The notes under the pieces were generated by a model, which saw only the letters and a list, made by a program, of their open reading frames with translations, was not told the origin of the DNA and made no database searches. From NCBI GenBank assembly GCA_035645145.1, contig DASQNC010000015.1, forward strand, positions 124,001 through 188,000: a stretch of DNA of 64,000 nucleotides. The letters are read 5' to 3'. This stretch comes from Azospirillaceae bacterium (GTDB lineage Bacteria > Pseudomonadota > Alphaproteobacteria > Azospirillales > Azospirillaceae). The translations under genes were made by a program, and so were the position numbers. Of this stretch, positions 1 to 64,000 are shown piece by piece (positions within the stretch are counted from its first letter, which is position 1; each line of letters begins with the position of its first letter).

Positions 1-1
1 G

Positions 2-1093
2 ACCCGGGTCGACGCCCGTCTGGTGGCCGACGGGATCGTCGTCGGCGATGCACCGACCGCGGTCCCGGCGGGCGGCCCCCAAGGGGGTGGGCAGGTGCCG
101 GCGCCGGCCGCCGATGCGGGATGGAGTGCGGAGCCCATCGACTTCGCGGCCCTGCGCCGCTTTGCGGTCGATGCCGTATTGGAAAACCGTTCTTCCCGGA
201 TCGGCGGCGTGGACGTTGGTCCATCGACGTTGACGCTGGCGGTCGCGGACGGGGTCCTCCGGCTCGATGCGCCCGATGTGCCTGTCTTCGGGGGCCGGAC
301 GACCATGCATGCCGAGGCGGACGGGTCGAAGGACGGGCCGGGCACGGTGCATTTGCGCGCCCAGGCCGAAGGGGTGGAGGCGGAATCCCTGCTTCAGGCC
401 TTGGCCGGCATCGACCTGGTCCGGGGCACCACGGCGGTGGATTTGGATGTGGCGGCGCAGGGGCGGTCCCAACGGGAACTGGCCGCCGCACTCGACGGCC
501 GGACCCGTATGGATCTGCGCAACGGTGTGCTGCGTGGTGTGAACATCGCCGCGATCCTGCGCGATCCACTGGCCGCGGCGGCGGGCCGGGCCGATCAGGG
601 CGCGCGCGAGACCGACTTTGCCGAACTGGCCGCCACCTTCGCCATCAACGACGGGCTCGCCCGCACGGACGATCTGCGCATGCTGGCTCCCCTGTTTCGG
701 GTGGAGGGGGAGGGCACCGTTTCCCTGCCCCAGCGCCAACTGGACCTGCGCCTTGTGCCGACGGTGGCCCCCACGCTGGAGGGGCAGGGGGCGCGCTTCG
801 ACCTGTCGGGGGTCCGCATCCCCGTCCACGTCCGGGGGCCCTTTGCCAAACCCCGGGTCGAGCCCGATTTCTCGGGCATGGCAGCGGGAATCGCCCGTGA
901 TCCGGCCGCGGCCGGGGAGGCCGTCCGGCGCCTTCAGCAGGGCGAGCAGCCGGTGGACGTGCTGCGGGGGATCCTCGGGGGCGGGGGCGGGGGCGGGGGC
1001 GGGACGTCACCGCCGCCCGGCTCGCAACCCCGGCCTTCCCAGGATCCGGCGGAAGCCGTCGGTCGCGGCTTGCGTCAACTGTTCGGACGATAG
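2..1093 (+). CDS. AsmA-family envelope protein, C-terminal part (cut by left edge)
   Basis: The open frame continues to the left edge without a stop, so this is the last 363 residues of a longer protein and the GTG at 23 is not its true start. The segment running ALDGRTRMDLRNGVLRGVNI, followed by repeated beta-strand-like stretches, matches the C-terminal AsmA domain. AsmA proteins are inner-membrane-anchored periplasmic bridge-like proteins linked to phospholipid transport and outer-membrane assembly. The tail is low-complexity: about nine glycines, then a Pro/Ser-rich end. The glycine tract is encoded by a CGGGGG hexanucleotide repeat. The N-terminal anchor lies outside the window. The family call is fairly secure; the substrate is unknown. 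Confidence 0.75.
   Translation, partial: TRVDARLVADGIVVGDAPTAVPAGGPQGGGQVPAPAADAGWSAEPIDFAALRRFAVDAVLENRSSRIGGVDVGPSTLTLAVADGVLRLDAPDVPVFGGRTTMHAEADGSKDGPGTVHLRAQAEGVEAESLLQALAGIDLVRGTTAVDLDVAAQGRSQRELAAALDGRTRMDLRNGVLRGVNIAAILRDPLAAAAGRADQGARETDFAELAATFAINDGLARTDDLRMLAPLFRVEGEGTVSLPQRQLDLRLVPTVAPTLEGQGARFDLSGVRIPVHVRGPFAKPRVEPDFSGMAAGIARDPAAAGEAVRRLQQGEQPVDVLRGILGGGGGGGGGTSPPPGSQPRPSQDPAEAVGRGLRQLFGR
976..1003 (+). repeat. CGGGGG hexanucleotide tandem repeat / G-quadruplex motif
   Basis: Four full CGGGGG units plus a partial CGGG unit occur in a row inside the asmA-like reading frame. The run has four G5 tracts separated by single C bases, the classical form of an intramolecular G-quadruplex on the coding strand. 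Each unit is 6 nt, so unit gain or loss would add or remove two glycines without shifting the frame. Confidence 0.85.
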
Positions 1094-1124
1094 CCGGCTG
1101 TCCGCAGGCGCCGGTCGGCCGGTG

Positions 1125-2357
1125 TCACGACGCGAGGCTGGCGATCGGCCGCCTGCGGCTTTCCCACTTGCCGATGTAGTCCCGGGTCAGCGGGACGGCA
1201 TCGACCCGCTTGGCCAGTTGGATCTGGAAGACCATCTGGCCCATGTGCCGGAAGGCGACCTCGCTGCCCGCCAGATAGAACTCCCACATCCGGCAGAAAC
1301 GCTCCCCCAGCATCGCCTTCGCTTCGTCCCGGTTCGCCATGAAGCGGTCCCGCCAGGCGCGCAGCGTTTCGGCGTAGTGCAGGCGCAGGATTTCGATGTC
1401 GGTCACCCAGAGGCCGGCCTGTTCGATCGCGGGAAGGACCTCGGACAGGGCTGGCGTGTAGCCGCCGGGGAAGATGTATTTCCGGAGCCACGGGTTCGAT
1501 GTGCCGGGGCCGTCCATGCGCCCGATGGAATGCAGGAGCATGACGCCGTCGTCCTTCAGGAGCCGGGCGGCGGTCCGGAAGAACTCCCCGTAATGCGGGG
1601 TGCCCACGTGCTCGAACATGCCGACCGACACAATGCGGTCGTAGCGGCCCTGCTCCTGGCGGTAATCGCGCAACAGGAACCGGACCTGGTTGGAAAGGCC
1701 CGCGCGGCGCGCCCGGTCCTCGGCGATGGCGTGCTGTTCGGTGGACAGCGTGAGCCCCGTCACTTCGACGCCGGCTTCCCGGGCGAGGTAAAGGCCCAGG
1801 CCGCCCCAGCCGCTGCCGATGTCGAGGATCTTCTGGCCCGGCGTCAGCAGGAGCTTGGCTGCGATATGCCGCTTCTTGGCGTCCTGCGCCTCTTCGAGCG
1901 TCATGTCAGGCCGCGGGAAATAGGCGCAGGAGTACTGGCGGTCGGCGTCCAGGAACAGTTCGTAAAGCCGGCCGGGCAGGTCGTAGTGGTGGGCGACGTT
2001 GGACCGGGCCCGTGCCAGCGGATTCGATTGCTCCAGCCATTGCAGCAGGCCCGGAAGCCGCCGCCGGACCGCATCAAGGAAACCCGGCATGGGACCGAGG
2101 CGGATGTTGCGGGTCAGCACATCGAGCACGTCGTAGAGCGTTCCGCCTTCGACGGTGATCGTCCCATCCATATAGGCTTCGCCAAAGGCGAGGGATGGCG
2201 TGCAGGCGAGGCGCAGGCCAAGCCGGCGGTCATTGCCGAGACGAATGGCAAGCGACGGATTGCTCGGGTGTCCGATGACATGGCGCCGTCCATCGGGATC
2301 GATGACGGTCAATCCATCCTCGCGGATCACCTCCCTGAAGATGCGCAGCGCCAGCAA
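1125..2357 (-). CDS. cfa: Cyclopropane-fatty-acyl-phospholipid synthase
   Basis: This 410-aa protein is a SAM-dependent methyltransferase that adds a methylene bridge to unsaturated acyl chains of membrane phospholipids. The Rossmann motif I is clear (KILDIGSGWGGLGLYLAREA, about residues 175-195). The N-terminal 120 residues carry the family's lipid-binding region, and a HHYDLPGRLYELFLD segment is typical of Cfa. The frame begins at TTG, preceded by GGGAGG six bases upstream, which supports that start. It lies downstream of the ribosomal protein cluster on the same strand but is separated from it by a strong terminator, so it is probably transcribed on its own. Confidence 0.92.
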   Translation of the reverse strand: MLALRIFREVIREDGLTVIDPDGRRHVIGHPSNPSLAIRLGNDRRLGLRLACTPSLAFGEAYMDGTITVEGGTLYDVLDVLTRNIRLGPMPGFLDAVRRRLPGLLQWLEQSNPLARARSNVAHHYDLPGRLYELFLDADRQYSCAYFPRPDMTLEEAQDAKKRHIAAKLLLTPGQKILDIGSGWGGLGLYLAREAGVEVTGLTLSTEQHAIAEDRARRAGLSNQVRFLLRDYRQEQGRYDRIVSVGMFEHVGTPHYGEFFRTAARLLKDDGVMLLHSIGRMDGPGTSNPWLRKYIFPGGYTPALSEVLPAIEQAGLWVTDIEILRLHYAETLRAWRDRFMANRDEAKAMLGERFCRMWEFYLAGSEVAFRHMGQMVFQIQLAKRVDAVPLTRDYIGKWESRRRPIASLAS

Positions 2358-2494
2358 GCCACACCTCCCGCCGTTCGAGTCACCGCTTTGGCACCGATGT
2401 GCGCAAAATTTACCTGATCTTTAATCCTTCCAGCGGGTGTGGCAACGACACCGACGAGCGGTGTCCCTCCCGCATTCGGTGCACCCCGAACGCA

Positions 2495-2534
2495 AAAAGC
2501 CCGCCGGGGCGGCTTGCCGCCCCGGCGGGCTTTT
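2495..2534 (-). terminator. Perfect 19-bp hairpin, terminator of the rpsF-rplI cluster
   Basis: The two 19-nt arms (2495-2513 and 2516-2534) are exactly complementary with only TT between them. The outer four pairs are A-T, so either strand presents a GC-rich stem followed by a T run (TTTT), as in a factor-independent terminator. It sits just after the rplI stop and before the cfa start. It would stop the ribosomal operon and also block transcription entering from the opposite direction. Confidence 0.9.
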
Positions 2535-2554
2535 CAATGCGTTCCGATCGAACG

Positions 2555-3109
2555 TCAGGCGGCGGTCTGCTCGCCTTCGCCCGTCCCGGCGTTCGCCTCT
2601 TCCCGCTCGGTCAGATCGGCGGCGGTCACGGCTGCGCCGCGCTGGGCCTGCAGGGAGGCTTCTTCCTGCGAGCGGGCGACGTTGACCGTCACCGGCACGC
2701 TCACTTCCGGGTGCAGCAGCGCGCGCACCTGGAAAATGCCCAGGGTCTTGATCGGCTGGTCGATGGCGACCGTCTTCCGGTCGATCTTGAACCCCTTTTC
2801 CGTCGCGGCATCGGCCACGTCGCGCGGGCTGACCGAACCATAGAGTTGGCCGCTCTCACCCGCCTGGCGGATGATGACGACCGACAGGCCCTGCATCTTG
2901 CCGGCCAGAACCTCGGCCTCCTGGCGGGCCTTCTGGTTCATGGCTTCGAGATGGGCGCGCTGCTTCTCGAAGTGCGCCAGGTTTTCCTTGGTGGCGCGCA
3001 GCGCCTTCTTCTGGGGCAGCAGGAAGTTGCGGGCGAAGCCGGGCTTCACCTTCACAACCTGGCCCATCTGGCCGAGCTTCTCGACCCGCTCAAGCAGAAT
3101 CACGTCCAT
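2555..3109 (-). CDS. rplI: 50S ribosomal protein L9
   Basis: This 184-aa protein begins [20 protein letters not shown] and has the L9 N-terminal 23S-rRNA-binding domain, the long connecting helix ([20 protein letters not shown]) and a C-terminal domain. It is about 35 residues longer than E. coli L9 because of an acidic Ala/Glu-rich tail common in alphaproteobacteria. The start ATG shares its A with the stop codon of the upstream membrane-protein gene (TGATG), so translation is probably coupled. An in-frame extension back to 3166 lies inside that gene and is rejected. Confidence 0.97.
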
Positions 3110-4113
3110 CACACGTCCTCCTGGTCCCGGCCCGGGCGGCTGAACCGCTGTTTCAGCCGGGCCCAATGTTCAGTCACTCCGAGCCCGACCAGCACCATGG
3201 CCGCCGGCCCGAAAGTCAGTGGAAACAGCAAGATCCCGTACACCACCGCGAGCGCCAGCCCGCCGCCCCGTCTGCGCGTGTGGGCGAACGCATGCACGAC
3301 GCCCAGGCCCGCCACCAAGTACGCCCCCGCCAGCACGACCGCCACATGATAGCCGTACCAGCCGACCAGGCTTGGCGACGCCACCGCGGCGAACACCGCG
3401 ATGCCGAACGCCGCGGCCATCCAGCCCGGCAGGTCCACCTCCGCCATCCGCATCGGCGGACGGAGATTGCGGCCCATCCGCATCAGCAGGCCCTGCGCCA
3501 ACGCCGCGTTCACCACGACGAGCAGCAGCAGGCTCGCCACCGCCTGGCCCGGGAAGACCCGCAGCATGGCGTCGGCGAACGCCGGATCGGCGTAAACGGC
3601 ACCATCCTCCAACAGCCGGGACAGCAACTGGCCCGCCTGACCGAGGGTGGTACGGAGCAGACCGCGCAATCCGTCCGGCTGGCCCAGCGTCAGCAGGGCC
3701 CCGAGCAGGATCACACCAACGCCCCCCCTGGCCAGCCACACCAGCAGCCGGCCGGGGCCGTACCAAGCGACCGTGCCGTCCGCCCGCGGGCTCCACCGGA
3801 GCGCGCGGCTGACGACGAAGGCCGCGGGAGCAGCGAAGAGCACCAGGAACCCGACCGCCCAAGGCAGTGCCTGGGTCGACGCCAGCACCACGCCGGCGGC
3901 CGTGACCCCGGCGACGACGCTGGCGGCGAACCCGGCCGACAGTCCCACGGCGAAGATCGGCAAGGCCGCGAAGTTGGACAGGATCAGCCCGGCCAGCGGT
4001 GCCACAAGCAGGCTCAGGAACAGGAGCGCGCTAAGCGCCCCGCACCCGACTGCCGTCAATACCGCCCGAGCCGCCATATCCGTCCGCCGCCATGCCGATC
4101 GGTCCGCCCCCAT
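3109..4113 (-). CDS. DUF2232 multi-spanning membrane protein in ribosomal operon
   Basis: This is a 334-aa very hydrophobic protein with about eight predicted membrane segments, starting with [20 protein letters not shown] near residue 30. The sequence and its position between rpsR and rplI fit the DUF2232 family, found at this place in many Rhodospirillales; its function is unknown. It starts 10 bp after rpsR and overlaps rplI by TGATG, so it is embedded in the ribosomal transcript. No strong ribosome site marks the ATG at 4113. A second in-frame ATG 12 codons downstream (4077), directly before the first membrane segment, is an alternative start. Confidence 0.8.
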
Positions 4114-4123
4114 CAGGCCGGCG

Positions 4124-4402
4124 TCACTTCACCACGTACGGAAGCAGGGCGAGGAAGCGGGCGCGCTTGATGGCCCGCGCGAGTTCGCGCTGCTTCTTGG
4201 CGGAGACGGCGGTGATGCGGGACGGGACGATCTTGCCGCGCTCGGAGATGTAGCGACCGAGCAGCTTGACGTCCTTGTAGTCGATCTGCGGCGCGTTGGC
4301 GCCGGAGAACGGGCAGGTCTTCCGACGGCGGAAGAACGGACGGCGGCCGCCGCCACCCGAACGCTGCGGGCGGCCGGCGGGTTGTTCGGTGGCGCCGGTC
4401 AT
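4124..4402 (-). CDS. rpsR: 30S ribosomal protein S18
   Basis: This 92-aa protein contains the conserved S18 core ([20 protein letters not shown], then [20 protein letters not shown]). The N-terminus is extended by about 20 Gly/Arg-rich residues compared with E. coli S18. S18 pairs with S6 on the platform of the small subunit. The ATG overlaps the rpsF stop as ATGA, showing translational coupling in the order rpsF, rpsR, DUF2232, rplI. Confidence 0.97.
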
Positions 4403-4830
4403 GCGGCGTCTCCTTCGGTAGCGGGAGCGGACGGACGCGGGCCACGGTCGCGGAATCCGCCTTCACGCGGGCCGTCGAAACGCCGCGGGCGGTCGCGGTC
4501 GCGGTCGCCCTTGTTCAGCATCATCGCCGACGGGCCTTCCTGCAGGCTTTCCACCCGCACGACCATGTGACGCAGAACGTCCTCGTTCAGGCCCATGGTG
4601 CGCTCCATCTCGGTCACCGCGGCATGCGGCGCGTCGATGTTGAAGAGCACGTAGTGGCCCTTGCGATTCTTTTTGATTTTGTAGGTCAGGGTCTTCAGAC
4701 CCCAGAACTCGGTCTTCTTGACCTCGCCGCCATTGTCGCGGATGACACCCGCGAACTGCTCGGCGAGCTGCTCGACCTGCGCGGACGAGATGTCCTGGCG
4801 CGCGATCAGCACGCATTCGTACAAAGCCAT
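4399..4830 (-). CDS. rpsF: 30S ribosomal protein S6
   Basis: This 143-aa protein begins [20 protein letters not shown]. It has the S6 ferredoxin-like fold ([20 protein letters not shown]; later [13 protein letters not shown]) and a basic/acidic C-terminal tail rich in Asp-Arg. The start at 4830 is chosen because GAGAGGAGA lies just upstream; the frame stays open further upstream but has no family similarity there. It is the first gene of the ribosomal cluster. Confidence 0.97.
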
Positions 4831-4935
4831 GTGGTCTCCTCTCGGCTGTTCGCGGCCCGCCGCCGTCCGGTTGGACGGCCGCACGGACCTAGCCGACACG
4901 GGCTTCTCGTGCCGGCAAGGAGCTGCGAAGGGGCG

Positions 4936-4964
4936 GACTATGCATATCGGCAAGCGAAATGCAA
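4936..4964 (-). promoter_or_regulatory. Possible sigma-70 promoter of rpsF cluster
   Basis: On the minus strand TTGCAT (4964-4959) and ATAGTC (4941-4936) are separated by 17 bp, about 105 nt upstream of the rpsF ATG. The match is moderate and judged by eye only. Confidence 0.3.
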
Positions 4965-4987
4965 GTCCTTCGCCCGGTGAAGCCCAC

Positions 4988-5019
4988 TTGACTTCATGAG
5001 GAACGAAGTTATGACTTCG
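4988..5019 (+). promoter_or_regulatory. Probable fabD-operon promoter with overlapping inverted repeat
   Basis: TTGACT (4988-4993) is followed after 16 bp by TATGAC (5010-5015), a good sigma-70-like pair about 85 nt upstream of fabD. A perfect 6-bp inverted repeat CGAAGT-TATG-ACTTCG (5004-5019) covers the -10 region, and a third ACTTC half-site lies at 4991-4995. Three phased half-sites over the promoter look like a repressor operator; the protein that would bind is not known. Confidence 0.45.
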
Positions 5020-5099
5020 CGCCACTTTGGCCGGGGGTGTTCCCATGGCCCGCTGACCGCTACGGACCGGCCGCGCCCGGATCCGGGAGGTGAGGTGCG

Positions 5100-6056
5100 A
5101 TGACCCGTGCGTTCGTGTTCCCGGGACAGGGCAGTCAGGCCGTCGGCATGGGCCGCGAACTGGCCGAGGCGTTCCCGTCCGCCCGTCTGACGTTCGAGGA
5201 AGTGGACGATGCCCTCGGTCGGCGGCTGTCCAGGCTGATGTTCGAGGGGCCGGAGTCGGATCTGACGCTCACGGAGAACGCCCAGCCGGCGCTGATGGCG
5301 GTTTCCGTCGCCGTCCTGCGGGTGCTCAAGAGCGAGGGCGGCCTGGACCTGTCGCGCCACGCGGCCTATGTCGCCGGCCATTCCCTGGGCGAATACTCCG
5401 CGCTGTGTGCCGCCGGCACCTTCAACCTGTCGGACACCGCCCGGCTCCTGCGCCTGCGTGGCGTGTCCATGCAGCAGGCCGTGCCGGTGGGGGAAGGGGC
5501 GATGGCTGCCATCCTCGGCGCCGATCTGGCCGACGTTCAGGCGATCGCGGATCAGGCGGCCCGGGAAGGGGCGGCGCAGGGCGACGTCTGCACCGTCGCC
5601 AACGACAATGCGCCCGGTCAGGTCGTGGTCAGCGGCCACAAGGCCGCGGTCGAGCGTGCCGTCCGCATCGCCGCGGAAAAGGGGTTCAAACGGGCGGTCA
5701 TGCTGCCGGTGTCGGCACCTTTCCATTGCCCGCTGATGGCGCCGGCCGCCGACGCCATGCGCGAGGCGCTGGGCAAGGTGGTCATGCACGAGCCGGCGGT
5801 CCCCGTGATCGCCAACGTCACCGCCGACGCCGTCAGCGATCCGGTGCGCATCCGCCAGCTCCTGGTCGAGCAGGTGACGGGCCGGGTGCGGTGGCGCGAA
5901 TGCGTGCTGCGCATGAAGGACCTCGGCGTCGATACGCTGGTCGAGGTGGGGGCGGGCAAGGTGCTCGCCGGCCTGACCAAGCGCATCGACAAGGAGGTCC
6001 AGGCCGTGTCGATCAACGGCCCGGCGGATGTCGAATCCTTCCTGAAGACCCTTTGA
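5100..6056 (+). CDS. fabD: Malonyl-CoA:ACP transacylase
   Basis: This 318-aa enzyme moves malonyl groups from CoA to acyl carrier protein, supplying extender units for fatty-acid synthesis. Visible features are the N-terminal FVFPGQGSQ motif, the nucleophile Ser95 in [10 protein letters not shown], and [10 protein letters not shown] with the catalytic His. GGGAGGTGAGG stands just before the ATG. The stop codon overlaps the fabG start (TGATG). It opens the fabD-fabG-acpP-fabF-mltG block. Confidence 0.97.
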
Positions 6057-6808
6057 TGGCACGGCCCATGTTCGACCTGACCGGCAAGACCGCCCTCGTC
6101 ACCGGGGCGTCCGGTGGAATCGGCGCCGCAATCGCGCGATCCCTGCACGACCAAGGCGCCACCGTCGCCCTGTCTGGAACGCGCGTGGCGGCACTGGAAG
6201 CCCTGGCCGCGGAACTGGGCGGCGACCGCGTCCATCTCGCGCCCGGCAACCTGGGCGAGGCCGGTGGGCCCGAGGCGGTGTTCGCCGCGGCCGAAAAGTC
6301 CATGGGCGGCGTCGACATCCTGGTGAACAATGCCGGCCTGACCCGCGATGGGCTGGCCGTGCGCATGAAGGACGAGGACTGGGAGACCGTCCTCAACGTG
6401 AATTTGACCTCCGGCTTCAAGCTGGCCCGCGCGGCCCTCAAGGGCATGATGCGCAAGCGCTGGGGCCGCATCATCGGCATCACGTCGGTGGTCGGGGTGA
6501 CCGGGAATCCGGGGCAGGCGAACTACGCCGCCTCGAAGGCCGGCATGATCGGGATGAGCAAGGCGCTGGCCGCCGAGGTGGCGGGCCGGGGCGTGACCGT
6601 CAACTGCGTCGCGCCGGGGTTCATCGAAACGGCCATGACCGACGCTTTGAACGATCAGCAGCGCGAGGCGATCCTGCCACGGGTGCCGGCCGGCCGGCTG
6701 GGCACGCCCGGCGAGATCGCGGGCGCGGTTGTCTATCTCGCCAGCGACGAGGCCGCCTATGTTACCGGCCAGACGCTGCATGTGAACGGCGGCATGGCGA
6801 TGATCTGA
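6056..6808 (+). CDS. fabG: 3-oxoacyl-ACP reductase
   Basis: This 250-aa short-chain dehydrogenase/reductase performs the NADPH-dependent first reduction of the elongation cycle. It shows the cofactor motif TGASGGIG near residue 15, NNAG, the active-site Ser in GITSVVG, and YAASKAG with the catalytic Tyr and Lys. The ATG at 6056 shares its A with the fabD stop codon. Because fabG happens to be in frame with open sequence antecedent to it, the frame looks longer than it is; the start is fixed by the overlap and by homology ([17 protein letters not shown]). Confidence 0.96.
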
Positions 6809-6944
6809 TCGGCGGGCGCTGGTCAGGTCTTTCAAACCATGCTACCAAGCGCCACTTTTCTGGGGCGCTCCCCACGCCCGCGGGGATCCATTGGTGTGCC
6901 CGCGGCCAATGTCCAACTCTTCAGGGTCGAAAAGGTTTACGGAA

Positions 6945-7187
6945 ATGAGCGACATCGCCGAGCGCGTGAAGAAGATCGTGGTTGAACACCTGGGCGTGGA
7001 AGAGGGCAAGGTCACCGAGAACGCCAGCTTCATCGACGACCTGGGCGCCGACAGCCTCGACACCGTCGAGCTGGTCATGGCCTTCGAAGAGGAATTCGGG
7101 GTCGAAATCCCGGACGACGCGGCCGAGAAGATCCTGACCGTCAAGGACGCGATCGATTTCATCAAACAGAACGCTCCCGCGGCCTGA
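6945..7187 (+). CDS. acpP: Acyl carrier protein
   Basis: This 80-aa acidic four-helix carrier starts [20 protein letters not shown]. Ser37 in the GADSLDTVE motif is the 4'-phosphopantetheine attachment site. It is the substrate shuttle for FabD, FabG and FabF encoded on either side. An upstream in-frame start at 6891 would add 18 residues without family similarity and is rejected. The 136-bp gap after fabG may hold its own promoter, in keeping with the high expression usual for acpP. Confidence 0.98.
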
Positions 7188-7239
7188 CGCGCTGACTTGA
7201 GCGCCGGCACCGTGTGACCGAGCGTCCGGAGTCATTCAC

Positions 7240-8508
7240 ATGAGACGAGTGGTCGTCACCGGGATGGGCATGGTCACGCCGTTGGGCGTGGGCGTGGACG
7301 CCAATTGGAACAGTCTGGTCGCCGGCAAGTCCGGCCTCCGGGCCATCCAGTCCTTTGACGTTTCGGACCTGCCCGCCAAGATCGCCGGGCAAATTCCGCG
7401 CGGCGACGGGACGAACGGCACCTTCAACGCCGACTCCTTCGTTCCCCCGAAGGAGCAGAAGAAGATGGATGATTTCATCCTCTTCGCCATCGCGGCCGCC
7501 AAGGAAGCAGTGGAATCGTCCGGCTGGGTGCCCGGCGACGACGAGGCGCGCGAGCGCACCGGCGTCCTGATCGGGTCGGGGATCGGCGGCCTGCCGGCGA
7601 TCCACGACGGTGCCGTGACGTTGAACGACCGGGGGCCACGGCGCCTGTCGCCGTTCTTCATCCCGTCGGCCCTGATCAACGAAGCGTCGGGCCACGTCTC
7701 GATCCAGTACGGATTCAAGGGGCCCGTGCATTCGGTCGTGACCGCGTGCGCGACCGGCGCCCACGCCATCGGCGACGCCGCCCGCATGATCATGCTGGAC
7801 GACGCCGACGTGATGGTGGCGGGCGGCACGGAAGCGGCGGTGAGCCGGCTGGGCATCGCGGGGTTCGCGGCAATGCGCGCCCTGTCCACCAACTTCAACG
7901 AGACCCCGGAAAAGGCGTCCCGTCCCTACGACCAGGACCGTGACGGCTTCGTCATGGGCGAGGGCGCCGGCGTTCTGGTGCTTGAGGAGTTGGAGCACGC
8001 GAAGAAGCGCGGCGCCAAAATCTATGCCGAAATCGTGGGCTATGGCCTGTCCGGCGACGCCTACCACCTCGCCGCACCGGCCGAGGACGGCAATGGTGCG
8101 TTCCGGGCCATGCGGATGGCCCTGAAGCGGGCCGCGCTCGACCCGTCGGACATCGACTACCTGAACGCCCACGGCACCTCCACCCCGCTCGGCGACGAGA
8201 TCGAGGTGGGCGCGGTGAAGCGGCTGTTCGGGAACGCCGTTGCCAACCTGTCCATGTCCTCGACCAAGTCGGCCATCGGGCATCTTCTGGGGGCGGCCGG
8301 CGCGGTGGAGGCCATCTACTCCATCAAGTCGATCACCGATCAGGTGGTCCCGCCGACGCTGAACCTGGACAACCCGTCGGACAACTGCCAGGGCGTGGAC
8401 CTCGTACCGCACAAGGCGAAGGAGCGCCGGGTTCGCGCGGCGCTGTCGAACTCCTTCGGGTTCGGCGGCACCAACGCCTCGGTGATCTTCAAGGAGTTTC
8501 CGGGCTGA
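7240..8508 (+). CDS. fabF: 3-oxoacyl-ACP synthase II
   Basis: This 422-aa condensing enzyme elongates acyl-ACP with malonyl-ACP. The Cys-His-His triad is visible: Cys170 in VVTACATGAHAIGDA, the first His in NAHGTSTPLGD and the second in AIGHLLGAAGAVE. The C-terminal FGFGGTNAS loop is typical. It lies 52 bp after acpP and is followed by a hairpin terminator before mltG. Confidence 0.97.
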   Translation: MRRVVVTGMGMVTPLGVGVDANWNSLVAGKSGLRAIQSFDVSDLPAKIAGQIPRGDGTNGTFNADSFVPPKEQKKMDDFILFAIAAAKEAVESSGWVPGDDEARERTGVLIGSGIGGLPAIHDGAVTLNDRGPRRLSPFFIPSALINEASGHVSIQYGFKGPVHSVVTACATGAHAIGDAARMIMLDDADVMVAGGTEAAVSRLGIAGFAAMRALSTNFNETPEKASRPYDQDRDGFVMGEGAGVLVLEELEHAKKRGAKIYAEIVGYGLSGDAYHLAAPAEDGNGAFRAMRMALKRAALDPSDIDYLNAHGTSTPLGDEIEVGAVKRLFGNAVANLSMSSTKSAIGHLLGAAGAVEAIYSIKSITDQVVPPTLNLDNPSDNCQGVDLVPHKAKERRVRAALSNSFGFGGTNASVIFKEFPG

Positions 8509-8548
8509 AATTCCGGCCCCGTGCTCCAATTCCACGCGGTTCAATGAC

Positions 8549-8577
8549 GATCGCCCCGGATCCCCTCCGGGGCGATC
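8549..8577 (+). terminator. Hairpin after fabF
   Basis: An 11-bp perfect stem (8549-8559 with 8567-8577) encloses a 7-nt loop and is followed by a short T-containing stretch (TCGTTT). It lies 40 bp after the fabF stop. It probably ends or attenuates the fab transcript before mltG. Confidence 0.6.
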
Positions 8578-8640
8578 TCGTTTCCGCATCGGGACTTTCG
8601 ATCCGCAAGCCCTGGCGGGCTGCAAGTCTTGGGCTGGCCG

Positions 8641-9645
8641 ATGCGCGTTCTCGCCTGGATCCTCGGCGTCTTCCTCCTCCTGGCCCTGGCGGCCGCCGGC
8701 CTGTTCGCCTGGGCCGTGCAGCAGTACCGGGCACCCGGCCCTTTGGCGGCGGAACGCAACATCCTCATCCCCCGCGGCTACGGCGTGCAGGAGATCGCCG
8801 AGCAGCTTGAAGTGGAAAAGGTCGTGTCCAGCCGTTGGCTGGTCCTGGCCGGCGTACGCTTCACCGAGGGCCGTCCCTTGCGGGCGGGCGAATACGCGTT
8901 CCCCGCCGGCATTTCGGCCGAAGGCGTGGTGGAGTTGCTTCGCAGCGGCCGCACCGTCGTCCGCCGCCTCACGGTGGCCGAGGGGCTGACCTCCGCACAG
9001 GTGGTGGCGCTCATCCAGGCCGAGCCCGCCCTGTCGGGCGAGATGGGCAGTGTCCCGGGCGAGGGGACCCTGCTGCCCGACACCTATCATTTCTCATGGG
9101 GCGACAGCCGGCAGTCCGTGGTGGAGCGGATGCAGAAGGCCATGCGCGATGCGGTGGCGGAGCTTTGGGCGAAGCGGGCCGAAGGCCTGCCGCTGGAGCG
9201 GCCGGAGCAGGCGGTGGTGCTGGCGTCCATCGTGGAGAAGGAAACCGGCGTGGCGGCGGAGCGGGCCCGGGTGGCCGGGGTGTTCGCGAACCGCCTGCGC
9301 CGGAACATGCGCCTGCAGAGCGATCCCACGGTGGTCTATGGCCTGACCAACGGCCAAGGGGCCTTGGGCCGGCCGTTGACGCGGGCCGACTGGCGGCACG
9401 CGAGCCCGTTCAACACCTACCAGATCGACGGATTGCCGCCGAAGCCCATCGCCAACCCCGGCCGGGCCTCGCTCGCCGCCGCCATGGACCCCGAGCGGCA
9501 CGACTACCTGTACTTCGTCGCCGATGGCAGCGGCGGCCACGCCTTTGCCCGGACCCTGGCCGAGCACAACCGCAATGTCGCCCGCTGGCGCCAGGTCCAA
9601 CGCGAACGGGGCGAGCCGGCGGACGCGGTGGCCGCCGAGGAGTGA
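8641..9645 (+). CDS. mltG: Endolytic murein transglycosylase MltG
   Basis: This 334-aa YceG-like protein cleaves nascent glycan strands and is thought to act as the terminase of peptidoglycan polymerisation. It has one N-terminal membrane helix (LAWILGVFLLLALAAAGLFA), a LysM-like region, and the catalytic domain with the essential Glu in SIVEKETG, then FANRLRRNMRLQSDPTVVYG and SPFNTY. The ATG at 8641 is preferred; a TTG four codons earlier is possible. The place directly after fabF is common in alphaproteobacteria and links lipid and wall synthesis. Confidence 0.94.
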   Translation: MRVLAWILGVFLLLALAAAGLFAWAVQQYRAPGPLAAERNILIPRGYGVQEIAEQLEVEKVVSSRWLVLAGVRFTEGRPLRAGEYAFPAGISAEGVVELLRSGRTVVRRLTVAEGLTSAQVVALIQAEPALSGEMGSVPGEGTLLPDTYHFSWGDSRQSVVERMQKAMRDAVAELWAKRAEGLPLERPEQAVVLASIVEKETGVAAERARVAGVFANRLRRNMRLQSDPTVVYGLTNGQGALGRPLTRADWRHASPFNTYQIDGLPPKPIANPGRASLAAAMDPERHDYLYFVADGSGGHAFARTLAEHNRNVARWRQVQRERGEPADAVAAEE

Positions 9646-9675
9646 TGCCCCTTGCCGGTGGGATCGTCCGGGTTT

Positions 9676-10074
9676 TCACCCACCCGGCGGCCAGGACGTG
9701 TTTTGCAGAACCACCCGGTACCCGTCCGGGTCTTCGAAGGTGACGCCGTGGCGGTCCCAGTAGGGATTGTAGGACGGCACCGGGGCGTGCCCGTGGTTCT
9801 TCATGCGGGACACCGCATCTTCCCAAGCGGCCCGCTCGGGCAGATAGAAGACCAGCAGATTGTCCTGGGTCGGTGCTCTGCCGGCCGTGTGTCCGTGATG
9901 TCTGGTGAATTCCAGATGATAGGGCGCATTCGGGTGGCCGAGCATGACCCCGTCGAAGCCGTCGTGATTTTCGAAGCTGGCGAGAATCTCAAGGCCAAGG
10001 CCGTCCCGGTAGAATGAGACCACCTCGTCCAAACGGTCCGTGGGCCTGGCAACCCTCAGCGCGGGAAAGGTCAT
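9676..10074 (-). CDS. VOC-superfamily (glyoxalase/dioxygenase fold) protein
   Basis: This 132-aa single-module protein has the paired beta-alpha-beta-beta-beta pattern of the vicinal-oxygen-chelate superfamily. Candidate metal ligands are the His in PYHLEFTRH and the Glu in GVTFEDPDGYRVVLQN. The motif RVARPTDRLDEVVSFYRDGL is the usual N-terminal start of such proteins. The substrate cannot be predicted. It is convergent with mltG and separated by only 30 bp. Confidence 0.75.
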   Translation of the reverse strand: MTFPALRVARPTDRLDEVVSFYRDGLGLEILASFENHDGFDGVMLGHPNAPYHLEFTRHHGHTAGRAPTQDNLLVFYLPERAAWEDAVSRMKNHGHAPVPSYNPYWDRHGVTFEDPDGYRVVLQNTSWPPGG

Positions 10075-10198
10075 TGGGGGCTCCAGGGACCGAGTCCGGC
10101 TTCCACACCGGCCCCATGAAAGGGTGGACCCGGCAGGGTGCGCAACCTTTCCGGGAGGGTCAAGCCCGGCTCCGTTGGCGCCCCGGCCTACCGCTTCT

Positions 10199-10804
10199 TC
10201 AGCCCGTCACAACCGGCCACAGGGCTGCGATGGCGAAACCGGCCAGCACCAGGGCGGACGCGCGGTTGATCCACGCCATTGCGGCCGGGGTGACCCGTGT
10301 CCGCAGACGCCCAACCACACCGCTCAGCCCCAGCCACCATGCGGCCGAGCCCACGAACACGCCGGCCACCAGATGCAGCCCGCCGGTGGACGCGCCCTCC
10401 GGTCCCAGGGCGGCGATCACGCCGGCGAAACTCAGGATCGTCGCCGGGTTGGCGAGCGTCAGGACCGTCGTGCCGGCCCATGCCGTCAGCAGGCCCGTCG
10501 CATCGGGCGCCCGTGCCGCGTCCTCGGCCGGCCGTGCCCGCCACGTTCCCCACGCCAGCCATGCCAGGAGCCCGGCGCCGATCAGGCGGAAGGCCGCCTC
10601 GTGCGCCAGCAGCGTCGCCGCCAGGGCCACCCCGAAGACGGCGACCAGACCATAGGCGGCATCGGCGGTCGCCGCGCCCAACCCGGTGGCGAGCCCCATG
10701 GCCGGACCCTGCGCCAAGGTGCGCCGGATGCAAAGAAGCCCGATCGGGCCGACCGGTGCGGCGATGGCGAGGCCGATGGCCAATCCCTGGATGAACGGGT
10801 TCAT
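10199..10804 (-). CDS. LysE-family amino-acid exporter
   Basis: This 201-aa membrane protein has six predicted helices and the LysE/RhtB N-terminal signature GLAIGLAIAAPVGPIGLLCI with RRTLAQGPAMGLATGLGAA. The family exports amino acids or related small molecules; the substrate is not evident. Its ATG overlaps the stop of the Lrp-type regulator upstream (ATGA), so the regulator and exporter are translated together. The longer open frame running up to 12472 in the same phase is antisense noise in the neighbouring genes. Confidence 0.88.
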   Translation of the reverse strand: MNPFIQGLAIGLAIAAPVGPIGLLCIRRTLAQGPAMGLATGLGAATADAAYGLVAVFGVALAATLLAHEAAFRLIGAGLLAWLAWGTWRARPAEDAARAPDATGLLTAWAGTTVLTLANPATILSFAGVIAALGPEGASTGGLHLVAGVFVGSAAWWLGLSGVVGRLRTRVTPAAMAWINRASALVLAGFAIAALWPVVTG

Positions 10805-11259
10805 GATGGTCCGCCGACCGGAAGGGCGGCCGTCTCCTTGATCGAGGAGAGGGCGATGGTGGTCAGGGTGCGCGACACGCCGGGGGCGGACTTGATGCGC
10901 CGGGCGAGAACATCCTCCAGGGCCACCGTGCCGGACGCGCGCACCTTCAGCAGGTACGACCATTCCCCGGTCACATGGTGGCATTCCAGCACGGCCGGCG
11001 TGTCGGCCATGGCCGCGCGGAAACCCGCCTCGTGTTCCGGCCGGTCCAGCAGCACGAGCACGAAGGCCAGAAGGCCGAACCCGACCGCATCCGGGTCCAG
11101 GTCGGCCCGCCAGCCGCGGATCGTGCCCGAAGCTTGCAGCTTCTTCAGCCGCTCGTTGACCGCCGACACCGACAGGCCGACGGCCGCGCCGACCTCGGCA
11201 TAGGAGGCACGGGCGTCCCGCTGCATGTGCGCGATGATTTTGCGGTCGATCTCGTCCAT
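10801..11259 (-). CDS. Lrp/AsnC-family transcriptional regulator
   Basis: This 152-aa protein has an N-terminal winged helix-turn-helix (DRKIIAHMQRDARASYAEVG, then LSVSAVNERLKKL) and a C-terminal RAM ligand-binding domain that usually senses amino acids. It is coupled by an ATGA overlap to the LysE exporter, a pairing that suggests it activates export when its amino-acid ligand accumulates. A perfect 6-bp inverted repeat immediately before the start codon could be its own operator. Confidence 0.92.
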   Translation of the reverse strand: MDEIDRKIIAHMQRDARASYAEVGAAVGLSVSAVNERLKKLQASGTIRGWRADLDPDAVGFGLLAFVLVLLDRPEHEAGFRAAMADTPAVLECHHVTGEWSYLLKVRASGTVALEDVLARRIKSAPGVSRTLTTIALSSIKETAALPVGGPS

Positions 11260-11260
11260 G

Positions 11261-11277
11261 GCCGCATGATGTGCGGC
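11261..11277. promoter_or_regulatory. Inverted repeat upstream of lrp-type gene
   Basis: GCCGCA-TGATG-TGCGGC is a perfect 6-bp inverted repeat lying 2 bp from the start codon of the Lrp-type gene. Binding here would cover the ribosome site and the likely transcript start, consistent with autoregulation. This role is inferred from position only. Confidence 0.35.
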
Positions 11278-11301
11278 TTTTGGTTCTTTGGAAAGGGTGT
11301 T

Positions 11302-11928
11302 TTACGACTGGAGCAAGCCCAAATCCTGCAGATCGCGGCGAAGCTGGGCGGCATCGCGGAACAGGATCCCGCGCATGCCCACGGCACGGGCACCGTCCAC
11401 GTTCTTCGGCGCGTCGTCGATGAAAACCGTATCCGGGGCGTCCAGGCCATAGGTGTCGAGCAGGCGGTGGTAGATGGCGGGATCCGGTTTCACGAGCCCG
11501 ACCTCGCCCGACACGACGACGCCCTCGAACCAGGTCATCTCCGGATAGGTTCCTTGCGCCAGCTTCAGTTTCGGGGCGGAGAAGTTGGTGATGGCGAAGG
11601 TGCGCACGCCGCGTGCCCGCAGATCCGCCAGAACCTCGCGGGTTCCGGGGACCCGGCCGCGCACGGTTTCCTCCCAGCGCAGATGGTAGGCGGCGATCAG
11701 ATCGGCCTTGTCGGGATGCCGTTCGGCCAGAAGCCGCACCGCTTCGTCCCAGTCGCGGCCGCGGTCCTGCTCCAGGTTCCAGTCGGGGGTGCAGATTTCG
11801 GCCAGGAACCGTTCCATCTCGGCTTCGTTCTGGAACAGCTTCCGGTAGAGGTATCTCGGGTCCCAGTCGATGAGCACGCCGCCGAAATCGAACACGGCGA
11901 TCCTGGGCTTGGACCGTTCCACGGGCAT
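11302..11928 (-). CDS. HAD-superfamily hydrolase
   Basis: This 208-aa HAD hydrolase has motif I FDFGGVLIDWDPRYLYRKLF with both aspartates, motif II ITNFSAPK, motif III Lys in GLVKPDPAIYHRLL and motif IV FIDDAPKN. The sequence resembles the HAD subgroup also found at the N-terminus of soluble epoxide hydrolases and in YihX-type sugar-phosphate phosphatases. The substrate is unknown. The start at 11928 agrees with the family N-terminus. It runs divergently from maiA and ahead of the Lrp/LysE pair on the same strand. Confidence 0.88.
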   Translation of the reverse strand: MPVERSKPRIAVFDFGGVLIDWDPRYLYRKLFQNEAEMERFLAEICTPDWNLEQDRGRDWDEAVRLLAERHPDKADLIAAYHLRWEETVRGRVPGTREVLADLRARGVRTFAITNFSAPKLKLAQGTYPEMTWFEGVVVSGEVGLVKPDPAIYHRLLDTYGLDAPDTVFIDDAPKNVDGARAVGMRGILFRDAAQLRRDLQDLGLLQS

Positions 11929-12033
11929 GGCGGGATCCTGTCGGGGTAGGGGCGGAGAGGCGTTTGCGGGGCCGGGGGGACTTATAGGATAAGGGCCCAT
12001 GGATCGGAAATCCGCACCTCGGGAGGATGCACC

Positions 12034-12672
12034 TTGAAGCTGTACGGTTACTTCCGCTCGTCGGCCGCGTTCCGGGTGCGCATCGGCCTGAACCTGAAGG
12101 GGCTGGCGTACGAGCACGCGGGTGTGCACCTGCGCAAGAACGAGCAGAGGGCGGCGGCCTATGCGGACCTGAACCCGCAGATGCTCGTCCCGGCGCTGGT
12201 CGATGGGGAGCAGGTGCTGACCCAATCGCTCGCGATCCTGGAATACCTGGACGAAACCCACCCCGAGCCGCCGTTCCTGCCGCGCGACCCGGCCGGCCGC
12301 GCCCGCGTGCGTGCCATCGCCCAGATCGTCGCCTGCGACGTCCATCCGCTGAACAATCTACGGGTTCTGCGCTACCTGGAACGGGACATGGGTCAGGATC
12401 AGGCCCGGCGCGATGCGTGGTACGCGCAGTGGATCGTGGAGGGTTTCGCCGCCATCGAGGCGACGCTTGCAAAAGGGCCGACCGGCGCCTTCTGCCACGG
12501 CGATACGCCCACCCTCGCCGACATCTGCCTCGTGCCGCAGGTTTTCAACGCCCGCCGCGTTCCGTTCGACTTCGCGCCCTATCCGACGCTGATGCGCGTG
12601 TTCGAGGCTTGCATGCGGCTCCCGGCCTTCGACGCCGCCCAACCCTCCCGCCAGCCCGACGCCGAGCCATAG
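12034..12672 (+). CDS. maiA: Maleylacetoacetate isomerase (zeta-class GST)
   Basis: This 212-aa glutathione-dependent enzyme isomerises maleylacetoacetate to fumarylacetoacetate in tyrosine/homogentisate degradation. The N-terminal YGYFRSSAAFRVRIGLNLKG holds the zeta-class active-site Ser residues, and ALVDGEQVLTQSLAILEYLD is the GSH-binding Gln-Ser region. The start is TTG, supported by GGGAGG eight bases upstream. No other homogentisate-pathway gene is present in the window. Confidence 0.9.
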   Translation: MKLYGYFRSSAAFRVRIGLNLKGLAYEHAGVHLRKNEQRAAAYADLNPQMLVPALVDGEQVLTQSLAILEYLDETHPEPPFLPRDPAGRARVRAIAQIVACDVHPLNNLRVLRYLERDMGQDQARRDAWYAQWIVEGFAAIEATLAKGPTGAFCHGDTPTLADICLVPQVFNARRVPFDFAPYPTLMRVFEACMRLPAFDAAQPSRQPDAEP

Positions 12673-12701
12673 GATGGTGGCCGGGCCGGCGGCGGCCCGG
12701 C

Positions 12702-13433
12702 TCAGCTCCCCCGGGCTTGGCGGACCAGACCCCGAAGGGTGGCGAGGTCGGCGGCGCCCGGAACGAGCTGGTCGCCGATGATGAAGGCGGGCGTGCCCTG
12801 GATGCCCAGCGCGGTGGCCAGGGCGCGGTTGGCCTGGATGTGCTGCTCGATGTCCGGGGCCTGCATGTCGCGCTTGAGCCGTTCGACGTCGAGCCCGACC
12901 GAACGGGCGATGCGCATCACCAGCGCCTCGTCCATCTGGCCGCGCGCCTCCATGAGCGCGTCGTGCATTTCCAGGTATTTGCCCTGGTTGCGCGCCGCCA
13001 GCGCCGCGCGCGACGCCACCACCGAGGCGGGGCCGAGAATCGGAAATTCCTTGTAGACCCGCCGGATCCGGCCGTCGCCGGCCACCAGGTCCTTCACGGT
13101 CGGGTGGACGCTCTTGCAGTAGCCGCACTGGTAATCGAAGAACTCGACCAGCGTCACGTCACCCTGCGGGTTGCCGGCCACGGGCGCGTTGGGATCGTTC
13201 AGGATCTCGGTCCGGCGCTCGGCCAGGGCCCGGCGGGCCTGGTCCTGTTCGGCCTTCGCCTGCCGTTCGCGCAGGATTTCGACCGCCTCCATGATGATCT
13301 CGGGATTGGCGAGGATGTACTCCCGCACGATCCGCTCGATCTCGGCCCGGTTGGCCTGTGCCGACACCGTACCGGTGGTCATCAAAAGGACCGTTGTCGC
13401 GGCAACGAGGCGGCGCAGGTTCAGGCGGCGCAT
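12702..13433 (-). CDS. DsbA-family periplasmic thiol oxidoreductase
   Basis: This 243-aa protein has a signal peptide (RLVAATTVLLMTTGTVSAQA), then a helical segment with NPEIIMEAVEILRERQ typical of the Com1/DsbA-like subgroup, then a thioredoxin fold with CxxC as CGYC in FFDYQCGYCKSVHP and the cis-Pro in GTPAFIIGDQ. The start at 13433 has GGAGAG at good spacing; an ATG six codons earlier lacks one. It sits directly after the BepA-like protease gene on the same strand (91 bp), so both probably serve envelope protein folding. Confidence 0.92.
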   Translation of the reverse strand: MRRLNLRRLVAATTVLLMTTGTVSAQANRAEIERIVREYILANPEIIMEAVEILRERQAKAEQDQARRALAERRTEILNDPNAPVAGNPQGDVTLVEFFDYQCGYCKSVHPTVKDLVAGDGRIRRVYKEFPILGPASVVASRAALAARNQGKYLEMHDALMEARGQMDEALVMRIARSVGLDVERLKRDMQAPDIEQHIQANRALATALGIQGTPAFIIGDQLVPGAADLATLRGLVRQARGS

Positions 13434-13524
13434 GGGGTGGCTCTCCGGCATTCGGTTCGGCCGCGAGCATGGCCGGGCGTAGGCGCCGCGGCAAGCCTGC
13501 GCGTGCGGCCCGCGGACGGTGGGT

Positions 13525-14889
13525 TCATTCCTGGGTCCGTTCCTTGGACACGATCATGCCGATGTCCTGCGCCCGCACCCAATGGGGGGAGCCCGTGGGC
13601 AGGAGCTTCATGGCCCGTTCCGACCAATGCCGTGCCGCGACCCGGTCGCCGCGGGAAAGTGCCGCTTCGGCGGTGGCGTAGGCGGTCTTGCCCGGGTCGC
13701 CCTGGCGGTTCCAGGCGACCGCCAGCAGCCGCCAGCCTTCGGCCGATCGCTCCTCGTAGCGCAGCGCCGTTTCCAGCGCGCGGATGGCGGTGTTCACCAG
13801 GCTGTTGTCGCCGGTTTCCAGCAGGGCCTGCGCGTAGGCGGTTTGGATCAGGGCCGAGGTCGGCACCAGCTCCACCGCCCGGCGGTAGCTGGGGATGGCT
13901 TCGGCGATACGTCCGCTGCGGACCAGCATCTCGCCGCGCAACTCGTGGAAGAACGGATTGTTCGGCTCCGCGGCGATCAGTCCGTCGATGGCCTGCAACG
14001 CGCGCGGGATCTCGTTGCGGCGGTAGAGCGAATAGGCACGCGCATAGCGCGCCACGATGCTGGTGTCGGTTTCGGGATAGCGCCGCACCGCCCCTTGCGG
14101 ATTGACGTAGGCGTAGAGCTTCGCCCGCATCCGCCGGTGCATCTCCACGATCTCGGGTTTCGGCTGGGCTCCGGCGTGGCGGGACCGTTCCAGCGCGAAA
14201 CGCACCGCCGAAACCCGGTCCTGGGTCAGCGGGTGGGTGCGCACGTATTCGACCTGGGCATTGGTCGGGCGCGCGTCCTCGACGGCCAGGAATTCCAGGA
14301 ATTCCAGCATGCCGCGGGGCGACAGTCCCGACCGCTCCAGATAACTCAGCCCCGCCTGGTCGGCCGAGGATTCCTGCGTGCGGTTGAAGCTCAGGAACGC
14401 CCGGCGCGCCATCTCGGCACCGCCGGACATGACCGCGGCCCCGGCGCCGGCCGCGGCCCCGCCCGACGCCGCCACCGCGGCGACCCCCAGCAGCATGGAC
14501 AGCAGCGCCTGGGCCGACGCGCCTTCCATGGCTTCCTGGCCGCGGACCAGATGCCCGCCCGCGATGTGGCCGGTTTCGTGCGCGATCACGCCCAGAAGCC
14601 GGAGCGGGTCGTCGCTGTGCAGGATCAGGCCGGTGTGGAGGAAGATGTTCTGGCCGCCCGCCACGAACGCGTTCAGGCCGGGGTCGTTCACCAGCAGGAT
14701 GAGGACCGAGTCCGGGTCCAGGCCCGCGGCATCGAAGATTGGCCGCGACATCGTGCGGATGATATGTTCTGTCTCCGCATCCCGAAGCAAACCGATCCGG
14801 CGCTGCGCCTCCACGGGCTGGCCGGACGCGATCAGCGCCCCGGCGAGCACGATGGCGAGAAACGATCTGAATCCGGCCGATTTCGGCAC
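13525..14889 (-). CDS. M48 metalloprotease with TPR domain, BepA-like
   Basis: This 454-aa protein has a signal peptide (FRSFLAIVLAGALIASGQP), a zinc-protease domain with HExxH in GVIAHETGHIAGGHL and the third ligand Glu in SADQAGLSYL, then a C-terminal TPR array from about residue 260 onward (ARAYSLYRRNEIPRALQ; PSYRRAVELVPTSALIQTAY). This order matches periplasmic BepA/YfgC, which helps LptD and other outer-membrane proteins mature. The GTG at 14889 is taken as the start because GAAGGGG precedes it and it leaves space for the divergent gene; an ATG at 15006 overlaps that gene. Confidence 0.9.
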   Translation of the reverse strand: MPKSAGFRSFLAIVLAGALIASGQPVEAQRRIGLLRDAETEHIIRTMSRPIFDAAGLDPDSVLILLVNDPGLNAFVAGGQNIFLHTGLILHSDDPLRLLGVIAHETGHIAGGHLVRGQEAMEGASAQALLSMLLGVAAVAASGGAAAGAGAAVMSGGAEMARRAFLSFNRTQESSADQAGLSYLERSGLSPRGMLEFLEFLAVEDARPTNAQVEYVRTHPLTQDRVSAVRFALERSRHAGAQPKPEIVEMHRRMRAKLYAYVNPQGAVRRYPETDTSIVARYARAYSLYRRNEIPRALQAIDGLIAAEPNNPFFHELRGEMLVRSGRIAEAIPSYRRAVELVPTSALIQTAYAQALLETGDNSLVNTAIRALETALRYEERSAEGWRLLAVAWNRQGDPGKTAYATAEAALSRGDRVAARHWSERAMKLLPTGSPHWVRAQDIGMIVSKERTQE

Positions 14890-14989
14890 GGCGAACCCCT
14901 TCGCGAATCCGAGGCGGGCGGCAGGCGCCCTCGATTTAGATCGGGCATCCCATGCCCGTTTCCAGCGTCCATCCGGATTTTGGCGAGGC

Positions 14990-16198
14990 TTGGGCGTTCG
15001 TGCCACCCTCTTTCCGTTGTTGGCGCTGCCATTGCTTGCGGCCTGCGGCGGTCCGGGCTCGATTGGGGTCCGCGTCGGCGAGGCGGCGGGGCGCAGCTAC
15101 AATCCCGTCCAGCCGCTTGCGGCCGTGGCCGCCGACGAGCCGCGCGCGGTCGAAGCCGCCGCACGGATGCTGGCCTCCGGCGGATCGGCCATGGATGCGG
15201 CGGCGGCGGGCGGCTTCGTGCTCGCGGTGGCGCTGCCGGATCGGGCGGGGCTGGCCGGGGGCGGCATGTGCCTCGTCCATGACGCCAATGCCAAGACGGT
15301 GCGCACATTGGATTTCCTGCCCCGGCCCGGCCCGCAGGGGGCCGCCGTCCCCATGACCGCGGTCGGCCTGTCGGGACTGCACGGGGCGGGCGGTCGGCTG
15401 CGGTGGGCCCAGGTGCTGGCCCCCGCCGAGGCGTTGGCCCGGGGGGACGAGCCCCTGTCGCGCGCGGCGGCCGAGGGGATCGCCCGCGCCTCCCGCTCGC
15501 TTGGCCGCGACCCCGAGTTCGTCCGGACCTTCACCAGCGCGGGCCGTCCGCCGGTGGAAGGCACCCGGCTGCCCCAGCCGAACCTGGAGGCGCTGCTGAT
15601 GCAGGTGCGCACGCAATTGGCGGGCGGGCAGGTGGTGGCGGCCAGGGTTGCGCAGGCGACCGACGGCCCGGCACCTGCGCGGATCGCCGCCGATTGGCGC
15701 GACACGGTTCGGCTGGCGGCGGGCGACGATGAACTGCACCTTGCCGACGTCCGCCTGGACCCGGCGGCCGAGGCGCGGCTGCGGACCGCCGCCGCCATGC
15801 CACAGGCGGACCGGGCCCGGGCACTGGCCGACGCGCTTCGGGCGGCGCTGCCCGGGGACAGTTCGTCCTGGGCCACCATCGCCACGCTGGACGGGTCCGA
15901 GAACGCGGTCGCCTGCGCGTTGACCCTCGGTGCGCCGGCCGGGGCGGGGCGGATGGCACCCGGTACGGGGCTGGTGCTGGCGGTGCCCGCAGGGGCCCCG
16001 CCCGCGATTGCCGTCGTGATGAACGCCAAGTTGAACGACACCTTGTTTGCCGGCGCCGCCCCCGGGGGTGGGGAGGGGGTGGGGGTCACGCGGGTCGAAT
16101 GCGCGGTCAATCCGGCGACCTCCGCGAAAACCTGCCGTCCCGTCGCGGGAACGCCGGACGGTTTTGCCGCCAAGCCCGGGGAGGATGTCCGTCGATGA
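14990..16198 (+). CDS. Gamma-glutamyltransferase-like lipoprotein, short and atypical
   Basis: This 402-aa protein has a lipoprotein signal with lipobox LLAAC (Cys19), then a region like the N-terminus of gamma-glutamyltransferases (EAAARMLASGGSAMDAAAAG, then AGGGMCLVHDANAKTVRTLD). It is about 150 residues shorter than usual. At the place of the autocleavage nucleophile (TTH in the family) the sequence reads DSSSWATIATLDG, so the Thr is replaced by Ser and the His is missing. GTGLVLAVP later resembles the family's PGTGILLNN. The start is TTG at 14990, the only in-frame start before the signal. The stop overlaps the aminotransferase ATG (ATGA). It may be an Ntn-hydrolase relative with altered or no activity. 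Confidence 0.7.
   Translation: MGVRATLFPLLALPLLAACGGPGSIGVRVGEAAGRSYNPVQPLAAVAADEPRAVEAAARMLASGGSAMDAAAAGGFVLAVALPDRAGLAGGGMCLVHDANAKTVRTLDFLPRPGPQGAAVPMTAVGLSGLHGAGGRLRWAQVLAPAEALARGDEPLSRAAAEGIARASRSLGRDPEFVRTFTSAGRPPVEGTRLPQPNLEALLMQVRTQLAGGQVVAARVAQATDGPAPARIAADWRDTVRLAAGDDELHLADVRLDPAAEARLRTAAAMPQADRARALADALRAALPGDSSSWATIATLDGSENAVACALTLGAPAGAGRMAPGTGLVLAVPAGAPPAIAVVMNAKLNDTLFAGAAPGGGEGVGVTRVECAVNPATSAKTCRPVAGTPDGFAAKPGEDVRR
16064..16085 (+). repeat. G-quadruplex motif in coding strand
   Basis: G5-T-G4-A-G5-T-G5: four G tracts with single-base loops, inside the GGT-like gene and about 110 nt before the start of the coupled aminotransferase gene. The form is ideal for a DNA or RNA quadruplex. 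Confidence 0.85.
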
Positions 16199-17349
16199 CC
16201 TTGAAGGTCGCGAAACGCGGCGCCATTGCGCCATTCATCGTCATGGAGGTGCTGCGCGCCGCCAACCAGCGGCAGGCGGCCGGTGGCGACGTGATCCACC
16301 TGGAGGTCGGCCAGCCCGCCACGTCGGCACCGGCCAAGGTGCGCGAGGCGGCCAAGGCGGCCTTGGACTCCGACCGGCTCGGCTACACCGATGCGTTGGG
16401 CATTCCGCCGTTGCGGGCGGCCATCGCCCGGCATTACCGCGACACCTACGGTGTGGATGTGCCGGTGGAACGGGTGGTGGCGACCACCGGGTCGTCCGGC
16501 GCGTTCCTCCTGTCCTTCCTGGCCGCATTCGAGCCGGGCGACCGCGTGGCCATGGTTGCGCCCAGCTATCCGGCGTACCGCAACATCCTGTCCGCGGTGG
16601 GCGTGGTGCCGGTGGAAATCCCGGCCGGGCCGGAAACCCGCTTCCAGCTCACGCCCGAGCTTCTGGAGCGGGCGGGTGGCCGGTTCGACGGGTTGATCGT
16701 CGCAAGCCCCGCAAACCCCACCGGGACGATGCTGGCCCCGGATGAGCTGGCCGCCTTGGCCAAGTGGTGCGATGCGAACCGGGTTCGTCTGGTTTCGGAC
16801 GAGATCTACCACGGCGTCAGCTACGGACGGCCGTGCGCCACGGCGCTGACCTCGTCCAGCAGCGCCATCGTCATCAACAGCTTCTCCAAGTACTTCTCCA
16901 TGACCGGGTGGCGGCTCGGCTGGATGATCGTGCCCGAGGATCTGGCGCGGTCCGTGGAGTCCCTGGCCCAGAACCTGTACATTTCGCCACCCAGCCTGAG
17001 CCAGGCGGCCGCCGTGGCCGCCTTCGACTGCCGGGACGAGCTGGACGCCAACGTCGCGCGCTACGCGGCCAACCGCCGCCTTCTGCTCGACCGTTTGCCG
17101 GAAGCCGGGTTCGACCGGCTGGCCCCGGCCGATGGCGCCTTCTACCTGTACGCCGACATCGGCGACCTGACCAACGACAGCGAGGCGTTCTGCCGGCGGA
17201 TGCTGGCCGAAACCGGGGTCGCGGCGACGCCGGGCATTGACTTCGATCCCGAGCGGGGGCGCCGGTACATGCGCTTCTCGTTCGCCGGCTCGTTCGAGGA
17301 CATGGAGGCCGCGGCCGAACGGCTGCGGCGGTGGATCAAAGGGGGCTGA
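16195..17349 (+). CDS. PLP-dependent class I/II aminotransferase
   Basis: This 384-aa fold-type I aminotransferase has the PLP Lys in INSFSKYFSMTGWRLGW, the cofactor-contacting VASPANPTGTM and SDEIYHG, and the carboxylate-binding Arg near the end (RYMRFSFAGS). It resembles aspartate/aromatic-type enzymes of the AspC/PatA group; the substrate is not determined. The start is fixed by the ATGA overlap with the upstream GGT-like gene, so both are translated from one message. An upstream in-frame start at 16099 falls inside that gene. Confidence 0.88.
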   Translation: MTLKVAKRGAIAPFIVMEVLRAANQRQAAGGDVIHLEVGQPATSAPAKVREAAKAALDSDRLGYTDALGIPPLRAAIARHYRDTYGVDVPVERVVATTGSSGAFLLSFLAAFEPGDRVAMVAPSYPAYRNILSAVGVVPVEIPAGPETRFQLTPELLERAGGRFDGLIVASPANPTGTMLAPDELAALAKWCDANRVRLVSDEIYHGVSYGRPCATALTSSSSAIVINSFSKYFSMTGWRLGWMIVPEDLARSVESLAQNLYISPPSLSQAAAVAAFDCRDELDANVARYAANRRLLLDRLPEAGFDRLAPADGAFYLYADIGDLTNDSEAFCRRMLAETGVAATPGIDFDPERGRRYMRFSFAGSFEDMEAAAERLRRWIKGG

Positions 17350-17362
17350 CCGGGACGGCCGG

Positions 17363-18331
17363 TCAAAGCCCGCCCAGGAAGGCCAGGAGCGCCGCGTTCA
17401 CGTCGGACGGGCGCTCCTGCTGCACCCAGTGGCCAGCGCCCTCGATGAGGTGGACGCCGCGCAGGTCCGAGCAGGATTGCGGTAGGCGCGTCGCCGCGTC
17501 CTTGAAGCCGGGTATCCCCAATACGGGGTCGCGGGTTCCCGCAATGAACAGGGCCGGCACACGGACCTTCGCCCCGGCCCAGGGGGCCAGCAACTCGTTG
17601 TTCCGATCCAGGTTCCGGTACCAGTTGAGCCCGCCGCGGAAGCCGCTCTTGCGGTGCCGGGCGGCGTAGAAGGCGACATCCGCCTCGGTGAGCCAGCCGG
17701 GCAGCCGATCGGGGCCAGGCATGGTTTCGATCAGGGTGCCGCCCGGCCCGACCATCCCCCGCCAGCCCGCCTCGTTGTCGCCGGACAGGGCATACAGGAT
17801 CCGCCGCATCGCCTCGCCGGGATCGCGATCGAACTGTGCCTCCACGCCCGGTGTCTGGAAATGGACCATGTAGAAGCCGTCCAGACCCCGGCGCCGCATG
17901 ACCTCGACGATCGAAACGGGATCGGCTTGCGACGGGCTGCGTGGCCTGTAGGGCACGCTGAGGCCGGCGACCGCGGTGAACCGGTCCGGCCGCATGAGCG
18001 TGCCGTTCCAGGCGACCGGGGCACCCCAGTCGTGGCCGACCACGACAGCCGTCTCGATGCCAAGCGCATCGAGCAGGCCGACCATGTCGCCGACGAGGTG
18101 GAGGAGGGTGAAGGCGGCCGGATCGGCGGGGCTGTCGCTATCGCCGTAGCCGCGCATGTCGGGGGCGATGGCCCGGTAGCCGGCCGCCGCCAGGGCGGTC
18201 ATCTGGTGCCGCCAGGAATAATGGCTTTCCGGCCAACCGTGGCAGAGCAGGACAGCGGGACCGCTGCCCAGCTCTGCCACATGCAGGCGGATGCCGTTGG
18301 CTTGGACGAGTCGTTCCGTGGGCTGGGTCAA
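17363..18331 (-). CDS. Epoxide-hydrolase-like alpha/beta hydrolase
   Basis: This 322-aa protein has the oxyanion motif HGWPESHYSWR, the nucleophile elbow GHDWGAPVAW with Asp as nucleophile, and the C-terminal His in IEGAGHWVQQERP. An Asp nucleophile places it with epoxide hydrolases and haloalkane dehalogenases; HGWPES and the cap sequence favour epoxide hydrolase. It lies 43 bp downstream of rne on the same strand and may share its transcript. Confidence 0.87.
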   Translation of the reverse strand: MTQPTERLVQANGIRLHVAELGSGPAVLLCHGWPESHYSWRHQMTALAAAGYRAIAPDMRGYGDSDSPADPAAFTLLHLVGDMVGLLDALGIETAVVVGHDWGAPVAWNGTLMRPDRFTAVAGLSVPYRPRSPSQADPVSIVEVMRRRGLDGFYMVHFQTPGVEAQFDRDPGEAMRRILYALSGDNEAGWRGMVGPGGTLIETMPGPDRLPGWLTEADVAFYAARHRKSGFRGGLNWYRNLDRNNELLAPWAGAKVRVPALFIAGTRDPVLGIPGFKDAATRLPQSCSDLRGVHLIEGAGHWVQQERPSDVNAALLAFLGGL

Positions 18332-18374
18332 GAAAGGTCTCCCCGCCGCCGTTGCACGGTACGGGGAGAGCCTA

Positions 18375-21269
18375 TCAGCCCATCAGACGGTTCCACCAGC
18401 CGCGCTTCGGCTTTTCCGGCGGACGGTTGACGTTGACCGCGGGGCCTTCGGCCGCCGCAGCTTCGGTGGCAGGGGCCTCGGCAGGTGCCGCGGCCCCGGT
18501 CGCCGGCTGCGCCTTGTCCGACCGAGCGGCGGATAGCGCCGGGGTCGGCTCGGCCGGAGCGACCGCAACGGGTTCGGCCAACGGCGGCTCGGCCGCAGCC
18601 GGCGCCGCGTCGGGCGTCTCCGCATTGGCGGGCTCCGCCTCGGCGGCCGCCTTGCGCTTGCGCGGGGTGCTCGTCCGCTTGCGCTTGGGGGCGGCTTCCG
18701 GAGCGGCTGCTTCCGACGGTGCCGGCTCGGCGGCCGCCGGTGCGTCCGCGGTCACGGCGTCCGGCGCCGTCTCGGCCGTGGCGGTCTTGCGCTTGCGGGT
18801 GCTCGTCCGCTTGCGCTTGGCCGGCGCCTCTTCGGCTGCACCGGCCTGCGGGGCCTCGGGAAGCGCCACGGCGGGTTCGGCTGCCGGGGCGTCCAACCCG
18901 CTCAGATCGAGCAGATCGTCGACATGGGCCACCTCGACCGGCCCCGACAGAGGCGGAAGCGGCGGGATGCGCACGGGGGGCGGGACCACGACCGCGTCGT
19001 CGGTGGCCTCGTCGTCCTGTGCGGTCTCGGCCACTGCGGGTTCACCGCCCTCGCGGTCGCGACGGCGACGACGCCCACCGCGCTTGCCACGCCGACGGCG
19101 GCGCTGCTCCTCGCCCTCCTTGGCCTGGGCGTCGATGTCGCCTTCTTCCCGGCTGGCGTCCTGGCCGCCATCCTGGACTTCGTCCTCCTCCGGCTCGCCG
19201 GCTTCGGCGCCGTCCTCGGGCGCGCCCAGCACCGCGAACGTGTCCGGTCGGTTGTCGGCGGGGCCGTCACCGCGCCGCCGCCGACGACGGCGGCGACGCT
19301 TGCGCCGCCGTTCGTCCTCGCCGTTCGCGTCGGCACCGACCAACTCCTCGGTCTCGGCGGCCTCGTCCTCGGTTGCGTCCTGCTCCTCGTCCTCGATGAC
19401 CTGGACGGGCTCCTGGGTCGGACGTTCCGCCAGGGCGGCGATTTCCTCCGGGGTTTTGGACCGGATGCGGTCGAGCCGGTAGACCGGCGGCACCATCTCC
19501 CCGTCCGCCGTGACCAGCACGCGGAAGGCGTAGCGCCGCTCCAGGTCCGCCAGGGCAGGGCGGAGCTGGTTCAGGATGTAGAGCGCGACGGCCGTCGGGA
19601 CCGTGACCGAGATTTCGGCCGAGCGGCGGCGGATGCCTTCCTCCTGCACCGCCCGCAGCACTTCCATGGCCGCGGACTCCGTGGACCGGACGAGGCCCAG
19701 GCCCTGGCACTGCGCGCACCGCTCGAAGTGGGTTTCGACCAGCGAGGGGCGCAGGCGCTGGCGCGACAGCTCGAGCAGGCCGAAGGGCGAGATGCGTCCG
19801 ATCTGGATGCGCGCCCGGTCCGCCTTCATCGCCTCCTTGAGCTTGCGCTCGACGGCCGCGTTGTTGCGGCTGTCCTCCATGTCGATGAAGTCGATGACGA
19901 TCAGCCCGGCCATGTCGCGCAGGCGGAGCTGCCGGGCGACCTCCTCGGCGGCCTCCAGGTTGGTCTTGGTCGCCGTCTCCTCGATGTTGCGCTCGCGCGT
20001 GGCGCGGCCCGAGTTGACGTCGATGGCGACCAGGGCTTCCGTCTGGTTGATGACGATGTAGCCGCCGGACTTCAGCTGAACGACCGGGTTGTGAATCGCG
20101 TCGATCTGCGATTCCACCTGATGGCGCATGAACAGCGGGATGAAATCATCCCGGTACGGCTGGACCTTTTTGGCATGCGACGGCATCAGCATGCGCATCT
20201 GGTCCTTGGCGACCCGGTAGCCCTCTTCGCCCTCGACCCAGATTTCGTCCACGTCGCGGCCGTACAGGTCGCGGATCGACCGCTTGATGAGGTCGCCTTC
20301 CTCGTGGATCAGCGCCGGCGCGGTCGCGGCCAGGGTGCGCTCGCGGATGGAGTCCCACAGGCGCAGCAGGTAGTCCAGATCGCGCTTGATCTCCTGCTTG
20401 GTCCGCTCCATGCCGGCGGTGCGCAGGATGACGCTCATGCCTTCCGGCAGGTCCAGATCGTCCAGCAGCTCCTTCAGCCGCTTGCGGTCCTGCTGGTTGG
20501 TGATCTTCCGGCTGACGCCGCCGCCGCGCGGCGTGTTCGGCATCAGCACGCAGTAGCGGCCGGCCAGCGACAGATAGGTCGTCAGCGCCGCGCCCTTGTT
20601 GCCGCGCTCTTCCTTGGTGACCTGCACCAGCATGATCTGCCGGCGCTTGATCACTTCCTGGATCTTGTAGTTGCGGTAGGAGCGGTGGCGCCGCTGGCGG
20701 GCCTCCTCCACCTCGTCGCCGCCGACCTGCTCGACACCCTCGCCGGCCTCGGCACCCGATGCCTCGACCTGTTCGACCAGGCCGTTGCCGTTGTCGGTGG
20801 CGGACCCGTCCTCGTCCGCATACGCGGGCGGCAGGATCTCGCCGTCCAGGGCCGCGTTGCGGTCGGCGTTGGCCCGATCGGCACCGCCGTTGAACCCATT
20901 CCCGGCGTTGCCGTTGTCCTCTTCGTCCGCAAATTCGTCGGCCGCGGAGATGTCCGTCTCCCGCGGTTCCGGCAGCTCGCTGACGCTTTGTTCGTCGGCG
21001 TCCAGCGCTTCGCGGTCGGCGACCGGAATGCGGTAGTAGTCCGGGTGGATTTCCGAAAAGGCCAGGAACCCGTGCCGGTTGCCGCCGTATTCCACGAACG
21101 CGGCCTGCAACGAGGGTTCCACCCGCGTCACTCTCGCCAGATAAATGTTGCCCTTGATCGGGCGTCGGCTGGCGATTTCGAAATCGAGCTCTTCGAGCTT
21201 GTTACCGTTGACAACGACCACCCGCGTCTCTTCGGGATGGGTCGCATCGATCAGCATGCGCTTAGCCAT
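18375..21269 (-). CDS. rne: Ribonuclease E
   Basis: This 964-aa endoribonuclease E/G starts MAKRMLIDATHPEETRVVVV, the typical alphaproteobacterial N-terminus; GGGGAG precedes the ATG. The S1 RNA-binding domain is split by an acidic Asp/Glu/Asn-rich insert of about 110 residues (from about 85 to 195). The catalytic DNase-I-like domain carries IDVNSGRATRERNIEETATK and DFIDMED, and the zinc link is CAQCQGLG. The C-terminal third is a disordered scaffold with Arg-rich blocks (RRRKRRRRRRRRRGD; RRRRRGKRGGRRRRRDRE) and two KRKRTST repeats. RNase E organises the degradosome and processes rRNA and tRNA. Confidence 0.96.
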   Translation of the reverse strand: MAKRMLIDATHPEETRVVVVNGNKLEELDFEIASRRPIKGNIYLARVTRVEPSLQAAFVEYGGNRHGFLAFSEIHPDYYRIPVADREALDADEQSVSELPEPRETDISAADEFADEEDNGNAGNGFNGGADRANADRNAALDGEILPPAYADEDGSATDNGNGLVEQVEASGAEAGEGVEQVGGDEVEEARQRRHRSYRNYKIQEVIKRRQIMLVQVTKEERGNKGAALTTYLSLAGRYCVLMPNTPRGGGVSRKITNQQDRKRLKELLDDLDLPEGMSVILRTAGMERTKQEIKRDLDYLLRLWDSIRERTLAATAPALIHEEGDLIKRSIRDLYGRDVDEIWVEGEEGYRVAKDQMRMLMPSHAKKVQPYRDDFIPLFMRHQVESQIDAIHNPVVQLKSGGYIVINQTEALVAIDVNSGRATRERNIEETATKTNLEAAEEVARQLRLRDMAGLIVIDFIDMEDSRNNAAVERKLKEAMKADRARIQIGRISPFGLLELSRQRLRPSLVETHFERCAQCQGLGLVRSTESAAMEVLRAVQEEGIRRRSAEISVTVPTAVALYILNQLRPALADLERRYAFRVLVTADGEMVPPVYRLDRIRSKTPEEIAALAERPTQEPVQVIEDEEQDATEDEAAETEELVGADANGEDERRRKRRRRRRRRRGDGPADNRPDTFAVLGAPEDGAEAGEPEEDEVQDGGQDASREEGDIDAQAKEGEEQRRRRRGKRGGRRRRRDREGGEPAVAETAQDDEATDDAVVVPPPVRIPPLPPLSGPVEVAHVDDLLDLSGLDAPAAEPAVALPEAPQAGAAEEAPAKRKRTSTRKRKTATAETAPDAVTADAPAAAEPAPSEAAAPEAAPKRKRTSTPRKRKAAAEAEPANAETPDAAPAAAEPPLAEPVAVAPAEPTPALSAARSDKAQPATGAAAPAEAPATEAAAAEGPAVNVNRPPEKPKRGWWNRLMG

Positions 21270-21796
21270 GCATCTCCCCAAGGTGCACCGAACCGCCCGC
21301 GCGACCTACGGGCGACGGCGCATCCCTTATGTGGCGAAGCATCGGATTCCAGCCGAGCGGCCCGTCGAACGGCGCTTACGCGAGCTGCCAGGACGGCTTG
21401 GCTATACGGTATCCGGGCTCCGGGCCCGCTGGGTCCGAAGCCTGCTTCGAGGTTTCGCCTTCCTCCGCGCAATCCAAAGAGCGCAACGCGGCCGGCAGGC
21501 CTGCGTGGATGTCCTCATTGAGAGGGCGGCCCGGATGCCGGTCGCGACAGCGCCGAACCTTGGTCGTTCCGGCGGACTTGGTGTGTCGCGGGCGCAGGAT
21601 AGTCGCCCACGGTCCCATCCACAATGGTGGATAGCGACGGGGGTGGAATTGAATGCCGCCGCGGAAGGCGCATATCGACGCAGCCGCGGCGCCACCGTCG
21701 GCCGTGGATCGGCCTATGTCTTACCTTTTTCATTGAGGCGGTTGATTCCCAAGACGTATACCGGTTGGTAGATTCGGCTGCATCTGGTCCGTCGGG
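21270..21796. other. 527-bp divergent intergenic region, rne leader and amiC promoter
   Basis: No gene is seen here. On the minus strand TTGTGG (21624-21619) and TATCCT (21601-21596) with a 17-bp spacer give a candidate rne promoter, implying a 5' leader of about 320 nt, similar in scale to the leader through which E. coli RNase E limits its own synthesis. On the plus strand TTGAGG (21733-21738) and TATACC (21757-21762) with 18 bp form a candidate amidase promoter. A small palindrome ATCCAC-AATG-GTGGAT lies at 21617-21632 across the rne -35 region. Confidence 0.5.
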
Positions 21797-23170
21797 ATGC
21801 GCTTGCGCGCGATCGTCCTCGCCCTGTTCCTGCTGGCGGCCCCCTTCGCGGCGGGACCGTCCCTCGCGGCTGGATCCGAGCCCGGCAGGCCGTCGGTTCT
21901 CGATGCGCGTGTCGGCGTTCATGCCGAGCGCACCCGCTTCGTGATGGAGCTGTCGGACGCGACGGAGTTCCGCATCGCGCTGCATTCGGACCCGTACCGC
22001 ATCGTCATCGAGTCGGCCGCCGGGGCCTGGGCCGACGCGAACGGCGAGCCCGGCCGCGGCCTGGTGGCCCGCATCCGCGGCGGGGGCGCGGAGGGTGGGG
22101 GCAACCCGGTGGTCCTCGACCTGTCCGGGCCGGTGCGGATCGCACAGGCTTTCGTTATTCCGCCGCGCGACGGCCGCCAGCACCGGCTGGTCATCGACCT
22201 GGAGGCGGCGGCACCCGGCGCCTTTGCGGCCGAGCAGCGGCGCCTTGGTTCCGGCCGTCCGGTGCCCGACGCCCCGTCCGGGCCCGCGCAAAGGGCGGCG
22301 CCCGTTCAGCCGGCCGTGGTCCAAACGGCCCCGTCCCCGTTCCAGGCCCCTCCGATCCAATCCCCCGCCCAGGCGCAGGACCAGACCACACCCGTCGTCG
22401 CGCGGCCGGCGTCGCCGCCGGGCGATGCGGTCCGCGGCACGGCGCCCGTTCCCCGGTCGAACCCGGGCCGGACGTCGCGGCGGACGGTGGTCCTCGATCC
22501 CGGGCACGGTGGCGAGGATCCCGGCGCGATCGCCGTCACGGGCATGTACGAGAAGGATCTGACCCTCAAGGTCGCCCGCGCGCTTGCCGCCCGGCTGGAG
22601 GCGACCGGCCGCTACCGCGTCGTCCTGACCCGCGACCGGGATGTGTTCGTGCGCCTGCGCGACCGTGTCGCCATTGCACGGGACGCGGGCGCCGACCTGT
22701 TCTTATCGCTGCACGCCGATTCCATCGACCAGTCCGACATGCGCGGCATGTCGATCTACACCCTCTCGCAGCAGGCGTCCGACCGCGAGGCCGCGATGAT
22801 GGCCGCCCGCGAGAACCGGGCGGACGCCGTGGCCGGGCTCAAGCTCGCCGATGCCGGCGACGAGGTGGCCGGCGTTCTCATGGCGCTTGCGCAGCGCCAC
22901 ACCCTCAACCAGTCGCGGCGCTTCGCCAACCTGCTGGTCGACCATCTCGGACGGGACTTCCAGCTCGTCCCGCGGCCGCACCGGTCCGCCGGCTTCGCCG
23001 TCCTGACCGCGCCCGACGTCCCGGCGGTGCTGGTGGAAATGGGCTACCTCTCGAGCCAGCAGGACGCCAAGCTGCTCGCGTCGGGCGCGCACCAGGAAAG
23101 GGTCGCCAAGGCGCTCGCCGGTGCCGTGGACGGGTTCTTCTCCCGCCCGGCGCTCACCCGCCGGCCCTAG
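21797..23170 (+). CDS. amiC: N-acetylmuramoyl-L-alanine amidase with AMIN domain
   Basis: This 457-aa protein has a signal peptide (IVLALFLLAAPFAAGPSLAA), an AMIN domain (about 30-150) for septal peptidoglycan targeting, a Pro/Ala/Gln-rich linker, and an Amidase_3 zinc domain from about residue 230: VVLDPGHGGEDPGAI with His and Glu ligands, FLSLHADS, and VLVEMGYLSS with the catalytic Glu. Such amidases split daughter cells by cutting the peptide from the glycan. It stands directly before the PBP1A gene, giving a wall-remodelling pair. Confidence 0.93.
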   Translation: MRLRAIVLALFLLAAPFAAGPSLAAGSEPGRPSVLDARVGVHAERTRFVMELSDATEFRIALHSDPYRIVIESAAGAWADANGEPGRGLVARIRGGGAEGGGNPVVLDLSGPVRIAQAFVIPPRDGRQHRLVIDLEAAAPGAFAAEQRRLGSGRPVPDAPSGPAQRAAPVQPAVVQTAPSPFQAPPIQSPAQAQDQTTPVVARPASPPGDAVRGTAPVPRSNPGRTSRRTVVLDPGHGGEDPGAIAVTGMYEKDLTLKVARALAARLEATGRYRVVLTRDRDVFVRLRDRVAIARDAGADLFLSLHADSIDQSDMRGMSIYTLSQQASDREAAMMAARENRADAVAGLKLADAGDEVAGVLMALAQRHTLNQSRRFANLLVDHLGRDFQLVPRPHRSAGFAVLTAPDVPAVLVEMGYLSSQQDAKLLASGAHQERVAKALAGAVDGFFSRPALTRRP

Positions 23171-23365
23171 CCGCGCCATATTCGAACCCCACATGATGCA
23201 CGTATGACGATCAGGGATCGCGCGGACACGGCGACGTGGCGGGACCCCGTGGGCATATGACGGGGGCATGAGGGGCCATGGCGCCGGCTCTTGCCCCGCC
23301 GCCGTCCGGGGTGCCATTGACACCCCATGCGCGTTGATTGCCGTGCACATTGAGATTCGGTCGAG

Positions 23366-25861
23366 ATGAAGCGCTTCCTCCTCGCCATCCTGTCCCTGTT
23401 CGTCCTGGCCGGCCTCGCCGCCGGAGCGGTTGGCGCCTATGTCCTGGCCCGCGCCAGCCGGGATCTGCCGGAGTACGCCCAGCTCGCCGCCTACGAGCCG
23501 CCGGTGGTGTCCCGCTTCCACGCGGGCGATGGACGCCTTCTGGCCGAATACGCGACGGAGCGGCGGATCTTCGTGCCCATCGACGCCATTCCGAAGCACG
23601 TGGTCCATGCCTTCGTCGCGGCCGAGGACCAGAACTTCTACAAGCACCCCGGCATCGACCCGATGGGCATCGCCCGTGCCGTGGTCGCCAACATCGAGCG
23701 GATCGCCAAGGGGCGCCGCCCCGAGGGCGCTTCGACCATCACCCAGCAGGTGGCGCGCAACTTCCTGCTGAACGACGATCTTTCGATGGAGCGCAAGATC
23801 CGCGAGGCGATCCTCGCCATCCGGATCGAGCAGGTCCTGTCCAAGGACAAGATCCTCGAGCTGTATCTGAACGAGATCTTCCTGGGCCAGCGCAGCTACG
23901 GCGTGGCCGCGGCGGCACTCAACTACTTCAACAAGTCGCTGGACGAGCTGAACATCGCCGAGGTGGCGTATCTCGCGGCCTTGCCGAAGGCGCCCAGCAA
24001 CTACCATCCGGTGCGCCGGTACGACGCCGCGGTGGCGCGGCGGAACTATGTGATCGGGCGCATGCTCGAGGACGGCTACATCACGCCCGAGCAGGCCGAG
24101 GCCGCCCGGACGGCGCCGCTGGCCACGCGACGCCGCGACCCGACGGAGATCGTCGAGAACGCCGAGTACTTCGCCGAAGAGGTGCGCCGCCAGATGCTCG
24201 CCCGCTACGGCGAGGAGACGCTGTACAAGGGCGGCCTGTCCGTGCGCACGACCCTGGACCCGTCGTTGCAGGTGGCCGCGACGCGTGCCCTGCGTGACGG
24301 TCTGATGGCCTACGACCGCCGTCATGGCTACCGTGGGCCGGTTGCGAAGTTGGACGGCATCGACGATTGGGAACAGAAGCTGGCGCAGGTGCCGGCGCCG
24401 GCCGGGTCCGAGGGCTGGCAACTCGCCGCGGTGCTGGACCTGACCGCCCAGGCGGCCGAGATCGGCCTTCGCAACGGCGTGCGCGGCCGCATCCCCCTGT
24501 CCGAACTCCGCTGGGCGCGCAAGGCCCAGGACCACCAGCGTCTGGGCCCGGCGGTGAACCGTCCGCAGGATGTTCTGGCCCGCGGCGATGTGGTGCTGGT
24601 CGAGCCGATCACCCAGGACGAGCGCGGCGCCAAGCTGCCCGAGGGCACGTATGGGCTGCGCCAGATCCCCGAGGTGCAGGGCGGTCTGGTGGCGATGGAC
24701 CCGCACACGGGCCGGGTGCTGGCGATGGTGGGCGGCTTCTCGCCCCAGATTTCCAGCTTCAACCGCGCGACCCAGGCGTGGCGCCAGCCGGGCTCGTCCT
24801 TCAAGCCGTTCGTCTATCTGGCCGCGCTCGACAACGGGTTCACGCCCAGCTCGCTCGTGCTCGATGCCCCCTTCGCCCACGATCCCGGCTTCGGCCAGCC
24901 GATCTGGCGGCCCGAGAACTACACCCAGCGCCACTACGGCCCGACGCCGCTCCGGGTGGGGATGGAGCACTCGCGCAACCTGATGACGGTGCGTCTGGCC
25001 CATGCCATCGGCATGGACAAGGTTGTCGCCTATGCCGCCAAGTTCGGCGTCATGGACCGGATGCAGCCGTTCCTGCCGATGTCGCTGGGCGCCGGCGAGA
25101 CCACCGTGCTGCGCATGACCACCGCCTATTCCATGATCGTCAACGGCGGCAAGCGCATCACCCCGACCCTGATCGACCGCATCCAGGACCGCAACGGCCG
25201 CACCGTGTTCAAGCACGACACGCGGGTCTGCCCGGGATGCCAGGACATCGCCTGGCGCCCCGGAAACGAGCCGCCCATGGTCCCCGACGAGCGGGAGCAG
25301 GTCCAGGATCCGCGCACCGCCTATCAGATGGTCCAAATGCTGGAAGGCGTGGTCCGCCGTGGAACCGCGGCCGCCAGCGTCGGCCGGTTCCTGCCGCGTC
25401 CGCTGGCCGGCAAGACCGGCACCACCAACGACTACAAGGACGCCTGGTTCGTCGGCTTCTCGCCCGACCTCGCGGTCGGCCTCTACATCGGCTACGACCA
25501 GCCCAAGGAGATGGGCCGTGACGAGACGGGCGGCGGCCTGGCGGCACCGGTGTTCAAGGACTTCATGACCGTCGCGCTCAAGGATGCGCCGGTGATCCCG
25601 TTCCGGGTGCCGAGCGGCGTGCGCATGGTGCGGGTGGATCCGCAGACCGGCGAGCCCGCGCCGCCCACGCTGCGCAATTCGATCTGGGACGCGTTCCTGC
25701 CCGGAACCGAACCCAATGCCGAAACCCCGGTCCTCGACGGCAGCGCCGACGGCATGGCATGGCTGCGCCCCGGCGGGGCCGGGTCCGGCCGGGCGCCCGC
25801 CAACGGTGGCCAGGGTCCGGCCGCCGAGCCGGCGGTCACCGGGACGGGCGGCCTCTACTGA
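23366..25861 (+). CDS. mrcA: Penicillin-binding protein 1A
   Basis: This 831-aa bifunctional synthase has an N-terminal membrane helix (LAILSLFVLAGLAAGAVGAY), a GT51 glycosyltransferase domain with the catalytic Glu in VAAEDQNFYKHPGID and GASTITQQVARN, and a transpeptidase domain with SxxK as SSFK (QPGSSFKPFVYLAAL), SRN and KTGTT. An OB-like insert between the domains (about 330-440) is typical of PBP1A. It polymerises and cross-links peptidoglycan. It follows the amidase gene after a 195-bp gap in which no other gene is seen. Confidence 0.96.
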   Translation: MKRFLLAILSLFVLAGLAAGAVGAYVLARASRDLPEYAQLAAYEPPVVSRFHAGDGRLLAEYATERRIFVPIDAIPKHVVHAFVAAEDQNFYKHPGIDPMGIARAVVANIERIAKGRRPEGASTITQQVARNFLLNDDLSMERKIREAILAIRIEQVLSKDKILELYLNEIFLGQRSYGVAAAALNYFNKSLDELNIAEVAYLAALPKAPSNYHPVRRYDAAVARRNYVIGRMLEDGYITPEQAEAARTAPLATRRRDPTEIVENAEYFAEEVRRQMLARYGEETLYKGGLSVRTTLDPSLQVAATRALRDGLMAYDRRHGYRGPVAKLDGIDDWEQKLAQVPAPAGSEGWQLAAVLDLTAQAAEIGLRNGVRGRIPLSELRWARKAQDHQRLGPAVNRPQDVLARGDVVLVEPITQDERGAKLPEGTYGLRQIPEVQGGLVAMDPHTGRVLAMVGGFSPQISSFNRATQAWRQPGSSFKPFVYLAALDNGFTPSSLVLDAPFAHDPGFGQPIWRPENYTQRHYGPTPLRVGMEHSRNLMTVRLAHAIGMDKVVAYAAKFGVMDRMQPFLPMSLGAGETTVLRMTTAYSMIVNGGKRITPTLIDRIQDRNGRTVFKHDTRVCPGCQDIAWRPGNEPPMVPDEREQVQDPRTAYQMVQMLEGVVRRGTAAASVGRFLPRPLAGKTGTTNDYKDAWFVGFSPDLAVGLYIGYDQPKEMGRDETGGGLAAPVFKDFMTVALKDAPVIPFRVPSGVRMVRVDPQTGEPAPPTLRNSIWDAFLPGTEPNAETPVLDGSADGMAWLRPGGAGSGRAPANGGQGPAAEPAVTGTGGLY

Positions 25862-25964
25862 CGGGAACGGGGCCGCCGTCAGCCGTCTTTATTCGCGCGG
25901 TCAGGCACGCTATCTACGCGTCCTGATCCTTTGACGAGACCCCTAGCGACGAGGAGGCCGCCCC

Positions 25965-27090
25965 ATGCGCGCCGAGATCGAAGCGGTTGCAAGCGACATT
26001 CGCAAGTCGCTGGCACTGCTGAGGAGGCATCTTTGACTGGGACAACGCACTGCGTCGTCTCGACGAGCTGAACGCGCTCTCCGAGGATCCCAAGCTTTGG
26101 GACGACCCGCAGCGGGCCCAGGGCCTGATGCGCGAGCGCACCCAGCTCGATGCCAAAATCAGCGGCTTCCGCGCCTTGGAAAAGGACCTCAACGACACGA
26201 TCGAACTGATCGAGTTGGCCGAGGCCGACGGCGACGAGTCGATGGTCGCCGACGCCCAGGCGAACCTTGAGGCCATCCGCATCAAGTCGTCCCAGCTCGA
26301 ACTGGAAAGCCTGCTGTCGGGCGAGGCCGACGCCAACGACTGCTTCCTCGAGGTGAACGCCGGCGCCGGCGGCACCGAGGCGCAGGACTGGTGCGAGATG
26401 CTGCTGCGCATGTACGTCCGTTGGGCCGAAGCGCACGGCTACAAGGTCGAATACCTGGAGGAGAGCCCCGGCGAAGAGGCGGGGATCAAATCGGCGACGG
26501 TCCAGATCAAGGGCCACAACGCCTATGGCTGGCTGAAGACCGAAGCCGGCGTGCATCGGCTGGTGCGGATCAGCCCGTACGACAGCCAGGCCCGCCGCCA
26601 CACGAGCTTTTCCAGCGTGTCCGTCAGCCCGGTGATCGACGACAAGATCGACGTCGAGATCGTGGACAAGGACCTGCGCATCGACACCTACCGGTCGTCG
26701 GGTGCGGGCGGCCAGCACGTCAACAAGACGGACTCGGCCATCCGCATCACCCACCTGCCGACCGGCATCGTGGTCGCCTGCCAGCAGGAGCGCAGCCAGC
26801 ACAAGAACCGTGCCAAGGCGTTCGACATGCTCCGCGCGCGCCTGTACGAGCTGGAACTGAAGAAGCGCGAGGACGCCGCGGCGGCGCTGGAGGCCCAGAA
26901 GACCGACATCGCCTGGGGCCACCAGATCCGCTCGTACGTCCTGCAGCCCTACCAGATGGTCAAGGATCTGCGCACCAGCGTGGAAACCTCGGACACCCAG
27001 GGCGTGCTGAACGGCGACATCGACCGCTTCCTGCAGGCGGCGTTGGCGTCGAAGATCCAGGGGCAGGCGGAGACCGCCGGAGTCCAGTAA
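25965..27090 (+). CDS. prfB: Peptide chain release factor 2, programmed +1 frameshift
   Basis: The gene reads ATG at 25965 for 23 codons to an in-frame TGA (26034-26036), then continues in the +1 frame from 26035, giving 374 aa. The shift site is the classical RF2 one: a Shine-Dalgarno-like AGGAGG, three bases, then CTT TGA C. GAGGAGG also precedes the ATG. The catalytic GGQ lies in [20 protein letters not shown]. The stop-codon-reading tripeptide is SPY ([13 protein letters not shown]) instead of E. coli SPF. The protein releases nascent chains at UGA and UAA, and the frameshift makes its synthesis self-limiting. A simple frame search finds only the part from 26128. Confidence 0.96.
26022..26037 (+). 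promoter_or_regulatory. prfB recoding site (SD-like AGGAGG + CTT TGA C)
   Basis: AGGAGG (26022-26027... spaced by CAT) precedes CTT (26031-26033) and the in-frame TGA at 26034-26036 with the same geometry as in E. coli prfB. When RF2 is scarce the ribosome pauses at UGA and slips +1, with help from the internal Shine-Dalgarno-like sequence pairing to 16S rRNA. Confidence 0.93.
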
Positions 27091-27099
27091 GGGAAATCA

Positions 27100-27133
27100 C
27101 ACACGGGTCCCTGCGAAGGCGGGGATCCGTGTG
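27100..27133. repeat. REP-like hairpin between prfB and DUF455 gene
   Basis: Two 15-nt arms (27100-27114 and 27119-27133) pair with two mismatches around a GAAG loop. It lies between convergent genes, where it may act as a terminator in both directions. The core (GTCCCTGCGAAGGCGGGGAT) looks like a dispersed palindromic repeat common between alphaproteobacterial genes; only one copy was noticed in this window. Confidence 0.5.
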
Positions 27134-27138
27134 GCCCC

Positions 27139-27987
27139 TTACCCCACGCCCAGCGGTTCGTACCAGTCGCGCGGGAAGTCCGCGCGGGTGCGGCTGGGCT
27201 CGTTGAAGGGGCGCTTCAGATCGCCCCGGAAATACCGGCGCACCAGATCCTGCCACGCCGTCTGCTGGTCGAGCCCGCGGCGGTCGCAGATCCAGCCGAA
27301 CCAGCGCCGGCCGGCGGCCACGTGGCCGATCTCGTCGTCGTGGATGACCTGCAAAGCGTCCGCCGAGGCGTCGTCGCCCTGGGCGCGCAGGTTGCGGATC
27401 ATCTCCGGCGTCACGTCCAGGCCCCGGGCCTCCAGCACCATCGGCACCACCGCCAGCCGGGCCGGCAGATCGTGCGCGGTCGCCTCGCTGGCCTGCCACA
27501 GCCCGTCATGGGCGGGCAGGTCGCCGTAAGCCGCGCCCAATGCCGCCAGCCTTTCGCCCAGCATGGCGTGGTGCTTGGCCTCGTCGTCGGCCACACCCAC
27601 CCAATCGTCGAAGAAGCCGCGCGGCAGGGGCTCGCCCGCCTCGGTGTGGCCGGCGAAGCGGGCGACGATGTCCCAGGCCAGGTCCACCGCGTTCAGCTCG
27701 ATGTGCGCCAGCGCGTGCAGCAATGCGATCCGGCCGGCCAGGCTGCCGGCCTTGCGCCGCTTCGGCATGTCGCGGGGCAGGCGAAGCTCGGGCCGGTCCG
27801 GACGCGCCGGCCGGGCGGGCGGGGTGGCGGCTCCGACCGCGGCGATGCGCCCGGCCCGCCAGTCCGTGGCGAAGGCGCGGGTCAGGCGGACCTTGCCGGC
27901 CGGCTCGGCCGTGGTCAGCACCGCGACGGCGGCTTCGCACAGGGTCGTTGCGGCCATAGGATCGGCGGGGGGATCCGCGGGCGCCAT
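27139..27987 (-). CDS. DUF455 ferritin-like protein
   Basis: This 282-aa protein has the four-helix ferritin-like pattern with likely diiron ligands: HIELNAVDLAWD, DEAKHHAMLGERL, the Glu in MVLEARGLDVTP and DDEIGHVAAGRRWF. These match the COG2833/DUF455 family, distantly like MiaE-type tRNA hydroxylases. The reaction is unknown. The ATG at 27987 has GGGG upstream and lies 7 bp after greB, so the two are likely co-transcribed; an internal ATG at 27957 is a weaker start. Confidence 0.85.
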   Translation of the reverse strand: MAPADPPADPMAATTLCEAAVAVLTTAEPAGKVRLTRAFATDWRAGRIAAVGAATPPARPARPDRPELRLPRDMPKRRKAGSLAGRIALLHALAHIELNAVDLAWDIVARFAGHTEAGEPLPRGFFDDWVGVADDEAKHHAMLGERLAALGAAYGDLPAHDGLWQASEATAHDLPARLAVVPMVLEARGLDVTPEMIRNLRAQGDDASADALQVIHDDEIGHVAAGRRWFGWICDRRGLDQQTAWQDLVRRYFRGDLKRPFNEPSRTRADFPRDWYEPLGVG

Positions 27988-27994
27988 CGGCCGT

Positions 27995-28534
27995 TCACCC
28001 CGCCGTGTCGGGATAGCGGATGGCGACCACCTCGATCTCCTCCACCCCGGCGGGCGTGCGCAGCTTCACCAGGTCGCCCTCCTGCGCCTTCAGCAGGGCG
28101 CGGGCGATAGGCGAAATCCAGCTCACCTTGCCCTGTTCCAGGTCGGCCTCGTCGATGCCGACGATGGTGATGGTCCGTTCCTCGTCCTTGGAGTTCGCGT
28201 AGGTGACGGTTGCGCCGAAGAAGACCTGGTCGCGCCGGGTCTGGCGCGCGGGATCCACCACCTCCGCCCGTTCCAGCCGCTTGGTCAGGAAGCGGACGCG
28301 GCGGTCGATCTCGCGCAGGCGCTTCTTGCCGTAGAGGTAGTCGCCGTTCTCCGACCGGTCGCCGTTGCCGGCCGCCCACGAGACGATCTCCACCACCTTG
28401 GGCCGCTCCACCCGCAGCAGGTGCTTGATCTCGTCCTGCATGCGCTGGAAGCCCTGGGGCGTCATGTAGTTCTTGGTTCCGGCCGGGATTGCCGGGCCGT
28501 CCTCGTCGTCTTCGTCGTCGATGGCGTTGGTCAT
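27995..28534 (-). CDS. greB: Transcription elongation factor GreB
   Basis: This 179-aa protein has the N-terminal coiled-coil and C-terminal FKBP-like domain of Gre factors. The segment GDRSENGDYLYGKKRLREID with RRVRFLTKRLE is closer to GreB than GreA; the acidic tip that enters the RNA polymerase secondary channel is D and E in DRSENGD. It rescues backtracked polymerase by stimulating transcript cleavage. The N-terminus has an extra acidic segment (DDEDDEDG). It follows cysQ on the same strand. Confidence 0.93.
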   Translation of the reverse strand: MTNAIDDEDDEDGPAIPAGTKNYMTPQGFQRMQDEIKHLLRVERPKVVEIVSWAAGNGDRSENGDYLYGKKRLREIDRRVRFLTKRLERAEVVDPARQTRRDQVFFGATVTYANSKDEERTITIVGIDEADLEQGKVSWISPIARALLKAQEGDLVKLRTPAGVEEIEVVAIRYPDTAG

Positions 28535-28621
28535 GTTGGCGTTTCAACCCTGCCGGTAATCCGCCCCAAATGGGGCGCGCGGAGCCCTGTTGCACGTGCC
28601 CGGGGGCGTCGGGTGGGATGC

Positions 28622-29407
28622 CTACGGGGTCGGTCCGGCCGCGCCCCAGGCAATGAAGCCCTTGTTCAGGAAACCCGGTTTCCCATAGGTCAGGGGGTGC
28701 CCGTCGAGGCCGTCGACACGGCCGCCGGCGGCCAGCACGATGGCATGTCCCGCCGCCGTGTCCCACTCGTTGGTCTCGCCGGGCCGGGGGTACACGTCGG
28801 CCTCGCCGCTGGCGAGCAGGCAGAATTTCAACGAGCTTCCCACGACCCGGCGTTCGATCGCCCGCAGTTCGGCCAGAACCCTTTCGTACCGCTCTCCGAT
28901 GCCGCTGTGCCGGCTGGCGAGCGCGACCCGGTTCCCGGCCGGGACCGGGCGTGCGCGGATGGGGTGGGGCGTCTCGCCGGGCCGCGACCGGAAGGCGCGG
29001 CCTCCCGCGCCGCCGCTCCCGAAATAGGTGTCACCGGTGACCGGCACATGGATGACCCCCAGAATCGGAACGCCATCCTCGATCAGGCCGATGTTCACCG
29101 TGAATTCGCCGGTGCGGGCGATGAATTCCTTGGTCCCATCGATCGGGTCCACCAGCCAGAACCGGCGCCCGACCCGCGGGGTGGCGCCGCTGGCCATCAT
29201 CTCTTCGGCCACGACGGGGATGCCGGGCGTAAGCTGGGCCAGGGCGGCCAGGATCACGCTCTCCGCCGCGGTGTCGGCCGCCGTCACCGGCGTCCCGTCG
29301 GCCTTCGTCAATGCCGCGACGCGCGCCTCGTAGTAGGGAAGGATCACGCGCCCTGCTTCCTGCGCAATGGCGACGACGACATCCAGGATAGGGGCGTGTT
29401 CGGTCAC
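28622..29407 (-). CDS. cysQ: 3'(2'),5'-bisphosphate nucleotidase
   Basis: This 261-aa inositol-monophosphatase-fold enzyme probably hydrolyses 3'-phosphoadenosine 5'-phosphate formed in sulfate assimilation. It shows PVVAEEMMAS, the metal-binding DPIDGTKEFIARTGEFTVNI and C-terminal EWDTAAGHAIV. The start is GTG at 29407, backed by AAGGA upstream and by the start of similarity; the frame stays open up to 29869 without homology. A role in inositol-phosphate hydrolysis cannot be excluded. Confidence 0.92.
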   Translation of the reverse strand: MTEHAPILDVVVAIAQEAGRVILPYYEARVAALTKADGTPVTAADTAAESVILAALAQLTPGIPVVAEEMMASGATPRVGRRFWLVDPIDGTKEFIARTGEFTVNIGLIEDGVPILGVIHVPVTGDTYFGSGGAGGRAFRSRPGETPHPIRARPVPAGNRVALASRHSGIGERYERVLAELRAIERRVVGSSLKFCLLASGEADVYPRPGETNEWDTAAGHAIVLAAGGRVDGLDGHPLTYGKPGFLNKGFIAWGAAGPTP

Positions 29408-29488
29408 GATCGATCCTTCGGGTGGCGGCTGTGACGGCGGTATAACATGCCGGGAATCGCGTTTGCGCAAGCCGGTCCGAGGGCACGT

Positions 29489-29989
29489 ATGAAGGCCAGG
29501 TGGAGGGCATTGGCGGATCACGATCTGGCCATGGTCGTGCGCATCGCCGACATGGTTCATGCCGAGCTGCCCGAGGAACCGGCCGTGCTGGCCGAACGCT
29601 TGGCTCTGTACCCCAAGGGGTGTTTTGCGGCCGAGCAGGGCGGGGCGGTGGTCGGCTATGCCCTGGCGCACCCGTACCGGCTGGGTGGGGTGCCGGCCTT
29701 GAACACGCCGCTGGGCACGCTGCCGGCCCATCCGGACTGCCTGTACCTGCACGATGCGGCCGTGCTGCCGGGCGCACGCGGCGCCGGTCTGGGAACGGAT
29801 CTGGTGGGGCGGTTGCGGACGGTCGCACAGGCCGAGGGCGTGCCATGGCTCGCCCTGACCTCGGTCCACGGCACGGCCCCCTACTGGGCCCGCTTCGGCT
29901 TCGAGCCCCGGGCGCCCGCCCCCGGGTGCGTGGGCACTTACGGGGACGGGGCGGCCTATATGGTCGTCCCGGTGGGTTCCCCGGGCTGA
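29489..29989 (+). CDS. GNAT-family N-acetyltransferase
   Basis: This 166-aa protein has the GNAT acetyl-CoA-binding motif LHDAAVLPGARGAGLGTDLV (Q/RxxGxG/A-like) and a C-terminal SVHGTAPYWARFGFEPR strand-turn. The acceptor is unknown. The ATG at 29489 has GAGGG at good spacing and is preferred to one at 29447. It is divergent from cysQ and convergent with the molybdenum hydroxylase gene. Confidence 0.87.
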   Translation: MKARWRALADHDLAMVVRIADMVHAELPEEPAVLAERLALYPKGCFAAEQGGAVVGYALAHPYRLGGVPALNTPLGTLPAHPDCLYLHDAAVLPGARGAGLGTDLVGRLRTVAQAEGVPWLALTSVHGTAPYWARFGFEPRAPAPGCVGTYGDGAAYMVVPVGSPG

Positions 29990-30019
29990 GGCCGCCGCGT
30001 TCCGGGTGTCGGCCCGCGC

Positions 30020-32344
30020 CTATTCCGCCGCTTGGCGCATCCGCGCATCGTGCATCCGGCGCCACAGCTTCTGCGGGGTGGCCGGCATGTCCACATGCCG
30101 CACGCCCAGGTCGGCCAGCGCATCGACGATGGCATTGATGACGGCGGGCGTGGCGCCGATCGTTCCGGCCTCGCCCGCCCCCTTGATGCCCAGCGCGTTG
30201 GTGGTGCAGGGGATCACGTTGTACCGGAACTCGAAGTAGGGCACGTGGTCGGCCCGCGGCATGGCGTAGTCCATGAGCGAGCCGGTCACGAGCTGGCCGC
30301 TCTCCGGGTCGTACACGGCCTCCTCGTACAGCGCCTGGCCGATGCCCTGGACGATGCCGCCGTGGACTTGGCCGGCCAGCAGCAGCGGGTTGATGACGTG
30401 GCCGAAATCGTCGACCACGCTGTAGCGGACGATATCGACGGCACCCGTGTCCTCGTCGATCTCCACCTCGCAGACATGGGTGCCGTTGGGGAAGGTGCTC
30501 GCGGGCGGCTTCCACTGGGCCGCCTCCTCGAAGGCGAGCGCGGCCGGGTCGGCGACGGCGGCCCGCGCCACCTCCTTGAAGCCGACGGTGCGGTCGGTGC
30601 CGACGATGCGGAAGGCGCCGTCCTCGAAGGCCACGTCCACCGCGGCGGCCTCCAGAAGGTCGGCCGCCTTCGGCTTCATCTTTTCGACCAGCCGGACCGC
30701 CGTTTCGGACAGTGCGGCCCCGCCCACCGGGACGGAGCGGGAGCCGCCGGTGCCGCCGCCGAACGTGATCGTGTCGGTGTCGCCCTGGACGATGACGATG
30801 TCCTCGGGGGCCAAGCCCAGCCGTTCGGCCGCGATCTGCTTGTAGGCGGTTTCGTGGCCCTGGCCGTTGGATTGGGTCCCGATCAGGATCGTCACGGTGC
30901 CGTCGCCGCGGACCCGGATCGTGGACTGTTCCGCCCCGCCGCCCGCGCACGCCTCGATGTAGGAGGCCAGCCCGATGCCCCGGCGCTTGCCGCGGGCGCG
31001 GGCTTCCCGGCGACGCGCCTCGAACCCGTCCCAGTCGCCCAGCTTCAGCGCGTCCTCCATGTTCCGCTGGAAGTCGCCGCTGTCGTAGACCAGCCCCATC
31101 GACGTCTTGTACGGCATGGCCGCCGCGGGGATGAAGTTGCGCCGGCGGATCTCGGCCGGGGACAGGCCCATCTCGCGCGCGGCGGCGTCCACGATGCGCT
31201 CCAGGCAATACGCGGCCTCGGGACGCCCGGCGCCGCGGTAGGCGTCCACCGGGGCGGTGTTGGTGAACACGCCCTTCACCGACACGTGCACGGCCGGCGT
31301 GGTGTAGCAGCCGGCCAGCATGCGCGTGCCCGCTTCGGTCGGAACGAACGGGGCGTAATTGGACAGGTAGCCGCCCAGGTTCGCGACCGTCTCGACCTTG
31401 AGCGCCAGGAAGCGGCCGGCGGCGTCCAACGCCAACTCGGCATGGGTCAGATTGTCCCGTCCATGGTCGTCGGCCAGGAAGGCCTCCGACCGGTCCGAGG
31501 TCCAGCGCACCGGACGGCCGAGCCGCTTCGACGCGTAGGCGGCGCAGACGTATTCGGGATAGTTGAACAGCTTCATGCCGAAGCCGCCGCCCACGTCGGT
31601 TGTGACGACGCGGATCTTCTCCTTCGGCATTTTGAAGATGGCGTCGGCGAACTGGCGCTGCAGCGAGTGGACGCCCTGGCTGCTGATGTACAGCGTCAAC
31701 CGGTCGGTGGCCGGATCGAAATGCGCGATGGCGGCGCGTCCTTCCATCGACGTGGGCGCGACCCGGTTGTTCACCAGATCCAGCGACACCACGCGCGCCG
31801 CCTTGGCGAAGCCGGCCGCCACCCCTTCGGCATCGCCCAGTTCCCAATCGAAGCACAGGTTTGCGGGGGCGATGTCCCAGACCTGCGCGGCGCCGGGGCG
31901 GAGCGCTTGCGCCGGGTCCGCGACGGCGGGCAGGGGATCGTAATCGACCTCGACCAGTTCGGCCGCATCCTTGGCCTGGTCCAGCGTCTCGGCCACGATG
32001 AACACGACCGGGTCGCCGACGAACTTCGCATGGCCCTGGGCCAGCGCCGGACGCCGCGGGGCCTTCAGCAGCGATCCGTCCTTTTGCCGCAGGGGCACTT
32101 GGCACGGGATGTCGCCGATGCCGTCGCGGGCAAGGTCGTCGCCCGTGAAGATGCCGACCACGCCAGGCGCCGCGCGTGCGGCGGAAATGTCGATGGCACG
32201 GATCCGCGCATGGGCGTGGGGCGAGCGCAGCACATGGCCGTGCAGTTGGCCGGGCAGGCGGATGTCGTCGGTGTAGCGGCCCCCTCCGGTCAGAAGCCGG
32301 GCGTCCTCGGTGCGCGGGACGGCTTGTCCGATGCCGAACTTCAT
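30020..32344 (-). CDS. CoxL-like molybdopterin-binding subunit (xanthine dehydrogenase family), orphan
   Basis: This 774-aa protein matches the large molybdenum-cofactor subunit of the xanthine dehydrogenase/CO dehydrogenase family from the N-terminal hammerhead domain (RTEDARLLTGGGRYTDDI) to the active-site Glu in GIKGAGEAGTIGA. The active-site loop reads AYRGAGRPEA, so it lacks the AYRCSFR signature of true CO dehydrogenase and belongs to the CoxL-like form II type. The FAD subunit and 2Fe-2S subunit normally encoded beside it are absent here. It probably oxidises an aldehyde or aromatic heterocycle with partners encoded elsewhere. Confidence 0.9.
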   Translation of the reverse strand: MKFGIGQAVPRTEDARLLTGGGRYTDDIRLPGQLHGHVLRSPHAHARIRAIDISAARAAPGVVGIFTGDDLARDGIGDIPCQVPLRQKDGSLLKAPRRPALAQGHAKFVGDPVVFIVAETLDQAKDAAELVEVDYDPLPAVADPAQALRPGAAQVWDIAPANLCFDWELGDAEGVAAGFAKAARVVSLDLVNNRVAPTSMEGRAAIAHFDPATDRLTLYISSQGVHSLQRQFADAIFKMPKEKIRVVTTDVGGGFGMKLFNYPEYVCAAYASKRLGRPVRWTSDRSEAFLADDHGRDNLTHAELALDAAGRFLALKVETVANLGGYLSNYAPFVPTEAGTRMLAGCYTTPAVHVSVKGVFTNTAPVDAYRGAGRPEAAYCLERIVDAAAREMGLSPAEIRRRNFIPAAAMPYKTSMGLVYDSGDFQRNMEDALKLGDWDGFEARRREARARGKRRGIGLASYIEACAGGGAEQSTIRVRGDGTVTILIGTQSNGQGHETAYKQIAAERLGLAPEDIVIVQGDTDTITFGGGTGGSRSVPVGGAALSETAVRLVEKMKPKAADLLEAAAVDVAFEDGAFRIVGTDRTVGFKEVARAAVADPAALAFEEAAQWKPPASTFPNGTHVCEVEIDEDTGAVDIVRYSVVDDFGHVINPLLLAGQVHGGIVQGIGQALYEEAVYDPESGQLVTGSLMDYAMPRADHVPYFEFRYNVIPCTTNALGIKGAGEAGTIGATPAVINAIVDALADLGVRHVDMPATPQKLWRRMHDARMRQAAE

Positions 32345-32515
32345 CGCGTTCCCCTTATCGTTTTCATGGTGGTCCCACCGAGTGGCCGCTTAGGATCATA
32401 GGCCGGCGGCCGGGGGGCGCAACCCCGGTACGCCTGCCAAGGCTTCCGCCTGGCGCTTGGTTGCGCCGAAGGCAGGGGGCACCATCCTGCCGTCCTGCCA
32501 GCAAAGCCGGGAACG

Positions 32516-33001
32516 ATGCGCGCGGTCGTGGACACCAATGCCCTGCTGGAGATGGCGTTCCGCCCGGGGCCGGAGGCGCAGGCGCTGCGTGCGCTGATCG
32601 ACGCCTCCTGGACGCTGTGCCATAGCGCGGAAACCCTGGCCGAAGCCGAGCGCATGCTGGCCCATCCGAAATTCGCGACGGGCGGGTTCGCCCAATCGGA
32701 CGCCCTGGCCTTCGCCGCGTGGCTGCGCGCCAAGGGGATCCACGTCGCCGACCCACCCCCGGTGCGGGCCTGCCGGGATCCCGACGACGACATTTTCCTG
32801 GCCGTCGCATTGGCGGCGCGCGCGGACGTTGTCGTCACCCGCGACCGGGACCTGCTGGCACTTCATCCGTTTCATGGAATACCCATCCGGCGGCCGGCCG
32901 AGGTCCTGTCCCTGGCCGGTATCGATCCGCCCGCCCGCCGTGGGCCGATCGCCGGAAGACGGTTGCACGGGAGGCGGCAATGTGTGGACGCTTCGTCGTG
33001 A
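32516..33001 (+). CDS. PIN-domain ribonuclease, toxin-like
   Basis: This 161-aa protein has the PIN-domain acidic residues: the first Asp in VVDTNALLEMAF, a Glu in SAETLAEAERML, and DPDDDIFLAVALAARADVVVTRDRDLL. It fits the COG1569 group annotated as putative toxin-antitoxin PIN proteins. No antitoxin ORF is seen before it; the 171 bp to the divergent molybdenum hydroxylase gene hold none. Its 3' end overlaps the SRAP gene by 22 nt. Confidence 0.85.
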   Translation: MRAVVDTNALLEMAFRPGPEAQALRALIDASWTLCHSAETLAEAERMLAHPKFATGGFAQSDALAFAAWLRAKGIHVADPPPVRACRDPDDDIFLAVALAARADVVVTRDRDLLALHPFHGIPIRRPAEVLSLAGIDPPARRGPIAGRRLHGRRQCVDASS

Positions 33002-33687
33002 AGACGCCCGTGGAGGAGTTGGGGCGGATCTTCGGTTTCCCGGAACGGCCCAACCTGGGGCCCCGCTACAACGTTGCGCCGACGCAGGATGTTGGGGTTG
33101 TCGTCAACGGGACCAGACCGGAAACGGCGGGCCGGCATCTGGTCCAGATGCGGTGGGGGCTGGTTCCGCCCTGGGCCGAGGACGTGTCGATCGGAAACCG
33201 ACTGATCAATGCGCGGGCCGAGGGCATCGCCGACAAACCGTCGTTCCGGCACGCCGTCCGCCAGCGTCGATGTCTGGTGCCGGCGGATGGTTTCTACGAG
33301 TGGAAGGCGGAAGCGAAGGCGAAGTTGCCCTACCTGATCCGGCGGCGCGACGAACGGCCCTTTGCCTTCGCCGGGCTCTGGGAGCGGTGGCGCGGCCCCA
33401 AGGCCGGACCGCCGCTGCCCCGGCCGTTGCTTTCTGCTACCATCGTGACGACCGAAGCCAACTCGGTCCTGCAACCGTTGCACGCACGCATGCCGGTGAT
33501 CCTGGATCCGTCCGCCTACGACGCGTGGCTCGACCCCGGCACTCCGGTCGAAGCGGCGCTGGACCTGTTGCGACCCTGCCCCGACGACTGGCTGGAACCG
33601 GTTGCCGTATCCACCCGTGTCAACAATGTGCGCAATGATGACGAAGCCTGCCTTACGCCCCTGGTGGACGCACGGAATCCCGCTTAA
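32980..33687 (+). CDS. SRAP/HMCES abasic-site protein (YedK-like)
   Basis: This 235-aa SOS-response-associated peptidase-family protein starts MCGRFVVKTPVEELG: after Met removal Cys2 forms a thiazolidine cross-link with abasic sites in single-stranded DNA. RYNVAPTQD, NARAEGIADKPSFR, RCLVPADGFYEW and the His in LHARMPVIL (catalytic His) are all present. GGGAGGCGG precedes the ATG. It overlaps the PIN gene upstream (22 nt) and the thermonuclease gene downstream (about 53 nt), so the three are probably expressed together. Confidence 0.94.
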   Translation: MCGRFVVKTPVEELGRIFGFPERPNLGPRYNVAPTQDVGVVVNGTRPETAGRHLVQMRWGLVPPWAEDVSIGNRLINARAEGIADKPSFRHAVRQRRCLVPADGFYEWKAEAKAKLPYLIRRRDERPFAFAGLWERWRGPKAGPPLPRPLLSATIVTTEANSVLQPLHARMPVILDPSAYDAWLDPGTPVEAALDLLRPCPDDWLEPVAVSTRVNNVRNDDEACLTPLVDARNPA

Positions 33688-34222
33688 CGCGGTGCTGCTC
33701 GCATTGGTCCTGGCCGTATCACCGGCATCCGCCCAGACCGCGGACGGGCGGAGTGGCGGACGGGGCGGGCCGACGCCGCCCGAGATGCTGACGGGGACCG
33801 TACAGGCTGTGGACGGCGATCTGCTGCGCTTTCCGCAAGGAACCGTTCGCCTCGTGGGCATCGACGCGCCGGACCGCGGGCAGAAATGCGTGGGTGGTTT
33901 CGGCCGTGTCTACGACTGCCATGACGCGGCGGTGCGTGCGTTGCGCGGGGCCGTCCAGGATCGTCGGGTCGAGTGCGTGATCGTGGCCCGTGACCGCAAC
34001 GGCCAACGGATCGGGCGGTGTGGTGCCCCCGGGGCCGGCGACTTGTCCGCCTTCATGGTGCGCAGCGGTTGGGCCTTCGTGTTCCGATCCCTGGGGCATG
34101 ATTATGCGCATTTGGAGGCCGCGGCGCAGTCCGGCCGGATCGGGGTTTGGGCGGGCCGGGCCGAGCCGCCATGGGACTACAGGTCGCGCAAGGTCGGGAT
34201 CAGCGGCCCTTCCCGGTCTTAG
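33635..34222 (+). CDS. Secreted thermonuclease-family (SNase-like) protein
   Basis: This 195-aa protein has a signal peptide (LNAVLLALVLAVSPASAQ) and one SNase/OB-fold domain: VDGDLLRF, TVRLVGIDAPD, DRNGQRIGRC. The residue corresponding to catalytic Glu43 of staphylococcal nuclease is Asp here (GIDAPD), while the two arginines appear present. The Cys residues (KC, DC, EC, RC) suggest disulfides in the periplasm. The start is uncertain: twin ATGs at 33635/33638 just before the signal peptide are preferred to 33602. It overlaps the SRAP gene end. Confidence 0.82.
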   Translation: MMTKPALRPWWTHGIPLNAVLLALVLAVSPASAQTADGRSGGRGGPTPPEMLTGTVQAVDGDLLRFPQGTVRLVGIDAPDRGQKCVGGFGRVYDCHDAAVRALRGAVQDRRVECVIVARDRNGQRIGRCGAPGAGDLSAFMVRSGWAFVFRSLGHDYAHLEAAAQSGRIGVWAGRAEPPWDYRSRKVGISGPSRS

Positions 34223-34261
34223 GGCCTTTCCGGTGATGGGATTGGACCGGTCATGAGGACC

Positions 34262-34304
34262 CGGGCCATGGGGTCACCCGGTGTGGTTCCGTCCCCATGG
34301 CCCG
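34262..34304. terminator. 12-bp hairpin between convergent genes
   Basis: CGGGCCATGGGG (34262-34273) pairs exactly with CCCCATGGCCCG (34293-34304) around a 19-nt loop. It lies between the ends of the thermonuclease and YeaQ-family genes. No T run follows, so it may work as a bidirectional barrier or need a factor. Confidence 0.5.
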
Positions 34305-34315
34305 GTCGGTGATGG

Positions 34316-34573
34316 TCAGACCCTGTGTCCAGGGCGTGCGACCATCCGGTAGATCGCCAGTATGACGACGGCCCCGATGACGGAGCCGATCAGGCCCGCA
34401 CCCTCGCCGGCCCGGTACCAACCGAGTGACTGGCCGAGGAAGGTGGCGACGAACGCGCCGGCGATGCCTAGCAGGATGGTGATGATGAAACCGCCCGGAT
34501 CGCGGCCGGGCATCAGGAACTTCGCAAGCACACCGGCGATGAAGCCGATAATGATGGTCCAAAGGATCGACAT
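34316..34573 (-). CDS. GlsB/YeaQ/YmgE-family stress membrane protein
   Basis: This 85-aa protein of three membrane segments begins MSILWTIIIGFIAGVLAKFL and contains PGRDPGGFIITILLGIAGAF, the family signature. Such proteins are induced by stress in enterobacteria; their molecular role is unclear. It follows the DUF892 gene by 61 bp on the same strand. Confidence 0.9.
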   Translation of the reverse strand: MSILWTIIIGFIAGVLAKFLMPGRDPGGFIITILLGIAGAFVATFLGQSLGWYRAGEGAGLIGSVIGAVVILAIYRMVARPGHRV

Positions 34574-34591
34574 GACGGTCTCCGCGCATGG

Positions 34592-34620
34592 GCCGCCGGA
34601 CCACTGATCGGCCCGGCGGC
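34592..34620 (-). terminator. 8-bp hairpin between DUF892 and YeaQ genes
   Basis: GCCGCCGG (34592-34599) pairs with CCGGCGGC (34613-34620) in the 61-bp gap. There is no T run, so it may weaken read-through or protect the upstream message end. Confidence 0.35.
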
Positions 34621-34634
34621 TGCCGTTACGCCGG

Positions 34635-35150
34635 TCAGGCCGCCTTTGTGGCCTGCATGGCGCGCTTGTTAATGTTGTCAACCGCCAGTTGGTTCAGTGT
34701 CTGGTCGGTTTGCTTCTCCTCGCCCAGGGTCTGGCGCAGCAGGTCGGCGACCTCCTTCTGGCCCAGCGCGTCGGCATAGGCGACGACGGTGCCGTAGCTG
34801 GCGATTTCGTAGTGCTCCATCTTCTGTGCCGTCGCGATCAGGGCGGCATCCAGCAGCTCGGGCGCCAGATCCTCCTCGATCAGCTCGCGCGTTTCGTCGA
34901 TCAGGCCCTCCATGGCGTGGCACGCCTTGCCGCGGGCGTTGATGTCCAGCTTTTCGAACGCCTGTTGGAGGCGTTCCACCTGCCCGCGCGTCTGTTCGAA
35001 ATGCTTTTCGAGCGCCTGCTTCAACTCCGGCGCGGTCGCGGCCTTGATGAGCTTCGGATAGGCCCGGACCGCCTGCTGCTCGGCGTTGTAAATGTCACGC
35101 ATCTCCTGGATCAGGAGGTCCTGCATGGTTTTCTGCTTGTTGGCTGCCAT
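34635..35150 (-). CDS. DUF892 ferritin-like protein (YciF/YciE type)
   Basis: This 171-aa protein begins MAANKQKTMQDLLIQEMRDI and shows repeated helical Glu/His motifs of the DUF892 family: EMRDIYNAEQQ, HFEQTRGQVERLQ, AQKMEHYEIASYG, and LGEEKQTDQTL. YciF-type proteins are small ferritin-like dimers linked to osmotic and general stress. The start at 35150 agrees with the family N-terminus. With the YeaQ gene after it and a Sel1-like gene before it, it forms a small stress-like group. Confidence 0.92.
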   Translation of the reverse strand: MAANKQKTMQDLLIQEMRDIYNAEQQAVRAYPKLIKAATAPELKQALEKHFEQTRGQVERLQQAFEKLDINARGKACHAMEGLIDETRELIEEDLAPELLDAALIATAQKMEHYEIASYGTVVAYADALGQKEVADLLRQTLGEEKQTDQTLNQLAVDNINKRAMQATKAA

Positions 35151-35233
35151 GGACGGTTCTCCGCTGCGCCATTCGGGACGAACGGCCCGGTAACAGGAGG
35201 ATCCGTGGCTGGTTCCTGCCGTGGATGGCGTGG

Positions 35234-35258
35234 CTTCGCCGACGCGGGGCCGGCGAAG
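35234..35258 (-). terminator. 8-bp hairpin after Sel1-like gene
   Basis: CTTCGCCG (35234-35241) pairs with CGGCGAAG (35251-35258), 17 bp beyond the stop of the Sel1-like gene. The stem is GC-rich without a T run. Confidence 0.4.
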
Positions 35259-35274
35259 GGAGGCCCGCAGGACG

Positions 35275-35979
35275 TCAGGGAGTGCGGCCGAACCGCTGGT
35301 ACATCGCGTCCCGTTGGGACTCGGACATGAGCGGCCACAAGCCGTCCATGTTGGTCCGCAAATCGTCGCGCCCGCCCATGACGAGTTGGGCGTAAAGCGT
35401 GTAGGCCTGGGCGAAATCCTGCGGTACGCCACGACCGTGGACATGCATCCAGGCCAGGAGCTCCATCGCCTCGCGGTCGCCGTTGGATGCCCACTCCTGG
35501 ACGAGTGCCACGTCGGCCGCCGTCTGCTGCCGGGTTGCCACCTTCTGCGCAGCGGCACGGAACGGGCGGATCTTCTCCTGGGCCGCGCGCAACGCCTTCG
35601 CCGCCGCTTCGGCCGCCGCCTGCGCCCGCCCCTGGGCCGCCTTCGCCGCCGCGCGGTAGGGTTCCTCGGTGCTGGTCTGGCGGGAGAATTCCACCCAGTC
35701 CGTGCACCACGCCGGTGGCAGCAGGGCGGCGCAAATGTCGGCGTTCCGGGCTGCCGGCACCGTCCGCCACTCCGGGACGGAGCGGTTGCCGAACGGCATC
35801 AGCCGGGTGTCCAGCGCGGCGAACCAGTCCTGGCACCACCCCGGCCGCTCCAGGGGCATGCACGCCTGCATGTTCTGGTCGAAAGTGGCGTCGAACCATG
35901 CCTCTTCGGCCTTCGCACCGGGGGCGGCAACCCCCAGAACGGCAAGCACGGCGACGATCCGGCAGGCGGCAAGTTTCAC
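35275..35979 (-). CDS. Secreted protein with one Sel1-like repeat
   Basis: This 234-aa protein has a signal peptide (CRIVAVLAVLGVAAPGAKA), two related segments around Trp-Cys (RPGWCQDWFAALDTRLMPFG and PPAWCTDWVEFS), an Ala/Gln-rich helix (about 120-165), and one Sel1-type repeat (AMELLAWMHVHGRGVPQDFA). The GTG start at 35979 directly precedes the signal peptide and has AGAGGG upstream. I do not recognise the family. The two WC segments look like an internal duplication with paired cysteines. Confidence 0.7.
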   Translation of the reverse strand: MKLAACRIVAVLAVLGVAAPGAKAEEAWFDATFDQNMQACMPLERPGWCQDWFAALDTRLMPFGNRSVPEWRTVPAARNADICAALLPPAWCTDWVEFSRQTSTEEPYRAAAKAAQGRAQAAAEAAAKALRAAQEKIRPFRAAAQKVATRQQTAADVALVQEWASNGDREAMELLAWMHVHGRGVPQDFAQAYTLYAQLVMGGRDDLRTNMDGLWPLMSESQRDAMYQRFGRTP

Positions 35980-36178
35980 GTGACCCTCTGGTCGAAGACC
36001 AACCACAGCTTCGGCGGGCAGATTACCCAATTCGGGTAGGTCTGCCTATCCGTGCAGGAGGTCGTATCAAATGCCGGCATATATTTGGTAAAGGCCGGCG
36101 AACCTGGGGTTCCGGCGTGCCGCAACGGCATGTTTCCCCCGGCCCGCACGGAAGCTTTCCGCTGCTTCCGGCGTTAAT

Positions 36179-36197
36179 CCATCGTGGGGACCGATGG
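36179..36197 (-). terminator. Possible terminator of tRNA-Val
   Basis: CCATCG and CGATGG (6 bp, 7-nt loop) lie just 3' of the tRNA on the minus strand, followed by ATTAA. The match to a factor-independent terminator is weak. Confidence 0.3.
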
Positions 36198-36203
36198 GGG
36201 AAA

Positions 36204-36278
36204 TGGTGGGCGCGACAGGGATTGAACCTGTGACCCCATCCGTGTGAAGGATGTGCTCTCCCGCTGAGCTACGCGCCC
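36204..36278 (-). tRNA. tRNA-Val (anticodon CAC)
   Basis: Read on the minus strand, a 7-bp acceptor stem (GGGCGCG/CGCGCCC), D arm GCTC...GAGC, anticodon stem CATCC/GGATG with loop TTCACAC, and T arm ACAGG-TTCAATC-CCTGT fold into a standard cloverleaf. The anticodon CAC reads GUG (Val). The terminal CCA is encoded. A small hairpin at 36179-36197 could end transcription. Confidence 0.97.
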
Positions 36279-36372
36279 GACCGGTGGGGTGGGCGCTTGA
36301 TAGACAGTGTGCGGCGGGCTGTCAAGCCGGCCTTCACGCTGCGAGTGTCTTTCCGATGATCCGAGGCCGCCG

Positions 36373-37221
36373 ATGCGTGCGTTTCCCGTCCTGGCCGTCC
36401 TTGTCACCGTGCTCCTTCCAATCGGTTCGGCACGGGCGCGCGCCGAGGGCATGCGGCTGGACTACAACGTCTATGTGGGCGGGGTGAGCGCGGCGGCCGT
36501 GTCGTTCGAACTCCGCACCGACGGCCGGCGTTTCGCCACGGCCTCCAGCGTCAAGACCCACGGCATGATCGGCTTCCTGTTCCCGTGGGAATCGCGGTCG
36601 GAGGCGGATGGCCGGGTGGACGCGCAGCGCGGCGGGCACGCCTATCTGCCCGCGCGCAACACCGTGGCGTCGAGCTGGAACGGCAAGGCGCGCACGTTGG
36701 TGGCGCTCTACGACAATGCGGGAACCATCGTGAAGGTGGAGGAAACCCCGCCCGAGACGGACCCGCGCGAGCCGGTGCCGTCGGACCTGCGCCGGGGAAC
36801 GACGGATCTCGTGTCCGGGATCATGGGGCTTCTCGACCGAATCGCCGCCGGGGGGGCGTGCAATGGCAAGCTCCCGGTCTTCGACGGCAAACGCCGGTTC
36901 GACGTCCACCTGGCCGACGCGGGGATGGCCCACTTGAAGGCCAACCGGTGGTCCGCGTTCCAAGGCGACGCCCGGCACTGCGTGCTGCGGTTCAAGACGC
37001 TCGCGGGCAAGCCGGTCGGCGGCGAGCGGACCCGGTTCTGGAAGACGGTGGACGCCCAGGGCTTCCAGGGGTGGCCCATGTCCGTCCACATCGCCCCCGC
37101 CGGTCCGGGCGGGCGCCAAATCCCGGTCCGCCTGGAAACGGACGGGCCCCTGGGGACCATCCTGGTGAACCTCGCCTCGGTGCAGGTGCCGGCGGGGTCC
37201 GCCGCGCAAGCGGCCCGCTGA
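36373..37221 (+). CDS. DUF3108 periplasmic protein
   Basis: This 282-aa protein has a signal peptide (FPVLAVLVTVLLPIGSARARA) followed by a beta-rich domain beginning MRLDYNVYVGGVSAAAVSFE, typical of DUF3108 proteins, and RTTDLVSGIMGLLDRIA in the middle. The family is exported and of unknown function, perhaps lipid-related since its beta-barrel-like strands recall LolA-type folds (inference). The ATG at 36373 directly precedes the signal sequence. Confidence 0.8.
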   Translation: MRAFPVLAVLVTVLLPIGSARARAEGMRLDYNVYVGGVSAAAVSFELRTDGRRFATASSVKTHGMIGFLFPWESRSEADGRVDAQRGGHAYLPARNTVASSWNGKARTLVALYDNAGTIVKVEETPPETDPREPVPSDLRRGTTDLVSGIMGLLDRIAAGGACNGKLPVFDGKRRFDVHLADAGMAHLKANRWSAFQGDARHCVLRFKTLAGKPVGGERTRFWKTVDAQGFQGWPMSVHIAPAGPGGRQIPVRLETDGPLGTILVNLASVQVPAGSAAQAAR

Positions 37222-37244
37222 ACCAACCCGGCGCGAAGGCCGGC

Positions 37245-37928
37245 TCAGGCGGTCCCGAGCCGGGCCAGTGCGGCGGGCAGCTCATCGAACCGTTCGATCA
37301 CGGCATCCGCCCCCAGATCCGCGATCGGCATGCGCGGATAGCCGTAGGCGACCGCCACCGCCGCGGTGCCCGTGGCTTTGGCGACCGCCACGTCATGGGC
37401 ATTGTCGCCCACCATGGCGCTCCGGTCGGCATCCGCACCGAGACGGTCCAGGACCCAGCGGAGATGCCGCCCATCCGGTTTCCGGAAGGGCAGGCTGTCA
37501 CCGCCCGCCACCGCATCGAAGAAGCGGTCCAACCCAAGGGACCGGAGGACGGTTCGCGTGACGCGTTCCGGCTTGTTGGTGCAAAGCCCGAGACGCAGGC
37601 CCGCGGCCTTCAGGGATTCCAGCGTGGCTTCCACCCCGGGGTAGACCGAGTCCGGTGCGGCGGCGCGGGCATCGTAGATCTCGATGAAGCGCCCGAGGAC
37701 CGGCCCACGGGCCCCGTCCACGAGGGCGGGTCCGGTCGCCGCGAAGGCCCGTGCAAGAAGTGCCGCGGATCCGTCGCCGATCATCTGCTTCACCGCGTCG
37801 AGCGGCAGGTGCGGGCGGCCGTGTTCGGCCAGCAGTGCGTTCAGGGCGGCGGCGATATCCGGGGCACTGTCGATCAGGGTGCCGTCCAGGTCGAAGACGA
37901 CGGCATTCATTCGACCGAATCCAGGCAT
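37245..37928 (-). CDS. gph: Phosphoglycolate phosphatase (HAD family)
   Basis: This 227-aa HAD phosphatase has motif I VVFDLDGTLIDSAPDIAAAL, motif II CTNKPE, the Lys in FRKPDGRHL, and motif IV MVGDNAHDVAVAKA. It probably removes phosphate from 2-phosphoglycolate, formed by oxygenation of RuBP or DNA repair. The ATG at 37928 has AGAGG at good spacing; an internal ATG six codons later (37910) starts exactly at the conserved core and lacks one. It is divergent from glmU. Confidence 0.9.
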   Translation of the reverse strand: MPGFGRMNAVVFDLDGTLIDSAPDIAAALNALLAEHGRPHLPLDAVKQMIGDGSAALLARAFAATGPALVDGARGPVLGRFIEIYDARAAAPDSVYPGVEATLESLKAAGLRLGLCTNKPERVTRTVLRSLGLDRFFDAVAGGDSLPFRKPDGRHLRWVLDRLGADADRSAMVGDNAHDVAVAKATGTAAVAVAYGYPRMPIADLGADAVIERFDELPAALARLGTA

Positions 37929-38150
37929 CACAACCTCTTCGCCACGGAGGGCGCCATTTCCGCCATTCCGCCCCAGGGGGCAAGCGGGTCCAACGCCGGC
38001 TCGGGCGACCGGTTCCGCGCGGCCCGTAACCTTCGGGTGAGGTCCGCCCGTGCAACCCGGTGTCACAAAAGTTGACTTTCATGCCTGCATGGCGGTGTGG
38101 CAGGAAATATCCGTGGAATCCAATGTTGTTATGCGAGCTCGACAACCGAA

Positions 38151-39521
38151 ATGAGCGCTGAAATGGGCGCGCGCCAACTGGCCTGCGTCGTCCTTGCCGC
38201 CGGCAAGGGCACGCGCATGATGTCGGACTTGCCGAAGGTCCTTCACCGGATCGCCCACCGGCCGATGGTGAACCATGTGCTGGCTGCCGTGGAGCCGTTG
38301 CGGCCCGACCGGCTGGTCGTCGTGGTCGGTCCCAACATGGAGTCGGTCGCGGCGGCCGTGGCGCCCGCCCGGACCGCCGTGCAGACCCAGCAGCGCGGAA
38401 CCGCCGATGCCTTGAAGGCCGCGCAGGCGGAACTGAATGGATTCGCGGGCGATGTCCTGGTGCTCTTCGGCGATACGCCGCTTCTGACCACCGAAACCCT
38501 TTCGCGCATGGTGGAGGCCCGGCGCGGTCCGGACGATCCCGCGGTGGTTGTCGCGGGAATGCGGCCCATCGACCCCGGTCACTACGGCCGCCTGATCCTG
38601 GCGCCCGACGGCAGCCTGGCCCGGATCGTCGAGCATGCCGATGCCGATGCCGACGAGCGGTCGGTCGGCTTGTGCAACGGCGGCATCATGGCGTTCGACG
38701 GGGCGCGGATGTGGTCGTTGCTGGACCGCGTCGGCAACGACAACGCCAAGGGCGAGTACTACCTGACCGACGTGGTCGGCATCGCCCGCGCCGACGGCCA
38801 CCGTTGCGCCGTCGTCGAGGCCGACGAGGAGGAGGTCCTGGGCATCAACAGCCGTGCCGAACTCGCCGGTGCGGAAAAGCTGATGCAGCGGCGCCTGCGG
38901 CTGGCCCATATGGCGGCCGGTGCCACCCTGGTCGATCCCGACACGGTCCACTTCGCCTACGACACGCGGCTCGGCCGCGACGTGGTGGTCGGGCCGAACG
39001 TCGTCTTCGCTCCGGGGGTGGAGGTTGGCGACCGGGTCGAGATCCGGCCCTTCTGCCACTTCGAAGGGGTTCGGATCGCCGAGGGCGCGGAAGTCGGGCC
39101 GTTCGCCCGCCTGCGCCCCGGTACCGAGGTTGGGCCCGGCGTCCACATCGGCAACTTCGTCGAGCTCAAGAACACCCAGGTCGGGCCGGGTGCCAAGATC
39201 AACCACCTGTCCTACATGGGCGACGCCACCATCGGGGCGCGGGCCAACGTCGGCGCGGGTGCCATCACCTGCAACTACGACGGCTTCATGAAGTACCGGA
39301 CCGAAATCGGCGCCGGTGCCTTCGTGGGCACCAATTCCTCGCTCGTGGCACCGGTGCGGCTCGCCGACGGGGCCTATGTGGGGGCCGGCAGCGTGGTGGT
39401 GCGCGACGTCGCGGCGGACGCGCTCGCGGTGGCCCGCGGGCAGCAGGTGGAGAAGCCCGGCTGGGCGCGCGCCTTCCGCGAGCGCAAGGCGGCGGAAAAA
39501 GCCGGAAAAGCCAACAAATAA
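38151..39521 (+). CDS. glmU: Bifunctional UDP-GlcNAc pyrophosphorylase / GlcN-1-P acetyltransferase
   Basis: This 456-aa enzyme performs the last two steps to UDP-GlcNAc, precursor of peptidoglycan and LPS. The N-terminal uridyltransferase has LAAGKGTRMMSDLPKVLH; the C-terminal left-handed beta-helix of hexapeptide repeats begins near residue 240 and carries YDTRLGRDVVVGPNVVF and the acetyl-transfer His in AKINHLSYMGDATIG. The start is placed at 38151; 38163 is an alternative and no clear ribosome site decides. It is followed at 34 bp by glmS. Confidence 0.95.
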   Translation: MSAEMGARQLACVVLAAGKGTRMMSDLPKVLHRIAHRPMVNHVLAAVEPLRPDRLVVVVGPNMESVAAAVAPARTAVQTQQRGTADALKAAQAELNGFAGDVLVLFGDTPLLTTETLSRMVEARRGPDDPAVVVAGMRPIDPGHYGRLILAPDGSLARIVEHADADADERSVGLCNGGIMAFDGARMWSLLDRVGNDNAKGEYYLTDVVGIARADGHRCAVVEADEEEVLGINSRAELAGAEKLMQRRLRLAHMAAGATLVDPDTVHFAYDTRLGRDVVVGPNVVFAPGVEVGDRVEIRPFCHFEGVRIAEGAEVGPFARLRPGTEVGPGVHIGNFVELKNTQVGPGAKINHLSYMGDATIGARANVGAGAITCNYDGFMKYRTEIGAGAFVGTNSSLVAPVRLADGAYVGAGSVVVRDVAADALAVARGQQVEKPGWARAFRERKAAEKAGKANK

Positions 39522-39555
39522 AGCCAACAAATAAGGCAGAGGGGAGCGGACGGCC

Positions 39556-41379
<1,824 letters not shown>

Positions 41380-41644
41380 CGGCAGGGCCGTGGCCCCATT
41401 CGAGGGCAAGGTCCGGTCCAGGCGATGCGGCCGGTCCCAGGGCCGTGCGCCTCATCCAGCCAAATAGTTCGGCCCAGCCATGCAGACGTTGGTTCTAGCG
41501 GCACGGATAACGTTTGGCTAATATCTGGGCCGTAATTATCGTGGAACGTGTGCACTCTCCCGCCCAATCATCCTACTGGCCCATGCTCGGTCGCCTGCGG
41601 CAATGCTGGATGGTAAGCGCTGATGGAATATCCGGCCGGACCAG

Positions 41645-44506
41645 ATGAGACCGAGCTTCCTGAAAAAAATCTCCAACCTGGGGGGGCGCACCCTTCTGGT
41701 GGCTTTCGGTGTGGCCGCCCTGGTCGCAGTGACCGGGCAATTCGCCTACGGTCTCTACACCAGTCGGCAGCAGGCGCTTGATACGGCGGCGCAAACGACG
41801 GAAAGGCTCACCTGGGCCCTGGCCGATCGCACCAGCATCGGTTTTGCCGCGATCGATACCGCCTTGTTGGCGACGGTCGCACACCTCGAAACCCTGCAGA
41901 CCACCGGACTTACGCCGGGACCGGACCTCAAGGCGGCCCTGCGCAGCGGCGTGCGGGCACTGCCGTTCCTGCGCCGCCTCAGCCTCATCGACGAGGCGGG
42001 CCGGGTCGTGGAGACCTCCCAGGACGAACCCGCCCCCAATGTAAGTGTCGCCGACCGGGACTATTTCAAGGCGCAGATCGAACGCGATGCGGGCCTTTTC
42101 ATCGGTGCCGTTGCCAGGAGCCGCGTGGATGGCCGGTCGTTCATAAGTCTTTCGCGGCGCCTGGTTCATCCCGACGGCCGGTTTGCCGGTGTTCTCGCCG
42201 CCGTGGTCGATGCGGCGGAATTCCAAGCCTCCTACGGTGCCCTCCAGGTCGGTCCCGGCGGATCCGTGACCGTCATCCGGGCGGACGGGATCATCTTCTT
42301 CCGGCACCCGCACAACGAGGATTTCATCGGGCGGTCCCTGGCCGGCGAGTCGTTTTTCCGAGAGCACTTGGGGGTTCGGCCGTCCGGCACCTTCCGCACC
42401 GTGGTAACGGCCACCGACAGTGTGGACCGCATCACCTCCTACCGTCGCCTCGAGCAGTTTCCTCTCGTGGTCGGGGTCGGGGTGGCCGTCGACGATGCCC
42501 TGGCGAATTGGTACCGCGATGCGGTCGAGCTGGCCTGGGCCTGGGTGGCCATGACCGTCACCTTGGGGATCTTCCTGGCGCTGCTTCTTGTCGAAGGCCA
42601 GCGGCAGAAACGGGCCAATTCGCTCGTGCGTCAGAGCGAAGCCCGTTATCGCCTGCTGGCCGAGAATGCCACCGACCTGATCGAGCGCCGGGACCTGAAC
42701 GGCAAACGCCTCTACGTCTCCCCGAGCGCGCGGGAAGTCCTGGGCTATACGCCGGAGGAAATGCTCGCTTCCCCACCGTTTTCGCTCGTCCATCCGGACG
42801 ATGCCTCCATGCTGCGCAGTGCGTTCGGCGAACTGGTCTCCCGTGGCGGGCGGCGGGCCGCGCGGTGCCGGATCCGGCACAAGGACGGTCGGTGGGTCTG
42901 GGTGGAGACGGCCGGGCGGGTTGTGCGCGACCCGGACACGGGAACGCCGGTCGAAGTGGTCTGCGTGGCACGCGACATCACGGGGCAAGTGGCCTTCGAG
43001 GAGCAATTGGCCATCGCCAGACGCGAGGCCGAAGCGGCCAGCCGGGCCAAGTCCGACTTTTTGGCCACGATGAGCCATGAGTTGCGGACCCCGCTGAACG
43101 CCGTCATCGGGTTCTCCGAACTCCTGCTCAGCACGCCGCTCAACGCCGAACAGCAGCGCTATGTGCTGTACCAGCGTGATGCCGGCCGGGGCTTGCTCCT
43201 GCTGATCGGCGACATTCTGGATTTCTCGAAGATCGAGGCCGGCCAGCTCGACCTCGACGAGACGGACTTCGATACCCGCCACTTGGTCGAGGGGTGCCGC
43301 GCACTCGTCGCCCATGCCGCCGAGTCGAAGGGCCTTACAGTCACCGCCCGCGTGGACGAGGACGTGCCTGCGATCCTGCGGGGCGATGCGATGCGGATAC
43401 GCCAGATCGCGCTGAATTTCCTGTCCAACGCCGTCAAGTTCACCGACAGCGGCTCCGTGTCCGTGATCGTGACCCGGTTGCCCGGTGGCGTCGGGGTGCG
43501 GCTCGCGGTTTCCGACACCGGACGGGGAATTCCGGCTTCCAGGCTCGGGGATTTGTTCCACGACTTCAGCCAGGTCGAGCGAACCGGTACGAAGGGCGAG
43601 GGGGGTACGGGCCTGGGGCTTGCCATCAGCCGGCGGCTGGCCGAGCGCATGGGCGGGTCCGTCGGGGTGACGAGCGTGCAGGGCGCCGGCTCGACATTCT
43701 GGGCCGACCTGCCGCTGTCCGAAGGGGCGCCCGACCGTGTGGTGCGCAAGGTCAAGACCGGAACCGCCCCGGAACAGGCGCTCCGGATCCTGCTTGCGGA
43801 GGATGTCGAGCCGAACCGGCTGCTGGCAACCCGTGTGCTGGAGCAGGCGGGGCACACGGTCGTCGCGGTGGCAAACGGACAGGACGCGGTGGCCGCCGCC
43901 GCCCAGGGCGGCTTCGACGTGCTGGTGCTCGACGTGCAAATGCCCGTCCTGGACGGTGTCGAGGCGGCGCGCCGGATCCGCGCCCTGGGGCACGGCCCCG
44001 GCGAGGTGCCGATCCTTGCGCTGACCGCCAATGCCTTGGCCTCGGAGGTCGAGCGCTGCCGGGCCGCAGGTATGGACGGGCACATGGCCAAGCCGTTCGA
44101 GCCATCGGCCCTGGTGGCGCGTGTCCACGAGCTGGCCCGTAAGGACGGGGTCCGCATGGCGGCTGCCCCGCCCGCCCCGGGAGTGGCCAACGGCCGGTTC
44201 GATGAACTCCGGGAGCTGCTGGGGGAGGAGGGGCTGCTGGATTTCATCCACACCTCCGCCGAGGGGCTTCTGCGACAGGCGATGGTATTGGATGCGGCGT
44301 CTGTCCTGGAGGATGTGCGCCTTGCTGCCCATGCGGTGGTGTCGCTGGCGGGAGGCGCGGGTCTGAACGCGCTGTTGGCGCGGGCGCGTGCCCTGATGAA
44401 CCATCCCGGCGAGGACTGGGCCGAGGAGGCGCAGGCACTTGCCGAGGATGCCCGCCAGGGTGCGGAGATCATTCTCGCCAGGATGTCGGCACCGGTCCCA
44501 AGCTGA
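41645..44506 (+). CDS. Hybrid sensor histidine kinase (dCache-PAS-HisKA-HATPase-REC-HPt-like)
   Basis: This 953-aa membrane kinase has two membrane helices (about 15-37 and 298-320) enclosing a periplasmic double-Cache sensor (VSVADRDYFKAQ is typical), a PAS domain (about 335-450), HisKA with His478 in MSHELRTPLN, HATPase (NFLSNAVKFTD, DTGRGIP, GTGLGLAISRRLAER), and a receiver with Asp763 in LVLDVQMP. The last 110 residues form a helical HPt-like domain with His896 in AAHAVVSLAGGAG; the Lys normally two to three residues after the His is not there. The signal sensed is unknown. No partner response regulator gene lies next to it. Confidence 0.93.
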   Translation: MRPSFLKKISNLGGRTLLVAFGVAALVAVTGQFAYGLYTSRQQALDTAAQTTERLTWALADRTSIGFAAIDTALLATVAHLETLQTTGLTPGPDLKAALRSGVRALPFLRRLSLIDEAGRVVETSQDEPAPNVSVADRDYFKAQIERDAGLFIGAVARSRVDGRSFISLSRRLVHPDGRFAGVLAAVVDAAEFQASYGALQVGPGGSVTVIRADGIIFFRHPHNEDFIGRSLAGESFFREHLGVRPSGTFRTVVTATDSVDRITSYRRLEQFPLVVGVGVAVDDALANWYRDAVELAWAWVAMTVTLGIFLALLLVEGQRQKRANSLVRQSEARYRLLAENATDLIERRDLNGKRLYVSPSAREVLGYTPEEMLASPPFSLVHPDDASMLRSAFGELVSRGGRRAARCRIRHKDGRWVWVETAGRVVRDPDTGTPVEVVCVARDITGQVAFEEQLAIARREAEAASRAKSDFLATMSHELRTPLNAVIGFSELLLSTPLNAEQQRYVLYQRDAGRGLLLLIGDILDFSKIEAGQLDLDETDFDTRHLVEGCRALVAHAAESKGLTVTARVDEDVPAILRGDAMRIRQIALNFLSNAVKFTDSGSVSVIVTRLPGGVGVRLAVSDTGRGIPASRLGDLFHDFSQVERTGTKGEGGTGLGLAISRRLAERMGGSVGVTSVQGAGSTFWADLPLSEGAPDRVVRKVKTGTAPEQALRILLAEDVEPNRLLATRVLEQAGHTVVAVANGQDAVAAAAQGGFDVLVLDVQMPVLDGVEAARRIRALGHGPGEVPILALTANALASEVERCRAAGMDGHMAKPFEPSALVARVHELARKDGVRMAAAPPAPGVANGRFDELRELLGEEGLLDFIHTSAEGLLRQAMVLDAASVLEDVRLAAHAVVSLAGGAGLNALLARARALMNHPGEDWAEEAQALAEDARQGAEIILARMSAPVPS

Positions 44507-44612
44507 CGGACGTTCCAAGTTGACGGCCGGGGTGGACTGCCGCGCGGCCGTCCCGGCGCAAGGCGGTCCGCTTGCCCATGGCACGCGTTTCGTGTTCATG
44601 CGTTAAGCGGAC

Positions 44613-45101
44613 ATGGAAGATTTCCTCCGCTTGGCAACGATGGCCGTGGTCGGCGTCGGCACGGCTGGCCTGATGGCATTGTCCATCGGGTTCATCGGCC
44701 TTGCGGGCTACAATGTCCTGTCCGCGATTTTCCTGGGCGAGCATGTTCTTGCGAACATGCTGGAGGCCGTCGGGCTGACGGTCGTGGCGCTTGCGGTGTT
44801 CGACGTCGGCAAGTTCCTTTTCGAGGAGGAGCTGCTGCGCAACCGCGAGCTGCGGTCCTCGGTCGAGGCCCGGCGCACCCTGACCAAGTTCATGACCATC
44901 ATCATCATCGCGGTCAGCCTGGAAGCGCTGGTCTATGTGTTCGAAGCGCATCAGGCCCACATGTCCGACCTCCTTTATCCGGCAATCCTGCTGGCGGTCA
45001 CGGCCCTGCTGATCGCGGCCGTGGCCTTCCACCAGTACTATTCGCGCGGGGCCGAGGCCGTCCCGCGTGGCGTCCCCGACGATCCGGGAGGTGAAGGGTG
45101 A
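44613..45101 (+). CDS. Conserved four-helix membrane protein, unknown function
   Basis: This 162-aa protein has four predicted membrane helices (about 7-34, 48-66, 96-112 and 118-142) and a conserved-looking loop VFDVGKFLFEEELLRNRELR with SSVEARRTLTKFMTIIIIAV. I do not recognise a functional family. The stop overlaps the trehalose-phosphatase GTG start (GTGA), so the two are translationally coupled. An operon with the kinase 106 bp upstream is possible. Confidence 0.75.
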   Translation: MEDFLRLATMAVVGVGTAGLMALSIGFIGLAGYNVLSAIFLGEHVLANMLEAVGLTVVALAVFDVGKFLFEEELLRNRELRSSVEARRTLTKFMTIIIIAVSLEALVYVFEAHQAHMSDLLYPAILLAVTALLIAAVAFHQYYSRGAEAVPRGVPDDPGGEG

Positions 45102-45877
45102 GTGATGTTCCGTTGCTGTGGGACCGTCTTGCGGAATTGGAAGCCCGATTGTCCGGCCGGCGTCCCGCGTTGTTCCTGGACTATGACGGAACCCTGACAC
45201 CGATTGTCAGCACTCCGGAAGCGGCGCACCTGCCTGCCGAAGCGCGGGCGGCATTGGTTGCTGTGGCCCGCCGCTGGCCCGTGGGCCTCGTCAGTGGACG
45301 CGACCTCGCCGACCTGCGGGCACGGGTTGGAATTGACGGGGTGTCGTATGCGGGGAGCCACGGTTTCGACATCGTCACGGCCGATGGCCGGCGCTTCCAG
45401 AAGGGGGATACCCATGCGCCGGACCTGACGGCGGCCGCCGCGGCTTTGCGTACGGCTCTCGCCCCGGTCGAGGGGGCGTTGGTCGAGGCCAAGCGCTTTT
45501 CGGTGGCCGCCCACACCCGGAATGTCGAGGCCGAAGCCAAGCCGAGGGTGGCTGCCGCCGTGCGCACCATCGCGGGGGACCAGTCCCGTCTGAAGGTGAA
45601 TCCGGGCAAGGAAGTCTACGAGGTCCAGCCGGCCGTGCCGTGGGACAAGGGGCGTGCGGTCCTGCATCTGCTGGACGTGTTGGGCCTGGATGCGCCGGAC
45701 GTGCTGCCGGTGTTCGTCGGCGACGACCGGACCGACGAGGATGCGTTCGCCGCCTTGCAGGGGCGCGGCGTGGGCGTTCTGGTGGCGGATGCCCCTCGGC
45801 CGACGGCGGCCACCTACCGCGTCACCGATTCTGCCGACACCGTGCGGTTCCTACGTTGGCTGGACACCCGCATCTGA
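45098..45877 (+). CDS. otsB: Trehalose-6-phosphate phosphatase
   Basis: This 259-aa HAD-type phosphatase has LFLDYDGTLTPIVSTPEAA, SGRDLADLR, SHGFDI and GDDRTDEDAFAAL, all typical of OtsB. It would release free trehalose, an osmoprotectant, from trehalose-6-phosphate. The GTG at 45098 is preceded by GGGAGG and overlaps the stop of the membrane-protein gene. The synthase otsA is not in the window. Confidence 0.93.
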   Translation: MSDVPLLWDRLAELEARLSGRRPALFLDYDGTLTPIVSTPEAAHLPAEARAALVAVARRWPVGLVSGRDLADLRARVGIDGVSYAGSHGFDIVTADGRRFQKGDTHAPDLTAAAAALRTALAPVEGALVEAKRFSVAAHTRNVEAEAKPRVAAAVRTIAGDQSRLKVNPGKEVYEVQPAVPWDKGRAVLHLLDVLGLDAPDVLPVFVGDDRTDEDAFAALQGRGVGVLVADAPRPTAATYRVTDSADTVRFLRWLDTRI

Positions 45878-45972
45878 CCGGGGCCAAAGCCGGGGAATGG
45901 GAAACCTCCGGCTTGCCGGCATGTTCTCGGAAATGGGGAAACCCGACCGCGTTATGGTGGGAGGAGCAAGCC

Positions 45973-46275
45973 GTGGACGGTTACGTGGACGATCGAATTC
46001 GCCAGCGGGCCTACGAGATCTGGGAGCGGGAAGGGCGCCCGGAGGGACGGGAGCAGGACCATTGGAAACTGGCGAGCGAGGAGATCGCGATCGAGGACAA
46101 TATCGGCCAGACGCTGAAACCCAATCCGTCCCGCGGGCCCGATGATACGGCCCGGCGTTCGTCACCGGTCGAGCCGCTGATATCGGCCGAGAACCAGGGA
46201 GAAGGGATCGGGCCGAGTGTCGTTCAAGACGACCAGCCTTTGCCCCGACCCCGAGGTGCGCGCCGCAAAGGCTGA
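45973..46275 (+). CDS. DUF2934 small protein
   Basis: This 100-aa protein begins with GTG, which has GGGAGGAG five bases upstream. The N-terminal half DDRIRQRAYEIWEREGRPEG with REQDHWKLASEEIA is the DUF2934 motif (Trp, Glu-Gly-Arg, DHW). The rest is Pro/Ser-rich and probably unstructured. Its function is unknown; DUF2934 proteins are common in alphaproteobacteria, often near stress genes. Confidence 0.8.
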   Translation: MDGYVDDRIRQRAYEIWEREGRPEGREQDHWKLASEEIAIEDNIGQTLKPNPSRGPDDTARRSSPVEPLISAENQGEGIGPSVVQDDQPLPRPRGARRKG

Positions 46276-46299
46276 AGCGGCGCAATCCGGCGGCAGGTG

Positions 46300-46545
46300 T
46301 CAGGCGGCGTTGGCGTTCGTACCAGCAACGGCCGTCGCCGGCACCAGACGGACAAGCGGGGTTGCGGTGCCGTAGAGCCGGCGTTCGGAGCGGAGATGCT
46401 CCATCATCTCGTTCAGGCTGTCCTCAAGGAAAGCCGAGTTGGTCGCCTTCAGTTCTTCCCTCACAAGCTCAATGAACGAGTCCAGGAGGCGGGCATGAAC
46501 GAGGCAGGCCTCATTGATATCAGCCGCAACATGTGACCGGCGCAT
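46300..46545 (-). CDS. Small helical hypothetical protein (81 aa)
   Basis: The reading frame is open from 46629, but the ATG at 46545 (MRRSHVAADINEACLVHARL) has GGGAG about eight bases upstream and is preferred. The 81-aa product is predicted helical in its first two thirds (SFIELVREELKATNSAFLED, then SLNEMMEHLRSERRL). I do not recognise it. It converges with the DUF2934 gene, and its upstream region carries a symmetrical AT-rich patch with a CtrA-like box. Confidence 0.55.
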   Translation of the reverse strand: MRRSHVAADINEACLVHARLLDSFIELVREELKATNSAFLEDSLNEMMEHLRSERRLYGTATPLVRLVPATAVAGTNANAA

Positions 46546-46589
46546 GGACCCAACTCCCGGTGGGGTGATCTGATGGCTGGATCCTTGCA

Positions 46590-46613
46590 CAAGGTTAGTT
46601 AACCGAACCTTGA
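46590..46613. promoter_or_regulatory. Nested inverted repeats with GTTAAC, possible operator / CtrA-like box
   Basis: CAAGGTT (46590-46596) and AACCTTG (46606-46612) are a perfect inverted repeat; inside them GGTTA-GT-TAACC (46593-46604) forms a second one. TTAA-N7-TTGA (46599-46613) differs by one base from the TTAA-N7-TTAA box of the alphaproteobacterial cell-cycle regulator CtrA. It lies 45-68 bp upstream of the 81-aa gene. Its role is inferred only. Confidence 0.4.
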
Positions 46614-46737
46614 ACGGGGCCTGGGACAATCGCGGGCTTAAGTGTTAGTGCGAAGGTGTAGGGTTTTGCTGGGCTTTCCCCTCCCCGGTCCTTTGGGCGG
46701 GGAGGGGCCGCCGTTCCATGCAGGAGGCCAACGGTCC

Positions 46738-47742
46738 TCAGGCCGCGTCGGCCAGGGCCTTGGCGAACACATCGGCGTCCACGTTGCCACCCGAGCAGAC
46801 CACCACGACCGTGCGCCCCTGGACCGGCACCTTGCCGGCCAGGGCGGCCGCCAGTGCCACTGCGCCGCCCGGCTCCACCACCAGTTTGAGTTCCTCGAAC
46901 GCCGTGCGCATGGCCTGTGCCACCTCGCGGTCCGACACGGCGACGCCGCCGGCCAGGAGGCGGCGGTTCACCTCGAAGGTGAGTTCCCCCGGGGTCGGGG
47001 TGACGATCGCATCGCAGAAGCTCTGGCGCCCCGGCTCGTTGGCCACGCGCGTGCCGGCCGCAAGCGACCGGGCCGTGTCGTCGAAGCCTTCCGGCTCCGC
47101 GGACAGGACTTTGGTGGTGGGGCTGAGGGACAGCAGGGCGAGGGCCGTTCCGGCCACCAGCCCTCCGCCGCCACAGCAGACCACGCATGTGTCCACCATC
47201 ACACCCAAAGCCTCGGCCTGGGCCGCGATCTCTAGCCCGATGGTGCCCTGGCCCGCCATGACGCCTGGGTCGTCGTAGGGTCTCACCAGGGTCGCGCCGG
47301 TCTCGTCCGACAATTTCTGGCCGATGGCTTCGCGGCTTTCGGTCCAGCGGTCGTAGAGGACGACCTCGGCTCCCCAGGCGCGGGTGTTGCGCACTTTGAT
47401 CGCAGGGGCGTCGGTCGGCATGATGATGGTCGCCTTAATGCCGAAGGCGCGGGCGGCGGCCGCCACGCCCTGTGCGTGATTGCCCGACGAAAAGGCGATC
47501 ACGCCGCGGCCCCGCACCTCTTCGGGGATCAGGCTGATCCGGTTGTAGGCGCCGCGGAACTTGAAGCTGCCGGTGCGCTGCAAGGGTTCCGCCTTCACCA
47601 GCAGACGGCCACCGAGCCGGTCGTTCAGCTGGGGGGACTCCATCAGCGGCGTCAGGACCGCCTTGCCTTTCAAGCGGTGGGCAGCCGCCTCCACATCCCG
47701 GACGGTAAGGGGAAGTTTCGCGGCGTCGGTCGGCGTGGGCAT
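46738..47742 (-). CDS. Threonine/serine dehydratase (PLP fold II)
   Basis: This 334-aa enzyme has the PLP Lys in GSFKFRGAYNRIS, the SSGNHAQGVA substrate loop, the phosphate-binding CCGGGGLVAG and the C-terminal CSGGNVD. It resembles catabolic threonine dehydratases without a regulatory ACT domain; serine-racemase-type activity is possible. The start at 47742 is chosen at the beginning of similarity; an upstream ATG at 47793 adds 17 unconvincing residues. It is last in the slt, haloacid dehalogenase, dehydratase series on the minus strand. Confidence 0.9.
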   Translation of the reverse strand: MPTPTDAAKLPLTVRDVEAAAHRLKGKAVLTPLMESPQLNDRLGGRLLVKAEPLQRTGSFKFRGAYNRISLIPEEVRGRGVIAFSSGNHAQGVAAAARAFGIKATIIMPTDAPAIKVRNTRAWGAEVVLYDRWTESREAIGQKLSDETGATLVRPYDDPGVMAGQGTIGLEIAAQAEALGVMVDTCVVCCGGGGLVAGTALALLSLSPTTKVLSAEPEGFDDTARSLAAGTRVANEPGRQSFCDAIVTPTPGELTFEVNRRLLAGGVAVSDREVAQAMRTAFEELKLVVEPGGAVALAAALAGKVPVQGRTVVVVCSGGNVDADVFAKALADAA

Positions 47743-47812
47743 GGCGGTCACGGAAATGGCTTGTGGACCGGAACGAAGTGCCGCCTTCGGCACCCCGACC
47801 GGTGAGGGCCGC

Positions 47813-48529
47813 TCAGACTACCGCGCCGAGGAGCCCTGGCAAATCGGCAAGCGAGCCGATGACAGCGGCCGGACGGCCGGGCAGACGGTCGGGCCGCTCG
47901 CCTGTGCGGTTTAGCCACACCGTACGGTACCCGAAGACGCTCGCCCCGGACACGTCCCAATAATTGGAAGACACGAAACAGATCGCGTCGGGCGGCAGGT
48001 AGAACTGGTCGCAGGCCAGCCGGTAGACGTCCGGGTGCGGCTTGTAGATTCCGGCCGACTCGACCGACAACACTGCGTCGAACAGGTCCGCCAGGCTTGC
48101 GCTGTCCAGCGAGGCGCGCAGCATTTCGGGCGTGCCGTTCGACAAGATGGCGAGTGGCAGGCCCCGGCCGCGCAATTCGGTCAGGGCGGGCCGGGTGTCC
48201 GGGAATGCGTCAAGGACCCGGTATTGGGCCAGGAGGCGCGCGCGCAGCATCTCGCTGGTGATCCCGGCTTCGGCCAGGGTCATGTCCAGCGCATCCTCGG
48301 TCACCCGCCAGAAATCGCGGTGGATGCCCATCAGGCTCGAAAGCCAGGCATAGGTGAGTTGGCGGGTTCGCCAAGCGGCCGTCACCTGATCGGCCCGGTC
48401 GCCCAGCATGTCGGCGCACCGGCGGCCTGCGGATGCGATGTCCAGCAGCGTTCCATACGCATCGAACACGCATGCACGCACGCCGGTCAGGCTTTCGCGC
48501 GAAGGTCCCGTTCCCGCCGCACCCGTCAT
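47813..48529 (-). CDS. (S)-2-haloacid dehalogenase, type II
   Basis: This 238-aa HAD protein has the catalytic Asp in CVFDAYGTLLDI, SNGTPEML with Ser/Asn, the Lys in GIYKPHPDVYRLA and SSNYWDVSGASVFG, the last being typical of L-2-haloacid dehalogenases. It would hydrolyse 2-haloalkanoates to 2-hydroxy acids; the natural substrate may differ. It starts 13 bp after slt. Confidence 0.9.
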   Translation of the reverse strand: MTGAAGTGPSRESLTGVRACVFDAYGTLLDIASAGRRCADMLGDRADQVTAAWRTRQLTYAWLSSLMGIHRDFWRVTEDALDMTLAEAGITSEMLRARLLAQYRVLDAFPDTRPALTELRGRGLPLAILSNGTPEMLRASLDSASLADLFDAVLSVESAGIYKPHPDVYRLACDQFYLPPDAICFVSSNYWDVSGASVFGYRTVWLNRTGERPDRLPGRPAAVIGSLADLPGLLGAVV

Positions 48530-48542
48530 CCGCCCCTCCCTG

Positions 48543-50534
48543 TTACCTGCGCAGATCCTTGTCGATCCGAAGCTGCGCCTGCGTCCCGCCGAGGCGCTGA
48601 CGGTAGACCTGGAGGCCTTCCATCACACGCTGCACGTAGTTGCGGGTTTCATTGAAAGGGATCGACTCAATCCAGTCGATGGGATCGATCCCTTCGGTCC
48701 GCGGATCGCCGAACTTCTCGATCCATTGCCGCGTGCGCCCGGCACCGGCGTTATAGCTGGCAATCGCCAGAATGTAAGAGCCGTTGAAGCGGTCCAGCAG
48801 GTCGCCCAGGTAGGTCGAGCCGAGACGGATGTTGAAATCGGGGTCGCCCGTCAGCTTGGCCGGTGTCGCCGACTTCAGGCCCAGCTTCTTCGCCACCTCG
48901 TTCGCGGTGGCCGGCATGAGCTGCATCAGGCCGCGTGCACCCACCGGGCTGACGGCCTGCGGGTTGAAGAGGCTTTCCTGCCGGATCAGCGCATGGACCA
49001 GGGCCCCTTCGGGCTTCGACAGGTTCCTGCCGGCCTCCAGGATCGGGTAGCCGGCCTGCACCATTGTCACTTCGTGCTGAATGGCGGCCTTGGCGGTCAT
49101 GATCGCAATGTCCTGCCGCCCCGCATCCAGGGACAACCGGCCGATCAGCCCGAATTCGACCGGCGTTTCCGCGGTTTCGAGCAGGCGGCGGATGAAGATC
49201 GCCGTCCGTTCGTTGGCGGCCCGGGGGGCCTTCCGGTCCGCGCGCTGGATCTCCAGCAGCATCCGGACGGCCCGGACCAGTTCGCGCCGCTCGAACGAGG
49301 CGGCGGCCTGGGCGGGCACCTGCATGTCCACCGGCAAGGGAAGCCGGTCGCGCCCAAGGGTGGTTCCGGCCAACTGGCCGTAGAAGGTCGTCGGATAGGC
49401 GGCCGAAAGCTCGTACCATTTCCGGGCCTCGCCATCGCTGCCCAGCGCCGCCTGTGCCCGCCCCGCCCAGTACGCCGCGCGGGCGATGCTGATCGGCGCG
49501 GTGACGTTGCGGTACATCCGCTCGAAGTGGGCGAAGGCGTCCGCCGGCTGCCGCAGGAACTGGAGCGCCAGCCATCCCGCCAGCCATTCGCCTTCGGCGA
49601 AGGGCACCCCGTCGTGCTGGCCGTGGCCCTTGGCGAGGCGGTAGGCCAGCGCATGGTCCCCGCGCTCGAAGGCTCGGCGGACCAGGACGTGCCGCTCCGC
49701 CCACCAGGGCGCTTGGCGGCCGAGCTGGGGCGGTGCGTCGAGCAGAAGCTGCAGCGCCAGATCGTCCCGGTCGCGCTTGCGGGCCCAGCGCAGCCGCTCG
49801 TAGTGCAGGCCCGGATCGTTGCGCAGTTCCTCCGGTACGCGGGCGACCAACGCGTCCGCGTCCGCCGCCCCCTGGGCGAGCCGGAGGCGCGCGTCGGCCA
49901 GGGCCGCGTGGCCCGGCGGGACGAACGGCACCACGCGGCGGGCGGCCGCGTCGTCGTTGTCCCACAGCAGCCGGTCCAGCCGTGCCCAGTGATCGTCGGG
50001 CCGCAGCATCGCGCCGAAACGGGTGCGGAATTCCGCCTCCTCGCTGGCGCTGAAGCTGCCTTCGATCCAGCGCCGTCGCACAAGCTGGGTGGCGGCCACC
50101 TTGTCTTCCGTCGCGATCAGGGTGTCGACGTAGCGGATCAGGCCCTGGTTGGTCAGCGGCGGAAACGCTTCGAAGAATGCGCGAACCTCCTCCGCGGGGA
50201 GGGTGGGGGGCATCGCCACTTCGGCCCGCCGGCGCAGCGCGTACGGCGTGGGCCACTGCGGGTTGGCCCGCAGGAAGCCGACGATCTCGTGGTAGGGCGC
50301 CGTCGTGTCCGGACGGGTCAGGTGAATCCATTCCAGGACCTTGGCCGGCAGCCGCTCGGAGGCCTGTTGGGCGACGCGGCGGGCCTGTTCCAGCTTGCCG
50401 CCTTCGAGCAACTGGTAGGCCTGCCGATAGGTCTGGAGGTCGCGTTCGTTCAGATTGGCGTACGCCGGGCCGGCCACCAGCAGTAACGCGACGGCCACTG
50501 CGGCCGCCATGCGCTTGAACCGCTGGGCCCGCAC
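48543..50534 (-). CDS. slt: Soluble lytic murein transglycosylase (Slt type)
   Basis: This 663-aa periplasmic enzyme has a signal peptide ([18 protein letters not shown]), a long alpha-superhelical U/L-like region of TPR-like repeats (about 30-470), and a C-terminal lysozyme-like SLT domain: the catalytic Glu in [39 protein letters not shown] and [10 protein letters not shown]. It cleaves glycan strands to 1,6-anhydro-MurNAc ends. The GTG at 50534 is preferred because it gives the signal peptide a basic n-region (RAQRFKR); the ATG at 50510 would not. It is divergent from dapA. Confidence 0.93.
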
Positions 50535-50582
50535 CGCTATGAGTCGCGGTCCTGCCAGCCGGCTCCGCGCGAGGTGCGTGTC

Positions 50583-51458
50583 ATGTTCAAGGGATCGATC
50601 GTTGCCCTGATTACTCCGTTCAGCGGCGGACGCATCGACGAGAAAGCCTTCCAGTCCTTCGTCGACTGGCAGGTGCGCGAGGGCACCCACGGCCTCGTTC
50701 CCGTCGGCACCACCGGAGAGTCCCCGACGCTCAGCCATGACGAGCACGGGCGCGTCGTGGAGCTGTGCGTCGAGGCGGCGGCCGGCCGTGTGCCCGTCAT
50801 CGCCGGCACAGGTTCGAACTCGACCGAAGAGGCGATCGAATTGACCCGCCACGCCAAGAAGGCGGGTGCCAACGCGGCCCTGGTGGTTACGCCTTACTAC
50901 AACAAGCCGACGCAGGAAGGGCTGTACCAGCATTTCAAGGCCATTCACGACGCAGTTGAGCTTCCGATCATCATCTACAACATTCCCGGTCGCTGTGTCG
51001 TGGACATGTCTGTGGAGACTATGGGGCGACTGGCGAAACTTCCGAATATCATTGGTGTGAAGGACGCCACCAACGACTTGGCGCGTCCGCTGCGCACCCG
51101 GACCGAGATCGGTCCCGACTTCTGCCAACTGTCGGGCGAGGACGCGACCGTTGTCGGCTTCCTGGCCCAGGGGGGGCATGGCTGCATCTCGGTCACCGCG
51201 AACGTCGCCCCGCGCCTGTGCGCCCGCATGCACGAGGCGTGGTGGAAGGGGGATTTCGCCACCGTCGCCGAGATCCGGGACCGCCTCATGCCCCTGCACC
51301 AGGCCTTGTTCACGGAAACCTCCCCGGCGCCGGTGAAATTCGCCGCCTCGCTTCTCGGCCATTGCGCCGAGGACGTCCGCCTGCCACTCGTCCCACCGAC
51401 CCAGCCGACTCGCGACAAGGTGCGTGCGGCCATGAAACACGCGGGGCTTCTCGGCTGA
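50583..51458 (+). CDS. dapA: 4-hydroxy-tetrahydrodipicolinate synthase
   Basis: This 291-aa TIM-barrel lyase condenses pyruvate and aspartate semialdehyde on the way to diaminopimelate and lysine. It shows [14 protein letters not shown] with the Thr-Thr pair, [14 protein letters not shown] with the proton-relay Tyr, IYNIPGR, and the Schiff-base Lys in GVKDATND. The ATG at 50583 ([13 protein letters not shown]) is preferred; a GTG three codons before is possible. smpB starts one base after its stop. Confidence 0.97.
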
Positions 51459-51459
51459 C

Positions 51460-51936
51460 ATGGCCCAAACCGCAGCCCATGAACGGCGGCTGGCCGCCCA
51501 GAACCGTCGCGCGCGCCACGACTATTTCATCGACGACACCATCGAGGCCGGCATCATCCTGGCCGGCACCGAGGTGAAGTCCCTGCGCAGTGGCCGCGCC
51601 AGCATCAACGAGAGCTATGCCGGCCCCAGCGAGGGGGACCTCTGGCTTTTCAACGCCTACATCCCGGAATACCAGCAGGCCGGACGCTGGCTTCAGCACG
51701 AGGTGCGCCGGCCGCGCAAGTTGCTGCTGCACCGGCGCGAGCGGAACAAGCTGATGGAGGCGATCCAGCGGGAAGGGGCGACGCTCGTCCCGCTGTCGAT
51801 CTACTTCAACGACCGCGGCATCGCGAAGGTGGAGCTGGGTCTCGCCCGCGGCAAGAAGAAGGCCGACAAGCGCGAGACGGAGAAGGAGCGCTCATGGCAA
51901 CGGGACAAGGCGCGCCTGCTGCGGTCCAGGGGGTGA
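51460..51936 (+). CDS. smpB: SsrA-binding protein
   Basis: This 158-aa OB-fold protein binds tmRNA and brings it to stalled ribosomes. Conserved parts are [40 protein letters not shown], the basic [13 protein letters not shown] and the C-terminal tail [20 protein letters not shown] that enters the decoding centre. dapA-smpB order is common in alphaproteobacteria. The tmRNA gene itself was not found in the window. Confidence 0.97.
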
Positions 51937-51953
51937 AAGCCCGAAGGGGCTAA

Positions 51954-51984
51954 CCACCCGGAGGTGTGCTACACTTCCGGGTGG
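51954..51984 (+). promoter_or_regulatory. 14-bp hairpin between smpB and the FSNG-repeat gene
   Basis: Arms 51954-51967 and 51971-51984 pair over 14 bp with a single G-U/G-T pair and a 3-nt loop (GCT). It starts 17 nt after the smpB stop, lacks a following T run and lies 36 nt before the next start codon. A smaller hairpin (AGCCC-GAAG-GGGCT, from 51938) precedes it. It could be an intrinsic barrier, a message-end stabiliser or a leader control element. Confidence 0.5.
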
Positions 51985-52020
51985 AAGTGCCCTGTCTGCG
52001 ATGCTGGGAGCGAGGCATCC

Positions 52021-52374
52021 ATGTCCCTGAACGCCCTGGAAGTTGCCGTCTATGCCCTGGTCCTGATGGGCGGCGCACCCGAACCTTTTTCCTGCGAAGC
52101 CAACCCGACCGGGGTGCGCTGCTCGCACGGGGTCGCCGCCTTCGAGGGCGAAAAGCAGTCGATCCTGTTTTCCAATGGGCTGCGCGTGATCAAGGGTGCC
52201 GACCGCAGCCTGGGCTTTTCCAACGGCTTGACGGCGCGGATGGACTCCGCGGGCTGGATCCAATTCTCCAACGGCGTCGGTGTCCGCCGGGACCGGCCCG
52301 GCCGGTTCAAGTTCAGCCACGACATGGTCTGCGAGCAGGTGGGGGAACACGGGGCCCGTTGCCGGAAGGGGTGA
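52021..52374 (+). CDS. Small protein of five 16-residue FSNG repeats
   Basis: This 117-aa protein starts MSLNALEVAVYALVLMGGAP, a hydrophobic N-terminus without basic residues. From residue 32 five consecutive blocks of exactly 16 residues follow (32-47, 48-63, 64-79, 80-95, 96-111), each with the pattern x-x-F-S-N-G-hydrophobic; in the first block F is Cys34 and in the last NGL becomes HDM. A partial sixth block ends with Cys114. Cys25, Cys34, Cys104 and Cys114 may form disulfides capping a small beta-solenoid or beta-meander. GCGAGG precedes the ATG; the frame is open from 51964. Function unknown. Confidence 0.75.
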   Translation: MSLNALEVAVYALVLMGGAPEPFSCEANPTGVRCSHGVAAFEGEKQSILFSNGLRVIKGADRSLGFSNGLTARMDSAGWIQFSNGVGVRRDRPGRFKFSHDMVCEQVGEHGARCRKG

Positions 52375-52380
52375 TCCCAA

Positions 52381-52419
52381 GGCCCCGCCGATCCCCGCCT
52401 GTCGGGATCGGCGGGGGCC
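52381..52419. terminator. Strong hairpin between convergent genes
   Basis: A 15-bp stem (52381-52395 with 52404-52419) with one bulged G and an 8-nt loop separates the FSNG-repeat gene from the RND gene that ends at 52429. It probably stops transcripts from both sides. Confidence 0.6.
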
Positions 52420-52428
52420 GGAGACGAC

Positions 52429-55400
52429 CTATTCGGCCGCGCGCTTCCACTCGTAGGCCGGGTCCGCGTCGGCGGGGGAACCGGCCCCCTGTTTGCCGAA
52501 CCGGCGCTGGAACCAGGCGGCAACGTTGGCACGGACCATCAGCGCGCACGGCGTGACCACCAGGGTCAGGATCGTGGCGAAGGTCAGGCCGAAGCAGATC
52601 GCGGCGGCGATCTGCGTCCACCACTGGGTCGACGGCGCGCCCACCGTGATCTCCCGCGTCAGCAGGTCGATGTTGACGCCGAAGGCCAGCGGCAACAGGC
52701 CGAGCACCGTGTTGAGCGCGGTCAGCAGCACCGGGCGGACCCGCTCCGCCCCGGTCCGCAGGATGGCGTCGAACTCCGTGGCCTCGGTCCGCCGGTATTG
52801 GTCGTAGGTGTCGATCAGGACGATGTTGTTCTGCACCACGATGCCGGCCAGCGCGATGACACCCATGCCGGTCATCACGATTCCGAACGGCTGGCCCGTG
52901 ATCATCAGGCCGATGACCACGCCCACGGTGGACATCACCACCGAACTGAGGATCAGGCCGGTCGCATAGAAGCTGTTGAACTGGGTGATCAGGATCAGGC
53001 CCATGATGGCGAGACCCGCCAGGAACGCGTTGGTCAGGAACGTGGCGGATTCCTGCTGTTCCTGGTCCGCGCCCTTGAACGAGACCTGAACGCGTGGATC
53101 GACCGGGTTCGCGTCCAGCCAGGCGCGCACCTCCTGGACCTTGCTGTCGGGCAGAATGCCCGGCGGCACGTCGGCCTTCACGTCCATCACGCGGATCGCA
53201 TCGACGCGGTTGATGGTGCTGACACGGGATTGCGGCGTCCGCGTCACGAAATTCGCAAGCGGGACGGCCCCCCGGCCGGTGTCGAGACGAAGCTCGTCCA
53301 ATTGCGACAAAGACCGGTACCGCTCGGGGAAGCGGATGACGATGTCGATCTCCTCCCGGCTGTCGTCCGGGCGGTAGTCGCCGATGACCAGGCCGTTGGT
53401 GACCAGGCGGATGGCGTCCCCGACGGCGGCGACATCCACGCCGTGCTTGGCCGCCTGGGCGCGGTCCACATGGATCTGCCATTCGATCCCGGGCAGGGGG
53501 CGGGTGTCTTCGCGGTCGATCAGGTTTCCGACCGCGTCGAAGCCGCGCAGCACATGCTGCACCATCGGGACCAGCAGCTCGGGGTGCCGGCTCGCCAGGC
53601 GGACCTGCACGGCCTTGCCCTGGGGCGGGCCTTCCTCCTGCTTGCGCGGCTCGACATAGATGCCGGGGATGTCCGCCGTACGCTGCCGGATGTCGGCCAG
53701 GATGTCGTTGGCCTTGCGGCGGTCGGACCAGAACTTGAAGTCCAGCGTGATGCGGCCGATCACGTCCTCGGGTTCCTCGCCGCCGGGACGGAAACCGCCG
53801 CCGACGGGCTTGCCCGAGCGGGTGTAGACGCTGTCGAACTCATCCAGTTGCAGGACGCGGTTCTCCACCTCGCGGACCAGCCGGTCCTGTTCCCGGACCG
53901 ACAGGTTGCCGCGGGCGTGGACCAGGATCGCCGCCTGTTCCGGTTCGACGTCGGGGAAGAATTCCACGCCGTTCCCGTTGGCGGCATAATAGATCCAGAT
54001 GCCGGCCAGGGTGCCGAACGAGCCCAGGAGGACGAGGCCGGGGTGGCGCAGCGCGCCGCGCAGGAGCGTGACGTAGAAGCCCTTCCGCTCCTCGCTGTGG
54101 TCTCCCGCCGGGGCGTCCCCGTCCAGCACCTTGCCGGGCGCGTAGGGCAGAACCGGGCCGACCCTGCGGCCGAAGATCCCGCCCAGCACGGGCACGAAGA
54201 TCAAGGCCATCATCAGCGCGGCCAGCAACGTGGCGAACTGGCTGATGGGCAGGAATTTCATGAACTCGCCCACGATGCCCGGCCAGAACAGCAGCGGTGC
54301 GAACACCGCGAGCTGCGTCGCCGTCGAGGCGATGATGGGCCACGCCATGCGTCGGGCGGCCAAGCCGTAGGCCTGCCGCTTGGGCATGCCCTGGTCCATC
54401 TTCCGGTCGGCGTATTCGGTGACCACGATGGCGCCGTCCACCACGTTGCCGGCGGCGAGGATCAGACCGAACAGGACCACCATGTTGATGGAATAGCCCA
54501 TGCCCATCAGCACGAGCATGGTGGCCAGGAACGAGCCCGGCACCGCGATGCCCACCAAGGCCGACGTGCGCAGGCCGAGCGTGCCGACCACGATGATCAT
54601 GACCAGCAGCACGGTGATGGAGAGGTTGTTCTCCAGATCCGACAGCATGGTGCGGATCTGTTCGGACTGGTCGGCGGTGTAGGTGACCCGCACCGTGTCC
54701 GGCCAGGTCCGGCGCTCGGCATCCACCACCTCGCGCACGCGCTCGATGGTGTCGATGATGTTCTCGCCGGACCGTTTGACCACTTCGAGGGCGATTGCGC
54801 GCTGGCCGTTCAGGCGGGCGAAGGTGTCGGGATCCTTGAAGGTGCGGCGGATCTCGGCGACGTCGCTGAAGCGGACGACCGCATCGCCGTTGACCTTGAT
54901 CGGCATTTCCCAGATGTCGCGCACATCCTCGATCAGGCCGGGCACCTTGACGGGAAAGCGGCCTTGCCCGGTGTCCAGGTTGCCGGCGGCGACCAGACGG
55001 TTGGAGCGGGCGAACAGGGTCAGCACCTCGTTGGCGCTGATCCCGTAGCTTTCCAGGCGCAGCGGGTCGATGACCACCTCGACACGCTCCTCGCGGTCGC
55101 CCACGATCTGGGCTTCGAGGACGGTGGGGATGGTCTCGATGCGGTCCTGGAGGTCGCGCGCCAGCCGCACCAGCGTGCGTTCCGGCACCTCGCCGGAAAG
55201 GATGACGGTCAGGACGGGGAAGAGCGAGAAGTTGACTTCGTTGACCTTCGGCTCCTCGACCCCGTCGGGCAGGTTCGCCCGGGCAAGGTCCACCTTCTCC
55301 CGCACATCCCTCAGCGCCTGGTCGGCATCGAAGCCCGCCTCGAATTCCAGGATGACGTTGCCGCCGCCGAGATAGGCGGTCGACCGCATCTCCTTCACGC

Positions 55401-55629
55401 CTTCGATGGTGCGGACCTCCTGCTCGATCGGCCGCAGCAGCAGCCGTTCGCTGTCCTCGGGCGAAATGCCCGAGTAGCTGACCGACACGTAGATGATCGG
55501 GATGTTGATGTCGGGGAACGACTCCTTGGGGATGTTCTGCCAAGCCATCCAGCCGGCGGCCAGGATGAACAGCAGAGCCGTCAGGACGGTGCGGGTGCGG
55601 GCGAGGGCGGCGTTGATGAGGGTGATCAT
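52429..55629 (-). CDS. RND-family efflux permease
   Basis: This 1066-aa inner-membrane antiporter has the RND layout: helix 1 (VLTALLFILAAGWMAWQ), two large periplasmic loops and two six-helix groups. In helix 4 the proton-relay motif reads AAGNVVDGAIVVTEYADRK, so the first Asp is kept and the second (AcrB Asp408) is Gly. FGLTFATILTLVVTPCALMV marks the last helices. Its ATG overlaps the adaptor stop as ATGA. With the adaptor and PadR regulator it forms an efflux operon; no outer-membrane channel gene is nearby. The substrate is unknown. Confidence 0.94.
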   Translation of the reverse strand: MITLINAALARTRTVLTALLFILAAGWMAWQNIPKESFPDINIPIIYVSVSYSGISPEDSERLLLRPIEQEVRTIEGVKEMRSTAYLGGGNVILEFEAGFDADQALRDVREKVDLARANLPDGVEEPKVNEVNFSLFPVLTVILSGEVPERTLVRLARDLQDRIETIPTVLEAQIVGDREERVEVVIDPLRLESYGISANEVLTLFARSNRLVAAGNLDTGQGRFPVKVPGLIEDVRDIWEMPIKVNGDAVVRFSDVAEIRRTFKDPDTFARLNGQRAIALEVVKRSGENIIDTIERVREVVDAERRTWPDTVRVTYTADQSEQIRTMLSDLENNLSITVLLVMIIVVGTLGLRTSALVGIAVPGSFLATMLVLMGMGYSINMVVLFGLILAAGNVVDGAIVVTEYADRKMDQGMPKRQAYGLAARRMAWPIIASTATQLAVFAPLLFWPGIVGEFMKFLPISQFATLLAALMMALIFVPVLGGIFGRRVGPVLPYAPGKVLDGDAPAGDHSEERKGFYVTLLRGALRHPGLVLLGSFGTLAGIWIYYAANGNGVEFFPDVEPEQAAILVHARGNLSVREQDRLVREVENRVLQLDEFDSVYTRSGKPVGGGFRPGGEEPEDVIGRITLDFKFWSDRRKANDILADIRQRTADIPGIYVEPRKQEEGPPQGKAVQVRLASRHPELLVPMVQHVLRGFDAVGNLIDREDTRPLPGIEWQIHVDRAQAAKHGVDVAAVGDAIRLVTNGLVIGDYRPDDSREEIDIVIRFPERYRSLSQLDELRLDTGRGAVPLANFVTRTPQSRVSTINRVDAIRVMDVKADVPPGILPDSKVQEVRAWLDANPVDPRVQVSFKGADQEQQESATFLTNAFLAGLAIMGLILITQFNSFYATGLILSSVVMSTVGVVIGLMITGQPFGIVMTGMGVIALAGIVVQNNIVLIDTYDQYRRTEATEFDAILRTGAERVRPVLLTALNTVLGLLPLAFGVNIDLLTREITVGAPSTQWWTQIAAAICFGLTFATILTLVVTPCALMVRANVAAWFQRRFGKQGAGSPADADPAYEWKRAAE

Positions 55630-56738
55630 CGGCCGGGCTTCCCCGTGTCGGCGTCCGCCGCCTGGACGGCGACGGGGCGCACGGGTTCGCCGTGCGCCAC
55701 GAATTCCTGCCCGACCGTGATGAGGCGCACCTGCTCCGGCAGGCCGGCGATCCACACCGTGCCTTCGGGCCCGTCGCCCTGGATGCGGACCGGGACGAAA
55801 GCCACCCGGTCATCCGGCCCCACGAGCTTCACGCCGATGGTGCCGTCGTCCGCCAGGGTCAAGGACGAGGCGCTGACCCGGTGGGCCATGCGCTCGGCCA
55901 CCGGTAGCCGAAGCTGGGCCGTCAGCCCATCCACGACGCGGCCATCGGGATTGGGCACGTGCAACTCCACACGGAAGGTGCGGGTCGCCGGATCGGCGGA
56001 GGCGGCGATGAAGCCGAGGCTGCCGGACACCGCGTCCGTTCCGAACACCCGGGCTTCGCCACGCTGGCCCGGACGCAGTTCCAGGACGTTCCGTTCGGAC
56101 ACGAAACCGACGATGCGGATCGGGTCGAGGTCGACGATGGTCCCGATCTGGCCGCCGACCTGGAGGAAGTCACCCACCTCGACCGCGCGCTGGTTCAGAA
56201 TGCCGTCGAACGGGGCGCGGATCTCGGTCCGCTCCAATGCCAGTTCCGCCTGCCGAAGCTCGTTGCGGGCGGACTCGAGCTGGGCGGTGGTTTCGGCCAC
56301 GCGAATTTCGGTCTGAAACCCGCGCTGGTTCAGTTGGCGGGCCGCGTTGAATTCCGCCTGCCGCTGGGCGACCAGCGCCCGGGCCCGTTCGAGCTGGGTC
56401 TGCCGTTCGTTCGTGGCCAAGCGCGCGATCACGTCGCCGGCCCTCACCCTGGCACCCCGGTCCGCCAGCACCTGCTCCACACGGCCGCTGACTTCGGCCC
56501 GCACCTCGACGATGCGGTCGGCTTGGGTCCGGCCCTGGAGTTCCAGCGTGTTGACCATGCGTTCCGCCGTCAGGTCCATCACCCGGACCTGCGGCCGTTC
56601 GGCAGGATTCTGTTCGGCCGCCGCGGGCACCGCCGACGGTGGCGCGGCCGGCGAGGTCCGGCCCCCGAACTGACCGGAAAGCACCCAGGCCACCGTGCCG
56701 ACCGTAATCACCGCGGCAAGGACGAATTGCCTGTTCAT
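55626..56738 (-). CDS. RND efflux periplasmic adaptor subunit
   Basis: This 370-aa membrane-fusion protein has an N-terminal anchor (FVLAAVITVGTVAWVLSG), a lipoyl-like half (VEVRAEVSGRVEQVLADRGA), a short alpha-hairpin (about 110-165, Arg/Gln-rich), the second lipoyl half (LERTEIRAPFDGILNQRAVE) and a beta-barrel domain. It bridges the RND pump and an outer-membrane channel. It starts 4 bp after the padR stop and overlaps the pump gene by ATGA. Confidence 0.93.
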   Translation of the reverse strand: MNRQFVLAAVITVGTVAWVLSGQFGGRTSPAAPPSAVPAAAEQNPAERPQVRVMDLTAERMVNTLELQGRTQADRIVEVRAEVSGRVEQVLADRGARVRAGDVIARLATNERQTQLERARALVAQRQAEFNAARQLNQRGFQTEIRVAETTAQLESARNELRQAELALERTEIRAPFDGILNQRAVEVGDFLQVGGQIGTIVDLDPIRIVGFVSERNVLELRPGQRGEARVFGTDAVSGSLGFIAASADPATRTFRVELHVPNPDGRVVDGLTAQLRLPVAERMAHRVSASSLTLADDGTIGVKLVGPDDRVAFVPVRIQGDGPEGTVWIAGLPEQVRLITVGQEFVAHGEPVRPVAVQAADADTGKPGR

Positions 56739-56742
56739 GGTG

Positions 56743-57276
56743 CTACTCCGCCACTTTCGGGTCGAGCAGGGCGGCCGAAACCAGCTCGTGCCGATGTTCT
56801 TCAAGGTACTGGAGCGCCGCCGAGTAGACGGCACGCCCGAAGTTCTGGACGAACCGCTCCGCCGATGTGAGGGGGCGTCTCTGGTCCATGTCGGCAAGGC
56901 AGCGCCGGTAGGCGGCGATGCGTGCCTCGACCAGCGCATCCACATGCCGCGGCGGCAGAAGGTGGGCGAAGAACATCACGAACAGGAAATCGGACCGCAC
57001 GCGGTCTTCGCTTGGGGGCCGCATGAGCGCGTCGTACAGCACCTGGCGGCCGGCGGATGTGATCCGGTAGATCTTCTTCTCCGGCCGGCCATCCGGGTCG
57101 GGCTCGGCCTCTTGGGCCAGCCCCTCTTCCAAGAGTTTCCGAAGGGACGGGTAGATCGACCCGAATCCGGCCTCCTGGAAGTGCGCAAAGGGCCCTTCCT
57201 CGAATTGCTTGCGGATCTCGTAGCCAGATGCCGGGCCGCGGCTGAGCACGCCGAGGCAAAGGGTCTTCACATCCAT
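56743..57276 (-). CDS. PadR-family transcriptional regulator
   Basis: This 177-aa repressor-type protein has the PadR winged helix (MDVKTLCLGVLSRGPASGYE; GFGSIYPSLRKLLEEGL; RPEKKIYRITSAGRQVL) and a helical dimerisation tail. AGGAGGGG precedes the ATG. It is the first gene of the padR-adaptor-pump series, and palindromic ATAT-rich sites lie directly upstream, so it most likely represses this efflux operon until an inducer binds. Confidence 0.93.
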   Translation of the reverse strand: MDVKTLCLGVLSRGPASGYEIRKQFEEGPFAHFQEAGFGSIYPSLRKLLEEGLAQEAEPDPDGRPEKKIYRITSAGRQVLYDALMRPPSEDRVRSDFLFVMFFAHLLPPRHVDALVEARIAAYRRCLADMDQRRPLTSAERFVQNFGRAVYSAALQYLEEHRHELVSAALLDPKVAE

Positions 57277-57301
57277 GGGCGCCCCTCCTGGAAGAGGGGC
57301 A

Positions 57302-57336
57302 GATAATATCAGGATGATATATTGTCCAGATATATC
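57302..57336. promoter_or_regulatory. Palindromic AT-rich sites upstream of padR (likely PadR operator)
   Basis: GATATAT-N7-ATATATC (57316-57336) is a perfect inverted repeat, and GATA-A-TATC (57302-57310) is a second shorter palindrome. The patch is strikingly AT-rich within GC-rich surroundings. It lies 26-60 bp before the padR start codon, and its last base is in the stop codon of the upstream methyltransferase gene. PadR proteins commonly bind ATAT-type dyads such as this. Confidence 0.65.
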
Positions 57337-58184
57337 TAAGCTCGATAGCGGGGCTGCGGTCCTGACCTTTCGGCTGTACAGATCCTGGCATGGACGTTGA
57401 GGGCCACGATCCCGTTCACGGCCCGCATCCGGTAAAGGCGGGCGACCTCGGCTTCCAACGCCGCACGCTGGCCGGGCGTCGCCTCGACCAAAAGGCGGGC
57501 CAGCAGCATCTCCAGGTTCGGGCGCCAAAAGTTCGTGGCCGCATCGGCCTTGCCGGTCGGCGTCAATGCGAACGCGTCCACCTCGACGAACCCCGCCGCC
57601 CTTAGCCAAGGTTCGAGGCTGCCGGCCGCGGCGAACCGGAACGGTGTGGCCATGTCCCGGACCGCACCGGGACCGAAGACCCGGACCGCGGCCTCCGTGG
57701 CGACGGCAAAGGCGGTGTTGTCGGCGGCGGGTCCCCAGACCATGGCGGCAAACCGGCCGCCGGGACGCAGCACGCGCACGACCTCGGACAAGGCGGCTTG
57801 CAGGTCCGCCACGAACATCACGCCGAACCGGCAAGTGACCCGGTCGAAACTGCCTTCGGGGAAGGGGAGGGCGGCCATGTCCGCCGCCGCGGTTGCCAGC
57901 GCCGCCGTTTCGGTCCGCGCACGGCGCGCGGCACCGTGCAGCATGGCCGGGACCAGGTCGGTGGCGACGACCAAGCCGTCGGATCCGGCTCGTCTTGCCG
58001 CCGAGAGTGCGGGTTCGCCCACCCCGCACGCGAGGTCCAACACCCGGTCGCCGGAACAAACTCCGGCGGCATCGAGCAGGGGTTGGTTCAGCTTGTCGGC
58101 CAGCCGGGCGATGGGATCGGCCCAGCGGTCCCAAGCCCCGGCACTGGCCTGCCAGCGTGCGCGCTCGTCGTCCCGGTCAACCAT
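57336..58184 (-). CDS. Class I SAM-dependent methyltransferase
   Basis: This 282-aa protein has the SAM-binding motif I VLDLACGVGEPALSAA, motif II VVATDLVPAML, AADMAALPFPEGSFDRVTCR and VRVLRPGGRFAAMVWG, as in the UbiE/COQ5-like Methyltransf_11/25 group. The substrate is unknown. The ATG at 58184 has GGGAG upstream; an ATG at 58208 shares its A with the stop of the preceding small gene (TGATG) and is also possible. It lies before padR and may be part of the same transcript. Confidence 0.87.
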   Translation of the reverse strand: MVDRDDERARWQASAGAWDRWADPIARLADKLNQPLLDAAGVCSGDRVLDLACGVGEPALSAARRAGSDGLVVATDLVPAMLHGAARRARTETAALATAAADMAALPFPEGSFDRVTCRFGVMFVADLQAALSEVVRVLRPGGRFAAMVWGPAADNTAFAVATEAAVRVFGPGAVRDMATPFRFAAAGSLEPWLRAAGFVEVDAFALTPTGKADAATNFWRPNLEMLLARLLVEATPGQRAALEAEVARLYRMRAVNGIVALNVHARICTAERSGPQPRYRA

Positions 58185-58207
58185 CCGGTCTCCCGGATGC
58201 CCAGGCA

Positions 58208-58537
58208 TCAGTGCAGCATCCGGTTACCGGTCCCCGGATCGGGCGCACTGTCTTCGCCCAACCGGGCGCGAAGAGCGGACACCTGTTCGGCCAGGCGCCG
58301 GGCCGCCAGCATCACCGTCTGCAATTCGGCTTCCGCCGCCTGCTGCCGGCGGGTCAGGTCCGCGGCGCTCTCGGCAATCTGAAGGATTTGCGCCTGCTGG
58401 CGGCGCATGGCTTCGGCCAAACCCTGGGTGAAGGCGGCCTGGAGCCGGCGCACGGTCAGCCACATCATGATCACCACCACGGTGGCGATGATCGAAGCGG
58501 CGGCAAGGATGCCGGCAAATCGGTCTACGAGATCCAT
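58208..58537 (-). CDS. Small membrane-anchored coiled-coil protein
   Basis: This 109-aa protein starts MDLVDRFAGILAAASIIATV, with one membrane helix (about 8-30) and then a Gln/Ala/Leu-rich coiled coil (AFTQGLAEAMRRQQAQILQI; AEAELQTVMLAARRLAEQVS). I do not recognise a family. The layout (short N-terminal anchor, cytoplasmic coil) resembles small scaffold or division-associated proteins, but this is inference. It is directly ahead of the methyltransferase gene, touching it. Confidence 0.6.
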   Translation of the reverse strand: MDLVDRFAGILAAASIIATVVVIMMWLTVRRLQAAFTQGLAEAMRRQQAQILQIAESAADLTRRQQAAEAELQTVMLAARRLAEQVSALRARLGEDSAPDPGTGNRMLH

Positions 58538-58601
58538 GGCCGCGTCGGGGTTGGTTGCAGGGCGCCCCTTCAGATGGTGCGCCTGCCCCCGTCTGTGTAC
58601 C

Positions 58602-58633
58602 CCGATGCAACCACTCGGGGGAGGTTGCATCGG
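58602..58633. promoter_or_regulatory. Perfect 11-bp inverted repeat between two small genes
   Basis: CCGATGCAACC (58602-58612) pairs exactly with GGTTGCATCGG (58623-58633) around a 10-nt loop, 65-96 bp upstream of the coiled-coil gene and 87 bp after the 111-aa gene. There is no T run. It could be an operator for the downstream genes or a message-end hairpin. Confidence 0.5.
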
Positions 58634-58719
58634 CCGGGCGGTGGAACCCGCACCGGGATCGTTCCGGTCCGGCACCCGGCGTCACCCAATGGGGCGCCGG
58701 GCGATGCCGGAACGTTGGC

Positions 58720-59055
58720 TCAGGCGCTGGCCAAGCCGGTCAGATGTTCGCCGAAGGCGGTCAGCACCGCCTCGAACTGGCGGACCTGTCCGGGCGTCAC
58801 GTGGGCGTCGGTTTCCAGGACGATGCCCGGCGCCTTCTGCATCAGGCGCTCGGCGCGGAACGGGCCGATGCGCTCATCCAGGAACATGGCGAGGCCCATG
58901 ACGATGCCGAGCGTGACGTCGTCGCTGTCGGGCCGGTCGTCCAGCGATTGCTGGAGTTCCTGAAGAAGGGCGTAGGTCACGATCGAGGTGCGCTCGATCA
59001 TGGCCGAGCTGGCGGCGGCGGGGACGGGAGCCGTGCGGGTCTTCTTGGGGATCAT
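58720..59055 (-). CDS. Hypothetical 111-aa protein
   Basis: The protein starts MIPKKTRTAPVPAAASSAMI and is otherwise predicted mainly helical (SIVTYALLQELQQSLDDRP; TLGIVMGLAMFLDERIGPF; TPGQVRQFEAVLTAFGEHL). It has no recognisable domain. Its ATG overlaps the stop of a 42-aa ORF upstream (ATGA), which supports both as genes. Function unknown. Confidence 0.6.
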   Translation of the reverse strand: MIPKKTRTAPVPAAASSAMIERTSIVTYALLQELQQSLDDRPDSDDVTLGIVMGLAMFLDERIGPFRAERLMQKAPGIVLETDAHVTPGQVRQFEAVLTAFGEHLTGLASA

Positions 59056-59180
59056 CGCTGGGTCCTCGACGCACCGTGGCGGCGGGCGGTAACCTTCACC
59101 GCGGCCGGCTTGGCGCTTTGCATGGGTTGGATCCACACCAGGACCAGTGCGCAGAGCCCGGCGACCAGCGTCTCGATCAT
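59052..59180 (-). CDS. 42-aa membrane micro-protein, translationally coupled
   Basis: ATG at 59180 is preceded by AGAGGA at good spacing. The 42 residues begin MIETLVAGLCALVLVWIQPM, one membrane helix, followed by a basic tail (SAKPAAVKVTARRHGASRTQ). The stop overlaps the ATG of the 111-aa gene as ATGA. The ribosome site, helix and overlap together argue for a real gene. No family is known to me. Confidence 0.5.
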   Translation of the reverse strand: MIETLVAGLCALVLVWIQPMQSAKPAAVKVTARRHGASRTQR

Positions 59181-59229
59181 TGGCGTCCTCTCTGCCCAAT
59201 CCGTCGTGCGGAACGATTGGAAGCCTATG

Positions 59230-59255
59230 GTTAACTCTGTGAGGAATTCGTTAAC
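59230..59255. promoter_or_regulatory. Paired GTTAAC sites, possible operator
   Basis: Two GTTAAC hexamers (59230-59235 and 59250-59255) are exactly 20 bp apart, two helical turns, 50-75 bp upstream of the micro-protein start. GTTAAC is rare in GC-rich DNA; a third copy noticed in the window is upstream of the 81-aa gene at 46598. They resemble half-sites for CtrA-type regulators (TTAAC), but spacing differs from the standard box. The rest of the 297-bp gap to the DUF4340 gene shows no gene. Confidence 0.35.
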
Positions 59256-59477
59256 GGCGGCGCGCCTTTACGCACAGGCGCCCGCGAGGGCGCGAGAACG
59301 GATGGATCCGGTTTCGGCGGCCCGTGCGGGCCGGGGATGCCCCAAGCCTTTGTTCCTCAAGCGCCAGAGCCGGCGAAAGGCGGCAAAAGCCGACAGGCGG
59401 ACCGACCTGACAGGGGCCTGAACTGGTGGGGTAGCACTTTGGTTGGGTGCCGCATCGGCGGCTTTCCCGGGGGCGGC

Positions 59478-60524
59478 TCAGCTCCGCGGGCTGGACAGCA
59501 GGCGGGCTGGATTGCGCAGTATGTCGGTACGGGCCGGGGGCAGGCGGAAGGCCCAACCCTGGGCCCGTTCGGTAAAGGCCGCGGCCATCGCCCCAATGGT
59601 GGTGACGGGAATCGACCCGACCCGCACCGGGGCGACTCCGGCGGCGATCCGCGCCCAGGTGGCACCGTCGGCATCCGCCAGTTCGAACCGGATGCGCAGC
59701 CCGTCGAAGGTCTGCACGTCCGCCACCGCCGCGCCATCGAATCGCACCTCGTCGGCCGGGCGCACATCGTCGAACGCCAACCCGGATAGCAGGCGGGCCA
59801 GTGCTTGGCCGCCGGCGGGGTCCGTCCGGCGGGACTGTCCGTCCACTTCGGCCTGGAATTCGAAGCTGCCCGGCGCGGTGCGGGCCAGGGCCAGCGGGGG
59901 GCGTCCCGGTGCCGTCCAGACAAGGGCGCGCACATGGTCCGGCCCGAAATCGGCCAGGCGCCGGTCGAGCCAGTCCACCGGTGTTCGCGGCAGGTCCAGG
60001 GGGCCGTCCGCCAGCCAGGTTCGATTGTCCTCGACACGCCGCACATAGATCGCCGGGCGGCCGGGGGAAACGGGGGCGGCCGCCGCGCGCCCGACGACGA
60101 GTCGGGCCAGCAGATCCCCCTGGGCCGTTCGGATTTCCAACAGCCGGCCTCGCGCACCCGGCCGTTCGGGGTCGTCCAGGTCCAGCCTGGCGTGGCGGTC
60201 GGGCTGGTCGGTCCGCGGCTCGGCCAGGGACAGGGCGGCAAGGCCCGCCACCACGTCGCGGATCCGGTCGAGGTGGGCCGGGAACCCGCCCTTTTCCGCC
60301 AGGACCCAACGGTCGCCGAAGCGGACGAGCGTGGCGGTCTCGCCGCCCTGCACGACGCGGATGTCGGCCACGTCGTTGGCACGGGTGGCAAGGGCGGGGA
60401 ACAGCCGCGTCTCGGTCGGGGGCTGCGGCGCCGGCGAATCCGGCCGGACGGCGAGCGCGACGAGTGCCGCGACCAGAGACAGGCCGGCCGTCGCGGCGAG
60501 GGCTTGGATGGTGCGCATCCGCAT
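59478..60524 (-). CDS. DUF4340 protein of GldG-type ABC system
   Basis: This 348-aa protein has one N-terminal membrane helix (ATAGLSLVAALVALAVR) and a periplasmic beta-rich domain with VRFGDRWVLAEKGGFPAHLD, a segment typical of DUF4340, repeated later in a related form (SFEFQAEVDGQSRRTDPAGG). DUF4340 proteins accompany GldA/F/G-type ABC genes. It lies 8 bp after the GldG-like gene and is last in the series. Confidence 0.85.
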   Translation of the reverse strand: MRMRTIQALAATAGLSLVAALVALAVRPDSPAPQPPTETRLFPALATRANDVADIRVVQGGETATLVRFGDRWVLAEKGGFPAHLDRIRDVVAGLAALSLAEPRTDQPDRHARLDLDDPERPGARGRLLEIRTAQGDLLARLVVGRAAAAPVSPGRPAIYVRRVEDNRTWLADGPLDLPRTPVDWLDRRLADFGPDHVRALVWTAPGRPPLALARTAPGSFEFQAEVDGQSRRTDPAGGQALARLLSGLAFDDVRPADEVRFDGAAVADVQTFDGLRIRFELADADGATWARIAAGVAPVRVGSIPVTTIGAMAAAFTERAQGWAFRLPPARTDILRNPARLLSSPRS

Positions 60525-60532
60525 GGCGTGTC

Positions 60533-62551
60533 TCAGGTCCGGCGCGGGGACTTGGGAATGCCGGGCAGCTTGGCGGCCAAGGGCGCCATGGCCCGGCGCA
60601 GGGCGTCGACAATCGGACGGCCTGTGCGGGCCCATGCGGCGGCCATGCCTGTGTGTACACAGCGCGTGATCCGGGGCGGGAGCCCGCCGCCGCGCCGTCG
60701 CCACCGGTTGAAGGCGAAGAGTCCCGCACCCGCCAGCATCGGCGCCACCGCGACGTTCAACGCCTTGATCATCCCATCCAGCCGGTCGATGTCGGCGCGC
60801 AGCGCGCGCTGCACGTCGCGAAGCTGGGTGCGGATGCCGACGGCCTCGGCCCGGAACCGTTCGATCGCCTGCTGCTGGTCCGGCGTCAGGATCACGTCGA
60901 TGCCGGCGGTGCGGTTGTCGGCGGCGATGCGGTTGATGCGTTCCTCGGCCTCCCGCAAGCGGTCCAGGAGCTGGCGCTCGGTCTCGCGGAAGCGTTGTTC
61001 GGCGGCGTTCCGCAACTCCTCCAGCACCGCGAAGGGGCGGGTGCTGGTCTGGCGCACCGGCAGGTCCAGCAGTGCCGGCGTGCCGGCCAGATGCTCGACC
61101 GCCCGCAGCACGAAGTCCGCGTTGTTGGCAATGGGGACCGGCGCGCCGTCGCCGCCCCGGCCGGCTTCCAGCCACGAACCATCGACCAGCAGGTCGGCGT
61201 CGGCGACCACCACGGCATTCAGGGGCTGGGCCGCGGTGCGGCGATGCTCGCCCTGGGGGGTGGCCCCGGGGGGCGGGCCGTCCGGGAAGGCGGTGGACAC
61301 CGGGCCGGTGATCCGCGCGGCCAGCACCTGCCGCTCGCCCGAGGCCTGGAAGTCGCGCAGCAGTTGGAACGGGTCGGGCGACGGGAACACCTGCCGCGCC
61401 GGTACCCGCATCGAGTCGGGTGTCGTCCGGGCGAGCCACGCGAAGCGGGTGGTGGCGTCGGGCCGTTGGCGCAGGGCCCCGGCACTGGCGAAGGACAGCA
61501 CCGACAGTTGCCCCGTCGCATGGTCGTCGGCCGCCAGCCCGTCCCGCCGGACGGCGAGCCAGGGCAGGTATTCCGTGGTCAATGCGCGTCCCGCACGGCT
61601 GGCCTGGACGCGCTGGGCCTGCCGGCGGTCCAGCACGACCTCGCCGCGCAGCATCTCGACGCCCCAGGCGGTCAGCAGCCGGTCCAGGTCGGACGCGCTC
61701 GGCGGGGTGCCGGGGCCGGCCTGTGCGTTCTCGGGCGTTCCCTCGGCGCTGGGATCGACGAAGGCGATGATACGGCCGCCCCGCAGGACGAACTGGTCGA
61801 TGGCGTAGAGGGTGCGGGGGGCGAGTGCCTGCGGATGCACCACCATCAGCACCTGCACTTCGGCGGGCACGTAGGGCGCGTCCGCCGGCAGCAGGCGCAG
61901 TTGGAAGAACTGGCGGAGCGGCTCCAGCACCTGCTGGGTCGGCAGGTCCCGTTGCGGGTTGCCGGCCAGTCCCAGGCCATCCAGAACCGCCACCACGGGA
62001 CGGGTCGGGTTGGCCAAGCCGTAGACCATCCGGGTCAGGTCGTATTCCAGGAACGGCTCGCGGTCCGGCGAAAGCTGGGGGATGACCTCGATGTCGTCGG
62101 TGGTGTTGGTCGCAGCCAGCCCGAAGAACCCGCGTTCGGCCGTTCCGGGCAGCGGCGTGCCGCGCAGGCCGAAGGCGATGGCGCGATCCTCGTCGGGCGA
62201 GAACGGGTCCGGGTCGATCACGTCCAGGCGCAGCCGGCCCCCCGCCAACTCCTGGTACGAGGCGAGAAGGCTGCGGACCCGGTCGGCATAGGCGGACAGG
62301 GTCGGGTTGGTCCGCAGCAGCCGCGACGACGCATACAGGCGCAGGTGGACCGGCTCCTCCAGCGTGCGCAGGATCTGCCGGGTGCCGTCGGACACGCTGT
62401 AGAGCCGGTCCCGGGTCAGGTCGGCCCGGAAGCCGCCGAACTGCAGGCCGGCGAACAGGTTGACCGACAGGAACGCCACGCCTGCCAGGACGAGCCCGGC
62501 GAGGCTGAGGGTGCGGCCATCGGGCCGCCTCAAGCGATCGGGCACGGGCAA
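60533..62551 (-). CDS. GldG-type ABC auxiliary membrane protein
   Basis: This 672-aa protein has an N-terminal helix (LSLAGLVLAGVAFLSVNLFA) after an Arg-rich start, a large periplasmic domain (TRDRLYSVSDGTRQILRTLE; later EVQVLMVVHPQALAPRTLYA, GGRIIAFVDPSAEG as in GldG/IFT52-like proteins), a coiled coil (ERRFRETERQ... region about 500-570) and a C-terminal helix near 600. GldG works with GldA and GldF; here it follows the permease gene by 19 bp. The transported or assembled substrate is unknown. Confidence 0.9.
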   Translation of the reverse strand: MPVPDRLRRPDGRTLSLAGLVLAGVAFLSVNLFAGLQFGGFRADLTRDRLYSVSDGTRQILRTLEEPVHLRLYASSRLLRTNPTLSAYADRVRSLLASYQELAGGRLRLDVIDPDPFSPDEDRAIAFGLRGTPLPGTAERGFFGLAATNTTDDIEVIPQLSPDREPFLEYDLTRMVYGLANPTRPVVAVLDGLGLAGNPQRDLPTQQVLEPLRQFFQLRLLPADAPYVPAEVQVLMVVHPQALAPRTLYAIDQFVLRGGRIIAFVDPSAEGTPENAQAGPGTPPSASDLDRLLTAWGVEMLRGEVVLDRRQAQRVQASRAGRALTTEYLPWLAVRRDGLAADDHATGQLSVLSFASAGALRQRPDATTRFAWLARTTPDSMRVPARQVFPSPDPFQLLRDFQASGERQVLAARITGPVSTAFPDGPPPGATPQGEHRRTAAQPLNAVVVADADLLVDGSWLEAGRGGDGAPVPIANNADFVLRAVEHLAGTPALLDLPVRQTSTRPFAVLEELRNAAEQRFRETERQLLDRLREAEERINRIAADNRTAGIDVILTPDQQQAIERFRAEAVGIRTQLRDVQRALRADIDRLDGMIKALNVAVAPMLAGAGLFAFNRWRRRGGGLPPRITRCVHTGMAAAWARTGRPIVDALRRAMAPLAAKLPGIPKSPRRT

Positions 62552-62570
62552 ATCTCCGGCACGGGCGGCC

Positions 62571-63302
62571 TCACCGTTTCTTCAGATCGACGATGGCGGC
62601 GTTCGCGGTCAGGCAGAACCCGATCAGCGACGCGAAGAACAGGACCGCGCGCAGGTCGAGCACGCCCCGCGTGAACTGCCCGTGGTGCGGCAGGACGCTC
62701 AACCAGCCGACGAGGTCGAGCATCGGCGCCGGCAGGGCCGGGCGCAGCAGGCCCTGCACCATCTCCAGCCCGCTCATCATCAGCACGAAGCAGGCTACGG
62801 ACGCCGCGACGAAGGCCACCACCTGGTTGCGGGTCAGGGCCGAGATGCAGGCGCTGACCGCCAGGAACCCGCCCGCAAGCATCAGGCTGCCCAGGTATCC
62901 CAGCAGGATCACCCCATTGTCCGGATCGCCCAGCCAGTTCACGGTGATCCACATGGGAAAGGTCAGCGCCAGGGCCACGCCGATGAAGGCCCAGGCCGCC
63001 AGGAACTTGCCCAGCACCGCCTGGGCGGTGGTCAGGGGCAACGTCATCAGGAACTCGAGGGTGCCGGCACGCCGCTCCTCCGCCCACAGGCGCATGCCGA
63101 GCGCCGGCGCGAACACCAGGAACAGCCAGGGATGGAAGCCGAAGAATGGCTGCAAATCGGCGCGCCCGCGGGGCAGATAGTCGCCCAGGTGGAAGGTGAC
63201 CGCCGCCGCCAGCGCCAGGAACGCCACCAGGAACACCGGTGCGATGGGCGTCAGGAAATAGGCCGACAGCTCGCGCCGGAAGACGAGTAGGACGCTCGAC
63301 AT
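62571..63302 (-). CDS. ABC-2 permease, GldF type
   Basis: This 243-aa membrane protein with six predicted helices begins MSSVLLVFRRELSAYFLTPI and has RLWAEERRAGTLEFLMTLPL, the conserved ABC-2/GldF segment between helices 2 and 3. It is the permease for the ATPase encoded just upstream (4 bp) and works with the GldG-like and DUF4340 proteins after it. Confidence 0.92.
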   Translation of the reverse strand: MSSVLLVFRRELSAYFLTPIAPVFLVAFLALAAAVTFHLGDYLPRGRADLQPFFGFHPWLFLVFAPALGMRLWAEERRAGTLEFLMTLPLTTAQAVLGKFLAAWAFIGVALALTFPMWITVNWLGDPDNGVILLGYLGSLMLAGGFLAVSACISALTRNQVVAFVAASVACFVLMMSGLEMVQGLLRPALPAPMLDLVGWLSVLPHHGQFTRGVLDLRAVLFFASLIGFCLTANAAIVDLKKR

Positions 63303-63306
63303 CGCC

Positions 63307-64000
63307 TTACGTTCCGGTCAGTTGGCGGAACACGTCGTCCAGCCGCCCGCGCTCGATGCGCAGCTCGTCCACCGGCAGACGGTGCGCGGTCAGCGCATCG
63401 CGGACCGCCTCGGCGATCGTTTCGCCCGGTTGCGGCTTGACCAGGATGTCGACGGTGGGGTGCGGGCCGGCCCGGTCGATGCGCACCGCCTCGGCCACCC
63501 GCGGCAGGCCCCTCACGGCGTTCAGCGTCTTGTCCGCCTGATCCCCGGCCACCCGGATCCGCACGGCATTGTGATGGGACGACCGGGACTGCAATTCCTC
63601 CGGCGTCGCGTGGGCGACGACGCGGCCGCCGGCCAGCACCACCGTCCGGCTGCACAGCGCCTCCACCTCGTCCAGCATGTGGGTGGACACCAGGATGGCC
63701 CGGCCGGGCGCCATGTCGCGCACGAGCCGGTGCACCTCGTGCCGCTGGTTGGGGTCGAGATCGGCGGTCGGTTCGTCCAGGATCAGCACCGGCGGGTCGT
63801 GCAGGACCGCCTGCGCGATTCCCACCCGGCGCTTGAAGCCCTTGGAAACCGTGTCGATGGGCTGGGTCAGCACATCGCCCAGGCGCATGCGCTCGACCAC
63901 CTCGTCCACGCGCCTGGCCTTGGCCGGCCCCTTCAACCCACGCGCACCGGCCACGAAGTCCAGGAAGTCGCCCACACCCATGTCGGCATAGGCGGGCGCC
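63307..64000 (-). CDS. ABC transporter ATP-binding protein, GldA type (cut by right edge)
   Basis: The frame stays open to the window edge, so the N-terminus with Walker A is missing; the ATG at 63981 is internal (upstream residues APAYADMGV fit the family). Visible are the signature in the variant VSKGFKRRVGIAQAVLHDPP, Walker B VLILDEPTADLDPNQ, the switch His in STHMLDEVEALC, and the C-terminal domain ending LDDVFRQLTG. SKG in place of SGG in the signature is typical of the GldA/NatA-like group. It powers the GldF-type permease encoded next. Confidence 0.93.
   Translation of the reverse strand, partial: APAYADMGVGDFLDFVAGARGLKGPAKARRVDEVVERMRLGDVLTQPIDTVSKGFKRRVGIAQAVLHDPPVLILDEPTADLDPNQRHEVHRLVRDMAPGRAILVSTHMLDEVEALCSRTVVLAGGRVVAHATPEELQSRSSHHNAVRIRVAGDQADKTLNAVRGLPRVAEAVRIDRAGPHPTVDILVKPQPGETIAEAVRDALTAHRLPVDELRIERGRLDDVFRQLTGT

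Follow-up and report, generated by a model that had tools for sequence, protein, structure and literature searches.

The locus raises the question of what kind of protein is encoded by the small gene that follows smpB in the window, i.e., the whole 64,000-nucleotide stretch of DNA that was analyzed. The coding sequence (52021–52374, forward strand) specified 117 amino acids plus a stop codon, and its coding part without the stop was 52021–52371. Residues 32–111 (52114–52353, forward strand) comprised five blocks of 16 residues in the order VRCSHGVAAFEGEKQS, ILFSNGLRVIKGADRS, LGFSNGLTARMDSAGW, IQFSNGVGVRRDRPGR and FKFSHDMVCEQVGEHG, followed by ARCRKG. There were 19 self-identities at offset 16 and at most nine at every other offset, and across periods 5–30 not one of 20,000 shuffled sequences attained 19. 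The 16-residue repeat of this protein is genuine. The initial annotation had described five exact FSNG repeats; the block length was borne out, but the literal FSNG existed only in blocks 2–4, with CSHG in block 1 and FSHD in block 5. No DNA-level repeat was found in the gene, which indicated that the duplications were old. The anchor spacing was exactly 16 throughout in 12 of the 29 family members, while the rest had at least one interval of 13–21. This would be expected for hairpins with variable loops, not for a rigid coil.

The gene itself is real, conserved and under purifying selection. Orthologues with intact frames were present in 31 of the 59 genomes searched, every one belonging to Azospirillaceae (among them Skermanella, Nitrospirillum, Niveispirillum, Oleisolibacter, and many Azospirillum species), and in none of the 24 genomes of other families within that sample. 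The dN/dS ratios ranged from 0.02 to 0.26 across eleven orthologue pairs. An opposite-strand ORF of 162 aa (51892–52380, reverse strand) spans the gene and was taken as a GC-rich shadow. That the opposite strand is also open would fit the idea that the repeat-protein gene is spurious, an ORF arising by chance or as a shadow where the DNA is GC-rich; this idea has next to no probability, since it is refuted by the selection data, together with the intact frames and the invariant residues of the family.

In a class-wide sample, the profile search detected the family in 15 of 385 genomes, a count that takes in one merely distant relative (L089, described below); the genomes included some from a few other families. 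The phylum samples, which were thin, contained no member beyond the window's own genome; one of them, which lacked a positive control, came back empty. The family is widespread in Azospirillaceae, including root-associated nitrogen fixers, and scattered across other Alphaproteobacteria. The Azospirillum copies, of which WP_014249747.1 is one orthologue, sit on large plasmids or chromids and, where annotated, are labeled 'hypothetical protein'. One genome outside Azospirillaceae (G326) possessed two divergent copies, L084 and L090.

The position of the gene behind smpB and a strong hairpin, as first described, was confirmed. Upstream lies smpB (51460–51936, forward strand; PF01668, E 1.4e-55), which is context only, and a 14-bp stem-loop is located between the two genes (51954–51984, forward strand; z −3.58 for the 101-nt stretch). 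The stem-loop had no T-run as in a terminator, was single-copy in the genome and was not kept at the corresponding place in the sister genome; thus, it was not considered part of the feature. Orthologues adjoining smpB, which the initial annotation had proposed to look for in Rhodospirillales, were found in a congeneric sister genome (L002/L032) but not elsewhere, and a functional linkage with smpB was rejected because the arrangement was kept in the same genus only. In Azospirillum, the neighbors were LysR, GST, wrbA and a SpoIIE-type phosphatase. The neighboring genes varied between genera and none was conserved among them, so there is no operon partner. The smpB neighborhood and the intervening hairpin are incidental to the repeat protein. 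Its presence in most Azospirillaceae genomes with differing neighborhoods suggested a function independent of the neighbors.

No Pfam or NCBIfam family was found for the repeat protein, and the window protein (P0001) had no Pfam match at E up to 10. The earlier statement that no named family carries this repeat holds for both collections, which have overlooked a conserved and confidently foldable protein family. Two resources for phages and viruses were likewise negative: the viral library gave nothing at E ≤ 0.001, and PHROGs gave nothing below E 0.1. A Pfam match to MORN repeats, which the initial annotation had put forward for checking, did not materialize, as no MORN family appeared for the window protein or among the matches of the 29 members. 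MORN repeats are protein interaction modules that mediate protein contacts, and they are likewise antiparallel beta-strand repeats; however, their consensus YEGEWxNGKxHGYG (PMC7725318) was missing from the window family. Weak matches to the TCP10/G-box family (PF07202) were observed in 3 of the 29 members (best E 0.0039); judged by their E-values, they were far too weak for the curated cut-off of 36 bits, and the window protein itself had no match to PF07202. The TCP10/G-box domain of CPAP, solved as about 20 strands with a proline-rich peptide bound along its edge (PMC3776556), is likewise a single antiparallel-hairpin meander with xDG/xNG turns. However, both of its faces are exposed and it has no core, whereas the window protein is modeled with a helix and has apparently one hydrophobic face, and cysteines.

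Two further candidates were rejected. A short stretch of E. coli YcgJ (PF05666), FANGVFC, resembled the last block of the window protein, and the two were regarded as unrelated at an hhalign probability of 1.0%. The SH3 domain of PI3K was matched by phmmer against the PDB at E 0.0016, but the family profile gave E 2.3, and the match was treated as chance.

AlphaFold2, run with the 29-member alignment, modeled a helix at residues 5–16 followed by 12 strands of 3–6 residues arranged in hairpins (pLDDT 92.7, pTM 0.87). Between the two folds proposed earlier, a minimal beta-solenoid, which would have parallel stacked coils of about 16 residues, or a beta-meander, the model favors the meander. The weak structural neighbors from Foldseek and VIA-align were antiparallel meanders (polo-box, TCP10 domain, lipocalin-like, LolA and Rhs shells), not beta-helices. 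Foldseek found no close solved fold (best E 0.37). The best VIA match was a designed protein, ZZ4 (Z 5.0), which by the tool's own note is no proof of a new fold. The YD/Rhs shells, hairpin-repeat sheets among the VIA neighbors at Z 3–5, are very large closed cages, and their resemblance to the window protein is only local. From the strand register, the conserved hydrophobic residues appear to lie on one face of the sheet, which would pack on the helix.

Ten columns were invariant in the family: Glu7, Cys25, Cys34, Ser67, Asn68, Gly69, Trp79, Phe82, Cys104, and Cys114. The first belongs to the N-terminal hydrophobic helix (residues 5–16; 52033–52068, forward strand), a strongly conserved part that the initial annotation had passed over. 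The N-terminal consensus M-N-V-L-E-V-A-V-Y-A-M-V-L was one of the stretches with the lowest entropy in the family. The hydrophobic part had an 11-residue Kyte–Doolittle mean of 2.0–2.7 and extended over only about 11–12 residues, and K or R preceded the invariant Glu in 0 of 39 members. By eye and composition, neither an ordinary signal peptide nor a lipobox was recognized in the window family, and no AXA site was evident. Type IV pilins have a leader ending in Gly or Ala before mature residue 1, Glu5, and about 20 or more hydrophobic residues. The window protein differs from such an N-terminus: the Glu lies 5–7 residues from the start Met, there is no leader, and the hydrophobic stretch is too short.

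The four cysteines were invariant in all 29 aligned members. The first bracketed hairpin runs from Cys25 to Cys34 (52093–52122, forward strand) and the last from Cys104 to Cys114 (52330–52362, forward strand). Judging from the predicted strand register, strands 23–28/31–34 would set Cys25 opposite Cys34, and strands 102–107/111–116 would set Cys104 opposite Cys114. The suggestion that these residues tie the ends of the protein together was therefore modified: all four are present, but the register pairs them within single hairpins, so they would cap each end. The first Cys spacing was longer in other family members (9–18 residues).

A set of exported proteins pointed to wider kinship. The family profile found a 240-aa ORF (L089, in genome G270) that is probably a lipoprotein: it has a lipobox-like LLLTGC, and its 15-residue SDG repeats lie between CNLIGEAVFC and CRYIGETLFC. 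The comparison of the family profile with L089 by hhalign gave a probability of 92.8 (E 4.1e-7), and in the reverse search the L089 repeat recovered two family members at about E 1e-5. The AlphaFold2 model of L089 was also a 12-strand meander, with C5–C14 and C80–C89 opposed (pLDDT 86.1, pTM 0.61); its agreement with the family is not independent, because the five-sequence alignment behind it includes family members. Two small proteins, L092 and P0004 from Phaeobacter (WP_199536933.1), had signal-peptide-like N-termini and C-x8-C brackets, and their profile support to the window family was weak or none (20% for P0004 and 0.6% for L092). The exported SDG-repeat proteins share with the window protein the S-D/N-G hairpin turns and C-x8/9-C in the first and last hairpins; this bracket around S-[DN]-G repeats is found in the window protein. 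In contrast, their period is 15 residues instead of about 16, and they have a signal peptide or lipobox and no conserved Glu helix. The window family probably branched off, and diverged, within a wider exported SDG/SNG-repeat set whose members share its cysteine brackets. A common ancestry is likely rather than established, since repeat-rich sequences can inflate profile scores. This kinship offers a natural, very small hairpin-repeat scaffold.

Here, we propose that the protein belongs to an unnamed family of disulfide-capped beta-meanders of the cell envelope, probably serving as a small binding scaffold, and we consider this reading about evenly balanced between right and wrong. It would form one domain, an antiparallel beta-meander of 12 strands in which a first hairpin is followed by five hairpin repeats of about 16 residues. 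The short N-terminal helix is probably packed against the hydrophobic face of the sheet. The cross-strand cysteine pairs 25–34 and 104–114 would close the ends, most likely as disulfides in the envelope. By analogy, the exposed polar face or the sheet edge of such a rigid scaffold may hold a peptide, glycan or protein partner. Exported relatives and the pairing of the cysteines speak for the envelope location; the missing K/R before the Glu and an N-terminus unusually conserved for a signal peptide speak against it. A description of the family as an unnamed fold, a helix-filled mini-barrel built solely from short hairpin repeats, disulfide-capped at both ends and exported without a recognizable signal peptide, seems improbable to us in that full form.

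Two other explanations would assign the helix or the cysteines differently. The N-terminal helix might be an uncleaved export signal or an anchor that attaches the protein to the membrane with the meander facing the periplasm, which we regard as rather unlikely. The helix is placed like the signal peptides of the relatives (hhalign aligned the Phaeobacter signal peptide there, at low probability) and is hydrophobic, but the stretch is short, contains the invariant Glu, lacks a positive n-region and is a confident helix within the compact AlphaFold2 model. A little less probable still is a cytosolic metal protein, in which the four cysteines would coordinate zinc (or a different metal) at the junction of the first and last hairpins in a closed barrel around the helix. 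The absence of signal peptide features and of K/R ahead of the Glu and the invariance of the four cysteines are consistent with it, and from the register the Cys pairs appear to share a face with the conserved hydrophobic residues. However, cysteines directly opposed inside hairpins have the usual disulfide geometry, the spacing C-x8/9-C differs from the CxxC of zinc knuckles, and export signals are present in relatives that share these brackets.

Small proteins with export-like signals and repeats of about 15 residues of the type IGxxTYxSDGxT occurred in Alpha-, Beta- and Gammaproteobacteria, and several were bracketed by C-x8-C. They were located at L099:735–1058 (+), L089:1489–2175 (−), L092:1417–1803 (+), L100:732–1055 (+) and L102:759–1070 (+), and had no significant Pfam or NCBIfam family. 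On a plasmid of the cyanobacterium Acaryochloris, three to four WYYPNGQTAKSIGG repeats were found within a larger exported-looking protein (L101:447–1154, +), which had a sub-threshold MORN_2 match (E 6.3e-06).
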